64,000 nt of DNA, taken from Oscillatoriophycideae cyanobacterium NC_groundwater_1537_Pr4_S-0.65um_50_18 (GTDB taxonomy: Bacteria; Cyanobacteriota; Cyanobacteriia; Elainellales; Elainellaceae). The position numbers and the translations under genes were made by a program. Below are positions 1-64,000 of the stretch, in pieces. The notes beneath the pieces are model-generated. The model worked only from the letters and a program-made list of their open reading frames with translations, was not told the origin of the DNA and did no database searches. The DNA is taken from positions 744,001 to 808,000 of the forward strand of contig JACQYI010000009.1 of NCBI GenBank assembly GCA_016208305.1, written 5' to 3'. Numbering within the stretch: position 1 is the first letter of the stretch; every line of letters starts with the position of its first letter.

Positions 1-177
1 CTGGATGCTGCCGATTTTTGTGCGGCCTTTAGTGCTGCTGCTCCTCTCAATCGGTTAGAGGAGCGAATTGATGCTCTGTTAGCGGTAACTGAACGGGCTG
101 GTGCGAGCGATCGCATTTCGCTGTTAGGACTCTGGGTGGCTTTTGTGCCGCTCTTGACGCTGTTGTTTCATCAATAG
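1..177 (+). CDS. C-terminal end of an unidentified protein (partial)
   Basis: Frame 1 is open from the first base to a TAG at 175-177, giving 58 residues of a protein whose start lies outside the window. The visible part has an amphipathic helix with charged residues (LNRLEERIDALLAVTERAG), then a hydrophobic tail (LLGLWVAFVPLLTLLF) ending in HQ that could be a C-terminal membrane anchor. Codon choice, including an in-frame GCGATCGC-like site, matches the other genes. No family is recognisable from this fragment. Confidence 0.6.
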   Translation: MDAADFCAAFSAAAPLNRLEERIDALLAVTERAGASDRISLLGLWVAFVPLLTLLFHQ

Positions 178-224
178 CGTCAGCGTAACCCCAAAAAATC
201 TGCACTCAAGGGCGTAGATCACAG

Positions 225-267
225 CATTTCCCTAGAAACCTTGCTCAGCGAGACTTCTAGGGAAATG
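225..267. terminator. Perfect 13-bp inverted repeat between convergent genes
   Basis: CATTTCCCTAGAA (225-237) is repeated as its exact reverse complement at 255-267 with a 17-nt loop. It lies between the stop of the truncated + gene (177) and the stop of the - strand RTX gene (464), where a bidirectional terminator is expected. There is no strong T tract, so termination is inferred from position and stem only. The rest of 178-463 shows one further small hairpin (369-389) and no gene. Confidence 0.45.
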
Positions 268-368
268 GCTTATGATTAACCGGGCACAAAGCGCTGTTAT
301 TTCGCGCCGTAATTTTTAAGAGGGATTATTGGTGATGGTTCATATGCTGTTGCTCCGGGGATAAACAG

Positions 369-389
369 CCCCAGGATCGATCACTGGGG
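369..389 (-). terminator. Small GC hairpin downstream of the first RTX gene
   Basis: CCCCAG (369-374) and CTGGGG (384-389) form a 6-bp GC stem. On the minus strand it is followed by CTGTTTAT. It lies about 75 bases past the RTX gene stop. This is a plausible but weak terminator. Confidence 0.3.
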
Positions 390-463
390 TCGTTGAGGGG
401 ACTATGCGAAGGTCTATGAGTGAACTCAATAATTTATCTGAGCTGAAACTAGATTATGCGTAT

Positions 464-1303
464 CTAGCCTGCAACAACAGCAATATCGCTGTAGCTCATT
501 GAAGCTTTATTAGAGAGCGTCGCAATTTGAAGCTGAGCTGAACTGCCAGAGCCATCGCGATCGAAGTATAGAGCACCCGTCGATCGGTTGTAGACAAAGT
601 AGTCGTTAGAATCTAAGGCTCTAGAACCTAAGCGGAATTGGGAAGCTCCGATCGTTCCCAACGACAAGTTAACATCGCCGAAGAAGAAGCCCTTGACCTT
701 AAAGCCAGACTGCACGACGTTAATATCGTCGGAGTAAGAACCAAAGTCCGTGATAGTGTCAAGTCCTTCGTATTTATTGTTGAACTTAAATTTGTTAAAG
801 CCAGTGCCGCTGGTCAGCACATCATTGCCATAGCCGCCGATGATCGTATCGCTGCCACTTCCACCTGTGAGGGTATCGTTGCCATCTCCGCCGGACATGT
901 AGTCATTGTCATCTCCACCAGAGAGGTAGTCAAGTCCAGCTTCGCCGTAAAGAAAATCATTTCCAGACTCACCGTACAGGGTGTCATTGCCTGTGCCGCC
1001 ATAGAGCCAGTCGTTGCCTGTGCCGCCTGCCAGGTAGTCGTCACCGGAGTAAGTAGGGTTTAGTCCCCCGTACAGGATGTCGTTGCCTTCACCGCCATAC
1101 AGCGTATCACCCTGATTGCCGCCGTACAAAACATCATCTCCGCCAAAACCATAAAGGCGATCGTAGCCATCGTAATCGTTATAGTCAGAGCCAGCTCCAG
1201 AAGCGGGATAGCCATAAATTGTGTCGTTGCTATTGGTACCGTACAGTTCGCTATTGCCGTATGCGCTGTTGTCGCTAAGTTGTGTACCACGAATAATTGC
1301 CAT
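464..1303 (-). CDS. RTX-type calcium-binding repeat protein (279 aa)
   Basis: The middle of the protein is a run of roughly twelve glycine/aspartate-rich nonapeptides of the GGxGxDxLY type (for example GGTGNDTLYG), the Ca2+-binding beta-roll of RTX proteins. Such proteins lack an N-terminal signal peptide and usually leave by a type I system using C-terminal signals; none is seen here at the N-terminus. The last 55 residues (FRLGSRALDSNDYFVYNR onward) resemble the C-terminus of the second RTX protein at 18725. The ATG at 1303 is preferred over an upstream start because AGGAGT lies seven bases before it. No type I transporter gene is nearby. The role is unknown; an extracellular or surface function is inferred. 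Confidence 0.85.
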   Translation of the reverse strand: MAIIRGTQLSDNSAYGNSELYGTNSNDTIYGYPASGAGSDYNDYDGYDRLYGFGGDDVLYGGNQGDTLYGGEGNDILYGGLNPTYSGDDYLAGGTGNDWLYGGTGNDTLYGESGNDFLYGEAGLDYLSGGDDNDYMSGGDGNDTLTGGSGSDTIIGGYGNDVLTSGTGFNKFKFNNKYEGLDTITDFGSYSDDINVVQSGFKVKGFFFGDVNLSLGTIGASQFRLGSRALDSNDYFVYNRSTGALYFDRDGSGSSAQLQIATLSNKASMSYSDIAVVAG

Positions 1304-1599
1304 TTGAGTTACTCCTGAAGTGCTTTTTGGGTCGTATGCATGTGTTGGAAGGGTTGCTTGTTGCTTGGCTTTCCAACCGCATGTAGACATATCGGGGGTA
1401 ACGCAGGATGTTATGCAGTGATTTACATAACTTCAGAAAAAAGATGTTGCTCATTTGAGCCATGAATTTTGGCTAGAGGGACACAGTACTCTTCTCTGGC
1501 TCAAAATGCGCTAAAAGTTGTTCCTCAATTTAACCTTGCAAATCGCTTCAGGAGGTGATTCGCGACCTCATGCTTTGTTTAAACCTGCGGTTAAGTCTC

Positions 1600-1635
1600 T
1601 AGTCACGCCTCTGGTCACGCCCTTGGTCACACCTC
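1600..1635. repeat. Three imperfect 12-bp tandem repeats in the 1304-1854 gap
   Basis: Three consecutive units of the form TRGTCACRCCYY lie between the divergent RTX and SPFH genes. A + strand reading frame through the repeat (1518-1769) encodes LVTP three times, but its composition looks non-coding. The rest of the 550-bp gap shows no gene. The repeats might be regulatory sites or a small satellite. Confidence 0.5.
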
Positions 1636-1854
1636 TGAGCAGTTCTCCTCTGGGCGGGCGCATCTCGTCGTTAGGGCAGCAGATATTTTTAGGGATGAGA
1701 GAGTGGGCTGATGGGAGAGAGAACAAGGGCGATTGCATCATCCCACCTTCCAGCGTTCATAACATTTAGAGGCTCCCCCAACTGCTGCGCTCCCTCTGGG
1801 CTGTTCTCCTCTGGACTGCTACAGTCAAGAAGAGCAGAATGCAGGAGAAGCGTA

Positions 1855-2670
1855 ATGAAAAGTCAGCCCAGTTGGCAGACATCCGTGTTTTTGGCGTTGT
1901 TCGGCATCCTGGCGATCGTCGGGTTAAATTCTTTTGTGATTATCAATCCGGGTGAGGCGGGTGTGCTGAGCATTTTGGGGAAAGCCACTGATGGAGCTTT
2001 GCTAGAAGGCGTTCACTTTAAGCCGCCGCTGGTTTCTAAGGTCGATATTTATGATGTGACAGTGCAAAAATTTGAAGTGCCCGCACAAAGCTCTACCAAA
2101 GATTTGCAGCAGCTGACCGCCAGTTTTGCCATTAACTTTAGCCTTGACCCGCTTCAGGTGGTAACGATCCGCCGCACCCAGGGCACTTTGCAAAATATTG
2201 TTTCTAAGATCATTGCGCCGCAGACACAAGAGTCCTTTAAGGTGGCAGCAGCAAGACGCACCGTAGAAGAAGCCATTACCAAGCGAGAGGAGCTAAAACA
2301 AGATTTTGATGTGGCGTTGGGCGATCGCCTGAATAAGTACGGCATCATCGTGTTGGATACTAGCGTTGTCGATCTGACCTTCTCGACAGAGTTTTCCAAG
2401 GCGGTCGAAGAAAAGCAGATCGCCGAGCAGCGGGCACAGCGAGCCGTTTACATCGCTCGTGAGGCCGAGCAGGAGGCAGAGGCGACAATTAATCGCGCTA
2501 AAGGACAAGCAGAAGCCCAGAGGCTATTACGAGAAACCCTGACATCGGAACTGTTGCAGAAGCAGGCGATCGAGAAATGGGACGGCAAGTTTCCGCAGGT
2601 GTTGGGGGGCGATGGCGCGATTCCCTTCATTAATATTGATCCGGGCGAGCTACAGTCGGCGCACCCTTAA
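1855..2670 (+). CDS. SPFH/prohibitin family membrane protein (272 aa)
   Basis: An N-terminal membrane anchor (about residues 9-28, FLALFGILAIVGLNSFVII) is followed by the SPFH core beginning INPGEAGVLSILGKATDG, and then a long charged coiled coil (EEKQIAEQRAQRAVYIAR) with the AEAQRLLRE motif of prohibitins. These proteins form large membrane rings that scaffold membrane proteases or microdomains. The ATG at 1855 has AGGAGAAG just upstream; the longer frame from 1711 covers non-coding sequence. Length is normal for cyanobacterial prohibitin homologues. It stands alone and converges on the helicase gene. Confidence 0.9.
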   Translation: MKSQPSWQTSVFLALFGILAIVGLNSFVIINPGEAGVLSILGKATDGALLEGVHFKPPLVSKVDIYDVTVQKFEVPAQSSTKDLQQLTASFAINFSLDPLQVVTIRRTQGTLQNIVSKIIAPQTQESFKVAAARRTVEEAITKREELKQDFDVALGDRLNKYGIIVLDTSVVDLTFSTEFSKAVEEKQIAEQRAQRAVYIAREAEQEAEATINRAKGQAEAQRLLRETLTSELLQKQAIEKWDGKFPQVLGGDGAIPFINIDPGELQSAHP

Positions 2671-2739
2671 GGTTCACCCCATCTCGGCAGGGGGCATTGG
2701 GGCATTGTGATTTCATAGCCAAATTAAACTATGGCACTA

Positions 2740-2776
2740 AACAGGGGGGGTGGCGCGTAGCGCCACCCCCCCTGTT
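2740..2776. terminator. Perfect 17-bp palindrome with GTA triloop between convergent genes
   Basis: Arms of AACAGGGGGGGTGGCGC type at 2740-2756 and 2760-2776 pair perfectly around a 3-nt loop. The element sits between the stops of the SPFH gene (2670, +) and the helicase gene (2784, -). Its GGTGGCGC core resembles the palindrome at 19975. A bidirectional terminator is the likely role. Confidence 0.7.
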
Positions 2777-2783
2777 CACAATA

Positions 2784-4115
2784 TTACCGTCTTCGCCGAT
2801 CGCCCGAAGAGGCCGAAGGAGAAGACGCAGTGCGCAGGCGCGGCTTGCTGCCCTCAGCCGCAGGTTTGTCTCGGTTGTGGGATGAAGGCTGGCGTGTAGA
2901 GGAGGACTGCCCCCGACCCGTTTGCTTCCGCTGATTGCCGCCATTGGGGATCGGCTCAGGCTTAATGCTGGGATCAGGCTCAAATCCTGGAACGATTTCT
3001 TGAGGAAGCGATCGCTTGATCACTTTTTCGATATCTGCCAGCAGCTTGTTTTCATCAACGCATACCAGCGACAGCGCTTCTCCTTCTGAACCTGCCCGTC
3101 CGGTGCGCCCAATGCGGTGGACGTAATCTTCGGGCACAAAAGGCAGATCGAAGTTGACGACATGCGGCAGCTCAACAATATCGATCCCGCGAGCGGCAAT
3201 GTCTGTCGCGACCAAGACCTGAAGGCTGCCATCCTTAAATTTTGCCAACGTGCGGGTACGGACGACTTGGCTTTTGTTGCCATGAATCGCCATTGCCGGA
3301 ATGCCATCATGGGAAAGCTGCTTCGAGAGGCGATCGGCTCCATGCTTAGTGCGGGTAAACACCAGCACCTGATACCAGTTTTCTTGCTGAATCAGATGGG
3401 AGAGCAGCGCGTGCTTTTTGTCGCGATCGACCCGGTAGACCTTTTGGGCAACTAGCTCGGCTGTGGCGTTACGGCGTGCTACCTCAATTAGCACGGGCTG
3501 GTTAAGCATGCCTTCAGCTAGGGCTTTGATTTCGTTAGAGAAGGTGGCGGAAAATAGCAAACTCTGCCGCTGTTTAGGCAATAGGGTGAGGATGCGACGA
3601 ATATCTCGAATGAAGCCCATGTCTAGCATGCGATCGGCTTCATCGAGTACCAGAATTTCGATACGGGAAAGATCGACTGTGCGTTGCTGCACATGATCCA
3701 GCAGCCTACCGGGGGTTGCGACCAAAATATCCACACGACCCTTGAGCCGCTGAATTTGCGGGTTGATGTTTACGCCCCCAAAAATGGTCATGGAGTTGAG
3801 GTTGAGAAATTTGCCGTACTCGCGCACGCTTTCCTCGACTTGTGCTGCCAGTTCGCGGGTTGGGGTGAGAATCAGCGCCCGCACAGGCGATCGACGGATG
3901 GGTTCATTTCTCACAGTCTGCTTCGAGAGCAGTTGCAGGATGGGCAGCGTAAAGCCAGCGGTTTTGCCCGTTCCAGTTTGGGCACCTGCTAGCAAGTCTT
4001 TGCCAGACAAAACGGCTGGAATGGCCTGCAATTGGATAGGGGTGGGTTCGGTATATCCGCGTGCGGTGACGGCGCGAACAATTTCATCGGACAGACCGAG
4101 GGCAGAAAAAGACAT
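2784..4115 (-). CDS. DEAD-box ATP-dependent RNA helicase, RhlE-like (443 aa)
   Basis: All core motifs are visible in order: the Q motif (GYTEPTPIQ), Walker [17 protein letters not shown], the DEAD box in [13 protein letters not shown], and the C-terminal [10 protein letters not shown]. The protein unwinds short RNA duplexes, in ribosome assembly or mRNA turnover. The last 80 or so residues are a basic, Q/S/R-rich tail that probably binds RNA. ATG 4115 ([12 protein letters not shown]) is chosen because GGAG precedes it; the longer form adds 14 unrelated residues. It could be the cold-inducible cyanobacterial helicase (CrhR-like), but that cannot be settled here. Confidence 0.93.
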
Positions 4116-4301
4116 AGGACTCCAAAAATAGCATCGGTCTGTCGCCGTTAACGGCACCAGTCTGGGTCAGACAGATAGGAATTGAAAAATTAGCGGCGCG
4201 CAGACTGGAGCAAATGCCACAATTTTGCATTTTAGCAGCAGCTTATGCCTATTTTACCAACTCTTAAGGGTGTTTTCATTCGGCTGGCGTAATTTAGCCC
4301 T

Positions 4302-4361
4302 GGGAAGGCGGGTGAGGGGGGCGTGAGGGATGGTGGGAAGGGGGGGTGTGAGATGTGGGGG
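4302..4361 (+). other. Cluster of seven G-runs (possible G-quadruplex)
   Basis: Within 60 bases of the + strand there are seven runs of three to seven G (4302-4304, 4310-4312, 4316-4321, 4327-4329, 4335-4337, 4340-4346, 4357-4361) separated by short loops. This satisfies the usual quadruplex motif several times over. It lies in the gene-free stretch 4116-4465. A small GC hairpin, GTGGGAGG paired with CCTCCCAC, follows at 4409-4435. Nothing else is seen in this stretch. Confidence 0.5.
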
Positions 4362-4465
4362 AAGGCGCGCACACTCTTTTGAGGAAGAGGTTTGAGGAAC
4401 GGATTTTTGTGGGAGGGGCAGGGCGCACCTCCCACAATCTTAGCTTTGGCAAATGCTGATTCTCG

Positions 4466-4729
4466 CTATAGCGGCTGGCATTTACCCGATCGAATTAACC
4501 CTACACGACGCGCGATCGCTTCTCCTTGAGAGGCAAAAGGCCCCCACCGATCTTTTTTCGCTGGGCTTTCAGCGATCGCATCAGAAGAGCTTTCAGAGGA
4601 ATGGGATGGAGGAATATTACTGGGCATTCCTTCGTTTGGTATAATTTCATCCTGCACAAGATTACCTGATGTCACTTCACAGTGACCGTCAGCTTGCTTA
4701 ACGATGTACCAGGCTTCTGGGTCTGTCAT
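4466..4729 (-). CDS. Conserved cyanobacterial small protein (87 aa)
   Basis: The protein has two conserved-looking ends, MTDPEAWYIVKQADGHCEV and WGPFASQGEAIARRVGLI, joined by a polar Ser-rich linker. The second block is a pattern recalled from short cyanobacterial hypothetical proteins; no function is known. Two adjacent ATGs occur; the inner one (4729) gives GAGG a five-base spacing, while the outer one leaves only two. It diverges from the signal peptidase gene, so the two may share an upstream region. Confidence 0.7.
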   Translation of the reverse strand: MTDPEAWYIVKQADGHCEVTSGNLVQDEIIPNEGMPSNIPPSHSSESSSDAIAESPAKKDRWGPFASQGEAIARRVGLIRSGKCQPL

Positions 4730-4818
4730 CATTGCCTCATTGCAAATTTAATAGATTTGCGAGTGGATTAGTATTTTTACTTTACTCCTTCGCCCAAGTT
4801 TCTTCACGAGTGCGTCCT

Positions 4819-5556
4819 ATGAGTTCTAAACAGCAAAATGCTGGCGATCCCGAAGAGCAGGCTTTTCTGAAGTCTCCGGATCAACCTCTCAGTCCGCTAA
4901 AGGTTGATGAATCTGCTGTTCTGGCATCAGCTCCTGCTCCAGAGTTGAGCCAGCCCCAGGACAAACCAGAGGTCAAGCCAGATTCAGATAAAGCGGGCTT
5001 TCGCCTCCAGAAGGCTCAGAAGGAAAATCTGCAAATTGTGGCGATCGCTCTCGTCCTAGCCCTTGTTATTCGTCTGTTTGTTGCAGAACCGCGCTTCATT
5101 CCTTCAGATTCAATGGTGCCGACGCTGCTGATTGGCGATCGTTTGGTAATTGAAAAAATTGGCTATCGCTTTCACCCGCCGACGCTAGGAGACATTGTGG
5201 TTTTTGAGCCACCGCCCCAACTGCAAATTTATGGTTATGCTGCCGACAAGGCTTTTATTAAGCGGGTTATTGGCACGGCAGGCGATACAGTTCAAGTGAG
5301 GCAGGGCAAAGTTTATCTCAACGGTCAACCTCTCACTGAACCCTACATTGCTGAGCTGCCTGCCTACGAGATGGAGCCAGTAAAAGTGCCATCGCACCAG
5401 CTCTTTGTCATGGGCGACAACCGCAACAACAGTAATGATTCTCACATATGGGGATTTTTGCCGCAGGACAATGTTATTGGTCGAGCAGTGTTTCGATTTT
5501 TTCCCATCGATCGCTTGGGGTGGGTCAAACTAGCTCAAGGACAGGGGCAGGTTTAG
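4819..5556 (+). CDS. lepB: Signal peptidase I (245 aa)
   Basis: This S26 family membrane peptidase removes N-terminal signal peptides from exported proteins. The catalytic serine is in PSDSMVPTL (about residue 98) and the general-base lysine in AFIKRVIG (about 148). The C-terminal box GDNRNNSNDS is intact. One membrane helix (about residues 71-87) precedes the serine. Ahead of it is a long, polar, Pro/Glu-rich cytoplasmic extension of about 60 residues. The ATG at 4819 is chosen; a start at 4732 would add 29 residues with a hydrophobic stretch. No strong ribosome binding site decides between them. Confidence 0.92.
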   Translation: MSSKQQNAGDPEEQAFLKSPDQPLSPLKVDESAVLASAPAPELSQPQDKPEVKPDSDKAGFRLQKAQKENLQIVAIALVLALVIRLFVAEPRFIPSDSMVPTLLIGDRLVIEKIGYRFHPPTLGDIVVFEPPPQLQIYGYAADKAFIKRVIGTAGDTVQVRQGKVYLNGQPLTEPYIAELPAYEMEPVKVPSHQLFVMGDNRNNSNDSHIWGFLPQDNVIGRAVFRFFPIDRLGWVKLAQGQGQV

Positions 5557-5704
5557 CAAAGCTAAAGTTTTTTATGAATGGGCTGCTTATCAGTAAAAAT
5601 ATCTGCTCAGCAAAAATGACAAGCCATTCGTGGTTTGTCGAAAGATATACTTTTTGCGCTGCTCACAAAGCAATAGTCTCCGACGTTGATTAATTAGAAC
5701 TTCC

Positions 5705-5733
5705 TTGACACAGCTGTTCTAATTAAATATATT
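5705..5733 (+). promoter_or_regulatory. Near-consensus sigma-70 promoter
   Basis: TTGACA (5705-5710) and TATATT (5728-5733) are separated by exactly 17 bases. No gene starts nearby; the next start is 6102, which would give a leader of about 360 nt. It may drive that gene or a small RNA. Confidence 0.55.
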
Positions 5734-5742
5734 AAGTGGAGA

Positions 5743-5782
5743 GCGATCGCATTTGCTATGCCCCCATGCAAAGAGCGATCGC
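5743..5782 (+). ncRNA. HIP1-flanked hairpin, possible start of a structured leader or small RNA
   Basis: Two GCGATCGC octamers (5743-5750 and 5775-5782) can pair with each other. Inside them TTTGC (5752-5756) pairs with GCAAA (5768-5772), and ATG with CAT around a C-rich loop. The hairpin begins about ten bases after the promoter at 5705-5733. Further pairing follows: CAATCTAA (5911-5918) with TTAGATTG (5957-5964). The whole 5557-6101 stretch lacks any convincing gene. That it is a transcribed RNA is inference. Confidence 0.35.
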
Positions 5783-5972
5783 CATGAGAGATTCAACACA
5801 GCTTAGGGTTTTAGGCTTACTAATTGGAAGCAGAGTTTTGTAAATGAGGCGAAGAGCCATCTTTACGAAACCTATTTCAACGGTGCAATGCCGGAGATTG
5901 AGGTGGCTTTCAATCTAATCTTTGCCCGCAGCAGCTGTTTCGCAGCATTCATCACCTTAGATTGTTGACTGA

Positions 5973-5992
5973 AATAGATGGCCCCATCTATT
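5973..5992. promoter_or_regulatory. 9-bp perfect palindrome upstream of the CHRD protein
   Basis: AATAGATGG and CCATCTATT are separated by CC. It lies 110 bases before the start at 6102. It could be an operator or part of a folded leader. Confidence 0.4.
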
Positions 5993-6101
5993 CCACAGCT
6001 ACGGCACTCCATCAGACTGGCGTTCTGCAAACTTAGCTTTGCAACCCTAGTTTTGCAATGCCGTTACTTTTAGCTTTGTCCTAACTTTTTAAGGATTAAT
6101 C

Positions 6102-7559
6102 ATGGCAGGACTTGACTCCAAAGCTCATCAAGCACAAGATTCTTTTGCAGCTGATCATCAGGCTCTCGACCCTTCTCATGGCAGTCATTCTGGTCAGAAA
6201 TCGAAAGGTTCTTCAGTGCTAGAATCTGAACTGAACAATAGCCTGGATCAATCGCTAGGTAAGGCTTCATCTGCTCAAAAATCATCTTCTCAATCAAAAT
6301 CATCTTCTCAATCGAAATCATCCTCGGATGATCATGACCACGCTCCTGTAACCAATGGTCAATCGACCCATATTTCACTTGAGGGTTTAGAACCTGTTAA
6401 ATCCTTTAACTCCAGCCAAGTTGCCAAAGTCAAAACTGCTGAAGATTTGGTGAATCAGGTGGGGGGCGATTTGGGTGATCTTTTGAATCCGGGTGGTGGC
6501 AAAAACACGGTGACGAGCGCTCGCAGAAACGATGTTGTTTTTGGAGATGGAGGTGGATTTAATACCATCACCACCGGGGAAGGCAAAGATGCGATCGTCT
6601 TGGGCAAAGAGACAACGAACCGTATCTTCGACTTTGACCCAACGCGAGATAAATTTATTCTCTCAAGCGGACTCAAGATGGAAGACATCTTTATCACTCA
6701 GGGAAAGAACCCAGGTAAAGGAGGACTCAATCAACCTACAGATAGTGAGAACAATGCGCTAATTATCGATAAGAATGGGGGGCATATCCTGGGTGCCTTG
6801 ACTTTCACCAAGGCCGCAGCGCTCTCTGCGAATAACTTTGCTCAGATTGACGACAGCAGCATCGTAGACTTTGTCAAGAACGATGCAGGCTTTGCGTCAG
6901 CTAACGGGCTAACCACCCGACAGGGAAACGGCCAAATTAATGGCACTACCCAAGATGACAAACTGGTGGGGGGCGCTGGAGATGATTTCCTTTATCTAGG
7001 AGATGATAGCTTTAGCGTTACTCCGGTGAAAGCAACCTCAGGGGCAAACGAGTTTCCATTCAAGAATGATAGCCCTGGCACAACGGATCTCAAGGCCGAG
7101 CTGAAAGCGGGCGTGCTGCGGATTGATGGCACCTATCGAAATTTTGACGGCGCGCCTCTCTTCAGCCAGGGTGAGACTGTGATTGACCCCAAAGCGACCA
7201 TCCTTAACGGCTCCGATCCTGTGGCGCTAATCAACGGCTTCCTCAAGGTGCCTCAAGATGTGGAAGGGAACAAGATCTCTGGAACGCATCTGCACTTTAG
7301 CCCGTCTGGGGACGATCGCGGTAACTTCGCAGATGCCACAGTTGTTCGGTACCTCACCAACACCCCAACCGATGCTAAGTCGGGTACCGTTACAGGCGAG
7401 TTTGAGCTAACTCCAGAAGAGCAAGCTGCATTCTTGGCAGGTAATTTGTACACTAATCTCCATACGAACGTGGATACGGATGGAGATGGAAAAGCGGGAT
7501 TCCCAACGGGAGAAAATCGCGTGAACTTTAATAAGAACGATATCCAGTTTGATACTTAA
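6102..7559 (+). CDS. CHRD-domain protein with RTX-like segment (485 aa)
   Basis: The first 100 residues are polar and low in complexity (tandem SSQSKSSSQSKSS). Residues about 120-300 contain RTX-like stretches (FGDGGGFNTITTGEGKDAI and GGAGDDFLYLGDD). The last 170 residues match the CHRD pattern: a beta-rich segment with GTHLHFSPSG, then FELTPEEQAAFLAGNLYTNL and HTNVDTDGDGKAGFP. CHRD domains occur in extracellular proteins; their biochemical role is poorly known. No signal peptide is visible, so type I export is plausible. AAGGA sits nine bases before the ATG. The gene appears monocistronic. Confidence 0.85.
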   Translation: MAGLDSKAHQAQDSFAADHQALDPSHGSHSGQKSKGSSVLESELNNSLDQSLGKASSAQKSSSQSKSSSQSKSSSDDHDHAPVTNGQSTHISLEGLEPVKSFNSSQVAKVKTAEDLVNQVGGDLGDLLNPGGGKNTVTSARRNDVVFGDGGGFNTITTGEGKDAIVLGKETTNRIFDFDPTRDKFILSSGLKMEDIFITQGKNPGKGGLNQPTDSENNALIIDKNGGHILGALTFTKAAALSANNFAQIDDSSIVDFVKNDAGFASANGLTTRQGNGQINGTTQDDKLVGGAGDDFLYLGDDSFSVTPVKATSGANEFPFKNDSPGTTDLKAELKAGVLRIDGTYRNFDGAPLFSQGETVIDPKATILNGSDPVALINGFLKVPQDVEGNKISGTHLHFSPSGDDRGNFADATVVRYLTNTPTDAKSGTVTGEFELTPEEQAAFLAGNLYTNLHTNVDTDGDGKAGFPTGENRVNFNKNDIQFDT

Positions 7560-7669
7560 GTGAATCTGAGAGGGTGAGAGTGGGTGGGTGAGAGCGAGTG
7601 AGTGGGGGTAGGTGAGAGTAAAAGTTTCCCCTCTACCCCTCTACCCATCCACCCATCCACTCCAACACG

Positions 7670-8470
7670 TCAGGATTCTGTAACGGCCGCTTTAAGACTG
7701 CGGCAGAAAGTCTCGATCGCCTGTAGCCCCTGATCGGGTGATCCTTCTGCGAGTCGTTTGACAAAGGCACTGCCCACAATCACGGCATCTGCGCCCCACT
7801 CTCTCACCTGCTTTGCCTGACTGGCTTGAGAAATACCAAACCCCACACCAATTGGCTTGTCCGTTACGCCATGCAGTTCGGTAAGCAAATCTTGCACCCG
7901 TGATTGAATTTCGGTACGGATGCCTGTGACACCTGTGACGCTCACCAAGTAGATGAATCCTTGGGAATGCTGGGCGATCGCTTCAATTCGAGCCTTGGGA
8001 GAGGTAGGAGCCACTAACAAAATAATCTCAATGCCAACTTGAGTCGCGACTTGCAGCAGCCCTTCTACCTCTTCAAGCGGCAAGTCTGGCACCACCAAAC
8101 CGCTGACTCCTGCGGCGGCAATATCCTGCAAAAAAGCCTCTATACCCCGGTTGAGAATGGGATTGTAGTAGGTAAACAAAATGATAGGTGACTTGAGCCG
8201 AGGGCTAAGGTTTTTCAGCATTGCCAGAATATCTTCTAGGCGCGTCCCTCGCTCCAAGGCGCGTGTGGCAGCCGCCTGAATCACAGGCCCATCGGCCAGA
8301 GGATCAGAATAGGGCACCCCCAGCTCAATCAAGTCGGCACCACTGCGATCGAGCAACTCTAGGGCTTTCGCCGTCGTTTCCAAGTCAGGATCGCCTGCCG
8401 TAATAAAAGGAATGAGCGCACATTGTCCGCGATCGCGTAGCGCATCCATGCAGCCAGAAACAGAAACCAT
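7670..8470 (-). CDS. trpA: Tryptophan synthase alpha chain (266 aa)
   Basis: TrpA cleaves indole-3-glycerol phosphate to indole and glyceraldehyde-3-phosphate and passes indole to TrpB. The TIM-barrel signature is clear: [31 protein letters not shown] (with the catalytic Glu and Asp), VPDLPLEE, and the phosphate-binding VGFGISQ. Length is standard. Partner trp genes are not adjacent, as is usual in cyanobacteria. The 110 bases between it and the CHRD gene hold G-rich and C-rich direct motifs (GTGGGTGGG and CCATCCACCCATCC) that can pair imperfectly and may terminate both convergent genes. Confidence 0.97.
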
Positions 8471-8730
8471 AGCCTCTAGAATTTTATGTGCCGAGATTTT
8501 TTAGTCGTCCCCCATTCTACGAGACTTCGGTCGAGAATTTGATGCCTTCGCTCAAACCTCTGCAAAACCTACCCTAAAGTCCGCCTCAAAAATCCGGTGT
8601 TACAGATCTCTGGGATAAATTTTTGTTGGAGAAGGGCGCAGAGAACTCCTTTCCAACAAAATAAGCGGTGCCAAAAAACCAGATTCCGCTTGATGAGAAA
8701 GTATTTATGATCCTTGCTTATAATTTGTAC

Positions 8731-8749
8731 AGGAATCTTTAGTATTCCT
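8731..8749 (+). promoter_or_regulatory. Promoter region of rpaA
   Basis: TATAAT occurs at 8719-8724. Immediately after it is the inverted repeat AGGAAT-N7-ATTCCT (8731-8749). No good -35 box lies at the normal spacing. The rest of 8471-8793 shows no gene. Confidence 0.35.
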
Positions 8750-8793
8750 ATAGCTTCTCAGTCAATAAACTGTATCAATAATCAAATTTAGTG

Positions 8794-9561
8794 ATGCCTC
8801 GTATCCTTGTCATTGACGATGATCCAGCAATCTCAGAACTTGTTGCCGTAAACTTGGAAATGGCGGGCTACGATGTCAGCCAAGCTCCAGACGGTATTAA
8901 GGGTCAGGCTTTGGCGCTTCAGCTGCTGCCCGATCTGGTCATGCTCGATCTCATGCTACCCAAAGTAGATGGATTCACCGTGTGCCAGCGGCTGCGCCGA
9001 GATGAGCGCACTGCCGATATTCCAGTGCTGATGCTGACCGCTTTAGGCCAAACGCACGACAAAGTAGAGGGCTTTAATGCTGGAGCCGACGACTACCTGA
9101 CCAAGCCGTTTGAGCTAGAAGAGATGCTGGCGCGGGTTAGAGCCTTGCTGCGGCGCACCGATCGCATCCCTCAAGCTGCCAAGCACACCGAAATTCTGAA
9201 TTTTGGATCTTTGACGCTGGTGCCGGAGCGGCTGGAGGCCATTTGGTTTGAGAAGACCGTCAAGCTAACCCACCTGGAATTTGAGCTACTGCACTGCTTG
9301 CTGCAACGGCATGGGCAGACAGTTTCGCCTAGCGAAATTCTCAAAGAAGTCTGGGGCTACGATCCTAACGACGATATCGAAACGATTCGCGTACATGTTC
9401 GTCACCTGAGAACTAAGCTAGAGCCAGATCCCCGGCATCCGCGCTACATCAAAACGGTGTATGGTGCGGGCTACTGCCTGGAACTGCCTTCCACGACGCA
9501 AAACACGATACCGCAAAATACGATGCCATCCTCGGAAATTCAGCCTCCTGAGGCTGTTTAA
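8794..9561 (+). CDS. rpaA: OmpR-type response regulator RpaA (255 aa)
   Basis: A receiver domain (phosphoacceptor Asp about residue 52 in [12 protein letters not shown], Lys in TKPFE) is joined to a winged-helix domain ([45 protein letters not shown]). The near-identity of [19 protein letters not shown] and [12 protein letters not shown] to the cyanobacterial RpaA family is recalled. RpaA is the circadian output regulator controlled through SasA/CikA and also affects phycobilisome association. ATG 8794 follows a GTG at 8791, so either could be used. The C-terminal 20 residues ([14 protein letters not shown]) are a variable tail. Confidence 0.9.
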
Positions 9562-9587
9562 AGCCGTCTTGACCTTCAGCCAAGCGC

Positions 9588-10631
9588 CTAAAATAAATCC
9601 CCCGCCTCGGCTTTGAGGTCTCGATCCATCAAGGCTGCTAGGGCTTTTTGGGGCGTGGTTTTTCCATTCAAAACCTGATAAACCTGCCAAGAGACTGGGA
9701 CAGCAATCCCTTCGCGGCTGGCCAGATCAATCAGCACATTGCTGGTGCTCACGCCTTCGGCAGTACTTTGCAGTTCTTCCAGCACTTGCGCTAGGCTTTT
9801 GCCCTGCGCCAGACCAAAGCCTACCCGATAGTTGCGGCTTAGGGGGCTGCTGCAAGTCGCCATTAGGTCGCCCAAACCCGATAGGCCAAAGAAAGTTTCG
9901 GGTTGTGCGCCTAGGTGCGTGCCAATGCGGATGACTTCAGCCAGCGATCGCGTGATCAGCGCCGAGCGGGCATTAATGCCCAAATGCAGCCCGTCACAAA
10001 CCCCGGCAGCGATCGCAATCACATTCTTTAACGTTCCTCCTAGCTCTGTGCCCATAGGATCAGTATTGGTGTAAACCCGAAAGCGATCGGAGGCAAAGAC
10101 GCTCTGGACTTGGGTCGCAGCAGCCAGATCTCGACTGGCAACAACCGTTGCCGTGGGCAAGCCCTGACGAATCTCTTCGGATAGGTTAGGGCCAGAAAGC
10201 ACGACAACCGCATGGTCAGGGAAAGCCGCCTGCCAAATTTGAGCTGGAGTCAGTCGCGTTGCTGGATCTAAGCCCTTGGTGGCGCTGACAAGAACGGCAT
10301 TTTGGGGCAAGTTTGCCGCCTGGAGGCGATCGACCGTTTCAGGAACGCCCTTCATCGACACAGCAGACACAACAATGCTGCAATCTGCGATCGCTTCTGC
10401 CAAAGTTAGCGAGCTACGCCGCGACCATGGCCGCACCTCATGCCCGCCGATTGCGGCCAATGAGGCCAATGCCGAACCCCAGGCTCCGGCTCCCAGGATG
10501 GCGATCGTTTGGGGTTGCCCATCGGCTTCTGGCTCTAAGCTTTGATCAGTAGACGCTACGCTCACGAAACCCCTGCTTACACAATGGTGATGTCGGCTTT
10601 GTTCATGTTTAGCCTTGCTGATTTTTAGCAT
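9588..10631 (-). CDS. gpsA: NAD(P)H-dependent glycerol-3-phosphate dehydrogenase (up to 347 aa)
   Basis: GpsA reduces dihydroxyacetone phosphate to sn-glycerol-3-phosphate for phospholipid and glycolipid synthesis. A Rossmann motif (IAILGAGAWGSALA) starts near residue 43. Other family motifs are LVSATKGLD, VVLSGPNLSEEI, the catalytic-lysine region ELGGTLKNVIAIAAG and GLSGLGDLMATC. The first 40 residues are not conserved-looking, so the real start may be a GTG near codons 23-25 rather than 10631. It converges on rpaA with 26 bases between stops. Confidence 0.95.
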   Translation of the reverse strand: MLKISKAKHEQSRHHHCVSRGFVSVASTDQSLEPEADGQPQTIAILGAGAWGSALASLAAIGGHEVRPWSRRSSLTLAEAIADCSIVVSAVSMKGVPETVDRLQAANLPQNAVLVSATKGLDPATRLTPAQIWQAAFPDHAVVVLSGPNLSEEIRQGLPTATVVASRDLAAATQVQSVFASDRFRVYTNTDPMGTELGGTLKNVIAIAAGVCDGLHLGINARSALITRSLAEVIRIGTHLGAQPETFFGLSGLGDLMATCSSPLSRNYRVGFGLAQGKSLAQVLEELQSTAEGVSTSNVLIDLASREGIAVPVSWQVYQVLNGKTTPQKALAALMDRDLKAEAGDLF

Positions 10632-10643
10632 GGCTTAACCCGG

Positions 10644-10690
10644 CTATGAGATTCATTCGAGAAGCGCACTCCGCAAAATGAATCTCATAG
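10644..10690. repeat. Palindromic repeat, copy A (CTATGAGATT family)
   Basis: CTATGAGATTCATT (10644-10657) is mirrored exactly at 10677-10690 around a 19-nt GC-rich loop. It lies between the end of the oligopeptidase gene and the start of gpsA. A related element is at 54574-54621 and a degenerate one at 22471-22506. It may act as a terminator for the oligopeptidase gene. Confidence 0.7.
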
Positions 10691-10730
10691 ATAAAATCAG
10701 CAACGCCCTCGATTGTAAAACGGGAGTGGG

Positions 10731-12830
10731 CTATGCGGCCAGACCATTGTGGCGCAGCAGCGCTGCCGTGTTGGGTTCTCGTCCCCGAAAGGCTTTGAAC
10801 ACTTCCATTGGGTGCTTGCTGCCGCCTGCGGCCAGCACCGTATCTCGGTAGCGGCGACCTACCTGCGCGATCGCCTTCTCATCCTCCAATCCGGCTTCTT
10901 CAAAGGCTGCAAAAGCATCGGCACTCAAAACCTCTGCCCACTTGTAGCTGTAGTAGCCTGCGGCATAGCCACCTGAGAAGATATGCCCAAACGCACAAAG
11001 AAAAGCATCTTCGGGCAGGGGGGGCATAACCGTGGTGTTTTGGGCAATGCGATGACGCACATCTGCTGCCGTCTCGCCCTGTCCGGGACGGTAGCGATGG
11101 TGCAGCTCAATATCAACCCAGCTAAAGTGAATTTGCCGGAGGGTGGCGCTGCCGCTCATAAAGGTACGGGCAGCCAGCAGCTTCTGGTAGTACTTCTCAG
11201 GCAACGGTTCACCCGTCTGATAATGTTTGCCCAGGCTGAGCAGCGTCGGGCGATCGTAGCACCAGTTCTCCATAAACTGACTGGGCAGCTCCACGGCATC
11301 CCATTCTACATTGCGGGTTCCGGCGGCTTTGGCATAGTCTACCTGGGTCAGCATATGGTGTAGGCCATGACCAAACTCATGAAATAGGGTTTCTACTTCG
11401 CCAAAGGTCATCAGGCTGGGCTTTTCATCCACAGGCGGCGTTTGGTTGCAGACCAGATAGGCGACGGGCAGCCGTACCGAGGCAGAACCGCCTTTTACGT
11501 TTTTAGAACGGCTAATGCAGTCATCCATCCAGGCACCGCCTCGCTTTTCTGCCGGACGGCTGTAGGGGTCGAGATAGAAATGGGCGATCGGCTTCCCTTG
11601 CTCATCAGCGACCTGAAAGTAACGGACATCGGGGTGCCATACCGGAGCCTCACCATCGGCTGGGGTAATGGTGACACCAAAGATTCGCTTGGATAGGCTA
11701 AACAGCCCATCTAGCACCTGAGCCAGGGGAAAATAGGGACGCAACTCTTCGGCATTGTAGGCAAACCGATCTTCCCGCAAACGCTCTGTCCAGAAAGTGA
11801 CATCCCAAGGCTGCAAGTCGGCGCTTTCTTCAGCGCCTTGAGCTGCCGCAAACTGGCGCAGTTCATCCAGCTCTTTTTTGGCTGCCTCATAGCTAGCGCC
11901 CCGCAATTCTTCTAAAAGCTTCTCGACGGCCTCAACGCTAGGAGCCATTTTTGCCGCTAGGCTCACCTCGGCAAAGCTGTTATGACCCAGCAGCCGCGAT
12001 TCTTCAAGACGTAATTCTAGAATGCGATCGATCAAAGGCCAGTTGTTCAAGTCGCCGCTAGAGGCTCGACTAATAAAAGCGCGGTAAACTTTCTCGCGCA
12101 GGTCACGGCGGCGGCTGTGCTGGAGGAAAGGCAGGTAGCTGGGAAAGTCGAGGGTGAGCCGCCAAGGCCCTGCTTCAGGCGTAGCGGTTTCATCTCCGGC
12201 TGCACGAGCCGCTTGAGCCGCCAGGGCTGTCCAGCTTGGGGGCAGTCCGGCAATCTCTTCAGGCTGGGTGAGGGTGAGGCTAAAGGCTTTGGTAGCATCC
12301 AAAACATGGTTAGAAAAGCGGGTAGAAAGTTCGGCTAACTCAAGCTGAATGGCGTTAAAGCGTTCTTTGCTCTCGCCCTCTAAGCCTACACCTGACAGCT
12401 CGGCATCCCGCAGGGCAGATTCCACAATGCGCTGCTGGCTTTCCGCCAGATCTGGCCAATCGGCACTTTGCTTTAGGACTTTGAACCCCTGATAAAGAGG
12501 CTGGCTCTGGCTCATGCGATTCCAGAATTGAATGACGGCAGGCTGCATCGTTTCGTAGGCTTGCCGCAGTTCGGGGCTGTTTTTAACGCCCATTAAATGC
12601 CCAATGACTCCCCAACTCCAGCCAATGCGCTCCTCAATTTGCTCTAAGGGCTGCACTAAGCCTTCCCAAGTCGGCACGACATGGGCTTCTAGGGCGGCCA
12701 ACTGCTCTTCTAAATCTGCTAAGAGCTGCGAGATCGCAGGAACAATATGCTCAGGTTGGATAGCCTCAAAAGGGGGTAGACCTTGACCGATGAGAAGTGG
12801 ATTTTCAGGATGTGCTGCGATCGCATTCAT
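10731..12830 (-). CDS. prlC: M3 family oligopeptidase, oligopeptidase A-like (699 aa)
   Basis: This cytosolic zinc metallopeptidase degrades short peptides, including cleaved signal peptides. The zinc site HEFGH is at about residue 484 in the context ETLFHEFGHGLHHMLT, with the downstream helix supplying the third ligand (VEWDAVELPSQFMEN). The N-terminal helical domain (PPFEAIQPEHIVPAI) is typical of the oligopeptidase A branch. Length is as expected. It is followed after 99 bases by gpsA on the same strand, separated by a palindromic repeat that probably makes them independent units. Confidence 0.94.
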   Translation of the reverse strand: MNAIAAHPENPLLIGQGLPPFEAIQPEHIVPAISQLLADLEEQLAALEAHVVPTWEGLVQPLEQIEERIGWSWGVIGHLMGVKNSPELRQAYETMQPAVIQFWNRMSQSQPLYQGFKVLKQSADWPDLAESQQRIVESALRDAELSGVGLEGESKERFNAIQLELAELSTRFSNHVLDATKAFSLTLTQPEEIAGLPPSWTALAAQAARAAGDETATPEAGPWRLTLDFPSYLPFLQHSRRRDLREKVYRAFISRASSGDLNNWPLIDRILELRLEESRLLGHNSFAEVSLAAKMAPSVEAVEKLLEELRGASYEAAKKELDELRQFAAAQGAEESADLQPWDVTFWTERLREDRFAYNAEELRPYFPLAQVLDGLFSLSKRIFGVTITPADGEAPVWHPDVRYFQVADEQGKPIAHFYLDPYSRPAEKRGGAWMDDCISRSKNVKGGSASVRLPVAYLVCNQTPPVDEKPSLMTFGEVETLFHEFGHGLHHMLTQVDYAKAAGTRNVEWDAVELPSQFMENWCYDRPTLLSLGKHYQTGEPLPEKYYQKLLAARTFMSGSATLRQIHFSWVDIELHHRYRPGQGETAADVRHRIAQNTTVMPPLPEDAFLCAFGHIFSGGYAAGYYSYKWAEVLSADAFAAFEEAGLEDEKAIAQVGRRYRDTVLAAGGSKHPMEVFKAFRGREPNTAALLRHNGLAA

Positions 12831-13007
12831 AGAAACTTAACCCATTCAAGATTGCACTCAGCGCAGATGAGAGCGCTTTCTTCACTTTAACATCGGGGCT
12901 TCAGCATCGGGGCTTGAGCGTCAGGACTGGCAAAGGACTCTCCAGGGAGGGTTTGGGGGTGCGCTGTTTATTGCCAAGTCCGTTGCCCAGAGCATCAAAA
13001 TTAGTCT

Positions 13008-13406
13008 TTACCGCCAGAGCGAAGAAGGGCAGACCTGGGAGATCTGCCATAGCTTCAGCACCAGCGCTTCTAGACAAGGACTCAGCAACGTCACAAAGAC
13101 TCCTTCGGTTTCTCTAGGATTTGCCAAGTCAGAGGTGATCCAGGTGCCGCGTAGGCTTACCTCCACATAGTCGGTATCGCAGCGACAGAGCGCGATCGCT
13201 CCCGACGCTTCATCCTTCATCATCTCTTCCAGCAAGGCTAAATCGGCAAGATCCGATCGCAGCAATACTGTGGCTGTGCTGGACTCAACCACGAGCCGTT
13301 GGGCCGTTCTCATCGCCAGCAATACCCGCACCCCAATCCACTCCTCTGGGGATTGGGGCAACGGCTCTAAGTGCGAACCTGTTTCCATGAAAGTAACTTT
13401 CAGCAT
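13008..13406 (-). CDS. alr0857-family conserved cyanobacterial protein (132 aa)
   Basis: The sequence follows the pattern of a cyanobacteria-specific family of unknown function: LEPLPQSPEEWIGVRVLLAM near the N-terminus, TATVLLRSDLADLALLE, YVEVSLRGTWITSD, and a C-terminal LKLWQISQVCPSSLW. No signal peptide or membrane segment is visible, so it is probably cytoplasmic. The gene stands alone. Assignment to the alr0857 family is from memory of its conserved blocks. Confidence 0.75.
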   Translation of the reverse strand: MLKVTFMETGSHLEPLPQSPEEWIGVRVLLAMRTAQRLVVESSTATVLLRSDLADLALLEEMMKDEASGAIALCRCDTDYVEVSLRGTWITSDLANPRETEGVFVTLLSPCLEALVLKLWQISQVCPSSLWR

Positions 13407-13566
13407 GCTGAAAAACTCCGTCGGTGATGCTTCGTTTTCTGGATGCCTAAGCGAGGCCGCTTAGTAAAAGATCATTGGCAATCAAGGTTTTTACGCAAGG
13501 GGAAAGGGTGTCTTGCCGCAGGTGTTCTCGCTCAACAGGGTGAAACAGGATTGAACACAGGCTAAA

Positions 13567-13596
13567 CCCCCGCTTCCAGTAGGGTTGAAGCGGGGG
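13567..13596. terminator. GC-rich hairpin, 10-bp stem
   Basis: CCCCCGCTTC (13567-13576) pairs exactly with GAAGCGGGGG (13587-13596) around a 10-nt loop. It lies between two - strand genes, upstream of the alr0857-like gene and downstream of the 112-aa hypothetical gene, so it would terminate the latter. There is no clean T tract. Confidence 0.5.
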
Positions 13597-13650
13597 CTAG
13601 AAAAACTGACTCAAGTTCTTCTAAATTCTCATGGCAAGGTTATTTCTAAC

Positions 13651-13989
13651 CTATACCCCCGCTAAATTATCTGCGCGCTCCATGCCTAGCTGGTATCCGG
13701 CGATCGAATACTGGGCCATCGTATCCCCAGCGATCGGATGCCAAGCAGAGATACGAATCCCTTGGGTAAATCGAGCAAAACTTGCGAGCAAAGGTAGTAC
13801 GATCGCACCAAAACCTGAGCCGTCAACAGACAGAATACCCCTGCGATCGCCCAACTCCAAGCTCCGCCCTGCATTAGCCCCGCCGGAGCTAATCTTGCTG
13901 AATTCGCTATGAGCAAAGCCGCCAGCCAGCGCTTGGCGAACCTGCCATAAACATCTGAGGGAGAGTAGGTGTTGCATCGTCACATCCAA
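13651..13989 (-). CDS. Hypothetical protein (112 aa)
   Basis: This minus-strand frame has codon use like its neighbours, with HIP1 sites read as Gly-Asp-Arg and Ala/Pro-Ile-Ala. Its composition is protein-like (FGAIVLPLLASFARFTQG, HPIAGDTMAQYSIAGYQL). The opposite-strand frame over the same bases (13631-13912) is rich in Pro and Ser and looks like its shadow. The start may be 13989 or 13977. No family is recognised and no signal peptide is evident. It is a moderate-confidence gene. Confidence 0.5.
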   Translation of the reverse strand: MDVTMQHLLSLRCLWQVRQALAGGFAHSEFSKISSGGANAGRSLELGDRRGILSVDGSGFGAIVLPLLASFARFTQGIRISAWHPIAGDTMAQYSIAGYQLGMERADNLAGV

Positions 13990-14052
13990 CGCATGGGGCT
14001 AATCCTATCCGCTAAGGCCGCTTGTCGGCTTTGAGGAACGTAAAACTTGCAT

Positions 14053-14082
14053 CTGACAATTAAGATACTACACTTGTAATAT
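14053..14082 (+). promoter_or_regulatory. Candidate promoter of the RHH-like gene
   Basis: CTGACA (14053-14058) and TAATAT (14077-14082) are 18 bases apart, about 150 bases ahead of the start at 14240. One mismatch to the -35 consensus is present. Confidence 0.35.
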
Positions 14083-14239
14083 GAGTGTCCAGTCTCTGAG
14101 CAAATTTTGGCTGAGCTATGTTAAACAGAATTGGATGAGTGAAACGGAATCGGACGAATCTCATCGGCTTCTGCCTAAGCCTCAGCATCTGGCGCTGACT
14201 TAAACCCCTTGTAACGGTAAACCTTCGGAGGATTTTGCA

Positions 14240-14575
14240 ATGTACACAATTAATCGCACTGCCACCACAGACATGGAAGTCACCAGCATTCGTCTAGAGC
14301 GAGAGCTGAAGGAAAAGCTGAAGGATTTGTCAGGCAACCAGGGCTATCAGGCTTTGATCCGCGATGTGTTGTGGAACTATGTTCAGCAGAAGTCTGGCGA
14401 CTATCAGCCCCTATTTTCCCAGAGCGACATTCGTGCCAGTATCGAGGCGATCGCCCAACGCGAGGAGCGCTGCACCCTCACAGGCACCTTGATCCGACCT
14501 CAAGAACCGATGTTATTAGGATTAACGAGCAATGGCGACATGGTTCCCCTCAGTGTCGGCAGCTTAAAGAATTAG
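14240..14575 (+). CDS. Conserved protein with ribbon-helix-helix-like N-terminus (111 aa)
   Basis: Residues 12-48 (MEVTSIRLERELKEKLKDL, then a helix ending ALIRDVLWNYV) follow the beta-helix-helix pattern of ribbon-helix-helix DNA-binding proteins. The C-terminal half (ERCTLTGTLIRPQEPMLLGL) looks like a small beta-rich domain. It could be a transcription regulator, but no partner toxin gene is adjacent, so an antitoxin role is not supported. GGAGG at 14229-14233 fixes the ATG at 14240. The following gene starts 127 bases on. Confidence 0.75.
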   Translation: MYTINRTATTDMEVTSIRLERELKEKLKDLSGNQGYQALIRDVLWNYVQQKSGDYQPLFSQSDIRASIEAIAQREERCTLTGTLIRPQEPMLLGLTSNGDMVPLSVGSLKN

Positions 14576-14702
14576 AGGCAACGGGCGACAGGCAGGCTCA
14601 TATTTTTTGTCTGTCGCCCTTATTCATCTGTCAGAAGATCGCAGATCAGCAGATGGACTCGGTAGAATTTGAAGGGAGTCCATCAGTAAGAGCTATTAAC
14701 CC

Positions 14703-15704
14703 GTGAAAGCTGCCGTCATTCACACGCCGGGGAGTCCGGATGTGCTGCAAATTCAGCAGGTGCCTGAGCCAACGCTGCAACGCGATACAGAGCTGTTGGT
14801 GCGGCTAAAGGCAGCAGGCGTTAATCCGATTGACACCAAACTACGCCAGCGAGGTACGTTTTATCCTGAGCAAATGCCCGCGATCTTGGGCTGCGATGGA
14901 GCAGGTGTGGTGGAAGCGATCGGCTCAGGCGTACAGGATTTTCGAGTGGGCGATCGCGTCTACTTTTGCAATGGCGGTCTGGGAGGGCACCCCGGCACCT
15001 ATGCCGAATATGCCGTAGTGGATGAAAAGTTTGCTGCCCCCATGCCAATCTCCCTTAGCTTTGCAGAAGCAGCCGCAGTGCCGCTGGTGCTGATTACCGC
15101 CTGGGAGGCACTCTACGATCGCGCTCGATTGGAAGCAGGGCGATCGGTGTTGATTCATGCTGGTGCTGGGGGCGTCGGGCATCTTGCTATCCAGCTTGCC
15201 AAACTCAAGGGAGCCAAGGTTTGCACAACGGTTAGCTCTGCGGAGAAAGCGGCTTTTGTCCAGTCCTTGGGTGCCGAAAAAGTAATCTTGTATCCTCAGT
15301 CAGATGTGATTGAGGAGATTCTGAAATGGACGAATGGGGAAGGCGTTGATCTCACCTTTGATACAGTTGGGGGAAAGATTTTATCTCAGTCTTTTTCCAG
15401 TACCTGCATCTATGGAGATGTCGTGACTATTCTGGCTCCTGATTCCAGCACAGATTGGAAAATAGCACGCGATCGCAATCTCAGAGTTAGCTATGAGCTA
15501 ATGCTAACGCCCATGCTAAAGGGATTGATTAGCGCCCAGCAAGCGCAAGCTAAAATTCTCAAGCAATGTACCCGATTGTTTGATCAAGGGGAACTCAAAA
15601 TTCACGTTAGCCAAACCTTACCCTTGGAATCAGTGGCGATCGCCCATCGGCAGATTGAAGCTGGCTCAACGAGCGGCAAAATCGTTCTACTGACGGACTC
15701 ATGA
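14703..15704 (+). CDS. Quinone oxidoreductase, zinc-independent MDR family (333 aa)
   Basis: The N-terminal GroES-like domain (GVNPIDTKLRQRGTFY, LGCDGAGVVEAIG) and the Rossmann domain (VLIHAGAGGVGHLAIQLAKL) place it among NADPH:quinone reductases of the zeta-crystallin group. The zinc ligands of alcohol dehydrogenases are not apparent. The start is a GTG at 14703. Its stop overlaps the cofG start by four bases (ATGA), so the two are translationally coupled. This suggests a redox step linked to deazaflavin use, or simply shared expression. Confidence 0.9.
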   Translation: MKAAVIHTPGSPDVLQIQQVPEPTLQRDTELLVRLKAAGVNPIDTKLRQRGTFYPEQMPAILGCDGAGVVEAIGSGVQDFRVGDRVYFCNGGLGGHPGTYAEYAVVDEKFAAPMPISLSFAEAAAVPLVLITAWEALYDRARLEAGRSVLIHAGAGGVGHLAIQLAKLKGAKVCTTVSSAEKAAFVQSLGAEKVILYPQSDVIEEILKWTNGEGVDLTFDTVGGKILSQSFSSTCIYGDVVTILAPDSSTDWKIARDRNLRVSYELMLTPMLKGLISAQQAQAKILKQCTRLFDQGELKIHVSQTLPLESVAIAHRQIEAGSTSGKIVLLTDS

Positions 15705-16690
15705 GCGTTTCTACTGCCGCTAGTGAGTCGATCATTACCTATAGCCCTGCCTATACGCTGGTTCCCACCTACGAATGCTTTAACCGCTGCACCTACTGCA
15801 ACTTCCGTACAGATCCTGGACAAGATGAGTGGATGACCTTGGAGAAGGCAGAAAAAATATTGCGATCGCTCCAGGCACAAGGCGTCATTGAAATTTTGAT
15901 CTTGAGCGGCGAAGTTCACCCCAACCACTCGCAGCGATCAGCATGGTTTCAGCGCATTTATGATCTGTGTCAGATGGCGATCGATTTAGGTTTTTTGCCC
16001 CATACTAATGCGGGCATCTTGAGCTATGACGAGATGGCGCGGTTCAAAACGGTCAATGTCTCGATGGGACTAATGCTAGAACAGATCACGCCCCAGCTAT
16101 TGCAAACCGTTCATCGTCATGCACCCAGCAAAGTTCCTGCCGTTCGGCTTCAGCAGCTTGAGTGGGCAGGCGAACTCCACATTCCGTTTACGACAGGACT
16201 GCTGCTGGGCATTGGCGAAACTCAGCAGGATTGGATAGAGACTTTAGAGGCGATCGCCCAGGTTCATCAGTCGCATCGCCACATTCAGGAAGTCATTCTC
16301 CAGCCCCACAGCCCCGGCAGCCAGCAGGCGCAGGTTGGGGTAGCGTTCCCGATAGAGCGGATGGCAGAGGTGGTGGCGATCGCCCGTCAAATTCTGCCGC
16401 CAGAGATTGCGCTGCAAATTCCACCCAATCTCATTCCTACCCCTGAGCAGCTTCTGGCCTGTCTAGAGGCGGGTGCCCGCGATCTGGGCGGTATTGGCCC
16501 CAGAGATGAAGTGAACCCCAATTATCCTCATCCTCAAGATCACAAGCTGGCATCGGTTCTAGGGCGATCGGGCTGGCGGCTGCATCCCCGTTTACCGATT
16601 TATCCGCAGCATGATGCATGGCTGCCGCTGACACTTCAGCAGAACGTTCGGCACTGGCGTAAGGCATTGGTGGCTCATCAACAGGTTTAG
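15701..16690 (+). CDS. cofG: FO synthase subunit CofG, radical SAM (329 aa)
   Basis: CofG and CofH make 7,8-didemethyl-8-hydroxy-5-deazariboflavin (FO), which serves cyanobacterial photolyases as an antenna pigment. The radical SAM cluster motif is CFNRCTYC near residue 26. Downstream family motifs include ILILSGEVHP, FLPHTNAGILSYDEM, PFTTGLLLGIGET and GARDLGGIGPRDEVNP. Length is typical. cofH is not in the window. Translation is coupled to the upstream quinone oxidoreductase. Confidence 0.93.
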   Translation: MSVSTAASESIITYSPAYTLVPTYECFNRCTYCNFRTDPGQDEWMTLEKAEKILRSLQAQGVIEILILSGEVHPNHSQRSAWFQRIYDLCQMAIDLGFLPHTNAGILSYDEMARFKTVNVSMGLMLEQITPQLLQTVHRHAPSKVPAVRLQQLEWAGELHIPFTTGLLLGIGETQQDWIETLEAIAQVHQSHRHIQEVILQPHSPGSQQAQVGVAFPIERMAEVVAIARQILPPEIALQIPPNLIPTPEQLLACLEAGARDLGGIGPRDEVNPNYPHPQDHKLASVLGRSGWRLHPRLPIYPQHDAWLPLTLQQNVRHWRKALVAHQQV

Positions 16691-16785
16691 GATGACAAAT
16701 TTAATTAATCCAAAGATTTTTTACAAAATGAGACAGGAAACGCTCACAAAAAATCTATCGTTGGAGCAGATGTTCTGCGGACTGA

Positions 16786-16802
16786 CTGAAGTCGGACTTC
16801 AG
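16786..16802. promoter_or_regulatory. 17-bp palindrome in the 16691-16995 gap
   Basis: CTGAAGTC-G-GACTTCAG is a perfect odd-length palindrome. An alternative pairing, GTCGG (16791-16795) with CCGAC (16804-16808), overlaps it, so two exclusive folds exist. It could terminate cofG or act as an operator. No gene is seen in the gap. Confidence 0.35.
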
Positions 16803-16995
16803 CCCGACGAGTGATGAAAGTGTAGCTAAATTGATGCTAGAACTGAAAAAAATAAGCGATCGACAAAGATTCTAAGATCACATACAGGGAAGTGGTGCTT
16901 TTGTTTTCAACTTTTCAGAGACAACAGGCCTAGAACCTGATCGAACTCTCGCCAGACACACTCCAGACATTAAGCCAGACACTAAGAAGTTTCCC

Positions 16996-18267
16996 ATGAA
17001 GTTGCCTAGTATTCTCGACAGAGTTGGTTCAGTTTCAAAGCAAGCTCTCGCCTTGTCCTTAATGGGTCTGATTGCCTGCACCGCACCTCAGCAGTCGTCC
17101 AGTGAAACCTCTGGCGCTTCAGCAGCGAGTCCAAAAGCCAGCGCTTCCGCCAACGGGACTGAAGTGGAGCAATCGGTATCTCAAGCCGGAGCGACTCAGC
17201 CTAGCTGTAAGCTGGTTCAAAATGGCTTCGGTGCCGCAGGGCAGGTCGATGTGCGTGTGGAAGAAGTGGTGACAGGGTTGGATGTTCCTTGGGGAATTGC
17301 GTTTCTGCCCAATAACGATATGCTGGTTTCGGAACGCGCAGGACGGGTGCGGCTAATACAGAACGGCAACTTGCGCCCGCAGGCGATCGCCACCATCAAT
17401 GTCAGCGATCGCGGTGAAGGTGGGCTGCTGGGAATTGCCACGCATCCTGATGTCGCCAATAATCGATTCTTTTATGTGTATTTCACTGCGGACAACAGCG
17501 GTACCCCAGTTAATCGTGTCGAGCGCTGGCAGCTATCCCAGGATGGGTTAAGCGCCACTCGCGATCGCATCATTCTAGACAATATTCCAGTTGCCCAGTT
17601 TCACAATGGCGGCAGAATTCGATTTGGTTCTGATGGCATGCTGTATGTAGGAACAGGAGACGCGCGAGATCCGGATCTTTCTCAAGATGTGAATAGTTTA
17701 GCGGGTAAGATTTTGCGCGTCACTCCTGATGGAGCCGTACCCGCCGATAATCCTTTTGCCGGGAGTCCCGTCTATATCCTGGGCATTCGCAACACGCAGG
17801 GCTTTGATTGGATTAATGCCTCTACTCTATGGGTCAGCGATCACGGGCCAAGTGGTGAACTGGGGCGATCGGGGCATGATAAAGTCAGCGTTGCCAAAGC
17901 CGGAGATAACTTGGGCTGGCCTACGACCTATCGGTGTGAATCACAGCAAGGGTTGGTCACTCCTGCGATCGTTTGGCAGCAGGCTTTACCTCCCGGAGGT
18001 GCTGCCATTTATACGGGCGATGCCATTCCTGAATGGCAAGGAAGCTTTATTGTTGCGGCATTGCGAGCCGAACATCTCCAGCGGGTTGTGATTGACCCCC
18101 AAACCAATCAGGTGCAGCTACATGAGGTGTATTTGCAGGGAGAGCAGGGGCGATTGCGAGAAGCCATTATGGGTCCCGATGGTGAGCTGTATGTAACCAC
18201 GAGCAATTGTGACGGTCGCGGCAGTTGTCCGCCTCAACAGGACAAGATTTTGCGGATTACTCGCTAG
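16996..18267 (+). CDS. PQQ-dependent sugar dehydrogenase-like lipoprotein (423 aa)
   Basis: The N-terminus has a lipoprotein signal with lipobox LIAC (cysteine about residue 28) and then an S/A-rich linker. The rest is a six-bladed propeller of the glucose/sorbosone dehydrogenase family: VVTGLDVPWGIAFLPNNDML, GLLGIATHPDVANNRFFYVYF, FHNGGRIRFGSDGMLYVGTGD, and the loop with NPFAGSPVYILGIRNTQG. Such enzymes oxidise aldose sugars with PQQ, in the periplasm. Whether this cell makes PQQ cannot be judged here. A terminator follows. Confidence 0.9.
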   Translation: MKLPSILDRVGSVSKQALALSLMGLIACTAPQQSSSETSGASAASPKASASANGTEVEQSVSQAGATQPSCKLVQNGFGAAGQVDVRVEEVVTGLDVPWGIAFLPNNDMLVSERAGRVRLIQNGNLRPQAIATINVSDRGEGGLLGIATHPDVANNRFFYVYFTADNSGTPVNRVERWQLSQDGLSATRDRIILDNIPVAQFHNGGRIRFGSDGMLYVGTGDARDPDLSQDVNSLAGKILRVTPDGAVPADNPFAGSPVYILGIRNTQGFDWINASTLWVSDHGPSGELGRSGHDKVSVAKAGDNLGWPTTYRCESQQGLVTPAIVWQQALPPGGAAIYTGDAIPEWQGSFIVAALRAEHLQRVVIDPQTNQVQLHEVYLQGEQGRLREAIMGPDGELYVTTSNCDGRGSCPPQQDKILRITR

Positions 18268-18329
18268 TGCTCTACGGCTCTTCGGCTCTGTGATTGATCA
18301 GACTTGATTTCAAAAACATTTTATCGGCT

Positions 18330-18364
18330 GACAGCAGGGAACGCGCACTCTGCTGTCTTTTTTG
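18330..18364 (+). terminator. Rho-independent terminator of the sugar dehydrogenase gene
   Basis: GACAGCAG (18330-18337) pairs with CTGCTGTC (18350-18357) and is followed by seven T residues. Confidence 0.85.
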
Positions 18365-18535
18365 TGGCTGGTAGATACTAATATGACAGCCGATATCGGC
18401 TCAATAAACTCCATAACTTTCCCTAACTTTCAGTTATCGCGTCATCTTGTGATTGCTTCTACATTAGAGACATCAACGAAACGAGGGCATCCACAAACGA
18501 ACCAAGAAACAAATAAAACCCAACTTAAACCATAG

Positions 18536-18569
18536 GCCGTTTTCATAGATAAGCCGTTTTCATAGATAG
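18536..18569 (+). repeat. Tandem 17-bp repeat upstream of the second RTX gene
   Basis: GCCGTTTTCATAGATA occurs twice with a 17-base period, about 160 bases before the start at 18725. It is a candidate paired regulator site. The rest of the 18268-18724 gap holds only the terminator and AT-rich sequence. Confidence 0.55.
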
Positions 18570-18724
18570 TCCATTATTCACGGCAAAAGCTCAAAGCAAG
18601 TCTTGAATCGTTACTGAAATAATTCATCTGACTCGACAGATATAAAACGAGGCGATCGCATAATTTTTACCGCTTAATTCCTCGACTCTTAGACTCATAT
18701 TCCACATAAACAAGGAGTGAAGAA

Positions 18725-19939
18725 ATGTCCGCAGTGATTCAAGGAGATGACAACGATAACACCTTATTGGGTAGTGGTGATGCTCATGTTTGGGGAATGG
18801 GTGGCAACGATCGATTAATCGGTGGATATCAACTTTCGGGTGGCAACGGGAATGATACTTTAGATGGCGGCAATGAAGATGATCTGCTCTACGGTGGGGC
18901 AGACGACGACGTTCTCTCTGGCGGATCGGGAAACGATATTATTAGACCCTACGGCGGCATCTCTAAACCAGGTTCTCTCAGCGAGTTTGACAAAATAACG
19001 GATAGTGATGGCAGCGATTTATTCGACCTGAGAGATGGGAATGGCAACCCTGCCTACCTCAAAGACGATCGCTTAGATGGAGCAACACCCAAAGGCTTTG
19101 CGCTCATCACTGCTTTTGAACCCGATCTTGATACAGGCAAAGGAGACAAAATCCAGCTCCAAGGTTCTGCTTCTGAGTATCGAATTATTCCTGTGTTTTG
19201 GGAGCAGACGTTTGACCGAGAGCCAGGAAATGAAATCATTACAGCCGACAGAGTGAATGTCGCTCTGGTCTACGTCGGCAAAGAGCAAGACCAGCAAGAT
19301 GTAGTGGCGGTATTGCAAGATATTCGTATCCAGACCGTTTCCGACTCAGCGCGTCTTTTAAGTAACCCTAATGCGTTTGTCTTTGACCCCAAATATGTCC
19401 ATCCTCAACCGAACCGAGTTCGCGACCCCCGCGTGCCGACCGAACCACCCATCGATAGCCTTAAAACCATTACAGGTACTGCGGGTGTAGATAATTTGCA
19501 AGGGACAGCAGAGGCAGACTTAATTTTGGGCTTAGGCTCAAAGGATGCGATCGCAGGCGGAGCAGGCCGCGATACCCTTGTGGGTGGGGCAGGCAGAGAC
19601 ACCCTAAGCGGCGGTACTGATGCCGATCTGTTTGTCTTGAGTGCCCTGAGTGACAAAGGCGATCGCATCACTGACTTTAACTCGCGATCGGGCGACAGGC
19701 TCGTATTCGATTTAGATGGCTTTGCAGGACTGAAAGCAGGAGGCTTGCAATCTAGCCAGTTTGTGAAAGGCAAAAAGGCACTCGATCAAAGCGATCGCTT
19801 GATTTACGATCAGCGCAAGGGCAAGCTGTTTTATGACAGCGACGGCATTGGCAGCAGCAAGGCTGTAGAAATTGCCACTTTTGCCAATAAGCCTGCCCTG
19901 ACAGCTAGCAGTATTCTGGTGTCAGAATCTCCCTTCTAA
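18725..19939 (+). CDS. RTX-type calcium-binding protein (404 aa)
   Basis: Two RTX blocks are separated by a non-repeat domain. The first, at about residues 6-75, includes GGNGNDTLDGGNEDDLLYGG; the second, at about 265-300, includes GGAGRDTLVGGAGRDTLSGG. The region 80-240 is predicted beta-rich and not recognised. The C-terminus (DRLIYDQRKGKLFYDSDGIG) matches the end of the RTX protein at 464-1303, consistent with a shared type I secretion signal. AAGGAGTGAAGAA directly precedes the ATG. No exporter is adjacent. Confidence 0.85.
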   Translation: MSAVIQGDDNDNTLLGSGDAHVWGMGGNDRLIGGYQLSGGNGNDTLDGGNEDDLLYGGADDDVLSGGSGNDIIRPYGGISKPGSLSEFDKITDSDGSDLFDLRDGNGNPAYLKDDRLDGATPKGFALITAFEPDLDTGKGDKIQLQGSASEYRIIPVFWEQTFDREPGNEIITADRVNVALVYVGKEQDQQDVVAVLQDIRIQTVSDSARLLSNPNAFVFDPKYVHPQPNRVRDPRVPTEPPIDSLKTITGTAGVDNLQGTAEADLILGLGSKDAIAGGAGRDTLVGGAGRDTLSGGTDADLFVLSALSDKGDRITDFNSRSGDRLVFDLDGFAGLKAGGLQSSQFVKGKKALDQSDRLIYDQRKGKLFYDSDGIGSSKAVEIATFANKPALTASSILVSESPF

Positions 19940-19974
19940 AACTCTTAACTCCATACCTGTTTAGGGCAAAGAAA

Positions 19975-20007
19975 TTTTGGGTGGTGCGCGAAGCGCACCA
20001 CCCAAAA
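19975..20007. terminator. Perfect 15-bp palindrome with GAA triloop between convergent genes
   Basis: TTTTGGGTGGTGCGC (19975-19989) is mirrored exactly at 19993-20007. It separates the convergent RTX and PhoX genes. On either strand the stem ends in TTTT or AAAA, as expected for a bidirectional terminator. Its core resembles the element at 2740. Confidence 0.75.
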
Positions 20008-20051
20008 CTATTACAGGTCAGTTTGCGATCACATACGACAGTGAGGAGAAC

Positions 20052-22283
20052 TTAGATGGCAATTTTTCCGCCATCATTCCGGGTAATGATCACCGTCGCT
20101 GAGCGAGGTCGGGCGTTTCCGCCATCAGGCCAGTGGCTAGTAAACTGCGTTGGGTCGGTTGCGGATTCACTACTTTCACCAGGGTGCTGGATATTGACGA
20201 AAATAGCTTTGCCATCAGGTGATTCAGTGATACCCGTTACCTCACAGTCGCGTGGGCCTACCAAAAAACGACGCAGCACCGTCGGGCTGGCAGCCTGACC
20301 TACGTGGGTTTTAACCGTCTGATCTGCATTGGTATTGGTAGGTACTGCCTTATTGGCTACCATTTTAGATTCCCCATCCCCAACTGATCCCGGCAGTGCT
20401 GCCAGCATCATACAGTTCGTTTTGTCTGTGTAGTATCCATCATCCGTTTGAATCCACAGCAGACCCGGCATAACCTCGCTAAACCAGATACCGTCTGGGC
20501 TAGAGAAATCATTTTCATCAGTCAGACCTGACAAGTTAACGTCAGCTCCAGCATCGGCTTGCGCGCCAAAGAGGTAAACATCCCAGTCAAATGTAGTCGC
20601 CGCAGCATTATTACCCGTCTCGCGCCAGCGAATAATGTGACCGTTGACATTGCCTTGGGTTGTTTTGTCACCCTTGACTTCAGCATAGTATCGAGGGTTA
20701 GCGGCATTTAGCGGTGTGGTGACACCCCGACCGTTGCTGCTCGACACGTTATTGGTCAGGGTAAAGTAAACCTCGCCATTGGCAGGATTAACGCCACCCC
20801 ATTCTGGGCGATCCATCTTAGTGGCTCCGGCTGCGTCGGCTGCGATGCGAGCATTGATCAACACATCGGCTTCATCAGCAAAGGCGTAATTAGCGTAGTT
20901 GGCGATGTTGGGATTGCTCAGGGTGAGAGGCAACCATTCCCCTGTGCCATCATCGTTAAACTTCGCGACATATAGGGTGCCTGCATCCAGGTATTTATCC
21001 CCTGCTGCCAGGCCGCCCGTTGCATCTTTAGGATCCCAAGCCTTAGCAGAGACAAACTTGTAGACATACTCGTTACGAGCATCATCGCCGGTGTAGAAAA
21101 CCAGGGGTTGACCCGCAACTACCTGGGCAGACCAAGCCCCTTCGTGAGCCATGCGTCCTAGGCTAGTCCGTTTCTTCAGCGGGGCGCTGGGGTTAAAGGG
21201 ATCAATTTCTACGACCCAACCAAAGGTATTGGCGACATTGCGGAAATCTTGATCAGCACTGCTGCCCGTCTTACTTGCATCCCAGCGACGGTAGAGATCG
21301 GTATTGTCTGATGCGCCAGGTCGCGACCAGTTGTAACGGCCTGATGTAGCATTGCCGACACCATAGCGCTTAAAGGCAGCTAATTCTTTCTCAGTGAGAG
21401 CGCTATCCTCTTCCCGACGATAGAAATACCCAGCCCAGTTTTCCTCACCGCTGAGGTAGGTGCCCCAAGGGGTGTAGCCGTGACCACAGTTATTTAGGGT
21501 ACCGCGCGTTTGTTCGCCAGTGGGGGAAAAAGCGGTAGCCATCATGGGGCTGCGACGGGCAGGGCCAGAAATTTCAAAGACGGTTGCTGCCGTAATGCGG
21601 CGATTGTATTGCGAATCACGGTTGACTTGATAAGTCGAACCCTGTCTGGCGATCTCAACAACCGTTACCCCATGAGCGGCAACTTCTTTGTCAATTTCGA
21701 TCGCTGGACGAGCAGCGGTGTTTTCGGCACCATAATCGGTAGGGCCGTTTGGATGTATAAAGCCTAAGTCTTCGCAAACTTCGTGGTTGACACAGAGCAG
21801 GGCGCGATCGCTGTTGTTAGGGTCCCAGCCCTTGCCGTTTTGGCTGAGGCCAAAGTACTGCATGGCATCATGATGATCGCCCACTCGAACATCAAAGTCG
21901 TCATCTGTGCCGTTGTTCTTGTAAGCCGTAACGTTGCTCTTGAGCGGATCGCCTGTAGCCAGAAGCACCTTGGCGGTATAGCCTTCAGGCACAGTCAAGG
22001 TGTCAGCGATGCTTTTAGCAACAGAATTAAAGCTGAGGTTGAGATTTGAAGCAGCCTTAGCCACTTGACCTTTCTGGTTCACCGAATCCGCAAGGAAGGC
22101 TAACCCCATGCCCAGCATAGAAGCTGCTGCTAGAGATGAGCTACCTTTCAAAAACCCTCGCCGTCCCATGCGTGCACGGGCTAAGACTTGCTCAAACGAG
22201 TCATTCGCAGAGGAGTTGTGGACAGCGTCATCAGGATTGATAACTTTTCTGAGGGAAGCGCGAATATCTTGTTTTTTCGCCAT
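20052..22283 (-). CDS. phoX: PhoX family phosphatase, Tat-exported (743 aa)
   Basis: A twin-arginine signal is visible about residues 40-80 (RMGRRGFLKGSSSLAAASML), unusually far from the N-terminus, as is common for PhoX. The mature part carries PhoX motifs such as LCVNHEVCEDLGFI, CGHGYTPWGTYLSGEENWAGYF, and DGIWFSEVMPGLLWIQTDDG. PhoX is a calcium/iron-dependent periplasmic phosphatase that frees phosphate from organic esters. ATG 22283 is used; the longer frame begins at TTG. No clear Pho box was identified in the 22284-22541 gap. Confidence 0.9.
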   Translation of the reverse strand: MAKKQDIRASLRKVINPDDAVHNSSANDSFEQVLARARMGRRGFLKGSSSLAAASMLGMGLAFLADSVNQKGQVAKAASNLNLSFNSVAKSIADTLTVPEGYTAKVLLATGDPLKSNVTAYKNNGTDDDFDVRVGDHHDAMQYFGLSQNGKGWDPNNSDRALLCVNHEVCEDLGFIHPNGPTDYGAENTAARPAIEIDKEVAAHGVTVVEIARQGSTYQVNRDSQYNRRITAATVFEISGPARRSPMMATAFSPTGEQTRGTLNNCGHGYTPWGTYLSGEENWAGYFYRREEDSALTEKELAAFKRYGVGNATSGRYNWSRPGASDNTDLYRRWDASKTGSSADQDFRNVANTFGWVVEIDPFNPSAPLKKRTSLGRMAHEGAWSAQVVAGQPLVFYTGDDARNEYVYKFVSAKAWDPKDATGGLAAGDKYLDAGTLYVAKFNDDGTGEWLPLTLSNPNIANYANYAFADEADVLINARIAADAAGATKMDRPEWGGVNPANGEVYFTLTNNVSSSNGRGVTTPLNAANPRYYAEVKGDKTTQGNVNGHIIRWRETGNNAAATTFDWDVYLFGAQADAGADVNLSGLTDENDFSSPDGIWFSEVMPGLLWIQTDDGYYTDKTNCMMLAALPGSVGDGESKMVANKAVPTNTNADQTVKTHVGQAASPTVLRRFLVGPRDCEVTGITESPDGKAIFVNIQHPGESSESATDPTQFTSHWPDGGNARPRSATVIITRNDGGKIAI

Positions 22284-22470
22284 AGCAGGGCTGGTTGGAA
22301 GGATTTTATACAAAAACTAAATTAATCCTATGAGGTTCAGTTAAAGAGATGTTTAACAACCCTTTATTGATTCCTTAACGGCTATGGGAGATAGGACGGA
22401 GAGTTTTTGGATAGCGAGAAGTGCGATACCCACAAACTCCTTAGAAAGTAGCTGAGTTATGCCTTTTTGA

Positions 22471-22506
22471 AATTTATCTAAGGGGCGATCGCTGCAAATA
22501 AATTCA
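22471..22506. repeat. Degenerate third copy of the palindromic repeat
   Basis: AATTTAT (22471-22477) and ATAAATT (22498-22504) flank GGGGCGATCGC. The right end and flank (CATAGCCAGATGAACCA) resemble the flank of copy B at 54619 (CATAGCCGGATGAAGCA). It follows the cyclase gene. Confidence 0.4.
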
Positions 22507-22541
22507 TAGCCAGATGAACCAGAGCCGATCTTGCGGATGGA

Positions 22542-24071
22542 TCACGAGCCACGGGGATCAGAAGAAGTTTCTCTCGGTAGATAAAGGCTGTGCCGTCCGC
22601 TAACGCCATACACCTCATAAATTGTGACAGGGCTGCTGATGCCCTTGGGCTGAACCTGCTGCTTGCCGCTGATTTTTACCGAAGCACCCGCTGCCTTCAG
22701 CGTTGCCGCCGAAACCAAAATCTGTCCGCCTCGCGTGTAAGACTCGATGCGATAGGCAAGATTGACTTGACTGCCAACGATGCCATACTTCGCCCGCTTC
22801 TCAGAGCCGATGTTACCCACCACAACATCTCCTGTATTGATGCCAATGCCCATCGCCAACTCTGGCAAGCCCAGCTGCACCATTTGCTCGTTGACTTTGC
22901 CCATCGCCAACTGCATCGCGCAAGCACAAGCTACCGCCCTCAGCGCATCATCTTCGTGGGGGGTCGGCGCTCCAAATAGCACCAAAATACCGTCTCCCAT
23001 AAATTCATCGATCGTTCCCCCATAGTGGTTGATCACCTCTGCCATATGTTCTAGGTAGAGATTGAGCAGGTTAATCACCTCTTCGGGCTGTAGCCTTTCT
23101 GACAGGGACGTAAAGCCCCGCAAATCAGAAGTCAGAATGGTGATGGTGCGCCGATCGCCTCCCAATTTCAAGCCTTCTGGCTTCTCTAGCAGGTTCATAA
23201 CAATTTCGTCGCTGAGGTAGCGACCAAACACTTGACGAATGAGCTGATTGCGTTTTTCCAGGTCATTGTTGACTTGCTCTAAGTCAAGCGTTCGTTCTTT
23301 GATGCGTCGCTCTAGCCCTTTGGCGATCGTGTGGAGCTTTCCCATAACCAGCGTCAAGCCAGAAACGCCCAAAATTGAGATGCCGCCCAGCATCAGCGTC
23401 GTTTCTTTCAAATCTCGCGCTACTTTATCAACCAAGCTATCTAGGTTTTGGCTAATCTCCCACACGCCCCCCACGTCGCCCACCTGCCAGTCTGTTTTGG
23501 GGCTGCTGCCGTGGCTATTGTGACAGGCTACGCAGCTTGCCTTCATGATGCTGGCTTCGCCGTAGCGCATTACGGTATGCCCGTCTTTCTTCTCGAAGGT
23601 GTAAAACCGCTCCTGCGAAGTTCGCCGCAAATAATTGAGCGCATCTTGCTCAAATTGGTCTTTTGGCCCCCCGCTTTTCACTCGCCAGGGAAAGGGATAG
23701 TCACTGTAATAGCGAATGGCGATCGCATCATTTTTTTCACTCACCCGTCCTCCTAGCTCGATCGCAAAGGTAGAAGGCAGGGGAATAGCACCCTCTTGGG
23801 TCAGGTAAGCATGGGTAACGGTGATACCACTCATCTTTTTGGCACGTTCAACCGCTGTATCGCTGTAAAGATTAATGGCTTGATTAAAAGACTGCGTGTA
23901 GAGAATTGCGTTTTGAATCGCTTGCGACTTAATCAAGTTTTCTGAGAGGCGCGACATGTTAGAGAGCGCTATGCCTGCCCCAATGCACAGCAAAATCACT
24001 AGCACTAGCACAATATGCTCTAGCAGCAATCGCAGAAACCAGTTCCAAAACCGAGTGAAAAGCAGGTGCAT
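22542..24071 (-). CDS. Membrane nucleotide cyclase with haem-type sensor domain (509 aa)
   Basis: Layout: a membrane helix (about 17-37), an extracytoplasmic Tll0287/DUF3365-like domain with a c-type haem motif CVACH at 180-184, a second helix (about 227-245), a coiled coil, and a class III cyclase domain (about 305-490). The two metal-binding aspartates (about 316 in TSDLRGF and 360 in FMGDGI) are present. The purine-recognition site has Glu (about 356) where adenylyl cyclases usually have Lys, which favours GTP as substrate. It probably converts a redox or gas signal into a cyclic nucleotide. The ribosome binding site is weak. Confidence 0.9.
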   Translation of the reverse strand: MHLLFTRFWNWFLRLLLEHIVLVLVILLCIGAGIALSNMSRLSENLIKSQAIQNAILYTQSFNQAINLYSDTAVERAKKMSGITVTHAYLTQEGAIPLPSTFAIELGGRVSEKNDAIAIRYYSDYPFPWRVKSGGPKDQFEQDALNYLRRTSQERFYTFEKKDGHTVMRYGEASIMKASCVACHNSHGSSPKTDWQVGDVGGVWEISQNLDSLVDKVARDLKETTLMLGGISILGVSGLTLVMGKLHTIAKGLERRIKERTLDLEQVNNDLEKRNQLIRQVFGRYLSDEIVMNLLEKPEGLKLGGDRRTITILTSDLRGFTSLSERLQPEEVINLLNLYLEHMAEVINHYGGTIDEFMGDGILVLFGAPTPHEDDALRAVACACAMQLAMGKVNEQMVQLGLPELAMGIGINTGDVVVGNIGSEKRAKYGIVGSQVNLAYRIESYTRGGQILVSAATLKAAGASVKISGKQQVQPKGISSPVTIYEVYGVSGRHSLYLPRETSSDPRGS

Positions 24072-24208
24072 GGTGGCGAGGTGAAGGAAGAGTCAATAGG
24101 AAACCCAAGCAGTCCAAAAGGATTTGACGCGATAGTATCATCATTACTTTGGGAAAATCGCTTTTGGCACCGTTTGTTAACTAAGGATCTTTACAAAAAT
24201 AACTTGAA

Positions 24209-24257
24209 GAACTTTTTTGAGAAAGTGCGACAGAGCCTTACTTTCTCAAAAAAGTTC
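24209..24257. promoter_or_regulatory. Perfect 18-bp inverted repeat in a divergent promoter region
   Basis: GAACTTTTTTGAGAAAGT (24209-24226) is exactly mirrored at 24240-24257, with a 13-nt spacer. It lies between the divergent cyclase and NB-ARC genes. The stem is AT-rich, unlike the terminators in this window, and no gene ends here. Confidence 0.6.
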
Positions 24258-24374
24258 CTGGTTTTCATTTTATAAGAAGCCCGAAGCCGCTAAACTTTCG
24301 GTCTTAATTGCTTTTACGTCATCGTATCTTTAAGCTACAAGTAGCTACAAGATACAGTGATACTTTTCCCAAAG

Positions 24375-27300
24375 ATGGATGTTGAACAGGCGATTGACTT
24401 TGCCGATGCCCTGATTTTTGCGGCTTCGGGTGTGCATTTGAGCGATCTGCAACAGGCCATGCTGCGAGCCTCTTGGTCCACTCAGCGCCAGAGTTACGAA
24501 CAGATTGCCACCTCCCACGGCTACTCTGATACCTACCTGAAGCATGATGTTGGCCCTAAGCTGTGGCGATCGCTCTCCGTTGCGTTGGGTGAAAAAGTCA
24601 ACAAGAAGAACTTTCGGGCGGCAATCGAGCGGCGCTATCGGGCTGAAATACCCTCTCAGCCTGCAGCCCCGCCATCCACCCCGGCACCCAGTGCGATCGC
24701 TCCGCAATTGCGGCCAGACCAACCGCGGCAAGACCAGCTGCGGCAAGATTGGGAAGAAGCCATTGACCTCAGCTTTTTCTATGGCAGACAGACAGAATTA
24801 ATGCAGTTGCAGCAGTGGCTGCAAGTCAATACAGACAGCGCTAGCCCCCAAAGCCCTAGCCCAAAACCTAGTCCCCGCTGTCGCTTGATAGCGCTGCTGG
24901 GCATGGGCGGCATGGGAAAAACAGCGCTAGCGGCAAGGCTGGCTCAGACTGCGGTGAGTCAAACGGGGGATGCTCCCTTTCAATTGATGATCTGGCGATC
25001 GCTCCGCAACCCGCCCGCTTTATCGGCACTCTTACAGGAGTTGGTCAGTTTTTTATCGAATCAGCAAGAGGCGGAGGCAACGGTCAGCCGCCTGCTGTAC
25101 TGGCTCAGAACGCAGCGCTGCTTGGTGATTTTAGATAACGTTGAGAGTATTTTGCAAAGTGGCGAAGCCAGCGGCTATCGCTTGGGTTATGAAGCCTATG
25201 GAGAGCTACTGCGGCAGGTGGGCGAAACGGTACATTCTAGCTGTCTCATTCTGACTAGCCGAGAAAAACCGCCTGAAATTGCCCTGCTAGAAGGTGAGGC
25301 AATGCCTGTGCGATCGCTGCGGCTAGGTGGATTGGGTTGGGCTGAGGGTCAAGCCGTGATTAACCTCAAAGGCTCGTTTCAAGGCTCAATGGCCGACTGG
25401 GAAACGCTGGTAACGGGATACTTGGGCAATCCCTTAGCGCTCAAGATGATTGCTACAACGATTCAAACTCTATTTGATGGAAATATTGCCGAATTTCTGA
25501 AGCAAAAAACCTTTGTTTTTGGCAATATTCAGCATCTAATTGGGCAGCAGTTTGATCGGCTCTCAACGATCGAGAAAACTGTCATGTATTGGCTGGCAAT
25601 CTATCGAGAACCCGCCTCGTTCGTCGAGCTGCGCGCCGATATTTTTCCTCCAATTGCCCCCCAAAAACTAATCGAAACGCTGGAATTTTTAGAGCAGCGA
25701 TCGCTGATTGAAAAAGTCAAACTGCCTGAAAGTGTGACAGTGCTATTTTCGTTGCAGCCTGTCGTGATGGAATACATGGGCGATCGCTTGGTTGAGCAAA
25801 TTTTCCAGATCTTGCAAACGGGAGAATGGCTAGCCCCTATCCAAAATTGCTTGCTCAAAAGTCATGCTTTGCTGAAGACCCAGGCCAAAGATTACATTCG
25901 GGAAACGCAGATTCGTCTTATTGTTCAGCCTGTTCTCGATCGGCTTCTGCTCAAAATGGGGAGTGAATCTTTAGCGCCCTTCTTGCTCAATCAACTAGAG
26001 CAGCTGCGAGGAAAACCTGCTTTGGAAGTGGGCTATGCAGGTGGCAATATCCTCAATCTTCTCTGTCAACGGCAAATCTGTTTGCATCATCATGATTTTT
26101 CGCATCTGATTCTCTGGCAGGCTTACCTCCAAGAAGTCAGCTTGCAGGATGTTAACTTTGCCTACTCTGATCTTTCTCACGCACTATTTGCAGATACGTT
26201 GGGCATGATTTTTGCCGTTGCGCTGAGTCCGGATGGGACGCTGCTGGCGATCGGGGATGCCGAAGGCGGGCTGCGGCTCTGGCAAGTGAGCGATGGCAAA
26301 TTGGTCTTGCGGCTAGAAGGGCACTCTGGCTGGGTGTGGGCTGTGGCTTTCAGTGGCGAGGGTCAAACCCTGGCTAGCTGCAGCAGCGACAAAACCATTC
26401 GCATCTGGTCAGTCAGCACTGGAGACTGTCTGCAAGTTTTGCACGGGCATACTGGCTCTGTCTGGTCAGTAGCGTTTAGCCCCGATGGGTCAATGCTGGC
26501 CAGCGGCGGCGATGAATCAAGTCTACTGCTTTGGGATCGGGCAACGGGCACCTGCATTCACCGCTTGCAAGGGCACCAGGGCCGCATTCTCTCAGTGGCG
26601 TTTAGCCCCGATGGGTCAATGCTGGCCAGCGGCAGTGCTGATGGCACCATTCGGCTATGGCAGGTCGCGTCAAAGGACTGTTGTGCCACCCTGTCTGAGC
26701 ATAGCGATTATGTTTGGTCAGTGGCTTTTAGCCCCGATGGTCATCACCTAGCCAGCGGCAGTGCCGATCGCACCCTCAAGCTTTGGCTCTGGGAAACAGG
26801 AGCTTGTGTTCAGACGCTACAGCATGACAATCGCGTGCGATCGGTGCAGTTTAGCCCCGATGGAGAAACCCTCATTAGCGGTAGTGATGACCAAACGCTG
26901 CGCCTATGGCAGGTCGAAACAGGCACTTGCATAAACGTGTTGCGGGGACATACCGATTCGGTTTTTTCGATCGCTGCTGCCGACCAAACCCTCGTGAGCG
27001 GCAGCGCCGACCAGACCGTAAAGCTGTGGAATGCTGCCACAGGGCGCTGCTTTAGGACGCTGAAGGGCGACACAAACTCTGTGTTTTCGGTGGCCTTTAG
27101 CCCAGAGGGTCAACTGCTCGCCAGCAGCAGCACCGACCAAACCATTCGGCTCTGGTCATGGCGCGATGGCACCTGCTTGCAAACTTTGCGATCGCACACA
27201 GGCTGGGTTACATCCGTGGCCTTTCATCCAGAGGGCAACCTGCTGGCCAGCAGCAGTGCCGACCAGACCATCCGTCTTTGGGATGTGGCAACTGGGCAAA

Positions 27301-28079
27301 ACCTGCGGGTGCTGCGAGGCCATACCCACTGGGTGCAGTCTGTTAGCTTTAGCCCCGATGGCTTGACTCTGGCGAGTGGCGGAGACGATCGCACCGTTCG
27401 CCTTTGGGATGTCGCCACCGGACGCTGCCTCAAAACTTTGGTCGGGCACACCAGCTGGATTTGGGCAGTTGCCTTTGCGCCACAGCTCAAAACAGCCAAG
27501 GCTTCTAGCGAGCTAATAGCCAGCAGCAGCGACGATCGCACCATTCGCCTCTGGTCTGTGAATTCTGAAGCCTGTTTGCATCTGCTAAAGGGACACCAAG
27601 GTCAGATACAAACGATCGCCTTTAGCCCCGACGGTCAACTATTGGCTAGCGGCAGTAGTGATGAAACGATCCGGCTGTGGTCAGTGGAGACAGGAGACTG
27701 TCTGCGCGTACTGTCAGGGCATACCAACAATATCTGGTCGGTGGCCTTTAGCCCCGATGGTGCCCTGCTGGGAAGCCGCAGCCTCGATCAAACGGTACGG
27801 CTATGGTCGATAGAGACAGGAGCCTGTGTGAAGTCGCTGCCTGTGGTGGCGCGTTCAGTCCGTTCGGCGATCGCTTTTTCTCCTAGCGAAGGGGCAGACT
27901 ATACTCTGGCAGCCGGAAGCCACAGCGGAGACATCCAAATTTGGCACCCCCTGACAGGCGAGTGTTGCCAGACGCTAACTCCCGATCGCCTCTACCAGCG
28001 TACCGTCATTAGCCAGGTAACGGGACTGACGATCGCCCAAAAGGAAGCTCTCAAAGCGTTAGGAGCCATTGAGGAGTGA
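24375..28079 (+). CDS. HTH-NB-ARC STAND NTPase with 14 WD40 repeats (1234 aa)
   Basis: Residues 1-90 match the helix-turn-helix found at the front of vWA-MoxR-associated and NACHT/NB-ARC proteins (HLSDLQQAMLRASW, YLKHDVGPKLWRSLSVALGE, KKNFRAAIERR). A Pro-rich linker leads to an NB-ARC ATPase with Walker A GMGGMGKTA (about 176-184) and Walker B CLVILDNVES. From about residue 610 there are 14 WD40 units, enough for two seven-bladed propellers. Proteins of this kind are signal or invader sensors that switch by nucleotide-driven oligomerisation. ATG 24375 is chosen; the longer form begins at GTG. No effector domain is seen, so the effector is unknown. Confidence 0.9.
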   Translation: MDVEQAIDFADALIFAASGVHLSDLQQAMLRASWSTQRQSYEQIATSHGYSDTYLKHDVGPKLWRSLSVALGEKVNKKNFRAAIERRYRAEIPSQPAAPPSTPAPSAIAPQLRPDQPRQDQLRQDWEEAIDLSFFYGRQTELMQLQQWLQVNTDSASPQSPSPKPSPRCRLIALLGMGGMGKTALAARLAQTAVSQTGDAPFQLMIWRSLRNPPALSALLQELVSFLSNQQEAEATVSRLLYWLRTQRCLVILDNVESILQSGEASGYRLGYEAYGELLRQVGETVHSSCLILTSREKPPEIALLEGEAMPVRSLRLGGLGWAEGQAVINLKGSFQGSMADWETLVTGYLGNPLALKMIATTIQTLFDGNIAEFLKQKTFVFGNIQHLIGQQFDRLSTIEKTVMYWLAIYREPASFVELRADIFPPIAPQKLIETLEFLEQRSLIEKVKLPESVTVLFSLQPVVMEYMGDRLVEQIFQILQTGEWLAPIQNCLLKSHALLKTQAKDYIRETQIRLIVQPVLDRLLLKMGSESLAPFLLNQLEQLRGKPALEVGYAGGNILNLLCQRQICLHHHDFSHLILWQAYLQEVSLQDVNFAYSDLSHALFADTLGMIFAVALSPDGTLLAIGDAEGGLRLWQVSDGKLVLRLEGHSGWVWAVAFSGEGQTLASCSSDKTIRIWSVSTGDCLQVLHGHTGSVWSVAFSPDGSMLASGGDESSLLLWDRATGTCIHRLQGHQGRILSVAFSPDGSMLASGSADGTIRLWQVASKDCCATLSEHSDYVWSVAFSPDGHHLASGSADRTLKLWLWETGACVQTLQHDNRVRSVQFSPDGETLISGSDDQTLRLWQVETGTCINVLRGHTDSVFSIAAADQTLVSGSADQTVKLWNAATGRCFRTLKGDTNSVFSVAFSPEGQLLASSSTDQTIRLWSWRDGTCLQTLRSHTGWVTSVAFHPEGNLLASSSADQTIRLWDVATGQNLRVLRGHTHWVQSVSFSPDGLTLASGGDDRTVRLWDVATGRCLKTLVGHTSWIWAVAFAPQLKTAKASSELIASSSDDRTIRLWSVNSEACLHLLKGHQGQIQTIAFSPDGQLLASGSSDETIRLWSVETGDCLRVLSGHTNNIWSVAFSPDGALLGSRSLDQTVRLWSIETGACVKSLPVVARSVRSAIAFSPSEGADYTLAAGSHSGDIQIWHPLTGECCQTLTPDRLYQRTVISQVTGLTIAQKEALKALGAIEE

Positions 28080-28167
28080 CGATGCCAAACACACCGTCAA
28101 TGACATCAAGTTAAAGATGACATCAATCTGTTAACGACGACAAATAAAGTGTTACTTGACAACAACA

Positions 28168-28240
28168 CGAGCATGGAGGGATTCGAACCCCCGACCCTCA
28201 GGACCGGAACCTGATGCTCTATCCACTGAGCTACATACCC
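28168..28240 (-). tRNA. tRNA-Arg (anticodon CCG)
   Basis: On the minus strand the sequence folds as a cloverleaf: acceptor GGGTATG with CATGCTC, D arm AGCTCAGTGGATAGAGC, anticodon stem TCAGG/CCTGA with loop TTCCGGT, and T arm with GGTTCGAAT. The discriminator is G and CCA is not encoded. Confidence 0.95.
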
Positions 28241-28339
28241 TTATTCACTACCCTAGCATAGCAGATTTCATCTGCGGTCACACTCTGCTCCGGCGGATTC
28301 TGGTAGAGCCAGCGCTCAAGCCCAGTTGCGATCGCCATT

Positions 28340-29527
28340 TCACCCCCATGCCTTAGCCAAAAATCCCACCAGGCCGCCAGCCAGCACTAGCCAAATTGAG
28401 TTGACCTTAAAGCGAAAGACAGCCCCGGCACATCCAATCGCCAAACCTAAAGTTATCCAGTCCACCAGCGCTGTGCGGCTCAGCGTATAAGTCACAACAG
28501 CCATGAGTCCTAACGAAGCTGCATTCACCCCATCTAGAAAACCGCTTACCCCCGGAGAAGACCGCAACTTGGGCACCCAAGGATTAATAATTGCCACCAA
28601 AATAAAAGCGGGTAAAAAAATGCCGATCGTTCCGGCGATCGCTCCGACATGGCCTGCCAATAAATACCCAATAAACGTTGCTGTCGTGAAGACTGGGCCG
28701 GGTGTAAGCTGCCCAATGGCGACAGCATCCAAGAGCTGCTGTGAGGTCAGCCAATGCGTCCGCTCTACAAAGTCTTGCTGCAAAAAGGCCAGCAAGACGT
28801 AGCCACTGCCATACAGGACAGAACCAATCTTGAGAAACAGGACAAAGACCTGAAACCCGCCTGGTTTCTCCATTGCCGCAGAAGTATGGCTCATCTGAGC
28901 TAAAAAATTGGGAATTGTCATCAGCAAGGCACTGCTACCGCTCTTTCGACTGAGCGTTTTGCACAGCATCACGCCTAGCCCAGCCAAAAACAGAAGCAAC
29001 ACCTCATCGGCTCCCCCTAAAAAAGCAGCCATCACCGCTATGCCAGCAATTGCCGAGGGAATGTCTTTGATGGCCGTTTTCCCCAGCTTCCACAATGCCT
29101 GAAGCACGATCGCGATAATGGCAGGCTTGATGCCGTAGAGCAGCCACTCTAACTCAGGCAGAGTTTGGTAGCGAACATAAATGGCGGCCAGCCCCCAGAC
29201 AATCAACATGGCGGGCAAGATAAAGCAGGTTCCAGCAACCATTAACCCTTTCAACCCAGCTCTTTCATAGCCAATATGGATGGCCAGCTCCGTTGAATTG
29301 GGGCCGGGAATCAGGTTAGTCACGCCTAACAAATCTAGCAGCCGCTCTCGACTCAGCCACTGACGACGCTGCACCACTTCGTCATTCATCATGGCTACAT
29401 GCGCGGCTGGGCCACCAAACGCGATCGCCCCAAGCTTGAGGAAGACGATCGCTAGTTCCTGAAGCCGTTGCTTCTGTTGGTGAGGGGTCAGCTCTGCATA
29501 GGGGAGCGCTGTATCATCGGTCGGCAT
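28340..29527 (-). CDS. chrA: ChrA chromate/sulfate-type transporter (395 aa)
   Basis: A two-domain membrane protein of the CHR family. Each half begins with the family pattern: FLKLGAIAFGGPAAHVAMM and FLKIGSVLYGSGYVLLAFL. PGPN and TPGP occur in LIPGPNSTE and GQLTPGPVFTT. ChrA exports chromate, a sulfate analogue, and cyanobacterial members also sit beside sulfate genes. It lies downstream of sbpA-cysT-cysW on the same strand, which supports a sulfate/oxyanion role. ATG 29527 is used; the longer frame begins at TTG. Confidence 0.92.
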   Translation of the reverse strand: MPTDDTALPYAELTPHQQKQRLQELAIVFLKLGAIAFGGPAAHVAMMNDEVVQRRQWLSRERLLDLLGVTNLIPGPNSTELAIHIGYERAGLKGLMVAGTCFILPAMLIVWGLAAIYVRYQTLPELEWLLYGIKPAIIAIVLQALWKLGKTAIKDIPSAIAGIAVMAAFLGGADEVLLLFLAGLGVMLCKTLSRKSGSSALLMTIPNFLAQMSHTSAAMEKPGGFQVFVLFLKIGSVLYGSGYVLLAFLQQDFVERTHWLTSQQLLDAVAIGQLTPGPVFTTATFIGYLLAGHVGAIAGTIGIFLPAFILVAIINPWVPKLRSSPGVSGFLDGVNAASLGLMAVVTYTLSRTALVDWITLGLAIGCAGAVFRFKVNSIWLVLAGGLVGFLAKAWG

Positions 29528-29593
29528 AGGGCTGTGTCGGACGCTACGCAAATAGAATATACGGCTTGCAGGTCATCTGCGAGTTCCGTGGCC

Positions 29594-29657
29594 TACTTTT
29601 TGAATAGCTTACTTTTTGAATAACTTATTTTTGCCAAGAGTCTTTTTTGCCAGGAGT
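29594..29657 (-). repeat. Two pairs of short direct repeats upstream of chrA
   Basis: TACTTTTTGAATARCT occurs twice in tandem (29594-29609 and 29610-29625). It is followed by TTTTTGCCARGAGTC twice (29628-29642 and 29645-29659). They fill the gap between cysW and chrA. They may be regulator sites or a slippage product. Confidence 0.5.
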
Positions 29658-29704
29658 CGTACCTCTTGCAACGTTCAAAGTATCCTCCCAAAAATAACCA
29701 GAAG

Positions 29705-30601
29705 CTAATGACCTCGGCGCACTCCCTTATCGGTCTTGCGTTCCAGAATGATTTTAGCCACCATCGTTACGATGCCCAAACAAGCCAACAGCACTGCTGC
29801 GGCATAGGCTTGCTGCGTGTGGTATTGCTTATAAGCTTCTTCAACAAACAGCGGCAGGGTCTGAGTCTTTCCGGTAATGTTGCCCGATACGACAATCACG
29901 GCTCCAAACTCTCCCATCGCCCGCGCATTGGTCAAGATCACGCCATACAGCAAGCCCCAGCGAATAGAAGGCAGCGTCACGCGCCAAAAAGTTTGCCATT
30001 CAGAAGCCCCCAAGGTTTTGGCAGCTTCTTCTTGATCGGTTCCAATTTCCTCTAGAACGGGCAGCACTTCCCGCGCCACAAACGGCATCGAGACAAAGGA
30101 GGTTGCTAACACCATGCCCGGCACAGCAAAGATAACTTTCCAATTGTTGGCCTCTAGAATCGGGCCAAGCCAGCCGTTGCGTCCGTATAGCAAGATCAGC
30201 ATCAAGCCTGCCACCACAGGCGAGACAGAAAACGGCAGGTCAATGATGCTAATCAACAGCGCCCGACCTGGAAACCGCTTGTTCCGAGCGATCGCCCAGG
30301 CGGCACAGAGACCAAAAACCGTGTTGAGTGGAATAGCGACTACCGCCATCAACACCGTAAGGGCGACGGCATTGAGGAAATAGCGATTGGAAAAAGTCTC
30401 TAAAAATCCGGCAATACCGCCACTAAATGCCTGAACGAAGACATTCAAGGCCGGAATAAACAGAACCAAACCTAGATATAAGACCGTAAACCCAATGAGG
30501 GCTGGTCTGACAAAGCGCTCTAACCCGATCGCCTGCGGCGGACTAGAAGGCAATTGCTGAAGCGAATCAGGCTTTACGGAGGTGGAAAGATTAGTTGCCA
30601 T
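29705..30601 (-). CDS. cysW: Sulfate/thiosulfate ABC permease CysW (298 aa)
   Basis: Inner-membrane permease with six helices. The EAA loop that docks the ATPase reads [21 protein letters not shown]. Other family blocks are [16 protein letters not shown] and [18 protein letters not shown]. It pairs with CysT to move sulfate delivered by Sbp. Its start overlaps the end of cysT by 11 bases, a sign of coupled translation. The C-terminal tail is short and basic. Confidence 0.95.
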
Positions 30602-31427
30602 AGCGTCGTCCCCAGGCTTGCAGAAGATTAATAGCGAGCAGCATCAAGAGCGAAATCAGCAGCATGACCGTACCGATGACGGTCGCACCCGCATAGTCAT
30701 ATTGCTCAAGCCGCTGAAAGATCAACACAGGCGCAATCAAATCTTTGAAAGGCACGTTAGAGGCAACAATGACAACAGAGCCATACTCGCCCACCGCACG
30801 GGCAAACCCTAGCGCCACACCCGTCAGCACCGCAGGCATAATCGGCGGCAGCACTACCCGCCAAAACGTCTGCCATTGGGAAGCGCCTAGCGACCAAGAG
30901 GCTTCTTCAATTTCTCGCTCTGACTCCAACAGCACAGGCTGCACGGTGCGCACCACAAAGGGCAGCGAAATAAACAGCATGGCTAAAAATACGCCCCAGC
31001 GAGTGAAGGCAATTTTGATGCCTAAAGGGGCAAACAGCGACCCAATCCAGCCTTTTTCGCTGTAGACCGTCGCCAACGTTAAACCTGCTACTGCGGTTGG
31101 CAGCGCAAAAGGTAAATCTAGCAGCGCATCGACAAACCGCTTGAGGGGAAAGTCATAGCGCACTAGCACCCAGGCAATGATCAGTCCTGCCAGTCCGTTG
31201 ATGGCTCCAGCGCCCAAGGCCGTAAAGAAGGTGACGTTATAGGCCGAAAGCGCTACCGGACTGGTGGCAATCCGCCAAATTTCGGCAGGCCCCAAGGTCA
31301 GAGATTTGAGAATGAGCGCTGTGATGGGGAGGAGCAGCATCAAAGAGAGATACGTGCCCGTCACGAGCCAAGGGATAGAAAAGCGCGATCGCTTGGAAGA
31401 ACTGGAAGGAACAGATGCAGTGGTCAT
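30591..31427 (-). CDS. cysT: Sulfate/thiosulfate ABC permease CysT (278 aa)
   Basis: Second sulfate permease. It has the EAA loop [21 protein letters not shown]-like block, [20 protein letters not shown], and [20 protein letters not shown], all characteristic of CysT/CysU. It lies between sbp and cysW in one operon. The 206 bases between sbp and cysT show no gene and could hold a processing or partial-termination site that lets the binding protein be made in excess. Confidence 0.95.
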
Positions 31428-31633
31428 AAGCGATGAAACTTAGAGTCTGGTGAAACTGAGAAGTCTATCGGGGTGAGCCAGGGGAGGGCGCAATGCATCC
31501 ATCTCCCCCGATTTCTGTCGCATACAAACGCGCCTTGCGCCTGAATTATGAGCTATGTGTTAAAGACTGAACGCCTCTAACAATAGTTGAGATTGATGCC
31601 ATTAAAGGCGATTAGCCCAAAGCGATCTTAAAA

Positions 31634-32722
31634 TTAAGCCTCTGCCTGAATTTGATCAAAGACGGCTCCATCTTCGAAAAATTTCTTCTGCACTTCTCCC
31701 CAACCGCCCAGATCTTGAACGGTGAATAGCTTATCGATTTTAGGATATTGGCTCGCGTATTTCTCACCAACAGTTGGATCGACAGGACGGAAACCGACTT
31801 TGGCAAATTCTTCTTGCGCTTCGGGCGTGAACAGATACTCCACAAACGCTTCTGCGATCGCCCGTGTGCCATGCTTATCGACATTGGCATCGACAACGGC
31901 AACGGGGTTATCAATGGATATATTCACATCTGTGGGAATGACAAAAGGCAGGTTTTCTCCCTTCTGCTTCGCCAGCAGCACCTCATTTTCATAGTTGATC
32001 AAGACATCGCCTTGACCCTGCTTAAAGAAGACATCTGTCGCCTCACGCGCGTCTTTAGGCAAAACAGGGACATTCTTAAAGACTTGAGTGGTGAAGTCAA
32101 GCGCCTTAGCATCATTGCCGCCTGTTTGGGTAATGGCACCCCACAGCGCCAAGAAGTTCCAGCGAGCGCCACCCGAAGTTTTAGGATTGGCGGTAATCAC
32201 CTGTGCGCCTTTGGTCAGGTCTGACCAAGCTTTGATTCCTTTGGGGTTGCCGTCGCGTGTGACCAGTGCCGCAACCGACTTATGGACGATCGCTCCATTA
32301 GGCGCTTCCTGTTCCCAGCCGGGTTGAATCAAACCTGCCTGTTCAATTTTTTGAGTATCTAATGCCAGCGCTAGGGCCACAATATCCGCTTCTAGCCCGT
32401 CAATTACGGCTCGCGTCTGAGATCCAGAACCGCCATAGCTTTGATCAAACTGCACATCTTGATTTTGCTCAGCTTTCCACTTCGCCACAAACTTAGGAAT
32501 GATTTGCTCATAAGCCGCTTGGGTTACAGCATAAGAAACCAAAGTCAAGCTAGCATTTTCCTTAGCTGCGGCGGCTGTGCCACCTGGGGAGGCAGCAGAG
32601 TCAGATGGGGAAGAGGCATTGCAAGCAGCCAACGCCATACATAGCCCTACAGCTACAAAAAACAGTGACAGAAATCCTGGAAGCGATCGAAATCTGAGCG
32701 ATCGAAATTTAAACCTACCCAT
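31634..32722 (-). CDS. sbpA: Sulfate-binding lipoprotein (362 aa)
   Basis: Periplasmic sulfate-binding component. The signal ends at a lipobox LAAC (cysteine about residue 34). The mature protein has TLVSYAVTQAAYEQIIPKF, the sulfate-loop segment FDQSYGGSGSQTRAVIDGL, and NPKTSGGARWNFLALWG, all family hallmarks. It is the first gene of sbpA-cysT-cysW. No cysA ATPase gene lies next to it. Confidence 0.95.
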   Translation of the reverse strand: MGRFKFRSLRFRSLPGFLSLFFVAVGLCMALAACNASSPSDSAASPGGTAAAAKENASLTLVSYAVTQAAYEQIIPKFVAKWKAEQNQDVQFDQSYGGSGSQTRAVIDGLEADIVALALALDTQKIEQAGLIQPGWEQEAPNGAIVHKSVAALVTRDGNPKGIKAWSDLTKGAQVITANPKTSGGARWNFLALWGAITQTGGNDAKALDFTTQVFKNVPVLPKDAREATDVFFKQGQGDVLINYENEVLLAKQKGENLPFVIPTDVNISIDNPVAVVDANVDKHGTRAIAEAFVEYLFTPEAQEEFAKVGFRPVDPTVGEKYASQYPKIDKLFTVQDLGGWGEVQKKFFEDGAVFDQIQAEA

Positions 32723-32787
32723 AATTAACCTATTTCTCTACAAGCTGAAGCTTTAATGACCCAACGGACTTCAATCTTGGCAAAACC

Positions 32788-32817
32788 ACTATATTTTGAT
32801 TGACATACCGGAGTATG
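32788..32817 (-). promoter_or_regulatory. Candidate promoter and operator of the sulfate operon
   Basis: On the minus strand a TATAGT (32793-32788) lies downstream of the inverted repeat CATAC-N4-GTATG (32804-32817), which covers the -35 position. No -35 consensus is present, consistent with activator-dependent control such as by a CRP-family CysR protein; that is inference. Confidence 0.35.
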
Positions 32818-33167
32818 AAGCAAAGAATAGCGCAAATAATGAGAAAAGTACAGTAACTTGATTGGGTTGCCGGATTTAGCAGCGCTGCAGAAATGTGATA
32901 TTCAGCGACTTCATCATCCTCTAGCGCAAAAAGCGTCATCAAATAAGGGTTTCAGCCAACCGCAATGCAAAAGTTTTTTGGAGTTTCAAGCGATTGATCC
33001 AACTTCTTTGAAATTCAAAGAGGCTTTTAGCTGCGCCTCAAGGTCATTCGGATCAGAAAATAACTTTAATTACGGTTAATTGCAGGATTATAATTGCCTG
33101 ACTACAAAAGAGGATTGCCTCCCCTGTCTAATACTCTGCCGAAAACCTGAACCGATTCGCTACCCTC

Positions 33168-33203
33168 TGCCACAGTTAATGCCACAGTTAATGCCACAGT
33201 TAA
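33168..33203 (+). repeat. Three perfect 12-bp tandem repeats before the PAP2 gene
   Basis: TGCCACAGTTAA is repeated three times without change, 68 bases ahead of the start at 33271. The repeat spacing is near one helical turn. The 32818-33270 stretch otherwise holds no convincing gene. Confidence 0.6.
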
Positions 33204-33270
33204 CGTAAGAGCGGATACTGTTTTTTAGAAATACTCATCAGAAGATTCATAGTCGTTACTGCACCCACGG

Positions 33271-34017
33271 ATGTCTGATCTTAAGCTTGCTCGCCCCCTT
33301 TCTTTCCATCGATTTCTCAAGCAATGGTTAAGCCAGCGTTGGCCTTGGGTGCTAACGCTGCTCTTAGGAGTCTTAATCCCCTTGCAGGTTTTTCTGATCT
33401 TGACGCTAGAGATTTGGAGACACCAAGGCGGGTTTCAATGGGATATTTCTATCCTTGAGCAGATTCACAAGTCTGCCAGCCCCACGCTAGATGCTTTTGT
33501 TATGACGTTCACGCACTTTGGAACGGCTTGGGGCGTTTTTCCGGCATCGGCTCTGATTTCGATCGCCCTCCTGCTTTATCGGCGCTGGCGATCACTTACC
33601 TATTTTTTAGTAACCCTTTTAGGCTGCGGATTGATCAACCACACCGCAAAAATTTTCTTACGTCGCGATCGCCCTAGCCTATGGGACTATCCTGAAACCC
33701 AAGGATTTTCTTTTCCCAGCGGCCATGCCATGTCTAGCATGGTTTTGGTTGCGGCCTTAGTGGTGTTGTCTTGGAAAACGAGCTGGCGTTGGAGAACGCT
33801 GAGCTTAGGGAGTGTGTTTGTCGTGGCGATCGGCTGGACTCGTCTCTACTTGGGTGTTCACTACCCTAGCGATATTCTGGCAGGGTGGATGGTGGCGCTG
33901 GCTTGGGCAGTCGGCATGAGTCTAATCGTGCGACCCCACTTTCATCCTCCCCACCTGCTGAATACTCCGCCAGAAAACCTAGAGGACGAGATGGAAGACA
34001 GCCTGCTCAAAAATTAA
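33271..34017 (+). CDS. PAP2-family membrane phosphatase (248 aa)
   Basis: Lipid or polyprenyl phosphatase with about six membrane helices. The three active-site motifs are present: KIFLRRDRP, the PSGHAMSSM block, and TRLYLGVHYPSDILAG, where the histidines perform the phosphoryl transfer. Substrates could be phosphatidate, phosphatidylglycerol phosphate or undecaprenyl diphosphate; the sequence alone does not decide. Its stop codon lies inside a hairpin shared with the converging rpsU gene. Confidence 0.92.
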   Translation: MSDLKLARPLSFHRFLKQWLSQRWPWVLTLLLGVLIPLQVFLILTLEIWRHQGGFQWDISILEQIHKSASPTLDAFVMTFTHFGTAWGVFPASALISIALLLYRRWRSLTYFLVTLLGCGLINHTAKIFLRRDRPSLWDYPETQGFSFPSGHAMSSMVLVAALVVLSWKTSWRWRTLSLGSVFVVAIGWTRLYLGVHYPSDILAGWMVALAWAVGMSLIVRPHFHPPHLLNTPPENLEDEMEDSLLKN

Positions 34018-34045
34018 GTAATGCGGCAAAAAAGGCATTACTTAA
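34014..34045. terminator. Perfect 11-bp hairpin between PAP2 and rpsU
   Basis: TTAAGTAATGC (34014-34024) is mirrored at 34035-34045. The arm includes the PAP2 stop codon, and the loop is A-rich. It lies between convergent genes. Confidence 0.55.
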
Positions 34046-34077
34046 TCCTGATTTCTATTCAACGGACTTGGCGATCG

Positions 34078-34266
34078 CTAGAAACGAGAACGGTTCCTCC
34101 GCTGCTTATGTTTTGCTAGAGCCTTACGCTTACGTTTTTCAATTGGTGTTTCAAAGTGACGATGCTTTCGCATATCAGGGAAAATCCCTGCTTTAGAAAC
34201 TTCTCGCTTGAACCGACGCAGTGCCGACTCAATACCCTCATTTTCACCAGGAATGACTTGGGCCAT
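34078..34266 (-). CDS. rpsU: 30S ribosomal protein S21 (62 aa)
   Basis: A short, very basic protein matching bS21: [18 protein letters not shown] followed by [20 protein letters not shown] and a basic tail RRNRSRF. S21 helps initiation by stabilising the mRNA-16S interaction on the 30S platform. GAGG lies at a suitable distance before the ATG. It is a single gene. The 34267-34546 stretch upstream holds only the desC terminator and AT-rich sequence. Confidence 0.96.
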
Positions 34267-34448
34267 TCGATCTGCCTCATAAATACAATAAACTCAGGCT
34301 ATTGCCGAAGGAGCCATCTGGTAGTTCCGCCGCTAATGCTCTGTCTTTTCTCACTTGCGGGATACCCCACAGACCAAAAATCCAAATAAATTTTGGGAGG
34401 ATCGGCGACCTCTCAAAAAATACTTGACAGAACATCAGGAGCATCAAC

Positions 34449-34475
34449 TAAAAAGGGCAGACCCCTGTCTACCCT
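34449..34475 (-). terminator. Rho-independent terminator of desC
   Basis: Read on the minus strand, AGGGTAGAC pairs with GTCTGCCCT (one mismatch), followed by five T. It lies about 70 bases beyond the desC stop. Confidence 0.7.
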
Positions 34476-34546
34476 CAAGACCATAGAGTTAAGATTTTAG
34501 CCTTAATCTGACCTCAATGAGAAAATCTCTCTCAACCTCTGGAGTT

Positions 34547-35395
34547 TTAGGACTTTAGCGAAGGCGAAGGCAAAATCACTTTTTGCGCTAAGCCCACCGC
34601 CCGGAGCGCCTGAATAGCCCACCAAGTCATGTCGATTTCCCACCATTTCAAGCCCGCCTTTGCCACATTGGGATAAGCATGGTGGTTGTTGTGCCACCCT
34701 TCGCCATAGGTCAAGATAGCCGCCCACCAGAGATTGCGCGCATTATCTTCGGTCGCAAAAGTCCGGTAGCCAAACATATGGCTGGCAGAGTTAATCAACC
34801 AAGTGCTGTGCCAGAGCACAACAAGTCTGAGAAACATGCCATAGATCACAAAAGACCAGCCGCCCAAAAGGTAGAGCAAGATGCCCAGCGGAATTTGCAA
34901 CAGCAGGAAGTTGCGATTAAGCCAGCGATAAAAGGGATCGCGAACTAGATCGGGCGCAAATCGCTTGTAGGTCTGGTAATCAAAAAATTCAGTGCGGGGA
35001 TAAAACAACCAGAGCATATGGCTCCACCAAAACCCTCGGCGTGCCGAGTAGGGATCTTGATCAATGTCTTCAGTGTGCATATGGTGGAGACGATGTCCGG
35101 CGACCCAAAAGATCGGGCCTCCTTGCAACGCCAAAGCACCCAACGTTGCGATCGCATATTCCAACAGCTTAGGCACCTGCAAGCTGCGATGGGTGAGCAG
35201 TCGGTGATATCCCAGGCAAATGCCAATGCTGCCCAAAAGCCAATGTAGAAACAGCATCACACCAAGCGCTGACCAAGAGAAAAACCAGGGAGCCAGTAGC
35301 GCCAGCGCATGAATAGCTCCAAAGAAAAATACGCTTGTCCAGCTCAGCGGACTTTTCTGCCCTACGGCGGCAGTCTGGATGGAATTGGATGTCAT
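34547..35395 (-). CDS. desC: Acyl-lipid delta-9 desaturase (282 aa)
   Basis: Membrane di-iron desaturase that puts the first double bond into lipid-bound acyl chains, important for membrane fluidity in the cold. The three histidine boxes are HRLLTH (64-69), HRLHH (101-105) and HNNHH (near 250). Four membrane helices flank them. GGPIFWVAGHRLHH and EGWHNNHHAYP are typical of DesC. It is transcribed away from the unusual TetR gene at 35639, which makes that protein a candidate regulator. It ends with a clear terminator. Confidence 0.95.
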   Translation of the reverse strand: MTSNSIQTAAVGQKSPLSWTSVFFFGAIHALALLAPWFFSWSALGVMLFLHWLLGSIGICLGYHRLLTHRSLQVPKLLEYAIATLGALALQGGPIFWVAGHRLHHMHTEDIDQDPYSARRGFWWSHMLWLFYPRTEFFDYQTYKRFAPDLVRDPFYRWLNRNFLLLQIPLGILLYLLGGWSFVIYGMFLRLVVLWHSTWLINSASHMFGYRTFATEDNARNLWWAAILTYGEGWHNNHHAYPNVAKAGLKWWEIDMTWWAIQALRAVGLAQKVILPSPSLKS

Positions 35396-35529
35396 AAATA
35401 CCTGTTGGAATTTTAGATTTTGAAAAATTGCGGCATTTGGAGATGTATCACAGGTGAGGCTGTACCTAAGGCGATCGCTTAACCCAAGGCTGAGTAGCCA
35501 GAGTAGATAGCCGCTTGACTTGCTGTAAC

Positions 35530-35558
35530 TTGTTCAGCAGAGTCGCTTTCGCTATAGT
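35530..35558 (+). promoter_or_regulatory. Candidate promoter of the TetR-fusion gene
   Basis: TTGTTC (35530-35535) and TATAGT (35553-35558) are 17 bases apart. The expected transcription start falls just ahead of the first palindrome at 35569. Confidence 0.5.
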
Positions 35559-35568
35559 AGAAGGAGTT

Positions 35569-35583
35569 GCAAGTGTCACTTAC
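35569..35583. promoter_or_regulatory. Palindromic operator candidate 1
   Basis: GCAAGTGTCACTTAC is an imperfect 15-bp palindrome. With its flanks it matches the second site closely (consensus RTTGCAAGTRTYACTTRC). It lies just after the predicted promoter. Confidence 0.6.
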
Positions 35584-35614
35584 ATTATTATCCTAGCAAA
35601 CCGGCCACAGTATT

Positions 35615-35629
35615 GCAAGTATTACTTGC
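35615..35629. promoter_or_regulatory. Palindromic operator candidate 2
   Basis: GCAAGTATTACTTGC is a perfect odd palindrome ten bases before the ATG at 35639, where a ribosome binding site would normally be. None is visible. Its centre is 46 bases from that of site 1. Confidence 0.65.
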
Positions 35630-35638
35630 ATTTTTTCT

Positions 35639-36892
35639 ATGTCTGCTCCGCGCAACACCACTCGACAGCGTTTAATTGACGCCGCACTAGCGCTTTTTGC
35701 GACTCAAGGCGTGACTGAAACGACCACAAAGCAAATTGCTGAATCGGCTGAAGTCAATGAAGTGACTCTGTTTCGTCACTTTGGCAATAAGCAGGGCCTG
35801 CTGCTGGCTGTGATTGAAGAAGCGGCAGTCTTTACTCACTTGGGGCAAAGGCTAGTCCAGCAAACAGGGCAGAGTCTCACTGGACAGCCTAATGCTGGAC
35901 AATCCAGTATTGAGCAAACCCTCAAAAACTATGCGATCGCCACGCTTCAGGTTCTAGACACTGTGCCTGAGGTGGTGCGATCGGTCATTGGCGAAGCGGG
36001 ACAGTATCCTCTAGAAAATCGTCAGGCACTCGGACAGGGCTTTACCCAAGCCAATCGTCAGGTGGCAGAATACCTAACCGCCCGGTTTGCGGCTCTAGGC
36101 GATCGCGTCCAGCCACCTTTGCCCACCGAAAAGCTGGCAGCCTTGCTCAACAGTCTGCTTCTGGGCTATGCCGTGATTGAGTCTACCAGCGAATTTCATC
36201 AGCTCTGGCGCGATCGCGACGACTTTCTCGATCCTTTAGTAACGCTATTCATGCGGGGAGCCATTGCGCCTGACCCAGGCGATCGGGTACAGCCTTCTCA
36301 GTCTCAGCACATCCCTGAATCCGTTGCTGATTTACCTGCCGCCCTCGTGCACACGATCCTGCAACATGCCAAAAAGTCAGGTCTGCAAGACTACGCCATG
36401 ATGTATGTGATGTTTGGCGCTGGGCTTAGCCCCTCCGAGCTGATCCGGTTGGATCGATCGCACCATATCAACGATGCGCACCAGCAGATCCTGCAAATTA
36501 CCTTTCCCCCTCGCCAGGTGCCCATCAATCAGTGGATTATGGGCAGACGCTACGGCTCCTATCTGCGTAACCCCCTGACGCAGTGGCTAAAAAGCCGCAA
36601 AGATAGCCAAACCGCCATGTTCTTAAACGAGGCAGGGCTGCCGCTGCGAGACTTTGAACTGCGCCAACGTTGGCAGGCTCTAACAGCCGATCAGCTTACG
36701 CCCACGGGTCAACCTCCTGCCCCTGAGCAAGCCCAGCAGACCTGGTGTGTAGAAATCTTGATGAGAGGAATTGAGCTAGAAAACCTCATGATTTTGACAG
36801 GTTGGGATGCCGCCATGCTCCAACCCTATATTCGTAGAGCCAAAGAAAAGGCGGCTTTAGAGCAGGCGATGCAGCTCGATCACAAAGCCTGA
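35639..36892 (+). CDS. TetR-type regulator fused to a degenerate tyrosine-recombinase-like domain (417 aa)
   Basis: Residues 1-60 are a TetR DNA-binding domain (LIDAALALFATQGVTETTTK, VTLFRHFGNKQGLL). Residues 60-210 look like a TetR ligand/dimer domain. Residues about 235-405, absent from ordinary TetR proteins, follow the tyrosine recombinase pattern. MMYVMFGAGLSPSELIRL matches box I, with Ser for the catalytic Arg. TWCVEILMRGIELENLMILT then GWD matches box II without its HxxR. Tyr 397 lies in the nucleophile position. Loss of arginines suggests no strand exchange, perhaps a DNA-binding or dimer role. It diverges from desC. Two palindromes in its leader suggest autoregulation. Confidence 0.8.
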   Translation: MSAPRNTTRQRLIDAALALFATQGVTETTTKQIAESAEVNEVTLFRHFGNKQGLLLAVIEEAAVFTHLGQRLVQQTGQSLTGQPNAGQSSIEQTLKNYAIATLQVLDTVPEVVRSVIGEAGQYPLENRQALGQGFTQANRQVAEYLTARFAALGDRVQPPLPTEKLAALLNSLLLGYAVIESTSEFHQLWRDRDDFLDPLVTLFMRGAIAPDPGDRVQPSQSQHIPESVADLPAALVHTILQHAKKSGLQDYAMMYVMFGAGLSPSELIRLDRSHHINDAHQQILQITFPPRQVPINQWIMGRRYGSYLRNPLTQWLKSRKDSQTAMFLNEAGLPLRDFELRQRWQALTADQLTPTGQPPAPEQAQQTWCVEILMRGIELENLMILTGWDAAMLQPYIRRAKEKAALEQAMQLDHKA

Positions 36893-37217
36893 GTTAAGCT
36901 TCACAGCGCTAGTTGGGACAATTTTTAGGTCTTGCAAGCTTCACTCCGTAAGACATGCAACACCCAAGCTATTTTCACCCAGTACAAAGCCTATCAACCT
37001 CCTATTTTCTAGGTGACAAAGGGTGCAGAATGACCTTTTCAAACAAAATAAACAGAAAGTCTAAGACATTCCCTTCTATTCATCGTCCATAATGAAAATA
37101 TCTGCATCGGTTCGTTCGGTGAACTGGGTCAAATCTTTAAGTCTGTACCTGGTTATGTGGCAGGGCTAGAGATCGAGGACAGAGCTATGCACTTGATATG
37201 GATGAACCTCAAAATCT
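36893..37217. other. Intergenic stretch with no gene seen
   Basis: The 325 bases between the TetR fusion and the sigma factor gene are AT-rich and stop-rich in all frames. No strong hairpin, repeat or consensus promoter stands out. It presumably contains the sigma factor promoter. Confidence 0.5.
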
Positions 37218-38201
37218 ATGGGTATCCCTTTGACTCCAAGCCATCCTGTTCAGCCTAATTCCGGTACTGACACCATTCGCGCCTATCTGTTAGAAATCGG
37301 TCGAATTCCTCTGCTAACGAAGGAGCAAGAGGTTGTTTACGGCAAGCAAGTTCAGCAAATGATGACCTTGTACGAAGATAAGGCGCTGCTAGCCGAGAAA
37401 TTAGGGCATGAGCCAAGCCCTGAAGAGTGGGCAAAGCAAGTTGATCTGAACCAAAAAGACCTAAACGTGGCTTTGGTCAATGGTCATCGGGCTAAGCACA
37501 AGATGATCGAGGCAAATTTACGCCTTGTAGTCTCCGTAGCCAAAAAGTATCAGCGACGCGGCGTAGAATTCTTAGACTTAATTCAGGAAGGCACTCTGGG
37601 GCTGGGGCGCGGCGTAGAAAAATTTGACCCGATGCAAGGGTATAAGCTGTCTACTTATGTCTATTGGTGGATTCGCCAAGCCATGTCGCGGGCGATCGCT
37701 CAGCAAGGCCGCACCATTCGTCTCCCTAGTCATGTCTATGAAAGACTGACCAAAATCAGAACGGCTCAAAAGCAGCTTTCTCATCAGTTGGGTCGAAATG
37801 CTACCCCCACAGAGATTGCTGAATCCCTAGAGCTGGAACCTGCCGAAGTTAGAAAATTTTTGCTGCTGGCGCGCCAGCCGATTTCGCTCGATCTGCGCGT
37901 GGGTCAAAACCAAGATACCGAGTTTGTCGATCTGCTGACGGATGATAACCCTTCGCCAGAGGAATACACGACAGGCGAAGCGCTCAGAGATGATGTTCAG
38001 CAGCTATTGTCTGAACTGACCCCTCGGCAGCAGGAAGTGATGACGCTGCGCTTTGGCTTAAACAACCATACAGCACAGAGCTTGCAGGAAATTGGTGAGC
38101 GGTTGGGGCTAAGCCGTGAGCGGGTGCGCCAGATTGAAATGAAGGCTTTGGCACAGTTGCGCCGCCACAGGGAGCGAGTGCGCGAGTATTTGGTAATTTA
38201 G
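37218..38201 (+). CDS. Group 2 sigma-70 factor (327 aa)
   Basis: Non-essential, RpoD-like sigma factor. Region 1.2 is TIRAYLLEIGRIPLLTKEQE. Region 2 includes MIEANLRLVVSVAKKYQRRG and FLDLIQEGTLGLGRGVEKFD, with the -10 melting segment STYVYWWIRQAMSRAI. Region 4 ends in a helix-turn-helix, EIGERLGLSRERVRQIEMKA. Region 1.1 is missing, as expected for group 2. The N-terminal pattern is nearest to SigC- or SigB-type cyanobacterial factors, but the subgroup is uncertain. It probably directs stress or nutrient responses. Confidence 0.93.
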   Translation: MGIPLTPSHPVQPNSGTDTIRAYLLEIGRIPLLTKEQEVVYGKQVQQMMTLYEDKALLAEKLGHEPSPEEWAKQVDLNQKDLNVALVNGHRAKHKMIEANLRLVVSVAKKYQRRGVEFLDLIQEGTLGLGRGVEKFDPMQGYKLSTYVYWWIRQAMSRAIAQQGRTIRLPSHVYERLTKIRTAQKQLSHQLGRNATPTEIAESLELEPAEVRKFLLLARQPISLDLRVGQNQDTEFVDLLTDDNPSPEEYTTGEALRDDVQQLLSELTPRQQEVMTLRFGLNNHTAQSLQEIGERLGLSRERVRQIEMKALAQLRRHRERVREYLVI

Positions 38202-38227
38202 GCTCGTACATTAATGAACCCTAAGTT

Positions 38228-38252
38228 TTGTGAGAGATGCATTTTCTCACAA
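38228..38252. terminator. Hairpin after the sigma factor gene
   Basis: TTGTGAGA (38228-38235) pairs with TCTCACAA (38245-38252). It lies between convergent genes, without a T tract. Confidence 0.45.
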
Positions 38253-38309
38253 GATAAGGACCCGAGCGAAAGGCTCACGCTGCCGCTGCCGCCGATGAGG
38301 CTAAGCTTC

Positions 38310-38648
38310 TTAAAACTGTGTCGTCACGCCCATGCCAGAACGGGTTGGGCGAACCCTCACGGTTTCAGGCAAACCCAAGACTTGCTGGATAAGATCCCGA
38401 TTTTGCCCAGCAGCAGGCAGGCTTTCGTTAATGGCCTCGGCTTGCTGATTGAGGCGCTGCGATCGATCGCTGGGCGAAGGCTGTGCCGGGACAGTTAACG
38501 TGCCTAACTGCGAAGAACCCGCAGGAGGAGATGGCTCTTGAGGTGAGGCTGAGGGTGCAGGCTTGGGCACTTCTGCCGCTGCATGGGGTGCCAACACCGC
38601 TGTAATAGCGATCGATCCGATGACAACAAAGGCTGCAAATAATTTCAT
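38310..38648 (-). CDS. Small exported Pro-rich protein of unknown function (112 aa)
   Basis: An N-terminal signal peptide (MKLFAAFVVIGSIAITAVLA, then HAAAE) is followed by a Pro/Ser-rich linker and a short C-terminal region (LIQQVLGLPETVRVRPTRSG). ATG 38648 has AGGA just upstream; the alternative is a TTG one codon earlier. It probably acts in the periplasm or cell envelope. No family is recognised. Confidence 0.7.
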   Translation of the reverse strand: MKLFAAFVVIGSIAITAVLAPHAAAEVPKPAPSASPQEPSPPAGSSQLGTLTVPAQPSPSDRSQRLNQQAEAINESLPAAGQNRDLIQQVLGLPETVRVRPTRSGMGVTTQF

Positions 38649-38778
38649 CAATCGTCCTGCCTGGAACTGAGAAATTATTTACAGCCTATTCTAAGTTGAT
38701 GGGAAATGGCGACCGAGTTGCTACCGACTTGACTTGATCTTTAATTCACATAGCTTCCTGAGAATAAAAACAATCGCC

Positions 38779-38937
38779 CTACCTGCGCTTGGGTCGCTGC
38801 TCTCGTTTCTCTTGATCTTGACGACGGCGATCGCGCCACTCCAGCGTAGTTAAATAGGCAACGCCGCCCGTGACAACAACCAAAAGCCCCAAGGCCAAGG
38901 TTGCTAGAACCGTTAAAAACAGGGTATCAGCACTCAT
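38779..38937 (-). CDS. Small single-pass membrane protein (52 aa)
   Basis: This short gene encodes MSADTLFLTVLATLALGLLV, continuing through a hydrophobic helix (to about residue 29), then YLTTLEWRDRRR and a highly charged tail. It looks like a genuine small membrane protein: the ATG-to-TAG frame has a clean helix and a positive-inside tail. The ORF is followed by none of the sequence typical of shadows. It lies next to petN on the same strand, which may mean a thylakoid role, but this is only context. Confidence 0.65.
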   Translation of the reverse strand: MSADTLFLTVLATLALGLLVVVTGGVAYLTTLEWRDRRRQDQEKREQRPKRR

Positions 38938-39006
38938 GCCTATAGCTCGCCTACAGTTGCTTACAGCCTCAAATGAACCATTGCCCGACTAGAAATTAAG
39001 CTTCCA

Positions 39007-39096
39007 TTAGAAGCCGTTGCGACCCCAAATCACCATAGAGATTGAGAAAGTGAAAACTGCCAATAGCCCAACCCAACCTAGCGACAAGATATCCAT
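39007..39096 (-). CDS. petN: Cytochrome b6f complex subunit VIII, PetN (29 aa)
   Basis: The 29-residue product begins [20 protein letters not shown] and ends MVIWGRNGF. This is the PetN pattern: one membrane helix ending in VWGR and a short C-terminus. PetN is a small structural subunit needed for a stable b6f complex in thylakoids. No Shine-Dalgarno sequence is visible ahead of the ATG. It is easily missed because of its length. The 335 bases upstream hold no other clear gene. Confidence 0.92.
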
Positions 39097-39431
39097 AGTT
39101 TTGACGTTTAAGGAGATTTCATTTTTACGCTCTCTCATCATAATCTAAAGCTGTCCCCTTCTTGCCCTAGGCTCGATCGCAAGATTTGCACCCAATCTCA
39201 GCGCCTCTGCCTAAAACGAGCTGATATTTACAAATCGCTAAGATTAGCAACATTGGCAGTCATACTTTGCAAAATGCTTGAAACCCTTGCATCAGAGTCT
39301 TTTCCATACTTTTGACCTCAGTGCCTGACATTACCAAACATCTTGGTTCGCAATGATAATTTATCCCTTTGCTCAGAGGGGTTCGCTAGGCTTAAAGCAC
39401 ATCATTAATCCGTACTCATTCGCACTTCATC

Positions 39432-39923
39432 ATGTCTGCACTGACAACCTCAAGTTCTCAACGCTTCAATTGGAAAACGATCGCGCTCTGTGCTCTGGCT
39501 TTCTGGTTAAGTGGTAGCCTCATCCTAGATCTTGTCTTAATGCCGACTCTATACATGACAGGCATGACATCCGAGCCAGGGTTTGCTACAGCGGGCTACT
39601 CAATGTTTGGGGTTTTCAACCGCATTGAGCTACTCTGTGCGGCGATCGCCCTCACTGGAGTTTTGGCACTCCGCAACCATTCCCAATCCATTGATCACTG
39701 GACGGTGCCTCTGGCGATCGGTCTGTTGGGCATTGTCATGGTTTGCACCTATGGGCTTGCACCCCAAATGAGTGCTTTGGGTTTGCAACTTGACTTATTT
39801 TCATCTTCTACTGAAGTTCCCTCTGCGATGAATCGTATGCATTTTGAATATTGGGTGCTAGAGCTGATGAAACTTGCGGGTAGTGGTTTGCTCCTGAACC
39901 AGATCTACCGAACTGTTAAATAG
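39432..39923 (+). CDS. Four-helix membrane protein, DUF4149-like (163 aa)
   Basis: Four hydrophobic helices are visible (about 17-37, 66-82, 90-108 and 140-158). The first is followed by LILDLVLMPTLYMTGM, resembling the small DUF4149/TMEM205-like membrane proteins. Conserved-looking features are FWLSGSLILDL and the NRIE after helix one. Its function is unknown. A strong terminator follows immediately. Confidence 0.75.
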   Translation: MSALTTSSSQRFNWKTIALCALAFWLSGSLILDLVLMPTLYMTGMTSEPGFATAGYSMFGVFNRIELLCAAIALTGVLALRNHSQSIDHWTVPLAIGLLGIVMVCTYGLAPQMSALGLQLDLFSSSTEVPSAMNRMHFEYWVLELMKLAGSGLLLNQIYRTVK

Positions 39924-39935
39924 AGTCGCTGATTA

Positions 39936-39968
39936 AAAAAAGGGGCGCACTATGTGCGCCCCTTTTTT
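39936..39968. terminator. Perfect 15-bp palindrome with TAT triloop, bidirectional terminator
   Basis: AAAAAAGGGGCGCAC (39936-39950) is mirrored at 39954-39968, giving six T on either strand. It lies between the convergent membrane protein and hspA genes. Confidence 0.9.
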
Positions 39969-40069
39969 ATAGCCATAATCATTGAGCTAAGGACATATTA
40001 AGTAGCCCAGAGTGCGCTCTCAATATATCTCGATTCTAGCCGCTATGAAGACAGCCATATTCTCAAAGA

Positions 40070-40507
40070 TTAGCCAAGGTTTACTTTGAAAACTTTATTC
40101 TTTTCTTCCTCAGCTTTAGGCAGTACCAGCTTCAAGATGCCGTCTTTATAATCTGCTTGAGTGTTGGTATTTTGAACTCGAAAAGGTAGCGGAATGACGC
40201 GCTGAAACCGACCATAGCGAAACTCTGTACGCGTCATACCTTTATCTTCGGTCTTTATTTCTTCTTTGCGCTCACCGCTAATAGAAACTGCATCAGCAGA
40301 CACTTGAATGTCTAAATCTTGGGGCGTTATTCCAGGAACTTCTAGACGTAAATGAATGGCATCTTCAGTTTCCTGAAGCTCTGCTGGAGGAACAAAAGCA
40401 GTACGACTGCCTTCTCCATCAGTTGCAGTTAAGCGATCGAACAAGCGGTTCATATCGCGTTGCAGATATTCCATTTCTTGAAACGGTTGCCAACGAATAA
40501 GAGCCAT
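40070..40507 (-). CDS. hspA: Small heat shock protein Hsp20 (145 aa)
   Basis: ATP-independent chaperone that holds unfolding proteins and protects thylakoids in heat. The alpha-crystallin domain covers about residues 45-135 (HLRLEVPGITPQDLDIQV, GRFQRVIPLPFRV, ADYKDGILKLVLPK). The N-terminus MALIRWQPFQEMEYLQRDMN is typical of cyanobacterial HspA. ATG 40507 has AAGGTG upstream. No CIRCE element is seen in the 110 bases before it, so control is probably not by HrcA. Confidence 0.95.
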   Translation of the reverse strand: MALIRWQPFQEMEYLQRDMNRLFDRLTATDGEGSRTAFVPPAELQETEDAIHLRLEVPGITPQDLDIQVSADAVSISGERKEEIKTEDKGMTRTEFRYGRFQRVIPLPFRVQNTNTQADYKDGILKLVLPKAEEEKNKVFKVNLG

Positions 40508-40697
40508 AACAATCACCTTTGAACTTAACTTATGAATTTCATCGTTTCACTTTAATTGTTCAACGATTTAATCTCAGTTTAGTGCGTATTTTGGGGTGAG
40601 TAAGTTCGGTTCTCTAGAATGGTTGAGATCGTTTTCCCGAACCGAATTGGCATCGCGATCGCTCGGTTTTTTAGACCGTTGATCAGTGCCCAAAACG

Positions 40698-42224
40698 CTA
40701 CTGCATTCGATCGATCGTGCGGTATTGAATCGCTTCTGCCACATGGGCAGTCTGAAGATTTTCGCTGCCTTCTAGATCGGCGATCGTGCGGGATACTTTG
40801 AGGATGCGATCGGTGGCTCTAGCCGAAAGCCCCATTCTGCGAATGGCATTTTCCAAAAGCAGGCGGGTTGCGTCTTCTAGCTTGCACCACTGTCGCAAAT
40901 GCCGACCCTGCATTTCGGCATTGCAATGCAGCGTTTCAGCCTGAAAGCGATCGCCTGCTCTAGCTCTGGCCTGCTGTACCCGTAGCCGAATACTTTCTGA
41001 GCTTTCTCCTAAGCTCTGCTGGGTGATTTCTTCGGGCTTCAGCCTGTTTACAGCAACTTGCAAGTCAATGCGATCCATTAACGGCCCTGAAAGCTTTGCC
41101 CAATATTGCTCTCGGTGGCGAGGGGTGCAGGTGCAGGGCTGCACCGTATCACCAAAATAACCACAGGGACAGGGATTGGTGCTAGCCACGAGGGTGAATT
41201 TGGCTGGGAAGAAAACAGATTGTCGCGTGCGAGAAATAGTGACATGCCCGTCCTCTAGCGGCTGTCGCAGAAACTCCAGTACATCCCGCTTGAATTCCGT
41301 TAGCTCGTCTAAAAAGAGCACTCCCCGGTGGGCCAACGAAATTTCTCCCGGTCGCGGAAAGCTGCCGCCGCCCACCAGCGAAGGCCCAGAAGCCGAATGG
41401 TGAGGACTGCGAAAAGGGCGATCGCTCACCAAAGATCCCTTGTTTTTAAGCAGTCCTGCTACAGAGTGAATTTGCGTCACCTCTAAGGCTTCCTCAAAGG
41501 TCAGCGGCGGTAAAATACCTGGCAAACGCCTCGCCAACATGGTTTTACCACTGCCGGGTGGCCCGACAAAAATTAAGTTGTGCCCTCCGGCAGCCGCAAT
41601 TTCCAGGGCACGCCGCGCTTGAGCCTGCCCCTTAACGTCTTTGAGATCAAGTCCTTGAAATCGCGATCGCGCTAGCTCTTCGGCACCGTTGACTTGGATA
41701 GGCTGGTGGTGACCTGGATGGTTGAGAAAATCTGCAACTTCCGAGAGGTGCTGAAAGCCATAGACTTCTAACCCTTCCACCACGGCAGCTTCGCGGGCGT
41801 TGTCCATCGGCACAACCAAACCTTTGATGCCAAGCTGGTAGGCTGTAGCGGCGATCGCCACCACGCCCGCAACAGGTCGCAGCCCGCCATCAAGGGAGAC
41901 TTCCCCTAAAAACAAATAATCTTCTAAGAGCTGCGGATTGACTTGTTCAGAGCCTGCCAAAACCCCGACGCTGATAGGCAGATCAAAGCTGGGGCCCTCT
42001 TTCCGCAGGTCAGCCGGAGTAAGATTAATAACGATTTTGCGCATTGGAAAGGCATAGCCTGCGTTTTTCAGCGCCGCCTTGACGCGCTCTCGGCTCTCTT
42101 GCACGGCTGTGTCAGGCAAACCGACGACGACAATTCCCGGTAGCCCCCCTGCAATATCAACTTCTACTCCAACTTTGATGGCGTCAATTCCAACCAGGGC
42201 GGCACTCCAAACTTTAGCAAGCAT
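40698..42224 (-). CDS. comM: ComM/YifB-type AAA+ Mg-chelatase-like ATPase (508 aa)
   Basis: An N-terminal Lon-protease-like fold (VVVGLPDTAVQESRERVKAA) leads to an AAA+ core with Walker A FVGPPGSGKTMLARRLPG and Walker B GVLFLDELTEF. A four-cysteine motif (NPCPCGYFGD, CTCTP) is a family mark. ComM is a hexameric helicase that promotes branch migration in natural transformation. The window also encodes a pseudopilin and an EbsA-like protein, consistent with pilus-based DNA uptake, though they are not in the same operon. A long inverted repeat lies just upstream. Confidence 0.93.
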   Translation of the reverse strand: MLAKVWSAALVGIDAIKVGVEVDIAGGLPGIVVVGLPDTAVQESRERVKAALKNAGYAFPMRKIVINLTPADLRKEGPSFDLPISVGVLAGSEQVNPQLLEDYLFLGEVSLDGGLRPVAGVVAIAATAYQLGIKGLVVPMDNAREAAVVEGLEVYGFQHLSEVADFLNHPGHHQPIQVNGAEELARSRFQGLDLKDVKGQAQARRALEIAAAGGHNLIFVGPPGSGKTMLARRLPGILPPLTFEEALEVTQIHSVAGLLKNKGSLVSDRPFRSPHHSASGPSLVGGGSFPRPGEISLAHRGVLFLDELTEFKRDVLEFLRQPLEDGHVTISRTRQSVFFPAKFTLVASTNPCPCGYFGDTVQPCTCTPRHREQYWAKLSGPLMDRIDLQVAVNRLKPEEITQQSLGESSESIRLRVQQARARAGDRFQAETLHCNAEMQGRHLRQWCKLEDATRLLLENAIRRMGLSARATDRILKVSRTIADLEGSENLQTAHVAEAIQYRTIDRMQ

Positions 42225-42320
42225 ATATCGTCGGACTCATCGGCACAGTGCTTTCAGTGGCTAGAGTGCCCAGGACTGCTGATTGAGGAAACAGCAAGCC
42301 GAATCTCGCTCTAGAGAACC

Positions 42321-42409
42321 TTAGTCGATCGCAAATGCTGGCTCATTTTCTAAAAAGTTGATTTTCAAAGGCGCTTAGCGCAGCCTAAAACCCGGTTGCG
42401 ATCGACTAA
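42321..42409. repeat. Perfect 14-bp inverted repeat with a 61-nt spacer upstream of comM
   Basis: TTAGTCGATCGCAA (42321-42334) is mirrored exactly at 42396-42409. It lies between the SLH gene stop (42436) and the comM start (42224), so it could terminate the former or regulate the latter. Confidence 0.5.
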
Positions 42410-42435
42410 ACCTGATGAAGAGCAATGCGGCAGGC

Positions 42436-44469
42436 TTACAGTTCTTGCATCATGACTCGCCGCAAAATCTCTGTCACTTCTGCGGCGATGCGCGCATCAA
42501 GCTGTCGGGCTTCGGCATTGGCGTCTCCAGCGGCATTGGCTCCTAGCAGCGCCATGCTAACCGTGTGCAAAACGGCAGGTTGGCTTTTAGCACGGGGACG
42601 TTTGTCGATGAATTGGACAAAGGCAACATAGGCGAGTTCAGTCCGATCGCGCAAATCACTGCGCCCAAAGCCCATCTTCGAGAGAATCACGGGAGATTCA
42701 AGGGCTGGAGCTAAGCCAAGCTGATCGATCGCCACATCTATGTAGCGAGCCGTGTCGGTACCCAAGGCACGAACCACGGTCTCCAGGCTATGCCATTGGG
42801 CATCGGGAAGCTGTGCCCCTGGAAAGAGATGATTGTGCCAGCCCACCAAGGAGATAAATCGGGTCAGGTCGTAGGTTGATAGGGCATTATCCCCGCCATG
42901 AATGCTGTAGGGCGTTTCTAACAGCACGGTTTCGAGGGTTTGGCTCCAGAGGTCAGGATGCTCTAGCAAAGGAGGTTCGCCATAGCGCCCTTGAAAGTCT
43001 GAGTTAAAGTTGCCTGTGATCTGCTGCACCCAGTTTTCTAAACCATTGGGCGTCGAAAACTGCTTGAAAAGAGCCGCGATCGCATTAGAGCTGCCCACTG
43101 CCTCTTGATAGCTCATTAGATCGACAGCCAGGTTATAAAAACCATAGCCGCTAGAGCTGCCGATCGCCCGCACCCAGCAGTCTCGAATTTGGGCTTGAGG
43201 GTGAGCCGCATTGGCGCGGCAAAGGACGTTGAGCAAGGGCAGGATTTTTGTAGCGCTCCAGAGTTGGGCGGGCTGAAGCGCATTTTTGCCCAGCCAGCGG
43301 GCGCGGATCATGCCATCGACAAAGCTACCCACACAGACGCAGGCTTGCTGGATGTCTGCATGCAAAAAATCGAGTCCGTTTGTCTCTATAGGCGGCTGTT
43401 CTCCACGGGCTGGATAGAGCGGGACGATCGCGGCTTTAGGCGAAATCAGCGTGATGCCATCGGGCTTTTGGGTGAGGCGATCGGGAAACTTGGGGATATC
43501 GGCAGAGTAACGCGACTCGGTATAGCCGCGATCGAGAAACGCCAGTTTCTCAGCGTCATACCCTTCTTCCTGCGCTAAAAAACGGCTGTAAATCTGTTGG
43601 CGGTCTTTAGAATGCGCCAAAATGAATTCCACCGGGTCAGCGTTGATCAGCGCCCAAGCAAATTCTGCATCGAACAGACCTACGGTCATGGCGTTGAGTC
43701 CGTAAAAATTGCAGAACTGCGTTAGCCCTGCTTCTGTCGGAGGGGTGTAACGTCCGTCGATCGCGCCAGCATAGAGCCGAAAAGGGCTTAAGAGCACCTG
43801 AATATCCCGCATGAGGCGGGCACAGCCATGCCAGCGTTCATAGGGCGCGCCTTGAAGATTGCCTTGAAGATCATAAATCCCAAGATTCCAGGTGGCATAG
43901 GCGCTCGGCACGACATTGGGGATCTTCAGCGCCGAGCAGAGCAATGCAGCGAGTTCGCCTCGGGTGGCCTGCTGTGTGGGGCGCAACAGCCGCACATTGG
44001 GATAATTGACGATGCAATTGTCTAAAACTGCCGCCGCAATGGCCCAGCGTGTCCAGTCAGGAATTTCTACGGCATCGTCAAAGTAGAGTGTCAGTGTTTC
44101 GTTAACGCTGGGGGGCACAGGCAAATGTAAAGCCGTCACCAAAACGGCTAACACCTGCATCCGAGGAATCTGCAAATTGGGGTAAAAATAGCCCTCAGGA
44201 TAGCCCGCAAACAGCCCCCGCTCGTAGCCCCAAGTGACGGCCTGATAAGCCCAATGCGTCCGAGGCACGTCAGGAAAGTAAACGGCATTTCGCCTTTTGG
44301 GGGCGTTGGGAAACGACCCATAGATCAGCGCCGCAAATTCAGCGCGGGTCAGCGTTGCATCGGGGCGAAAGGTGCCGTCTGGAAAACCCTGCACAAGATT
44401 GCGATCGCTCAAAGCTAGAATGCAAGACGCTGCCCAGTGGTCTTTGAGATCGGAAAAACGAGGGGGCAT
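42436..44469 (-). CDS. SLH-domain protein with serine beta-lactamase-like domain (677 aa)
   Basis: Three S-layer homology repeats lie in residues 3-190 (FSDLKDHWAASCILALSDRN, FPDVPRTHWAYQAVTWGYER). A short peptidoglycan-binding-like segment follows (VLLSPFRLYAGAIDGRY). A large C-terminal domain then has SATK in LWSATKILPLLNVL, the SxxK active-site form of penicillin-binding proteins and class A beta-lactamases, with SSSGYGF nearby. No signal peptide precedes the SLH repeats, which is odd for a wall-binding protein; an unseen upstream start or unusual export is possible. Function is inferred as wall-associated hydrolase. Confidence 0.8.
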   Translation of the reverse strand: MPPRFSDLKDHWAASCILALSDRNLVQGFPDGTFRPDATLTRAEFAALIYGSFPNAPKRRNAVYFPDVPRTHWAYQAVTWGYERGLFAGYPEGYFYPNLQIPRMQVLAVLVTALHLPVPPSVNETLTLYFDDAVEIPDWTRWAIAAAVLDNCIVNYPNVRLLRPTQQATRGELAALLCSALKIPNVVPSAYATWNLGIYDLQGNLQGAPYERWHGCARLMRDIQVLLSPFRLYAGAIDGRYTPPTEAGLTQFCNFYGLNAMTVGLFDAEFAWALINADPVEFILAHSKDRQQIYSRFLAQEEGYDAEKLAFLDRGYTESRYSADIPKFPDRLTQKPDGITLISPKAAIVPLYPARGEQPPIETNGLDFLHADIQQACVCVGSFVDGMIRARWLGKNALQPAQLWSATKILPLLNVLCRANAAHPQAQIRDCWVRAIGSSSGYGFYNLAVDLMSYQEAVGSSNAIAALFKQFSTPNGLENWVQQITGNFNSDFQGRYGEPPLLEHPDLWSQTLETVLLETPYSIHGGDNALSTYDLTRFISLVGWHNHLFPGAQLPDAQWHSLETVVRALGTDTARYIDVAIDQLGLAPALESPVILSKMGFGRSDLRDRTELAYVAFVQFIDKRPRAKSQPAVLHTVSMALLGANAAGDANAEARQLDARIAAEVTEILRRVMMQEL

Positions 44470-44493
44470 GGCTTAACCGATAGAAAATTACCG

Positions 44494-45822
44494 CTACTGG
44501 AAGGCGTTAGGCTGCGAATTGCTTTCTTCAGCAGGCAGTTGGCGAGCCGTGGCAAAGGTGTTTAGCCACGCTCGATACTCTGCATCCGTCGGCATTTGCA
44601 GGGTTGTGACAGGTGCTGAAGGGCGATCGCTCGGCGCAGATTCTTTCACCGCTTCACTTTCCACAGCCTGATTCTTTTCCGGTTCGATCGTCGTAGCATA
44701 ACCCACAGGACTCAGCGCTTGGGCGATCGCGGCCTGCTGCTGCAACCGTTGGCTAGAAGAAACCAGGCTGCTAAACCCGTTAATCAATTCGCGGATGCTG
44801 TCGCGCAACTGCGGATCACCCGTTAGCTCATCCAGATCAGAGGTGATTTTTTGAGCATTTTGGAAGGTCGCACGGGCGGAATCTAAGGTTTGCTGAAGCA
44901 TCAGCATGTTGTCGGGGCTGCCGACAGTTGCTGTCAAATCCCGCAGATTGGCCGAAGCTTCGGCAGCGTTTGCCGACAGCGTTTCTAAATTTTGTAAAAT
45001 TTCACCATTTTCGACTTGCGGCGCAAGGCTGCCCACTAGTCCCTGAACTTGGCGACTGGTTTGATCAATGCTGTTGAGGGTGCTGACCAGAGAGGTGCGG
45101 TTTTCTGCCAATAGCCCATTCACCTGAGCTGCCGTCAATCCCAACTGATTGGCGGCCTGTCCTACCGAGGTGGCAGAGCTAGAGGCAGCTGTGGATAAGG
45201 TACCCAGTTCGCTTTGCACCGATTTGGTCAGCTTGGTGACTTCGCCTGTCAGCACCGAAACGCCAGCAGCAGCAGAAGCAGAGTTGCGGGTCAGGGCACG
45301 GACTTCATTGAAAAATTGAGGATTGGAAAACAGATCGGCAAACTGGGTTGTGGAGCGTACCAGGGCGCTAAAGCTAACGCCAACATTGCCCGCCAGCCGA
45401 TCGCCATCACACACCACCACTTCGCTATCGCAATTTGCCGCCAGTGGATTTTGTGCGAGTGCGTTGCTGGTCAAGTTGTTCTGAGGTGTGATATCTATGG
45501 CTGTTGCCCCAATTAGTCCACCTTGGTTAGCCTCAACGATCGCATTTTTGGGAATGACCAGCGTTCCAGGCGAAATCTCAATTTCGACATCAACAGCATT
45601 AGCGCCCGCCCGCACATCAACCACACGGCCAACTGACACCCCCCGGTAAGACACGGGTGCGCCTACCTGAATTCCTGCCACTTCAGGGAATTGGATTACG
45701 GCTCGGTAGCTACGGCTAGCAGGATTAAAGCCTCGCAGCCACAAAAACAGTCCGCCTAATACACCTAACCCCAGCAGGATCAGCAGACCCACAGAACCTT
45801 CTCGAACCGTTCGCGATCGCAT
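44494..45822 (-). CDS. MCE/MlaD-family lipid transport protein (442 aa)
   Basis: One membrane helix (about 14-32, VGLLILLGLGVLGGLFLWLR) is followed by an MCE domain: VIQFPEVAGIQVGAPVSYRG and VGRVVDVRAGANAVDVEIEI. A long helical C-terminus (about 200-390) probably forms the lipid tunnel. It works with an MlaF-type ATPase and an MlaE permease to move lipids between membranes. ATG 45822 has GAGGAGAG before it. The ATPase gene lies 105 bases upstream on the same strand. No MlaE gene is in the cluster. Confidence 0.9.
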   Translation of the reverse strand: MRSRTVREGSVGLLILLGLGVLGGLFLWLRGFNPASRSYRAVIQFPEVAGIQVGAPVSYRGVSVGRVVDVRAGANAVDVEIEISPGTLVIPKNAIVEANQGGLIGATAIDITPQNNLTSNALAQNPLAANCDSEVVVCDGDRLAGNVGVSFSALVRSTTQFADLFSNPQFFNEVRALTRNSASAAAGVSVLTGEVTKLTKSVQSELGTLSTAASSSATSVGQAANQLGLTAAQVNGLLAENRTSLVSTLNSIDQTSRQVQGLVGSLAPQVENGEILQNLETLSANAAEASANLRDLTATVGSPDNMLMLQQTLDSARATFQNAQKITSDLDELTGDPQLRDSIRELINGFSSLVSSSQRLQQQAAIAQALSPVGYATTIEPEKNQAVESEAVKESAPSDRPSAPVTTLQMPTDAEYRAWLNTFATARQLPAEESNSQPNAFQ

Positions 45823-45926
45823 GGTCTCTCCTCTCAACAGCGGCAACCTTATTCAGATTACCTTGGATTATATTGCTGAATCTTTGCAAGGCTGATGCAG
45901 CCCCTCTGGTACCCCCCAACAGCGCT

Positions 45927-46709
45927 TCACCCAGCCAACTGAATCGGCCCATCAATGCTGCCGCTGAAAAACTGGCGTGCCACCTGATTTTCGGTGGTGT
46001 CGATTTCGGCGGAAGTGCCCTCCCACTGGACTCTACCCTGATAAAGAAACACAATCCGATCGGCAGTGCGACGGATAGTGCTGTCTTGGTGGGTAATAAT
46101 CACGTAGGTGCTGCATCCACCGTGAGAGTTTTGCAAGGCTCTGATCAGGTCTTCGATCACCGTAGAGGCGATCGGGTCGAGTCCGGCGGTCGGTTCATCG
46201 TAGAGAATCACTTCAGGGCTGTCTGCGGGGTTATCAGGGTTTTCCATAATGGCGCGGGCAAAGCTCACCCGCTTTCGCATACCCCCCGAAAGCTCAGCCG
46301 GATAGCGATCGCTAATACCAGACAGCCCCACCATTTCAAGCTTTTGCTCAACCAGTTCATGAATGCGCTTGCGCGATAGACGAGAGTGCTGGTATAGCAA
46401 AAAGCCGACATTTTCTTTTACCGTCAGCGAATCAAACAAAGCCGCATTTTGAAAAACCATGCCGATGCCCAGGGTTTCTTTGGCTTCTTCAACCAGCCCG
46501 ACCCGCCGCTGACCCTGGACATAGATTTCTCCGGCATCTGGCTCTAGCAGCCCCGCAATGATGCGTAAGATCGTCGATTTGCCCGTCCCCGAAGGGCCAA
46601 TAATGGCGAGTGCCTCCCCGCGATAAATCGTCAGGTCAATGTTTTCTAAGACAACGTTTTGACCAAAGGACTTACTCACTCCTTTCAGTTCGATTAGCGG
46701 CTCAGCCAT
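45927..46709 (-). CDS. MlaF-type ABC transporter ATPase (260 aa)
   Basis: Walker A is GPSGTGKST, the signature is LSGGMRKRVSFARAI, and Walker B is VILYDEPTAGLDPI followed by the switch histidine in VIITHQD. The MRKRV signature is that of the Mla lipid transport ATPases. It would energise the MCE protein encoded next. A permease partner must lie elsewhere. The start at 46709 follows a 65-base gap after the solute-binding gene. Confidence 0.94.
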   Translation of the reverse strand: MAEPLIELKGVSKSFGQNVVLENIDLTIYRGEALAIIGPSGTGKSTILRIIAGLLEPDAGEIYVQGQRRVGLVEEAKETLGIGMVFQNAALFDSLTVKENVGFLLYQHSRLSRKRIHELVEQKLEMVGLSGISDRYPAELSGGMRKRVSFARAIMENPDNPADSPEVILYDEPTAGLDPIASTVIEDLIRALQNSHGGCSTYVIITHQDSTIRRTADRIVFLYQGRVQWEGTSAEIDTTENQVARQFFSGSIDGPIQLAG

Positions 46710-46774
46710 AGCGGAAGGTATCGTTTAGACAGACCCAACTTAACGCAGAATGGGGGCTTGAGGATGAACCTAGA

Positions 46775-48619
46775 TTATCTTTCAGCAATCTTTAACTCAT
46801 AGATATTCCACAATGCTCCGCCCAGGGCACTGTATTTCACGTTTTCAATCTCGTCGCGCACGGCAGACATCGATAGAGGATTGACCAAAAAGATGAGTGG
46901 CACATGTTTTTGAATCAGCTTTTGCGCCTCAGCGTAGATAACCTTGCGTTTGTCGTCATCTAGCTCTTGCCCGCCTTTGACGTACAAATCACCGATCGCT
47001 TGCTCCCAATCTGCCACCTGCCGTCCGGTTATCGGCTCTTGCCCTTCTTTTGCATTTTGATTGAACAAGTGCAGATGCCCGTTGGGCGACCAGACATTCC
47101 GCCCTCCGTCAGGTTCAATCCCGGCTCCCTGTAGACCTAGGATAATGGCCTCCCAGTCTTGTGAACCATCCATTTTGCTAATCAACGCATTAAAGGCCAG
47201 CGGCACAAAATCGACCTGAATGCCGATCGCAGCCAAGTCTCGCTTAATTTGAGAACCTAGCGCCTCTCGAACTTTGTTTCCCGAATTGGTATTGAGCGTA
47301 AACCGCACGCGGTTGCCTGCCGCATCCAATAGCTCGCCTAGGGGGCTGTATTTAAATCCTGCATCTTGCAGCATCTGCTTGGTTTTTGCCGGATCATACT
47401 CGTAGGTAGGCAAGCCTTTTTCGGGCGGCAGATAGTAAGGGCTTTGGATATAGATGGGAGAGTTTTGCTGTTCCCCCAGTCCTTGATAGAGGTTATTCAC
47501 CATCGTGGCTCGATCGAGGGCATGGGCGATCGCCTGCCGAAACACCAGCGAGTTAAACCAGCGCGACTTGACAGGATCAACCAAAGGCTTGCCGTTACGG
47601 CTGCCCTGGTTCATGTTAAACGCCACAAAAGACGAGCTAAAGACCGCTCCCCCCTCATAAATCTTGAATTTGCCCCGTGTCTCTTCTTGCTTGAGCAGGG
47701 CAAAATCTGCGGGAGAAACTCCCTCAACATCTAATCCACCCGATCGAAACTGCGCCAGCGAGGCATCTTCTGACTCAATGATTTGAATCACGATCTGCTC
47801 TACATAGGGCTGCGGCTGACCCTGAGCATCTTTGCGCCAAAAATAAGGGTTGCGCTCTAAGATGACCCGCTGACCAGGCTGATAGCTGCGAAAACGGTAA
47901 GCTCCGTTGCCAATCACCGTTGTCGGGTCGGCATCTGTGCCCCAAGTCGAGAGAAACTGAGGTTTGCCATCTGCTCCTACCTTACGGACAGTATCTTGCA
48001 GCGCATGCTGAGGCAAAAACGAGCCGCCCGCAAACCGCAGTAGAGGCGCAAACGGCTCTGGAGAAGTAAACCGCACCTGGCGATCGCCCACTTTTTCGAC
48101 GGCAGGAAACTTGCCTTCTGCACCGATCCGAAACAAATCGCTGGTGCTGCTCGGAATCTTAGGGTTAAAAATAACCTCGTTATAGGTAAAAACAACATCA
48201 TCAACCGTCATGGGTTTTCCATCCGACCAGCTCAGCCCCGGACGAAGGGTGTAGGTAATTTGCTTCTGGTCAGGCGAAACCTCCCAAGATTCAGCCAACC
48301 CTGGCTCTAACTCACCCGTGATGCCGTTGGTGCTCAACAATCCGGTATACAGATAGCCCAACACCCCACTCGATCCTGAGTCCTCGCTCAGAATGGTATT
48401 AAAGGTCTTGGGATCGCTTAAGCCGCTAATGACAATGCGAGGCACCCTGGCCGATTGTTTGACAAACTGATCGAAGCTGCAAGCGCTCAAGGGCAACACC
48501 AATAGCGCTATGAGGGCGATCGCTCTCCAGTGGTGCGGTAGTGAGCGGAGCCAGCCCAAGCCGTGAGGTCGTTTTCTCCTGTGAGCCATGATGAAATCAG
48601 AATAGCGAAACAGATCCAT
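46775..48619 (-). CDS. Family 5 solute-binding lipoprotein, peptide/nickel type (604-614 aa)
   Basis: A signal sequence with lipobox LSAC is followed by the SBP_bac_5 fold: GLAESWEVSPDQKQITYTLR, LSWSDGKPMTVDDVVFTYN, and FRQAIAHALDRATMVNNLY. These proteins deliver oligopeptides or related compounds to an ABC importer. Two starts are possible: 48619 and 48589 (MAHRRKRPHG), the latter closer to the signal. No permease genes of this importer are adjacent. It lies 30-60 bases past the allophanate-hydrolase-like gene. Confidence 0.9.
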   Translation of the reverse strand: MDLFRYSDFIMAHRRKRPHGLGWLRSLPHHWRAIALIALLVLPLSACSFDQFVKQSARVPRIVISGLSDPKTFNTILSEDSGSSGVLGYLYTGLLSTNGITGELEPGLAESWEVSPDQKQITYTLRPGLSWSDGKPMTVDDVVFTYNEVIFNPKIPSSTSDLFRIGAEGKFPAVEKVGDRQVRFTSPEPFAPLLRFAGGSFLPQHALQDTVRKVGADGKPQFLSTWGTDADPTTVIGNGAYRFRSYQPGQRVILERNPYFWRKDAQGQPQPYVEQIVIQIIESEDASLAQFRSGGLDVEGVSPADFALLKQEETRGKFKIYEGGAVFSSSFVAFNMNQGSRNGKPLVDPVKSRWFNSLVFRQAIAHALDRATMVNNLYQGLGEQQNSPIYIQSPYYLPPEKGLPTYEYDPAKTKQMLQDAGFKYSPLGELLDAAGNRVRFTLNTNSGNKVREALGSQIKRDLAAIGIQVDFVPLAFNALISKMDGSQDWEAIILGLQGAGIEPDGGRNVWSPNGHLHLFNQNAKEGQEPITGRQVADWEQAIGDLYVKGGQELDDDKRKVIYAEAQKLIQKHVPLIFLVNPLSMSAVRDEIENVKYSALGGALWNIYELKIAER

Positions 48620-48649
48620 ATCCTAATACCATTCTCAAAGGAAGTTAGG

Positions 48650-49045
48650 TCAAGGCGACTCTTGTGCCCGCCTGTAGGCCCGCCATCCGCCCCATGCCGT
48701 AATCTCTACCTGTCCTTCGCACAGAATGGGTTCTCCTAAAACCCCCAAAGCCTCCTCGTTCCCTGCCAGCTGAACCTTGCCAATACATAACCCTGGGGGT
48801 TCTTGTAGCAAAATACGGGCAAGACCTGCTACCGGAACCGCCCAAACCTCCAGAGCGATCGCTGCCCCGCCTATTGCCACCCGCATCATGGCCGGGTGCA
48901 CATCATGAATCGTCCATAGGCGATAAATTGGCGCAGTCTTTGTTTCTTTGACAAATTCTGCTCCGACCGCCAGTAAATTTCCATTCAGCTCTAGGCCGCG
49001 CATCAACGTACCGTTGACCGCCAAATGAATGCGTTCAGTCGTCAT
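48650..49045 (-). CDS. Stand-alone allophanate hydrolase C-terminal domain protein (131 aa)
   Basis: The sequence matches the C-terminal domain of AtzF-type allophanate hydrolase: LAVNGTLMRGLELNGNLLAV, YRLWTIHDVHPAMMRV, and LGEPILCEGQVEITAWGGWR. In the full enzyme this domain follows an amidase domain and handles the second half of allophanate breakdown. Here the amidase is absent, and the domain is a separate protein. It is a neighbour of the biuret-hydrolase-like gene (100 bases upstream), which supports a ureide pathway role. ATG 49045 is used; the longer form begins at TTG. Confidence 0.78.
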   Translation of the reverse strand: MTTERIHLAVNGTLMRGLELNGNLLAVGAEFVKETKTAPIYRLWTIHDVHPAMMRVAIGGAAIALEVWAVPVAGLARILLQEPPGLCIGKVQLAGNEEALGVLGEPILCEGQVEITAWGGWRAYRRAQESP

Positions 49046-49144
49046 AAGGACTTGATAAGGGCTTGTCAAGAATATTAGTCACTCAATTGTGGATGATTCA
49101 TAGGGTTGCAATCGCCCACAATTGAGCTTGCCATTGGGGTTACG

Positions 49145-49828
49145 CTACGCTGTAACGGCGATCGCCGTCAATCCAGCAATCACGGCTGCCGCCGGTGCCG
49201 TCCAGCCCACAATACCGCCTTGAGCACGCACCATCTCTAGCGTAGACTGCTTGAACTCTGGGAAATAGCTCTCGGTACAGTCTTCTACCATGAGACACTC
49301 ATAGCCGCGATCGTTTGCCTCACGCATGGTCGTTTGCACACAAACTTCTGTCGTCACCCCTGTAACCAACAGATGCGTGATACCTCTGGCTTGAAGCTCC
49401 ATCTGAAACTCGGTGTTGTAGAACGCTCCTTTCCCAGGCTTGTGAATCACTACTTCTCCCGGCAGCGGTGCCAGTTCTGCAATAATTCCATTTCCTGGCT
49501 CACCCCGTACCAAAATTCGCCCCATGCCGCCCAACTCGCCAATCTTGAGCGATCCCCGTCCGCGAGCCAGCTTCGCAGGGGGACAGTCGGATAAGTCGGG
49601 CTGATGACACTCGATCGTATGAAAGACGGGTAGCTTTTGAGCGCGAAAGGTTTCCAGCAGTTGCTTCAGGGTGGGGACAATCGCTTGGAGCCGCCGTACA
49701 TCATTACCCAGGGCATCACCAAAGCCCCCTGGCTCCAAAAAATCACGCTGCATGTCAATGATCACCAACGCCAGCCGATTCAGGTCAGCCGGCAACTCAT
49801 ACTCGTAGGGCAGAGCCGTAATATTCAT
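49145..49828 (-). CDS. Isochorismatase-family cysteine hydrolase, biuret hydrolase-like (227 aa)
   Basis: The catalytic triad of cysteine hydrolases is visible: Asp 25 (VIIDMQRDF), Lys 130 ([10 protein letters not shown]) and Cys 163 ([20 protein letters not shown]). The motifs [18 protein letters not shown] and [12 protein letters not shown] match the biuret hydrolase group, which cuts biuret to allophanate and ammonia. The neighbouring allophanate-type protein agrees. Other members act on different amides, so the substrate is not certain. The C-terminal 15 residues are hydrophobic and Ala-rich ([15 protein letters not shown]). Confidence 0.85.
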
Positions 49829-49952
49829 AGCGGTGAGAGAATTTAAATGTATTGTGCAGTTTCTACCACAGCCTGGAAAAACTGGCGCGATCGCAGGGCA
49901 CTTAATCCCTGCTTTCAGATCAAATTTTCAAAAAAATTGGGAAGAATACAGC

Positions 49953-49995
49953 AAAAAAAGCAAGAGGCCAAACGCGATCGCGTTCGGCCTCTTGC
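49953..49995 (-). terminator. Terminator of tRNA-Leu, a perfect palindrome centred on a HIP1 site
   Basis: On the minus strand GCAAGAGGCC pairs with GGCCTCTTGC (49960-49995), enclosing an AACGCGATCGCGTT-like core, and is followed by seven T. The gene-free DNA between this and the hydrolase gene holds nothing else. Confidence 0.9.
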
Positions 49996-50033
49996 CTCTG
50001 TAACCAAAGCTATACCCAGCCTTGTGTGAAGAA

Positions 50034-50114
50034 TGCGGATGGCGAGACTCGAACTCGCAAGGCAAAGCCACACGCACCTCAAGCGTGCGCGTATACCAAG
50101 TCCGCCACATCCGC
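50034..50114 (-). tRNA. tRNA-Leu (anticodon GAG)
   Basis: The minus-strand product folds with acceptor GCGGATG/CATCCGC, D arm GTGGCGGACTTGGTA, anticodon stem CACGC/GCGTG with loop TTGAGGT, a long class II variable arm, and T loop GTTCGAGT. The discriminator is A; CCA is not encoded. Confidence 0.96.
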
Positions 50115-50412
50115 AGGTTGTCAAGAAAGCGGCTGCTTTCTCACAGTAATCCAGCATACTCCATAAGCTATGATTCTGCACCCATTACTCAAGCGCTGAT
50201 CAAGGTTCATTTTGAAATTCAGACGTTATCTAGGGGAGTTTGCACCCTACAAAGCCCAAACTTCTTAGCTTGAAATTCATAATCAAAGCTGCTGCAAGCG
50301 CTTAGATGTAGCAAACAAAAAGATTGGAGCACCCGCTTAAAGCAGTGAATCAATCTACAGCTCACCTGGGAATTCTAGTTGTTGAATTTTTCTGAAAACT
50401 CAGAGTGCATCT

Positions 50413-50985
50413 ATGAATATCAACCTTATCAGCAGCATCCGCCAAGTCTCTCAACGGCATTGGAAGCCTGCGCGTCCTATATCAACTTCCAGCCTCCAAT
50501 CTGGGTTTTCTAGCTCAGGCTTCACGATCGCTGACCTTTTGACGGTCATGACGATCGCTGGCATCCTAGCGGCAATCGCGGCTCCAAGCTGGCTCTCTTT
50601 CCATCGCGATCGCGCGCTCAGTTCCTCCCAAGACGAAGTCTTTCAGGCCATTCGCCAGACGCAAGCAGAGGCACAACGCTCCCATGCCAATTGGCAGGTC
50701 AGCTTTCGGGAGTCTGACAGCGCAGTGGAGTGGGCCATGCACCCCCTTACTGAGCAGCCTAGACTGTGGCAGCCGCTTCTAAAGGAGGTTCGTCTTGATC
50801 CGGCTCAAACGACCTTAGCGCGAGATGGCAATCTCTATCGGCTGCAATTTAGCAATCGCGGACGGATAAACGGCCAATTGGGGCGTATCACTCTGAAAAC
50901 GAGTGATGGCAGTCTCAGACGCTGCGTGTTTGCCTCAACGCTGCTGGGCACCCTGCGCAAAGCTGCCGATCGGGACTGCGAGTAA
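50413..50985 (+). CDS. Type IV pilin-like pseudopilin, GspH/FimT class (190 aa)
   Basis: The prepilin signature is SSGFTIADLLTVMTIAGILA: a Gly before the cleavage site, an N-methylated Phe, Asp in place of the usual Glu at +5, and a hydrophobic helix. A 36-residue leader precedes it, longer than usual. The C-terminal domain with LSSSQDEVFQAIRQTQAEAQ matches GspH/FimT minor pilins. It is probably a minor pilin of a type IV pilus used for motility or DNA uptake. No other pil genes are adjacent. The 50115-50412 stretch upstream shows no gene. Confidence 0.85.
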   Translation: MNINLISSIRQVSQRHWKPARPISTSSLQSGFSSSGFTIADLLTVMTIAGILAAIAAPSWLSFHRDRALSSSQDEVFQAIRQTQAEAQRSHANWQVSFRESDSAVEWAMHPLTEQPRLWQPLLKEVRLDPAQTTLARDGNLYRLQFSNRGRINGQLGRITLKTSDGSLRRCVFASTLLGTLRKAADRDCE

Positions 50986-51064
50986 GCCAAATCTGGAAGG
51001 CTCAATCTAGCAGTCTATGCTTTGGTGGAAATAGGGCTTTCACAAAAAAGGAAGTATTACCTAA

Positions 51065-52648
<1,584 letters not shown>

Positions 52649-52728
52649 GAACATGACTGTGGAGTATTGAGGCTGTCGGCAGGCAGCCTGCTACTCCACG
52701 GGCTTACCTGATTTACTCAAAAAAAACT

Positions 52729-53142
52729 ATGACATTAACAGTACGTGTAATTGCGCCAGACAAAACCGTTTGGGATTCTAGTGCTGAGGAAGTAATTCTG
52801 CCCAGCACAACGGGTCAGCTTGGCATCCTCACAGGCCACGCGCCCCTCTTGAGTGCGCTAGACATCGGCGTGATGCGGGTGCGCGACAGCAAAGAATGGG
52901 TTACGATCGCGCTCATGGGCGGGTTTGCAGAAGTAGAAAATGATGAAGTAACGGTGCTGGTAAACGGTGCTGAGCGAGGCGCTAATATCGATCGCGAAGA
53001 TGCCCGCAAAGCTTACAGCGAAGCTGAGACTCGGTTTAATCAGTCACGGGGTAGTAGCGATCGGCAAGAGCAGACCAAAGCAGAAAAGGCTCTGCGTCGT
53101 GCGCGTGCCCGTCTGCAAGCGGCAGGTGGCGTACAGCCCTAA
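52729..53142 (+). CDS. atpC: ATP synthase F1 epsilon subunit (137 aa)
   Basis: Central-stalk subunit that couples rotation and inhibits ATP hydrolysis. Motifs are [40 protein letters not shown], and a C-terminal helical hairpin ([19 protein letters not shown]). Length is normal. A terminator at 53220 ends the operon. Confidence 0.98.
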
Positions 53143-53219
53143 AGGTCTAGCTACTGAGCGAAAATAGCATTGCTGATTTTATCTACAAGATTAGGCAATG
53201 CCGTGAAAATCAACCGCAG

Positions 53220-53245
53220 TGGGGCAGAATAATGCCCCATTTTTT
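53220..53245 (+). terminator. Rho-independent terminator of atpD-atpC
   Basis: TGGGGCA (53220-53226) pairs with TGCCCCA (53233-53239), followed by six T. It lies about 80 bases after atpC. Confidence 0.9.
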
Positions 53246-53752
53246 GTGCTTCATTTTTCAAAGAATTTTTGAGTCATCGCCTGAAAATATCTCAGTATGA
53301 GAAATTTAGAGAAGGTATAAATTAGTTTATTCAAGAAGGCGATCTGGAAATCTGCTCTACTCAAGTTTGCTGCTGGCAAGCCATTCGCTTACGACTGGAT
53401 AAGCGCTCTACAGGGCAAAATTTTCTTGAGAAACATGGCTGAAATAAAGTCGATCGCCTTAGCAACTCAAAAGCCTCAAATATCCCGCAATTCAGCTCTA
53501 TCTGTATTTTTACAGTCGATCTGAACCTACTTTTTTGACGCCCTGACAGTGTTTCCACAGAAAATGGCCTGACTGTACAAAACTTTGGGCACCCGGTAAG
53601 AGGCTCAGCCGCAGACAGGTTTCCAAGGGCACCTTAATTCCGTATAAATACGAAATCCAAAAAATCTACGTCTAAATTTAGACAGAATCACTGACTGTTT
53701 TTAGGTAAAGAAAGCCAAATCTAACTATGCCAACCTCTTCTCAGGCATAGCT
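53246..53752. other. Intergenic stretch without a clear gene
   Basis: No convincing start-to-stop frame is present. A 38-codon open stretch without a start codon ends near 53437 (IQEGDLEICSTQVCCWQAIR); it may be chance or a gene remnant. Closer to the CAP gene are two direct copies of GGGCACC (about 53587 and 53626) and the palindrome CGTATAAATACG (53641-53652), which are possible regulatory sites. Confidence 0.4.
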
Positions 53753-54532
53753 ATGAAATCGGCAAGAGATCTTAAAACGGCAGCTAATCTGAGCTTAAAT
53801 AGTGGCGATCGCCGCACTTACATAGGCCAACTCAAAGACGCTCAATCAGAACGGCTCTACCGGATTCGCTGCAAGCAGAGTGGTAGCCTCAATCTTTCTC
53901 TAACCCATCTCCAGTCCAATGCCGACCTGACTCTGCTAAACAGTAAGGGTAAAGCTTTGAAGCGATCGGACAAAGCAGGGTCAGCTAAGGAAATGCTGAA
54001 ACAGACCGTAAAGCAGGGCGTTTACTATGTTCGGGTATCGAGCCAGCAGGGCAAGACGCAATATCGATTGAACTTGGCCGTCGAAGCGGCTCAGTCCGAC
54101 AATCAGCCAGCAGCCACGGGCAATAGTGCTTTTGTCCAGCGTGTTGTTGACCTTACCAATGCCCAACGCACTCAAGCAGGGCTACAGCCGCTTAAATTCA
54201 ACGCAAAACTTTCAGCCGCGGCCTACGCCCACAGCCGCGATATGGCCTTAAATGACTTCTTTAACCACACCGGGTCTGACGGTTCTAGAGCCGCAGACCG
54301 AATTTTGACCGCAGGCTATAAATACTTAAACGCTGGAGAAAATATTGCGGCTGGCTATGCTACACCAGAAGCCGTTGTGGAAGGCTGGATGAATAGCCCC
54401 GGACATCGGGCTAATATTCTGCATTCTAGAGTGAAAGAAATTGGAGTTGGGTTTTATTTCTTGCCCAATGATGTAGGTCAGGCACCCTATCAGTACTACT
54501 GGACGCAAGACTTTGCAACTCCGGCGAGATAA
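53753..54532 (+). CDS. PPC-CAP domain protein, SCP/PR-1-like (259 aa)
   Basis: Residues about 15-110 resemble a bacterial pre-peptidase C-terminal domain (SGDRRTYIGQLKDAQSERLY, YYVRVSSQQGKTQYRLNLAV). Residues 128-255 are a CAP domain: VVDLTNAQRTQAGLQPLKF, AAYAHSRDMALNDFFNHTG, AGENIAAGYATPEAVVEGW and SPGHRANIL. CAP proteins are secreted, but no signal peptide is visible at the N-terminus, as with the RTX proteins in this window. Its activity is unknown. Confidence 0.88.
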   Translation: MKSARDLKTAANLSLNSGDRRTYIGQLKDAQSERLYRIRCKQSGSLNLSLTHLQSNADLTLLNSKGKALKRSDKAGSAKEMLKQTVKQGVYYVRVSSQQGKTQYRLNLAVEAAQSDNQPAATGNSAFVQRVVDLTNAQRTQAGLQPLKFNAKLSAAAYAHSRDMALNDFFNHTGSDGSRAADRILTAGYKYLNAGENIAAGYATPEAVVEGWMNSPGHRANILHSRVKEIGVGFYFLPNDVGQAPYQYYWTQDFATPAR

Positions 54533-54573
54533 GGGCTGGTAGATCTTTATTTAAAACCGCTGCTGATTGGATT

Positions 54574-54621
54574 TATGAGATTTACTGCAAGAGGCGCGCG
54601 CCCCTCGCAATAAATCTCATA
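54574..54621. repeat. Palindromic repeat, copy B (TATGAGATT family)
   Basis: TATGAGATTTA (54574-54584) is mirrored exactly at 54611-54621. A GC-rich inner stem includes GAGGCGCGCGCCCCTC. It lies between the convergent CAP and icd genes and is related to the element at 10644. Confidence 0.7.
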
Positions 54622-54679
54622 GCCGGATGAAGCAATTCCTTGCCTTTGCCAAAAAATTTGTCAGGTCAAAGCATCTGCC

Positions 54680-56098
54680 TTAGAAATGGGCAACGATCGC
54701 CTCTGCAAATTCAGAGCATTTCAGCGGTTCTACGGGAGGCTCCATCATACGCGCCAGGTCATAAGTGACTTCTCCCTGAGAAATCGCCTTTCCTAGCCCC
54801 TGCTTAATCAAATCGGCTGCCTCTTGCCAGCCCATATATTCCAGCATCATCACGCCTGAGAGAATGACTGAGCCTGGATTGATCCGATCTAGCCCTGCAT
54901 GCTTCGGAGCCGTCCCGTGGGTAGCCTCAAAAATCGCGCAAGCATCGCCAATGTTTGCCCCTGGCCCCATACCCAAACCACCAACGATCGCCGCTGCGGC
55001 ATCAGATAAGTAGTCGCCATTGAGGTTCATGGTGGCTAAAATCGAATACTCATCGGGGCGCGTCTGGATTTGCTGAAAGATGCTGTCGGCAATGCGATCG
55101 TTGACCATGATCTTCTCTTTCCACTGACCATTGCCGTGGGTGGCCCAAATTTCATCCAGCACCGTCTGCACTTCCTGGCAGACTTTCTCTTTCTTCTCTG
55201 CTGTCAGTGCGTCATAGCCCGGTTCAATCTGCCGAGCGTTATCTTCAATGCTGAGATCAGGATTCTTCTCTTTGTTGCCCAAAATCCAGGATTCCTGCTC
55301 AGTGACGCACTCCTGACGAAATTCGCTTTTGGCTAACTCATAGCCCCAGTCCCGAAAGGCACCCTCGGTGTATTTCATGATGTTGCCTTTGTGTACCAGC
55401 GTCACCATTTGCTTTTGCTTGGGCAAGCGCAGGGCATGGCTAATGGCGCGGCGCACGAGTCGCTGAGAGCCTTTTTTGCTGATGGGCTTAATGCCAATAC
55501 CCGAGTCAAGCGGAATCCGCTTCTTGCCATGTTCTGGGGTTGCCGGGATCAACTCTTCGTTGAGCAGCTTGATCAGGCGATCGCCCACTTCACTGCCTTG
55601 CTTCCATTCAATACCGAGGTAGATGTCTTCAGTATTCTCTCGATAGACAATAACGTCTAATTTTTCAGGAGTCTTGTGAGGAGAAGGGGTACCCGCGTAG
55701 TATTTGCAAGGACGGATGCAGGCATACAGATCAAAAATTTGACGTAGCGCCACATTGAGCGATCGAATGCCGCCGCCGATTGGGGTGGTTAGCGGGCCTT
55801 TAATCGCCACACCATATTCCCGAATAGCTGTCAGGGTGTCTTCTGGCAAATATTGATAGGTGCCGTAGATTTCACAAGCTTCGTCTCCAGCGTAAACTTT
55901 AAACCAGGAAATCTGCCGTTTGCCGCCGTAAGCTTTTGCAACAGCGGCATCAAATACGCGCTGCGCAGCAGGCCAAATATCTACCCCTGTGCCATCTCCT
56001 CGAATAAAGGGAATAATGGGATTATCTGGAACGTTTGGCTCGCCATTGCTAAAGGTGATTTGCGATCCGGCGGTTGGGGGAACAATCTTCTCGTACAT
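54680..56098 (-). CDS. icd: NADP-dependent isocitrate dehydrogenase (472 aa)
   Basis: The enzyme makes 2-oxoglutarate, the carbon skeleton for ammonia assimilation and the nitrogen-status signal in cyanobacteria. Motifs are [20 protein letters not shown], the substrate-serine region [36 protein letters not shown], and [23 protein letters not shown] 56098 (MYEKIVPP) has AGGAG nine bases before it; the longer form adds 46 non-conserved residues. It diverges from the response regulator at 56308. Confidence 0.97.
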
Positions 56099-56163
56099 GC
56101 CAACAACTCCTGATATTGCTAAGCGGTGCTGGGGTCTAAGTAAGATTAGCGGATTTCTCTCCA

Positions 56164-56258
56164 GGATGATACTTGTTGAGTCAGGATAGTACTTGTATTC
56201 AATGAGCCAAATTGACTCATCAGTTGAGTGGATCAATAGGGTTAAGTGGATTAATAAG
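56164..56258. repeat. Direct repeats in the icd/response-regulator divergent region
   Basis: Two families are present: GGATNNTACTTGT at 56164 and 56184 (period 20), and GTTRAGTGGATYAATA at 56223 and 56241 (period 18). The repeat TGAGTCA/TGACTCA also occurs (56177 and 56213). They are candidate binding sites for a dimeric regulator. Confidence 0.45.
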
Positions 56259-56307
56259 CAGGGTAGAGCTTTAGCCGAGTTTATATTTTTGAGGTTTGGG
56301 TGTCTGG

Positions 56308-56976
56308 ATGAAAAAGATTCTGATTGTCGATGACGACATCACATTAAGAACAGCCTTGATTCGCTATCTGCAAAATCGGGGCTATTCCGTCATTGATGCT
56401 GACTCTGGGACGGCAGCCCTAAACGCCATTGAGCAAAATCCGCCTGATCTGATTGTGTCAGATGTGATGATGCCTCAAATGGATGGGCTAGAGTTCTGTC
56501 GTCGCTTGCGCGCCACGCGATCGGGTCAACTGATTCCGTTTATTTTTTTGTCAAGCCGTAGCGAAGTCGATGCCCGCATTCAAGGGCACCAGATGGGGGC
56601 AGATGATTACCTGATCAAGCCCTTTGAGCCAAAAGAGCTAGTGGCCAAAATTGAGTCGCAGCTTGAGCGATCGCGCCGCATCCATTCTGAAATCATTCGC
56701 CTGATGCAGCAGGTACCCGTAGCCCCTGAACCCGTCGCGCCGCTGCCCCTCTTGCCCTTGCCGCTGACCCCAGCCGAAGAAAAGGTGTTTTGGGAGGTAA
56801 TTCAAGGGTTTACGAACAAACAGATTGGCGATCGCCTGTTTGTTAGCCCACGCACAGTGCAAACCCATCTCAGCAATATCCTCAGCAAGCTACAGCTAGA
56901 GAGCCGATCGCAGCTCATTCGCTATGCCTATGAGCGGGGCTATCGTCCCCCAATTGAACAAAAAGCTGAAGAATGA
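56308..56976 (+). CDS. NarL/LuxR-type response regulator (222 aa)
   Basis: The receiver domain ([20 protein letters not shown], phospho-Asp about 52 in [11 protein letters not shown], Lys in IKPFEPKEL) is joined by a Pro-rich linker ([18 protein letters not shown]) to a LuxR-type helix-turn-helix: [23 protein letters not shown] 56308 is used; an upstream TTG would add four residues. No sensor kinase gene is adjacent. It ends 76 bases before gun4, so the two may be co-transcribed. Confidence 0.92.
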
Positions 56977-57052
56977 AAGGCGAGATTGTACCGCTTCCGT
57001 ATACAGTGAGAGGTGAGCTACTCTCAAATTCGCGCCGCACCGTTTTTGATCC

Positions 57053-57829
57053 ATGCCCGACCTGCAACAATCCAATCTTAGCGCTTCTAATTCTGGCGCA
57101 GCCCCAGGTAATCTTTCAGAATCTGATATTTCAGACTCCACTGTTTCAGACTACATGACCGATTTGCTCAACCGTCTTAAGTCTGAATCTGCTAAAACTC
57201 AGCTCCAGCTAATTCAGGAGTTGGAGAAGTCGGGAGAGCCTGGACTAAAGACTCTAATGAGTTTTTTGAGCGATCGCCGCTCAGCTTCTCCCACCCCGAT
57301 AGAGGGCAAAGTCTATCAAATCTTGCTGGCCTCCAATCAGCCAGGATACGAGGAGTTTCTGCAAACCCAGTTTCCTCAAGGGTTAGTCTCTGGACAGTCA
57401 GAGCAGGGCGTAGACTATAGCGGTTTGCAGAGGCTCTTGGCGCGCCAAGAGTTTGAGGCCGCCGATCGCCTGACTCTAGAAAAAATGTGCGAACTGGCGG
57501 GTACAGCCTCCCTACAGCGTAAATGGCTGTACTTTACAGATGTGAAAGATCTGCCGATCGTGGATATGCAAACGATCAACACCCTCTGGCAAGTTTACTC
57601 AGAGGGCAAGTTTGGCTTTTCGGTGCAGCGAGAGCTGTGGCTGGGCACAGGCAAAAACTGGGAGTCGCTGTGGGTAATTATTGGCTGGAAGTCTGGAAAC
57701 GCCTGGACGCGCTATCCGCAAGAGTTTACCTGGGATCTGACCGCACCTAGAGGCCATTTGCCGCTTTCCAACCAGTTGCGAGGGGTGCGGGTGATGGCGT
57801 CGCTTTTAACTCACCCAGCCTGGGGTTAA
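57053..57829 (+). CDS. gun4: Tetrapyrrole-binding protein Gun4 (258 aa)
   Basis: Gun4 binds protoporphyrin IX and Mg-protoporphyrin and stimulates Mg-chelatase in chlorophyll synthesis. The N-terminal helical bundle (QLQLIQELEKSGEPGLKTLM) and the GUN4 core (GVDYSGLQRLLARQEFEAAD, MCELAGTASLQRKWLYFTDV, SEGKFGFSVQREL, LPLSNQLRGVRVMASL) are both present, including the conserved arginines of QLRGVRV. The first 34 residues are polar; an internal Met 35 is an alternative start. Its stop overlaps the convergent flavoprotein gene by four bases. Confidence 0.93.
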   Translation: MPDLQQSNLSASNSGAAPGNLSESDISDSTVSDYMTDLLNRLKSESAKTQLQLIQELEKSGEPGLKTLMSFLSDRRSASPTPIEGKVYQILLASNQPGYEEFLQTQFPQGLVSGQSEQGVDYSGLQRLLARQEFEAADRLTLEKMCELAGTASLQRKWLYFTDVKDLPIVDMQTINTLWQVYSEGKFGFSVQRELWLGTGKNWESLWVIIGWKSGNAWTRYPQEFTWDLTAPRGHLPLSNQLRGVRVMASLLTHPAWG

Positions 57830-59076
57830 GGCTCGTCAGGTTTGCCGATCGCCTGTCCCGCTAGCCAGCCCGTCGTCCAGGCACTCTGAAAGTTAAAGCC
57901 CCCTGTCACCCCGTCGATATCTAAAATCTCTCCGGCCAAATACAGCCCCGGACAGCAGCGGCTCTGCATCGTTTTGAAGTCTACCTCTTTGAGATTGACG
58001 CCGCCACAGGTGACAAATTCATCTTTGAAAACGCCTTTGCCCTGAACCTGATAAATCCCCTGAGTTAATTCCTGAATTAGGGCATTCATGGCCGCCTTAG
58101 ACAGATCGGCCCAGCGGCTTTCGCTAGAGAGATGGACGCGATCGCACAAGTACTGCCATAGCCTGCGAGGTAGAGCCACAGGCGGATGGGCAGCGATCGT
58201 CTTTTTGGCCTGGGCTAATTTTTGGTTTTGCAGCAGCGATCGCACCTGATCGACCGACTGTTGCGGCAGCCAGTTAACTTGTAGCTTGGCACGATACTGA
58301 CTGTCATGCAGCGCCCTGGCTCCCCAGGCGGAGAGTTTGAGCACTGCGGGGCCACTCATACCCCAATGGGTGATCAGTAAGGCTCCCGTCTGCTCTAAGG
58401 GCTTTTGGTCGGGCAGTAGCAGCTTGACTTGAGCCAGATCGACGGAGACACCTGCGAGATCTCGCAGCTCAGGATCAGCAATATTAAAGGTAAACAGCGA
58501 AGGAACCGGGAGCGAGATCGTATGGCCTAGCTGCTGGACGATCTGATAGCCTTGAGGACTGCTGCCTGTGGCCAACAGGAGGCGATCGCCGCTCAGCCGC
58601 TCTCCCGACTTTAACTCCAGCTCAAATTGGGCATCTGCATGGGTCACGCCCACCACAGAGGCTGTGGTTCGGATCTCGATTCCCGCATAGCGTGCGGCCT
58701 GCATCAGGCAATTGACAATCGTTTCTGAATCATCGCTGATGGGAAACATGCGGCCATCTGCTTCTGTTTTAAGCTTGACGCCTTGTTGGGCATACCAGGC
58801 GACTGTATCTTGTGGCTGAAAGCGGCTAAAGGCTCCTCGCAAGGCTTTGCCACCCCTCGGATAGTGCTGACTCAATAGAGCAGGGTCAAAACAAGCATGG
58901 GTGACGTTGCAACGCCCACCGCCCGAAATCCGGACTTTGGCGAGGGACTGCCGTCCGGCTTCTAGCAAAGTCACCTGCGCTTGAGGATGAGCCGTGGCAC
59001 AGGCGATCGCGCCAAAGAAGCCCGCTGCGCCACCGCCCACGACCATGACCCGCACCGATGACTCTTGAGTAGGCAT
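57826..59076 (-). CDS. HI0933/YhiN family flavoprotein (416 aa)
   Basis: An FAD-binding Rossmann motif (VMVVGGGAAGFFGAIACA) is near the N-terminus. The family block KVRISGGGRCNVTHACFD and the C-terminal CCPGLYLAGEILDIDGVTGG follow, with NFQSAWTTGWLAG. The natural reaction of most members is not known; some related gut enzymes reduce bile acid intermediates, which is irrelevant here. Length is normal. No co-directional neighbour is close. Confidence 0.92.
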   Translation of the reverse strand: MPTQESSVRVMVVGGGAAGFFGAIACATAHPQAQVTLLEAGRQSLAKVRISGGGRCNVTHACFDPALLSQHYPRGGKALRGAFSRFQPQDTVAWYAQQGVKLKTEADGRMFPISDDSETIVNCLMQAARYAGIEIRTTASVVGVTHADAQFELELKSGERLSGDRLLLATGSSPQGYQIVQQLGHTISLPVPSLFTFNIADPELRDLAGVSVDLAQVKLLLPDQKPLEQTGALLITHWGMSGPAVLKLSAWGARALHDSQYRAKLQVNWLPQQSVDQVRSLLQNQKLAQAKKTIAAHPPVALPRRLWQYLCDRVHLSSESRWADLSKAAMNALIQELTQGIYQVQGKGVFKDEFVTCGGVNLKEVDFKTMQSRCCPGLYLAGEILDIDGVTGGFNFQSAWTTGWLAGQAIGKPDEP

Positions 59077-59247
59077 ACTTCATAACGATCGCGACAAGAT
59101 TGCTGTATCATCTCACTGGAGTTAACAAATTTGAAACGCGATCGTGACGATTCTGAGGGCATCTTCGGGAATACTGGGTTCAACGCCATAGTCTCTAGTC
59201 CTAGTCGTTAGTTCCTACCGTCCGCCAAGATTCAGGAAGAATTGAGC

Positions 59248-59622
59248 ATGTCTCTTGAGAAACTGCAACCTGCAAACCCCCGTGATGTTGGCGTTTACGC
59301 CCCCTATTATCAGGGTCGCAAAAAAAGCGCTCTGCCTTTAGCCATTAGCCTGTATCAGACAGGAAATCTGGAGGGGCTGCGTAAAATTGAGGGCGGCGAA
59401 AGTATTCCTTTTGTGGCAAGTTGGAATGTTTCGACTTTGCCCTCTGAGCTGACTCGCTGCCGCCTGCAATTTGATGGCAGCGCTGATTTAAGCTACGAGC
59501 TGATGCTGCCAAACTTTGAATTTGTAGATTTTTTGATTGAGGTGCTGTTTACGTTCAAAGGCACCCGGATCGCCGATTTTTCTCAGGGTTTCTATCGCAA
59601 ACTGTTGCGCTTAGACGACTAG
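59248..59622 (+). CDS. ebsA: EbsA-like type IV pilus/biofilm protein (124 aa)
   Basis: The product matches the short cyanobacteria-specific EbsA family: EKLQPANPRDVGVYAPYYQG, IPFVASWNVSTLPSELTRC, LQFDGSADLSYELMLPNFEF, and a C-terminal DFSQGFYRKLLRLDD. EbsA was defined in Synechococcus as needed for type IV pilus function and biofilm self-suppression. The identification is by recalled pattern. AGGAAGA just before ATG 59248 supports this start rather than the TTG at 59242. Confidence 0.72.
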   Translation: MSLEKLQPANPRDVGVYAPYYQGRKKSALPLAISLYQTGNLEGLRKIEGGESIPFVASWNVSTLPSELTRCRLQFDGSADLSYELMLPNFEFVDFLIEVLFTFKGTRIADFSQGFYRKLLRLDD

Positions 59623-59724
59623 CAGATCTGGACGATGAGCAAATTAGCCCTCGCTTTAATCTTTGTGACCGCCTTGATCTTTGTGACATAGCCGTAGCCA
59701 TTGCTTTTCGGGCAGAGCTATTGA

Positions 59725-59934
59725 GAGGATGTTTGAAAAGTCCAACTAGGGGTAGCGAAACGTTTCAGATCCCCTTAAATCCCCGCGCTATCGCGTCGCT
59801 GCGCTAGAAAAAAGGGGGACTTTGAATTCATTTCCCCCCTTTTTCTAGACGCGAAGCGGCTTCCCGCAGGGTAAGGGGGCAGGGGAGATCAACAGGTGCC
59901 TAAAATCACAGCCGACCACTTTTTAAACATCCTC
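59725..59934. mobile_element. Non-autonomous MITE, 210 bp, with TGA target duplication
   Basis: The ends are inverted repeats GAGGATGTTTGAAAAGT (59725-59741) and its complement with one mismatch (59918-59934). Both sides carry TGA (59722-59724 and 59935-59937), a 3-bp duplication. Inside, two arms of CTAGAAAAA plus G-rich sequence (59804-59818 and 59834-59848) form a second hairpin, and CCCCTTAAATCCCC-type motifs typical of cyanobacterial MITEs occur. There is no transposase gene. The TNA duplication suggests mobilisation by an IS5/IS1031-like element; that is inference. Confidence 0.82.
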
Positions 59935-59995
59935 TGAGAACAGAGCCATTTTTGCGGCCACGCTTGTCTCTGTCTTAACACTTGTAACTATAGCC

Positions 59996-60038
59996 ATGAA
60001 AAAACGGTTGGAGACAACACCTCCAGCCGTTTTTTCAT
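59996..60038. terminator. Bidirectional terminator between ebsA/MITE and aroH
   Basis: ATGAAAAAACGGTTGGAG pairs with CTCCAGCCGTTTTTTCAT (one G-T pair) around a 7-nt loop, giving six T on either strand. Confidence 0.88.
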
Positions 60039-60119
60039 AGAAATTTTTGATTGAGTGAACCTTTTATGAGAATTGTGGCGCGCGCCACGACTCTGCTCAA
60101 AACAGGCAGCCTTCAAAAA

Positions 60120-60506
60120 CTAATCTCTTATGCCTACCATGCTCCAATCGGGGCGAAGGTGCTTGGCTTGACGCAGATAGGAGTGGTGAATGCGCGTGGC
60201 AGGTTCAGGCATGTTGATGTGGATGAGGCAACGGATGCAGCGTTCCAGGCTTCCTTCTACATACATCTGCTGTACATCCAGAAGGGCAACATTTTGCCAG
60301 TGGGTTCTTTCGCGGGCGATCGCAGCAGGATAAACGGCATCTAAATCGCGGGTGGCAGAGAAAGTGACGCTAACAATATCGTCGGGATCAATCGGATTGC
60401 GTTCTTCCAACTCATTCAACAGCTCGGTGACAGCTTCTCGAATGGCCTCTACTGTATTGTCTGAGGCCGTTGTTGCCCCACGAATTGCCCGCACTTTCCA
60501 GCCCAC
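60120..60506 (-). CDS. aroH: Chorismate mutase, AroH type (128 aa)
   Basis: Monofunctional trimeric mutase that turns chorismate into prephenate for Phe and Tyr synthesis. Key features are KVRAIRGATTASDNTVEAIR with the active-site Arg, VSVTFSATRDLDAVYPAAIA, and the C-terminal HSYLRQAKHLRPD. The start is taken as GTG 60506, eight bases after GGAGG; a TTG two codons earlier is too close to that site. It follows sppA by 108 bases on the same strand, an arrangement common in cyanobacteria. Confidence 0.93.
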   Translation of the reverse strand: MGWKVRAIRGATTASDNTVEAIREAVTELLNELEERNPIDPDDIVSVTFSATRDLDAVYPAAIARERTHWQNVALLDVQQMYVEGSLERCIRCLIHINMPEPATRIHHSYLRQAKHLRPDWSMVGIRD

Positions 60507-60614
60507 GTTCAAGTCCTCCAGAGATTTTATAGAGAATGCCCATCTGCATCTTACCCACTCTCGCGCCTAGACCTGCATTAAAGGGGCGCTATCACGGATG
60601 ATAGGGAGTCAAGA

Positions 60615-61436
60615 TCAGGGGCGATACATCCACAACGGTAGCCCATTGGTTGACAATTCAAACTCTAGCCAGTCTGTTCCGGCGGCAATTTTTGAGCTAA
60701 TCTGTCCACGTCCGGGCAAAAATCGAGTCCAGCCGCCTTTCTTTTCGCCCAGGGTGCAGCATTGGGTTTTTTCGGGATCAAGCCCTGCCAGCTCTGCCGC
60801 CCATCGCCGCGCCTCCTCCTCAGTGCCCAGGCGATCGACCAAGCCTAGCTCCATAGCCTGCTGTCCGGTAAAGATACGGCCATCGGCAAAGCTTTTGACT
60901 GTTTCTACCGCCAGGTTTCTGCCCTCGGCTACGGCTTGAACAAATTGCTCATAGCTGCTGTCGATCAGGTCTTGCAAAATTGTTTGCTCAGGCTCAGTCA
61001 GCTGGCGATCGAAGGCCAAAATATCTTTGTAAGGGCCAGATTTGATCACCTTAAACGAAACGCCAATTTTGTCGAGCAATTGCTCTAAGTTATTGCCCCG
61101 CAAAATAACGCCAATGCTGCCCGTAATGGTGCCGGGATTGGCCATGATGTGGGTGGCTCCCATGCCGATATAGACCCCACCCGATGCGGAAATATTACCG
61201 TAGCTGGCGACAATCTTGATTTTTTCGCGCAGCCGCTTCAGAGCGCTGTAGATTTCTTGGGAGTCGCCCACGGTGCCGCCAGGACTGTCAATTCGCAGCA
61301 GCAGCACCGGAAATTTTCTCTCTTCTATCGTTTTGAGGGCTTCTAGCACCTGCTTGCGGGTAGAGCCAGCGATCGCTCCTGTGACTTCAATCCGGGCTAT
61401 CTGTTTGCGAAACCGAGGCTTAAAAGGCCAAATCAT
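60615..61436 (-). CDS. sppA: Signal peptide peptidase SppA (273 aa)
   Basis: Serine/lysine protease of the S49 family that removes spent signal peptides; in cyanobacteria a related form also affects light acclimation. The nucleophile is Ser 85 in NISASGGVYIGM, and the general base Lys 137 is in KSGPYKDILA. Also visible are VLLLRIDSPGGTVGDSQEIY and GTITGSIGVILRG. Length fits the short, half-size form. It lies upstream of aroH on the same strand. Confidence 0.95.
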   Translation of the reverse strand: MIWPFKPRFRKQIARIEVTGAIAGSTRKQVLEALKTIEERKFPVLLLRIDSPGGTVGDSQEIYSALKRLREKIKIVASYGNISASGGVYIGMGATHIMANPGTITGSIGVILRGNNLEQLLDKIGVSFKVIKSGPYKDILAFDRQLTEPEQTILQDLIDSSYEQFVQAVAEGRNLAVETVKSFADGRIFTGQQAMELGLVDRLGTEEEARRWAAELAGLDPEKTQCCTLGEKKGGWTRFLPGRGQISSKIAAGTDWLEFELSTNGLPLWMYRP

Positions 61437-61588
61437 GCGCTGTCGTAATCCATAATGCGTTCTCTAGGTAATCTAACTTACTTAGGATTGCAAACAAATT
61501 AACTTCGAGAATCTTTTGTAGCAAAAGCAGCTCTGCTGCCTCGCTAACCACAATTCTCGGTTTGGGACATTTTTGGCGAGAATAGGCT

Positions 61589-62494
61589 ATGACCGCCTAT
61601 CGGACTAACCCCATGACGCAGCTTCCTGTTCCAGCCAGCCCCTCGCTTGAGGCAACGGCACCTTCTGAGACTCCGCCCATTCGGCTGCTTGTGCTCGATC
61701 TCGATGGCACGATCGTCGGATCATCCAATCAAATTCGACCCACGGTGAAACGGGCGATTCAGGCGGTGCAGGCAAAAGGAGTGCAAGTGGCGATCGCCAC
61801 AGGACGCATGTATCGATCGGCGTTGCGGTTTCATCAAGATCTGGGTTCATTGCTGCCGTTGATGAGCTACCAGGGCGCGCTGATTAAGCATCCTGCTGAT
61901 GAGGTGATCTCGCGTCATCTGACGGTTCCCAAAGATCTGGCGGTGCAGCTCTTGGATTATTTTGACCAGCCTGATCTGCGGCAGCGGCTGTCGGTTCATG
62001 CCTACATTGACGATCGCCTCTATGTGCGAGAACTCACGCCTGACTCAGTTGAGTATGCCAAACGCAGCAATATTGAGCCGATCGTGGCAGGCCGTCTGCA
62101 AGACGTGGTGGCAGAACGGGAGCCAACAAAGCTATTGGCGCTCTGTGAGCAGCCTGCGCTAATTGATCAAGTATTGGTTTCGCTGGGGCAACTCTACAGC
62201 CCGGAGCAGCTTTACTTTACCAAGTCGGTTGCCACCTTTTTTGAGGCCACCCATCCTAACGCCAACAAAGGCAATGCGGTGCAGTATCTAGCAGAAACCG
62301 TCTTGGGATTGCGATCGGAGAATGTAATGGCGATCGGCGATAATTTCAACGATCTGGAGATGATTCAGTATGCCGGGGTGGGGGTGGCGATGGGCGGTGC
62401 GCCAGATGCCGTGAAAGCACAGGCGAACTGGGTTGCTCCAGATGTAGAGGCGGATGGGGCAGTGGCAGCGATCGAGCAGTTTGTTTTGCGGTGA
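61589..62494 (+). CDS. Cof-type HAD-IIB phosphatase (301 aa)
   Basis: HAD motif I is LLVLDLDGTIVGSSNQIRP, motif II is VAIATGRMYRS, and motifs III/IV lie in GDNFNDLEMIQYAGVGVAMG with K at NANKGNAVQYLAE. The C2 cap class suggests a sugar-phosphate or nucleotide-like substrate, possibly non-specific. ATG 61589 is used; 61613 is an alternative. It converges on the NACHT gene with 20 bases between stops. Confidence 0.92.
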   Translation: MTAYRTNPMTQLPVPASPSLEATAPSETPPIRLLVLDLDGTIVGSSNQIRPTVKRAIQAVQAKGVQVAIATGRMYRSALRFHQDLGSLLPLMSYQGALIKHPADEVISRHLTVPKDLAVQLLDYFDQPDLRQRLSVHAYIDDRLYVRELTPDSVEYAKRSNIEPIVAGRLQDVVAEREPTKLLALCEQPALIDQVLVSLGQLYSPEQLYFTKSVATFFEATHPNANKGNAVQYLAETVLGLRSENVMAIGDNFNDLEMIQYAGVGVAMGGAPDAVKAQANWVAPDVEADGAVAAIEQFVLR

Positions 62495-62514
62495 TTTGCG
62501 GCGATCGGTCTGGC

Positions 62515-64000
62515 TTAAAGTGGGGATTTTAGCATCCGGTCTTCAATCCCTGCCCAAGTTTTTTCCGACACGCGCACGGCGGCTTCTTTGCAGCGCACCA
62601 TGAGTTCATTGGCATAGAAGTAGTTTTGTAGGGCAGTCAGCTCTTCCTCAGAAAGCTTGACCAGTTCAGGATCAAGATTAATGGCTTCAAACCAGAGTTG
62701 GAGAATGCGATTGACAAAGGCTTGACGAACTGGATAAGGCTGAGCACGATCTGGAACCTCAGCTTTCAGTGTCTTAAGCCGAGCCATAAGAGTTTTGAAG
62801 TTAACGGACTGTAAAATTTTTATTTTATGATATTCGTGGGTGAGGTCGAAGAAGAAGTCGAGGACGCGGGTAGGGACGAGGCTGAGGTCGAGGTCGAGCG
62901 CAAGGACGAGGCTGTAGTCGAGGTCGCGGTCGCGGTTGAGAGCGCGGTTGAAGACGAGGGCGAGGCTGAGGCGGTGGTCGCGGTCGCGGTTAAGGACGCG
63001 GGCAAGAACGATCGCCCCAACTCTCTTAGCCGCAGGCTTATACTCTCCCTCTGAACCCTCTGTTGCTTTATCTGCCCAAGCCAAAAGCGCTTTCAACTTT
63101 AATGTATTGATATAGCTTTGTGCAGTCTTTTCCATTGCCTCCAGCAGCCGATCGGCATTCCGCATGGAGCCTGAGACCAGGAAAAATACTTCTCGCCAGC
63201 GCTGCTCTGTCAGGTGATACTCTGCCAGCTCTTGAATTTTGTCTTCCTGAACGATGTATTGCGCCACCAGATATTCTTGCAGCGTCAGATGAGAAAACGA
63301 GAAAATATCCTCGGCACGTTCCACTAAAATGCCCTGCTGAACGGCAATTGCATCTAGCACTGCCTTGCCATCCAGATATTTCGGCTTGTCTACCGTATCG
63401 GCCAGAAACGCCTTGATCTGCGCCACCAGATCTTCCTGCCGGAAAAAAAGCTGATCGTTGACAAACCCCTGATAGGCGATTTCTGACAGCAGCACCTTTT
63501 CTAGATCGGTATTCAAGCCCTGATAAATTTCACCTGGCGTAATCCGCTTCTCGGCTGCCCATTCCTCCAGCAAAATATCCAGCGCCTTGCGGTAAAGGGT
63601 AGCGCGTTTACTGGGGAAGCCCTGAGTCCGGTCATAGACCAAGCAGAGGAAGGTCAGCAGTAGAGGAGTATGGGCAAGTTCTTTGGCGGCTTTGTTGCCT
63701 GCCTCGTTCAAAATCTCCCAGCATTTCTCAGCCGTTTTTGCCTGTTTATCCAAGTCTGACTGAAACCAGTTGCAGATAAACTGCTGGATCTGTGCGTCAT
63801 CAAAATCGGCCAGCTCAATATCGCGGAATTTGGTAAAGGTAGAGCGATAGGCGGCTAAGCGACAGGAGGCAATAAAGCGGTTTTGTTCATATTGCGTTAC
63901 GAAGTTTTGAATCGCTTCCATGACGGCATTTAGAGTCGCCTTGGGCACTTCGTCTAGCCCATCCAGCAAAATCAGCAGCTTGCCTTGCTCTAGGGCTTTG
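62515..64000 (-). CDS. NACHT-domain STAND NTPase, C-terminal part (partial)
   Basis: The frame is open to the window edge. The first visible residues, KLLILLDGLDEVPK, are the Walker B motif; Walker A lies beyond the window. Next come the sensor FIASCRLAAYRSTF, the winged-helix region TPLLLTFLCLVYDRTQGFPS, and FSHLTLQEYLVAQYI, all typical of NACHT. A helical region follows with a low-complexity segment (LNRDRDHRLSLALVFNRALN). The end (MVRCKEAAVRVSEKTWAGIE) resembles the C-terminal helical domain of bacterial NACHT proteins. They detect phage or stress signals; the N-terminal effector is not visible. Confidence 0.88.
   Translation of the reverse strand, partial: KALEQGKLLILLDGLDEVPKATLNAVMEAIQNFVTQYEQNRFIASCRLAAYRSTFTKFRDIELADFDDAQIQQFICNWFQSDLDKQAKTAEKCWEILNEAGNKAAKELAHTPLLLTFLCLVYDRTQGFPSKRATLYRKALDILLEEWAAEKRITPGEIYQGLNTDLEKVLLSEIAYQGFVNDQLFFRQEDLVAQIKAFLADTVDKPKYLDGKAVLDAIAVQQGILVERAEDIFSFSHLTLQEYLVAQYIVQEDKIQELAEYHLTEQRWREVFFLVSGSMRNADRLLEAMEKTAQSYINTLKLKALLAWADKATEGSEGEYKPAAKRVGAIVLARVLNRDRDHRLSLALVFNRALNRDRDLDYSLVLALDLDLSLVPTRVLDFFFDLTHEYHKIKILQSVNFKTLMARLKTLKAEVPDRAQPYPVRQAFVNRILQLWFEAINLDPELVKLSEEELTALQNYFYANELMVRCKEAAVRVSEKTWAGIEDRMLKSPL
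62845..63010. repeat. Hexanucleotide-like repeat tract inside the NACHT gene
   Basis: On the + strand, units such as GAGGTC, GCGGTC and GACGAG recur for about 165 bases. Read on the minus strand they encode Leu/Asp/Arg/Ala-rich dipeptide-like repeats. A six-base period keeps the frame when copies are gained or lost. Confidence 0.7.

Follow-up and report, generated by a model that had tools for sequence, protein, structure and literature searches.

A 210-bp MITE of a multicopy family between ebsA and aroH in an Elainellaceae cyanobacterium: probable IS5-family source and varied hairpin loop contents

Small dispersed repeats (SDRs) of 21–27 nt, some of them located inside mini-transposons, were reportedly described in cyanobacteria by Elhai and colleagues in 2008, who are said to have proposed that repeats of 20–30 nt are among the smallest mobile DNA. 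A separate paper (PMC4390886) describes insertion of SDR5 at one fixed point of HIP1. Cyanobacterial MITEs, namely Nezha and those of Anabaena sp. 90, appear in the relevant passages as short, non-coding, multicopy elements with inverted ends (PMC10969869, PMC3542288), and a passage on Anabaena sp. 90 reports no evident similarity of its MITEs to the IS ends of that genome (PMC3542288). In the IS5 family, members of the IS1031 subgroup prefer TNA and make 3-bp repeats, and one of them is described with 17-bp ends, a TNA target and a 3-bp repeat (excerpts of PMC12016507).

The element investigated here resembles these systems in several respects. It lies at positions 59725–59934 (forward strand) of the window, the whole 64,000-nt stretch of DNA that was analysed, and shares the length of the ends, the TNA target and the 3-bp repeat with the described IS1031-type element; nearly the same ends flank IS5-family transposases. 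Unlike IS5/IS1031 insertion sequences it measures 210 bp and lacks a transposase. It is also short, non-coding and multicopy with inverted ends, as Nezha and the Anabaena sp. 90 MITEs are described to be; unlike the Anabaena sp. 90 MITEs, it has a matching IS in its own genome, in pieces.

A preliminary description, made from the letters of the sequence, had proposed a MITE at 59722–59937, TGA duplications included, and the same boundaries were recovered and family copies were found. The left terminal inverted repeat, GAGGATGTTTGAAAAGT, occupies 59725–59741 (forward strand) and its 17-bp right counterpart, ACTTTTTAAACATCCTC, 59918–59934 (reverse strand) with one mismatch, so that 16 of the 17 positions pair (18 nt at 94 % in an inverted-repeat search), in agreement with the 17-bp repeats proposed. 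The expected 3-bp TNA duplication is present as TGA on both sides (59722–59724 and 59935–59937), and TNA was found in 43 of 54 elements of the family. As had also been noted, no ORF is present: none of at least 40 aa in the window's ORF list overlaps 59725–59934. The window element is thereby confirmed as a real 210-bp MITE with a TGA duplication. The core contains two C-run/G-run hairpins, and the repeats nested in both loops had been missed. Hairpin 1, recognized by comparison with 162-bp core copies, spans 59781–59818 (forward strand) and holds repeat A (59785–59807, reverse strand), which is 23 nt long with the consensus CTAGCGCAGCGGCGCGATAGCGC and has one mismatch in the window copy. Hairpin 2 spans 59834–59879 (forward strand) and holds the 28-nt repeat B, TAGACGCGAAGCGGCTTCCCGCAGGGTA (59846–59873, forward strand). 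The insertion had further been called fairly recent, which holds only in a relative sense, the window copy differing from the backbone consensus at four of 126 sites.

As both DNA (z −5.0) and RNA (z −5.7), the 59725–59934 strand folded better than every one of 200 shuffled versions. Single hairpins with inserts, and repeats A, B and C alone, did not fold clearly better than shuffles, and a special fold of these parts is therefore unsupported. A scan of the element against Rfam gave five matches, all far under the cut-offs, and six of the sequences were searched for in the literature, where none was found.

The preliminary description had anticipated further pairs of such ends in the genome, and this was borne out. 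In the 6.94 Mb of the own genome (85 contigs), at least 57 stretches matched the element, with 40 of 109 candidates scored, and end-like sites with up to three mismatches numbered 180 compared with 28 for a reversed control pattern, which argues that the ends are not due to chance. Fifty-four elements were delimited; the census is incomplete, since the regions were drawn from selected element matches and the first 100 of the 180 terminal inverted repeat sites. A 3-bp direct repeat was present in 43 of the 54, in every case TNA (TAA in 23, TTA in 18 and TGA in two), and 11 had no matching triplet. When flank partners were shuffled 2000 times over the 55 rows of the duplication table, in which one place (L077) was counted twice, TNA repeats averaged 20.9 with a maximum of 33. 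Among the 43 elements with a duplication, C preceded it in 30 and G followed it in 29, giving a target of roughly CTNAG. Six elements (seven of the 55 rows) had the ends in common with the family but not the core, and were excluded from the table of loop contents on account of a low core score; the core was shared by the other 48, of which 39 have a TNA direct repeat.

An IS5-family transposase with such ends, as foreseen in the preliminary description, was found in pieces in the own genome and as elements of 910–933 bp elsewhere, with one to three differences per 17 positions. Contig breaks are expected within a repeated IS, and the pieces lie at contig ends: at the end of contig C40 an element preceded by TTA begins with GAGGATGTTTGGAAAGT and goes on into the start of a transposase ORF encoding MTLAYVSELTLEQYELFESLL, and a transposase tail with the right IS end was found at the start of C67 and at the end of C38. 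The ends of this own-genome IS5-type element, GAGGATGTTTGGAAA, differ from the MITE end at one (left) and three (right) of 17 positions. In the orientation of the IS, TTA comes after the C67 end, in agreement with C40, whereas TAA comes after the C38 end; there are thus probably two IS copies, and it is possible that the pieces derive from more than one element. A complete autonomous copy was not encountered in the own genome, where only these contig-end pieces were found. The IS was compared with the rest of the own genome over its first 209 bp, which matched nothing there, and the MITE therefore did not arise by simple deletion from that IS end. Other IS5 transposases of the own genome, on contigs C59, C82, C3, C52 and C17, were rejected as partners, having no matching end pair at up to five mismatches.

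In relatives, elements of 926–933 bp bear such ends. Three full-length ones (L137, L139 and L149) have broken reading frames and unmatched flanking triplets; the transposase segment of L139 scored 140.5 bits against NF033580 (IS5 family; cut-off 110) and also matched PF13340 and PF01609. Three plasmid elements were examined out of 20 matches listed and 1987 records in all. IS5-family elements with closely similar ends and TNA duplications are carried by plasmids in Nodularia spumigena UHCC 0039 (911 bp, GAGGATGTTTTAAAAGT ends, TCA duplications) and Leptolyngbya sp. BL0902 (910 bp, GAGGGCGTTTGAAAAG ends, TGA duplications), and that of Aulosira laxa has unmatched triplets, so that among the full-length elements a TNA duplication was seen in two of the three on plasmids and the triplets were unmatched in Aulosira laxa, L137, L139 and L149. 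The transposase probably comes from an IS5-family element of the IS1031 type. The ends, the duplications and the copy number of the MITE were observed directly, and we infer that it is moved by an IS5 transposase of this kind.

In the taxonomic family to which the own genome belongs, the element was matched in 13 of 36 genomes and seven of 21 genera, the own genome included and many of them in parts only. In one complete genome (G030) all four copies examined were 163 bp long with matching TNA triplets, and in a congener (G005) three of eight copies examined had matching TNA triplets. The exact left end had no match across named genomes, a search from which records near the window's genome may have been omitted.

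At the insertion site the upstream neighbour is ebsA (59248–59622, forward strand; NF045587, E 1.7e-53), encoding the type IV pilus biogenesis protein EbsA, and the convergent neighbour is an aroH-type chorismate mutase gene (60120–60503, reverse strand; PF07736, TIGR01796). Downstream of the MITE, the space between these two genes contains a terminator-like hairpin (59996–60038), and a weak terminator-like site of five pairs crosses the right end of the MITE at 59932–59945. The suggestion that the 3' end of ebsA could be altered did not hold for the coding sequence, which is untouched: the stop codon is at 59620–59622 and the MITE starts 102 bp further on. An influence on ebsA is possible solely via the 3' untranslated region; the insertion between convergent genes would probably be neutral, or at most lengthen the 3' untranslated part of ebsA. 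An 18-bp unit, CGCTTTAATCTTTGTGAC, occurs in two tandem copies that are 89 % alike at 59652–59687, after the stop codon of ebsA and before the MITE.

A comparison with empty sites in relatives, likewise proposed in the preliminary description, succeeded in part. Two congeners (G005 and G007) have the same convergent aroH after ebsA with no MITE in between, and a landmark within aroH that is common to the three genomes lies 514 bp from the ebsA stop in the window's genome, compared with 191 and 101 bp in these two; in a third congener (G006) a contig ends near ebsA, which makes it uninformative. No alignable intergenic DNA was seen around the site in G005 and G007, and the comparison therefore establishes absence of the MITE rather than a base-exact empty site.

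The copies in the own genome fall into length classes of approximately 162, 182, 189 and 210 bp, which correspond to the two hairpins being each filled or empty. Hairpin 1 reads CCCCCTTAAAAAGGGGG when empty and is otherwise filled with repeat A or with a further repeat, C; hairpin 2 reads CCCCCCTTTTTAAGGGGGG when empty and is otherwise filled with repeat B or with a nested second MITE that has GTGTAC-bearing ends. The 48 core-sharing copies comprised 16 with neither repeat, six with A alone, six with B alone, seven with A and B (the window copy included), three with C and B, and 10 with the nested MITE, so that all four combinations of A and B occur. Here ‘neither’ denotes the absence of A, B, C and the nested MITE alike; L060 and L065, which belong to these 16, have other extra sequence. 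The position of each repeat was constant, with A (18/18) and C (3/3) before the middle of the core and B (17/17) after it, each in one direction.

Loop contents did not follow the relationships of the backbones. On a backbone tree reconstructed without the hairpins, which was built from short backbones of 126 columns and had low resolution, with 26 of its 43 inner branches open, 28 changes of loop state were required compared with a mean of 28.3 after shuffling, and a number as low was obtained in 106 of 200 shuffles. Three copies with identical backbones at three sites (L036, L039 and L054) have B alone, A alone and neither, respectively, and among nine backbone pairs with at most one difference the loop state differed in seven; random pairs agree in 17 %. 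When each of 18 variable backbone sites was tested against A and B, no clear linkage emerged (lowest p without correction, 0.09 for A and 0.04 for B). The nested MITE clustered on the backbone tree, with six changes compared with 9.1 and a number as low in one of 500 shuffles. The inserts were about as diverged as the backbones, both for A (18/414 compared with 117/2264 sites, p 0.54) and for B (10/442 compared with 73/2140 sites, p 0.24), and mixing therefore seems to have preceded or accompanied the spread of the copies. A later entry of the loop repeats than of the copies was considered and found to be unsupported for the same reason.

The repeats also occur outside the MITE family. Repeat A was found at 20 places in the own genome (up to two mismatches), including C-run/G-run hairpins outside the family, as at L130 and L135, and repeat B at 16 places (up to two mismatches within the last 23 nt). 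All 16 B places have a C-run and a T-run in front and are preceded by TAGAC, and 15 continue into a G-rich stretch; at one place (L102) the nested MITE interrupts directly after repeat B, and at another (L100) repeat B lies within the second MITE family. In a cross-species search that covered repeat B only, exact matches in named genomes numbered 46 places in 43 stretches, all cyanobacterial by title, with TAGAC ahead of B in 41 of the 46. Eleven of the 46 lie in C-run/G-run hairpins as defined by our own rule, all of them in MAG RM1_2_2, and 35 do not, which indicates that B is an independent dispersed repeat and not a part of the MITE. In its length of 20–30 nt, its varied contexts and its presence in many cyanobacteria, with a spread over filamentous ones, B is like an SDR, and A, B and C resemble cyanobacterial SDRs as these are said to have been described. 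As SDRs have reportedly been found within mini-transposons, a MITE with repeats in its loops can be classed among known kinds, and the point of interest is how freely the loop contents are mixed between copies that are otherwise near-identical.

In G005 (L251–L254) and G030 (L232–L237), A or similar repeats were seen in C-run/G-run hairpins inside other repeats. In two Nostoc genomes (L256, at approximately 4226–4253, and L263, on the reverse strand) B lies in tRNA-like sequence within a long tRNA array; ARAGORN listed no tRNA at the B-containing tRNA-like place in the Nostoc array.

We consider it highly probable that the window element is a non-autonomous IS5-family MITE, probably of the IS1031 type, with loop contents mixed among the copies of its family. 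The transposase of a full-length relative, such as those of approximately 910–933 bp found elsewhere, would recognize the 17-bp ends, and insertion would take place at C-TNA-G-like sites with duplication of TNA. The near-palindromic core has two C-run/G-run hairpins, with A and B in a hairpin each and in one direction. Loop contents would have been mixed without regard to the backbone, and the most likely route is template switching or short-tract gene conversion between the many copies. That the inverted repeat arose by chance and is not mobile has a negligible probability, being refuted by the copies elsewhere in the genome, which are up to 97 % identical to the window element and most of which have duplications of their own. 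It is also very improbable that the element is retained because its structure is useful, for example as a 3' untranslated stabilizer or a transcription barrier for ebsA and aroH. The strong fold, the position between convergent genes ahead of a terminator-like hairpin and the weak site at 59932–59945 are in keeping with such a role, but the MITE is absent here in two congeners, the Rfam matches are all far under the cut-offs and related elements are present at dozens of further sites.

A rival that we regard as possible, if doubtful, is that A and B are still mobile and entered the hairpin loops in many copies of the MITE by separate jumps instead of by exchange. Repeat B does occur at unrelated places in Nostoc, Calothrix, Scytonema, Oscillatoria and others, mostly with TAGAC ahead (41/46), and in a relative (G011) it lies in C-run/G-run hairpins with other surroundings; moreover, hairpin 1 takes two different repeats, A and C, and B lies at the corresponding point of hairpin 2. 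Free insertion would not predict, however, that each repeat keeps to one hairpin in the own genome (A 18/18 and C 3/3 in hairpin 1, B 17/17 in hairpin 2), and the A and B inserts are no less diverged than the backbones (p 0.54 and 0.24). Mixing among copies of an IS5-type MITE remains our preferred reading. A further idea, which we hold with low confidence, is that MITE hairpin loops may serve as exchangeable slots in which tiny repeats are swapped at the same position and in fixed orientation; if true, a process that prefers DNA hairpins would carry out the swaps, both between copies and between MITE families that are unrelated. The analysis ties a cyanobacterial MITE family to a likely transposase, and its dozens of near-identical elements form a natural set in which the spread of 20–30-nt repeats can be tested copy by copy.

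The second MITE, with ends like CTACCGTGTACACACA, was located by its GTGTAC motif in the hairpin-2 loop of 10 of the 48 copies. Copies of it lie at L049, L055, L061, L067 and L068 among others, and those examined have a similar two-hairpin core.
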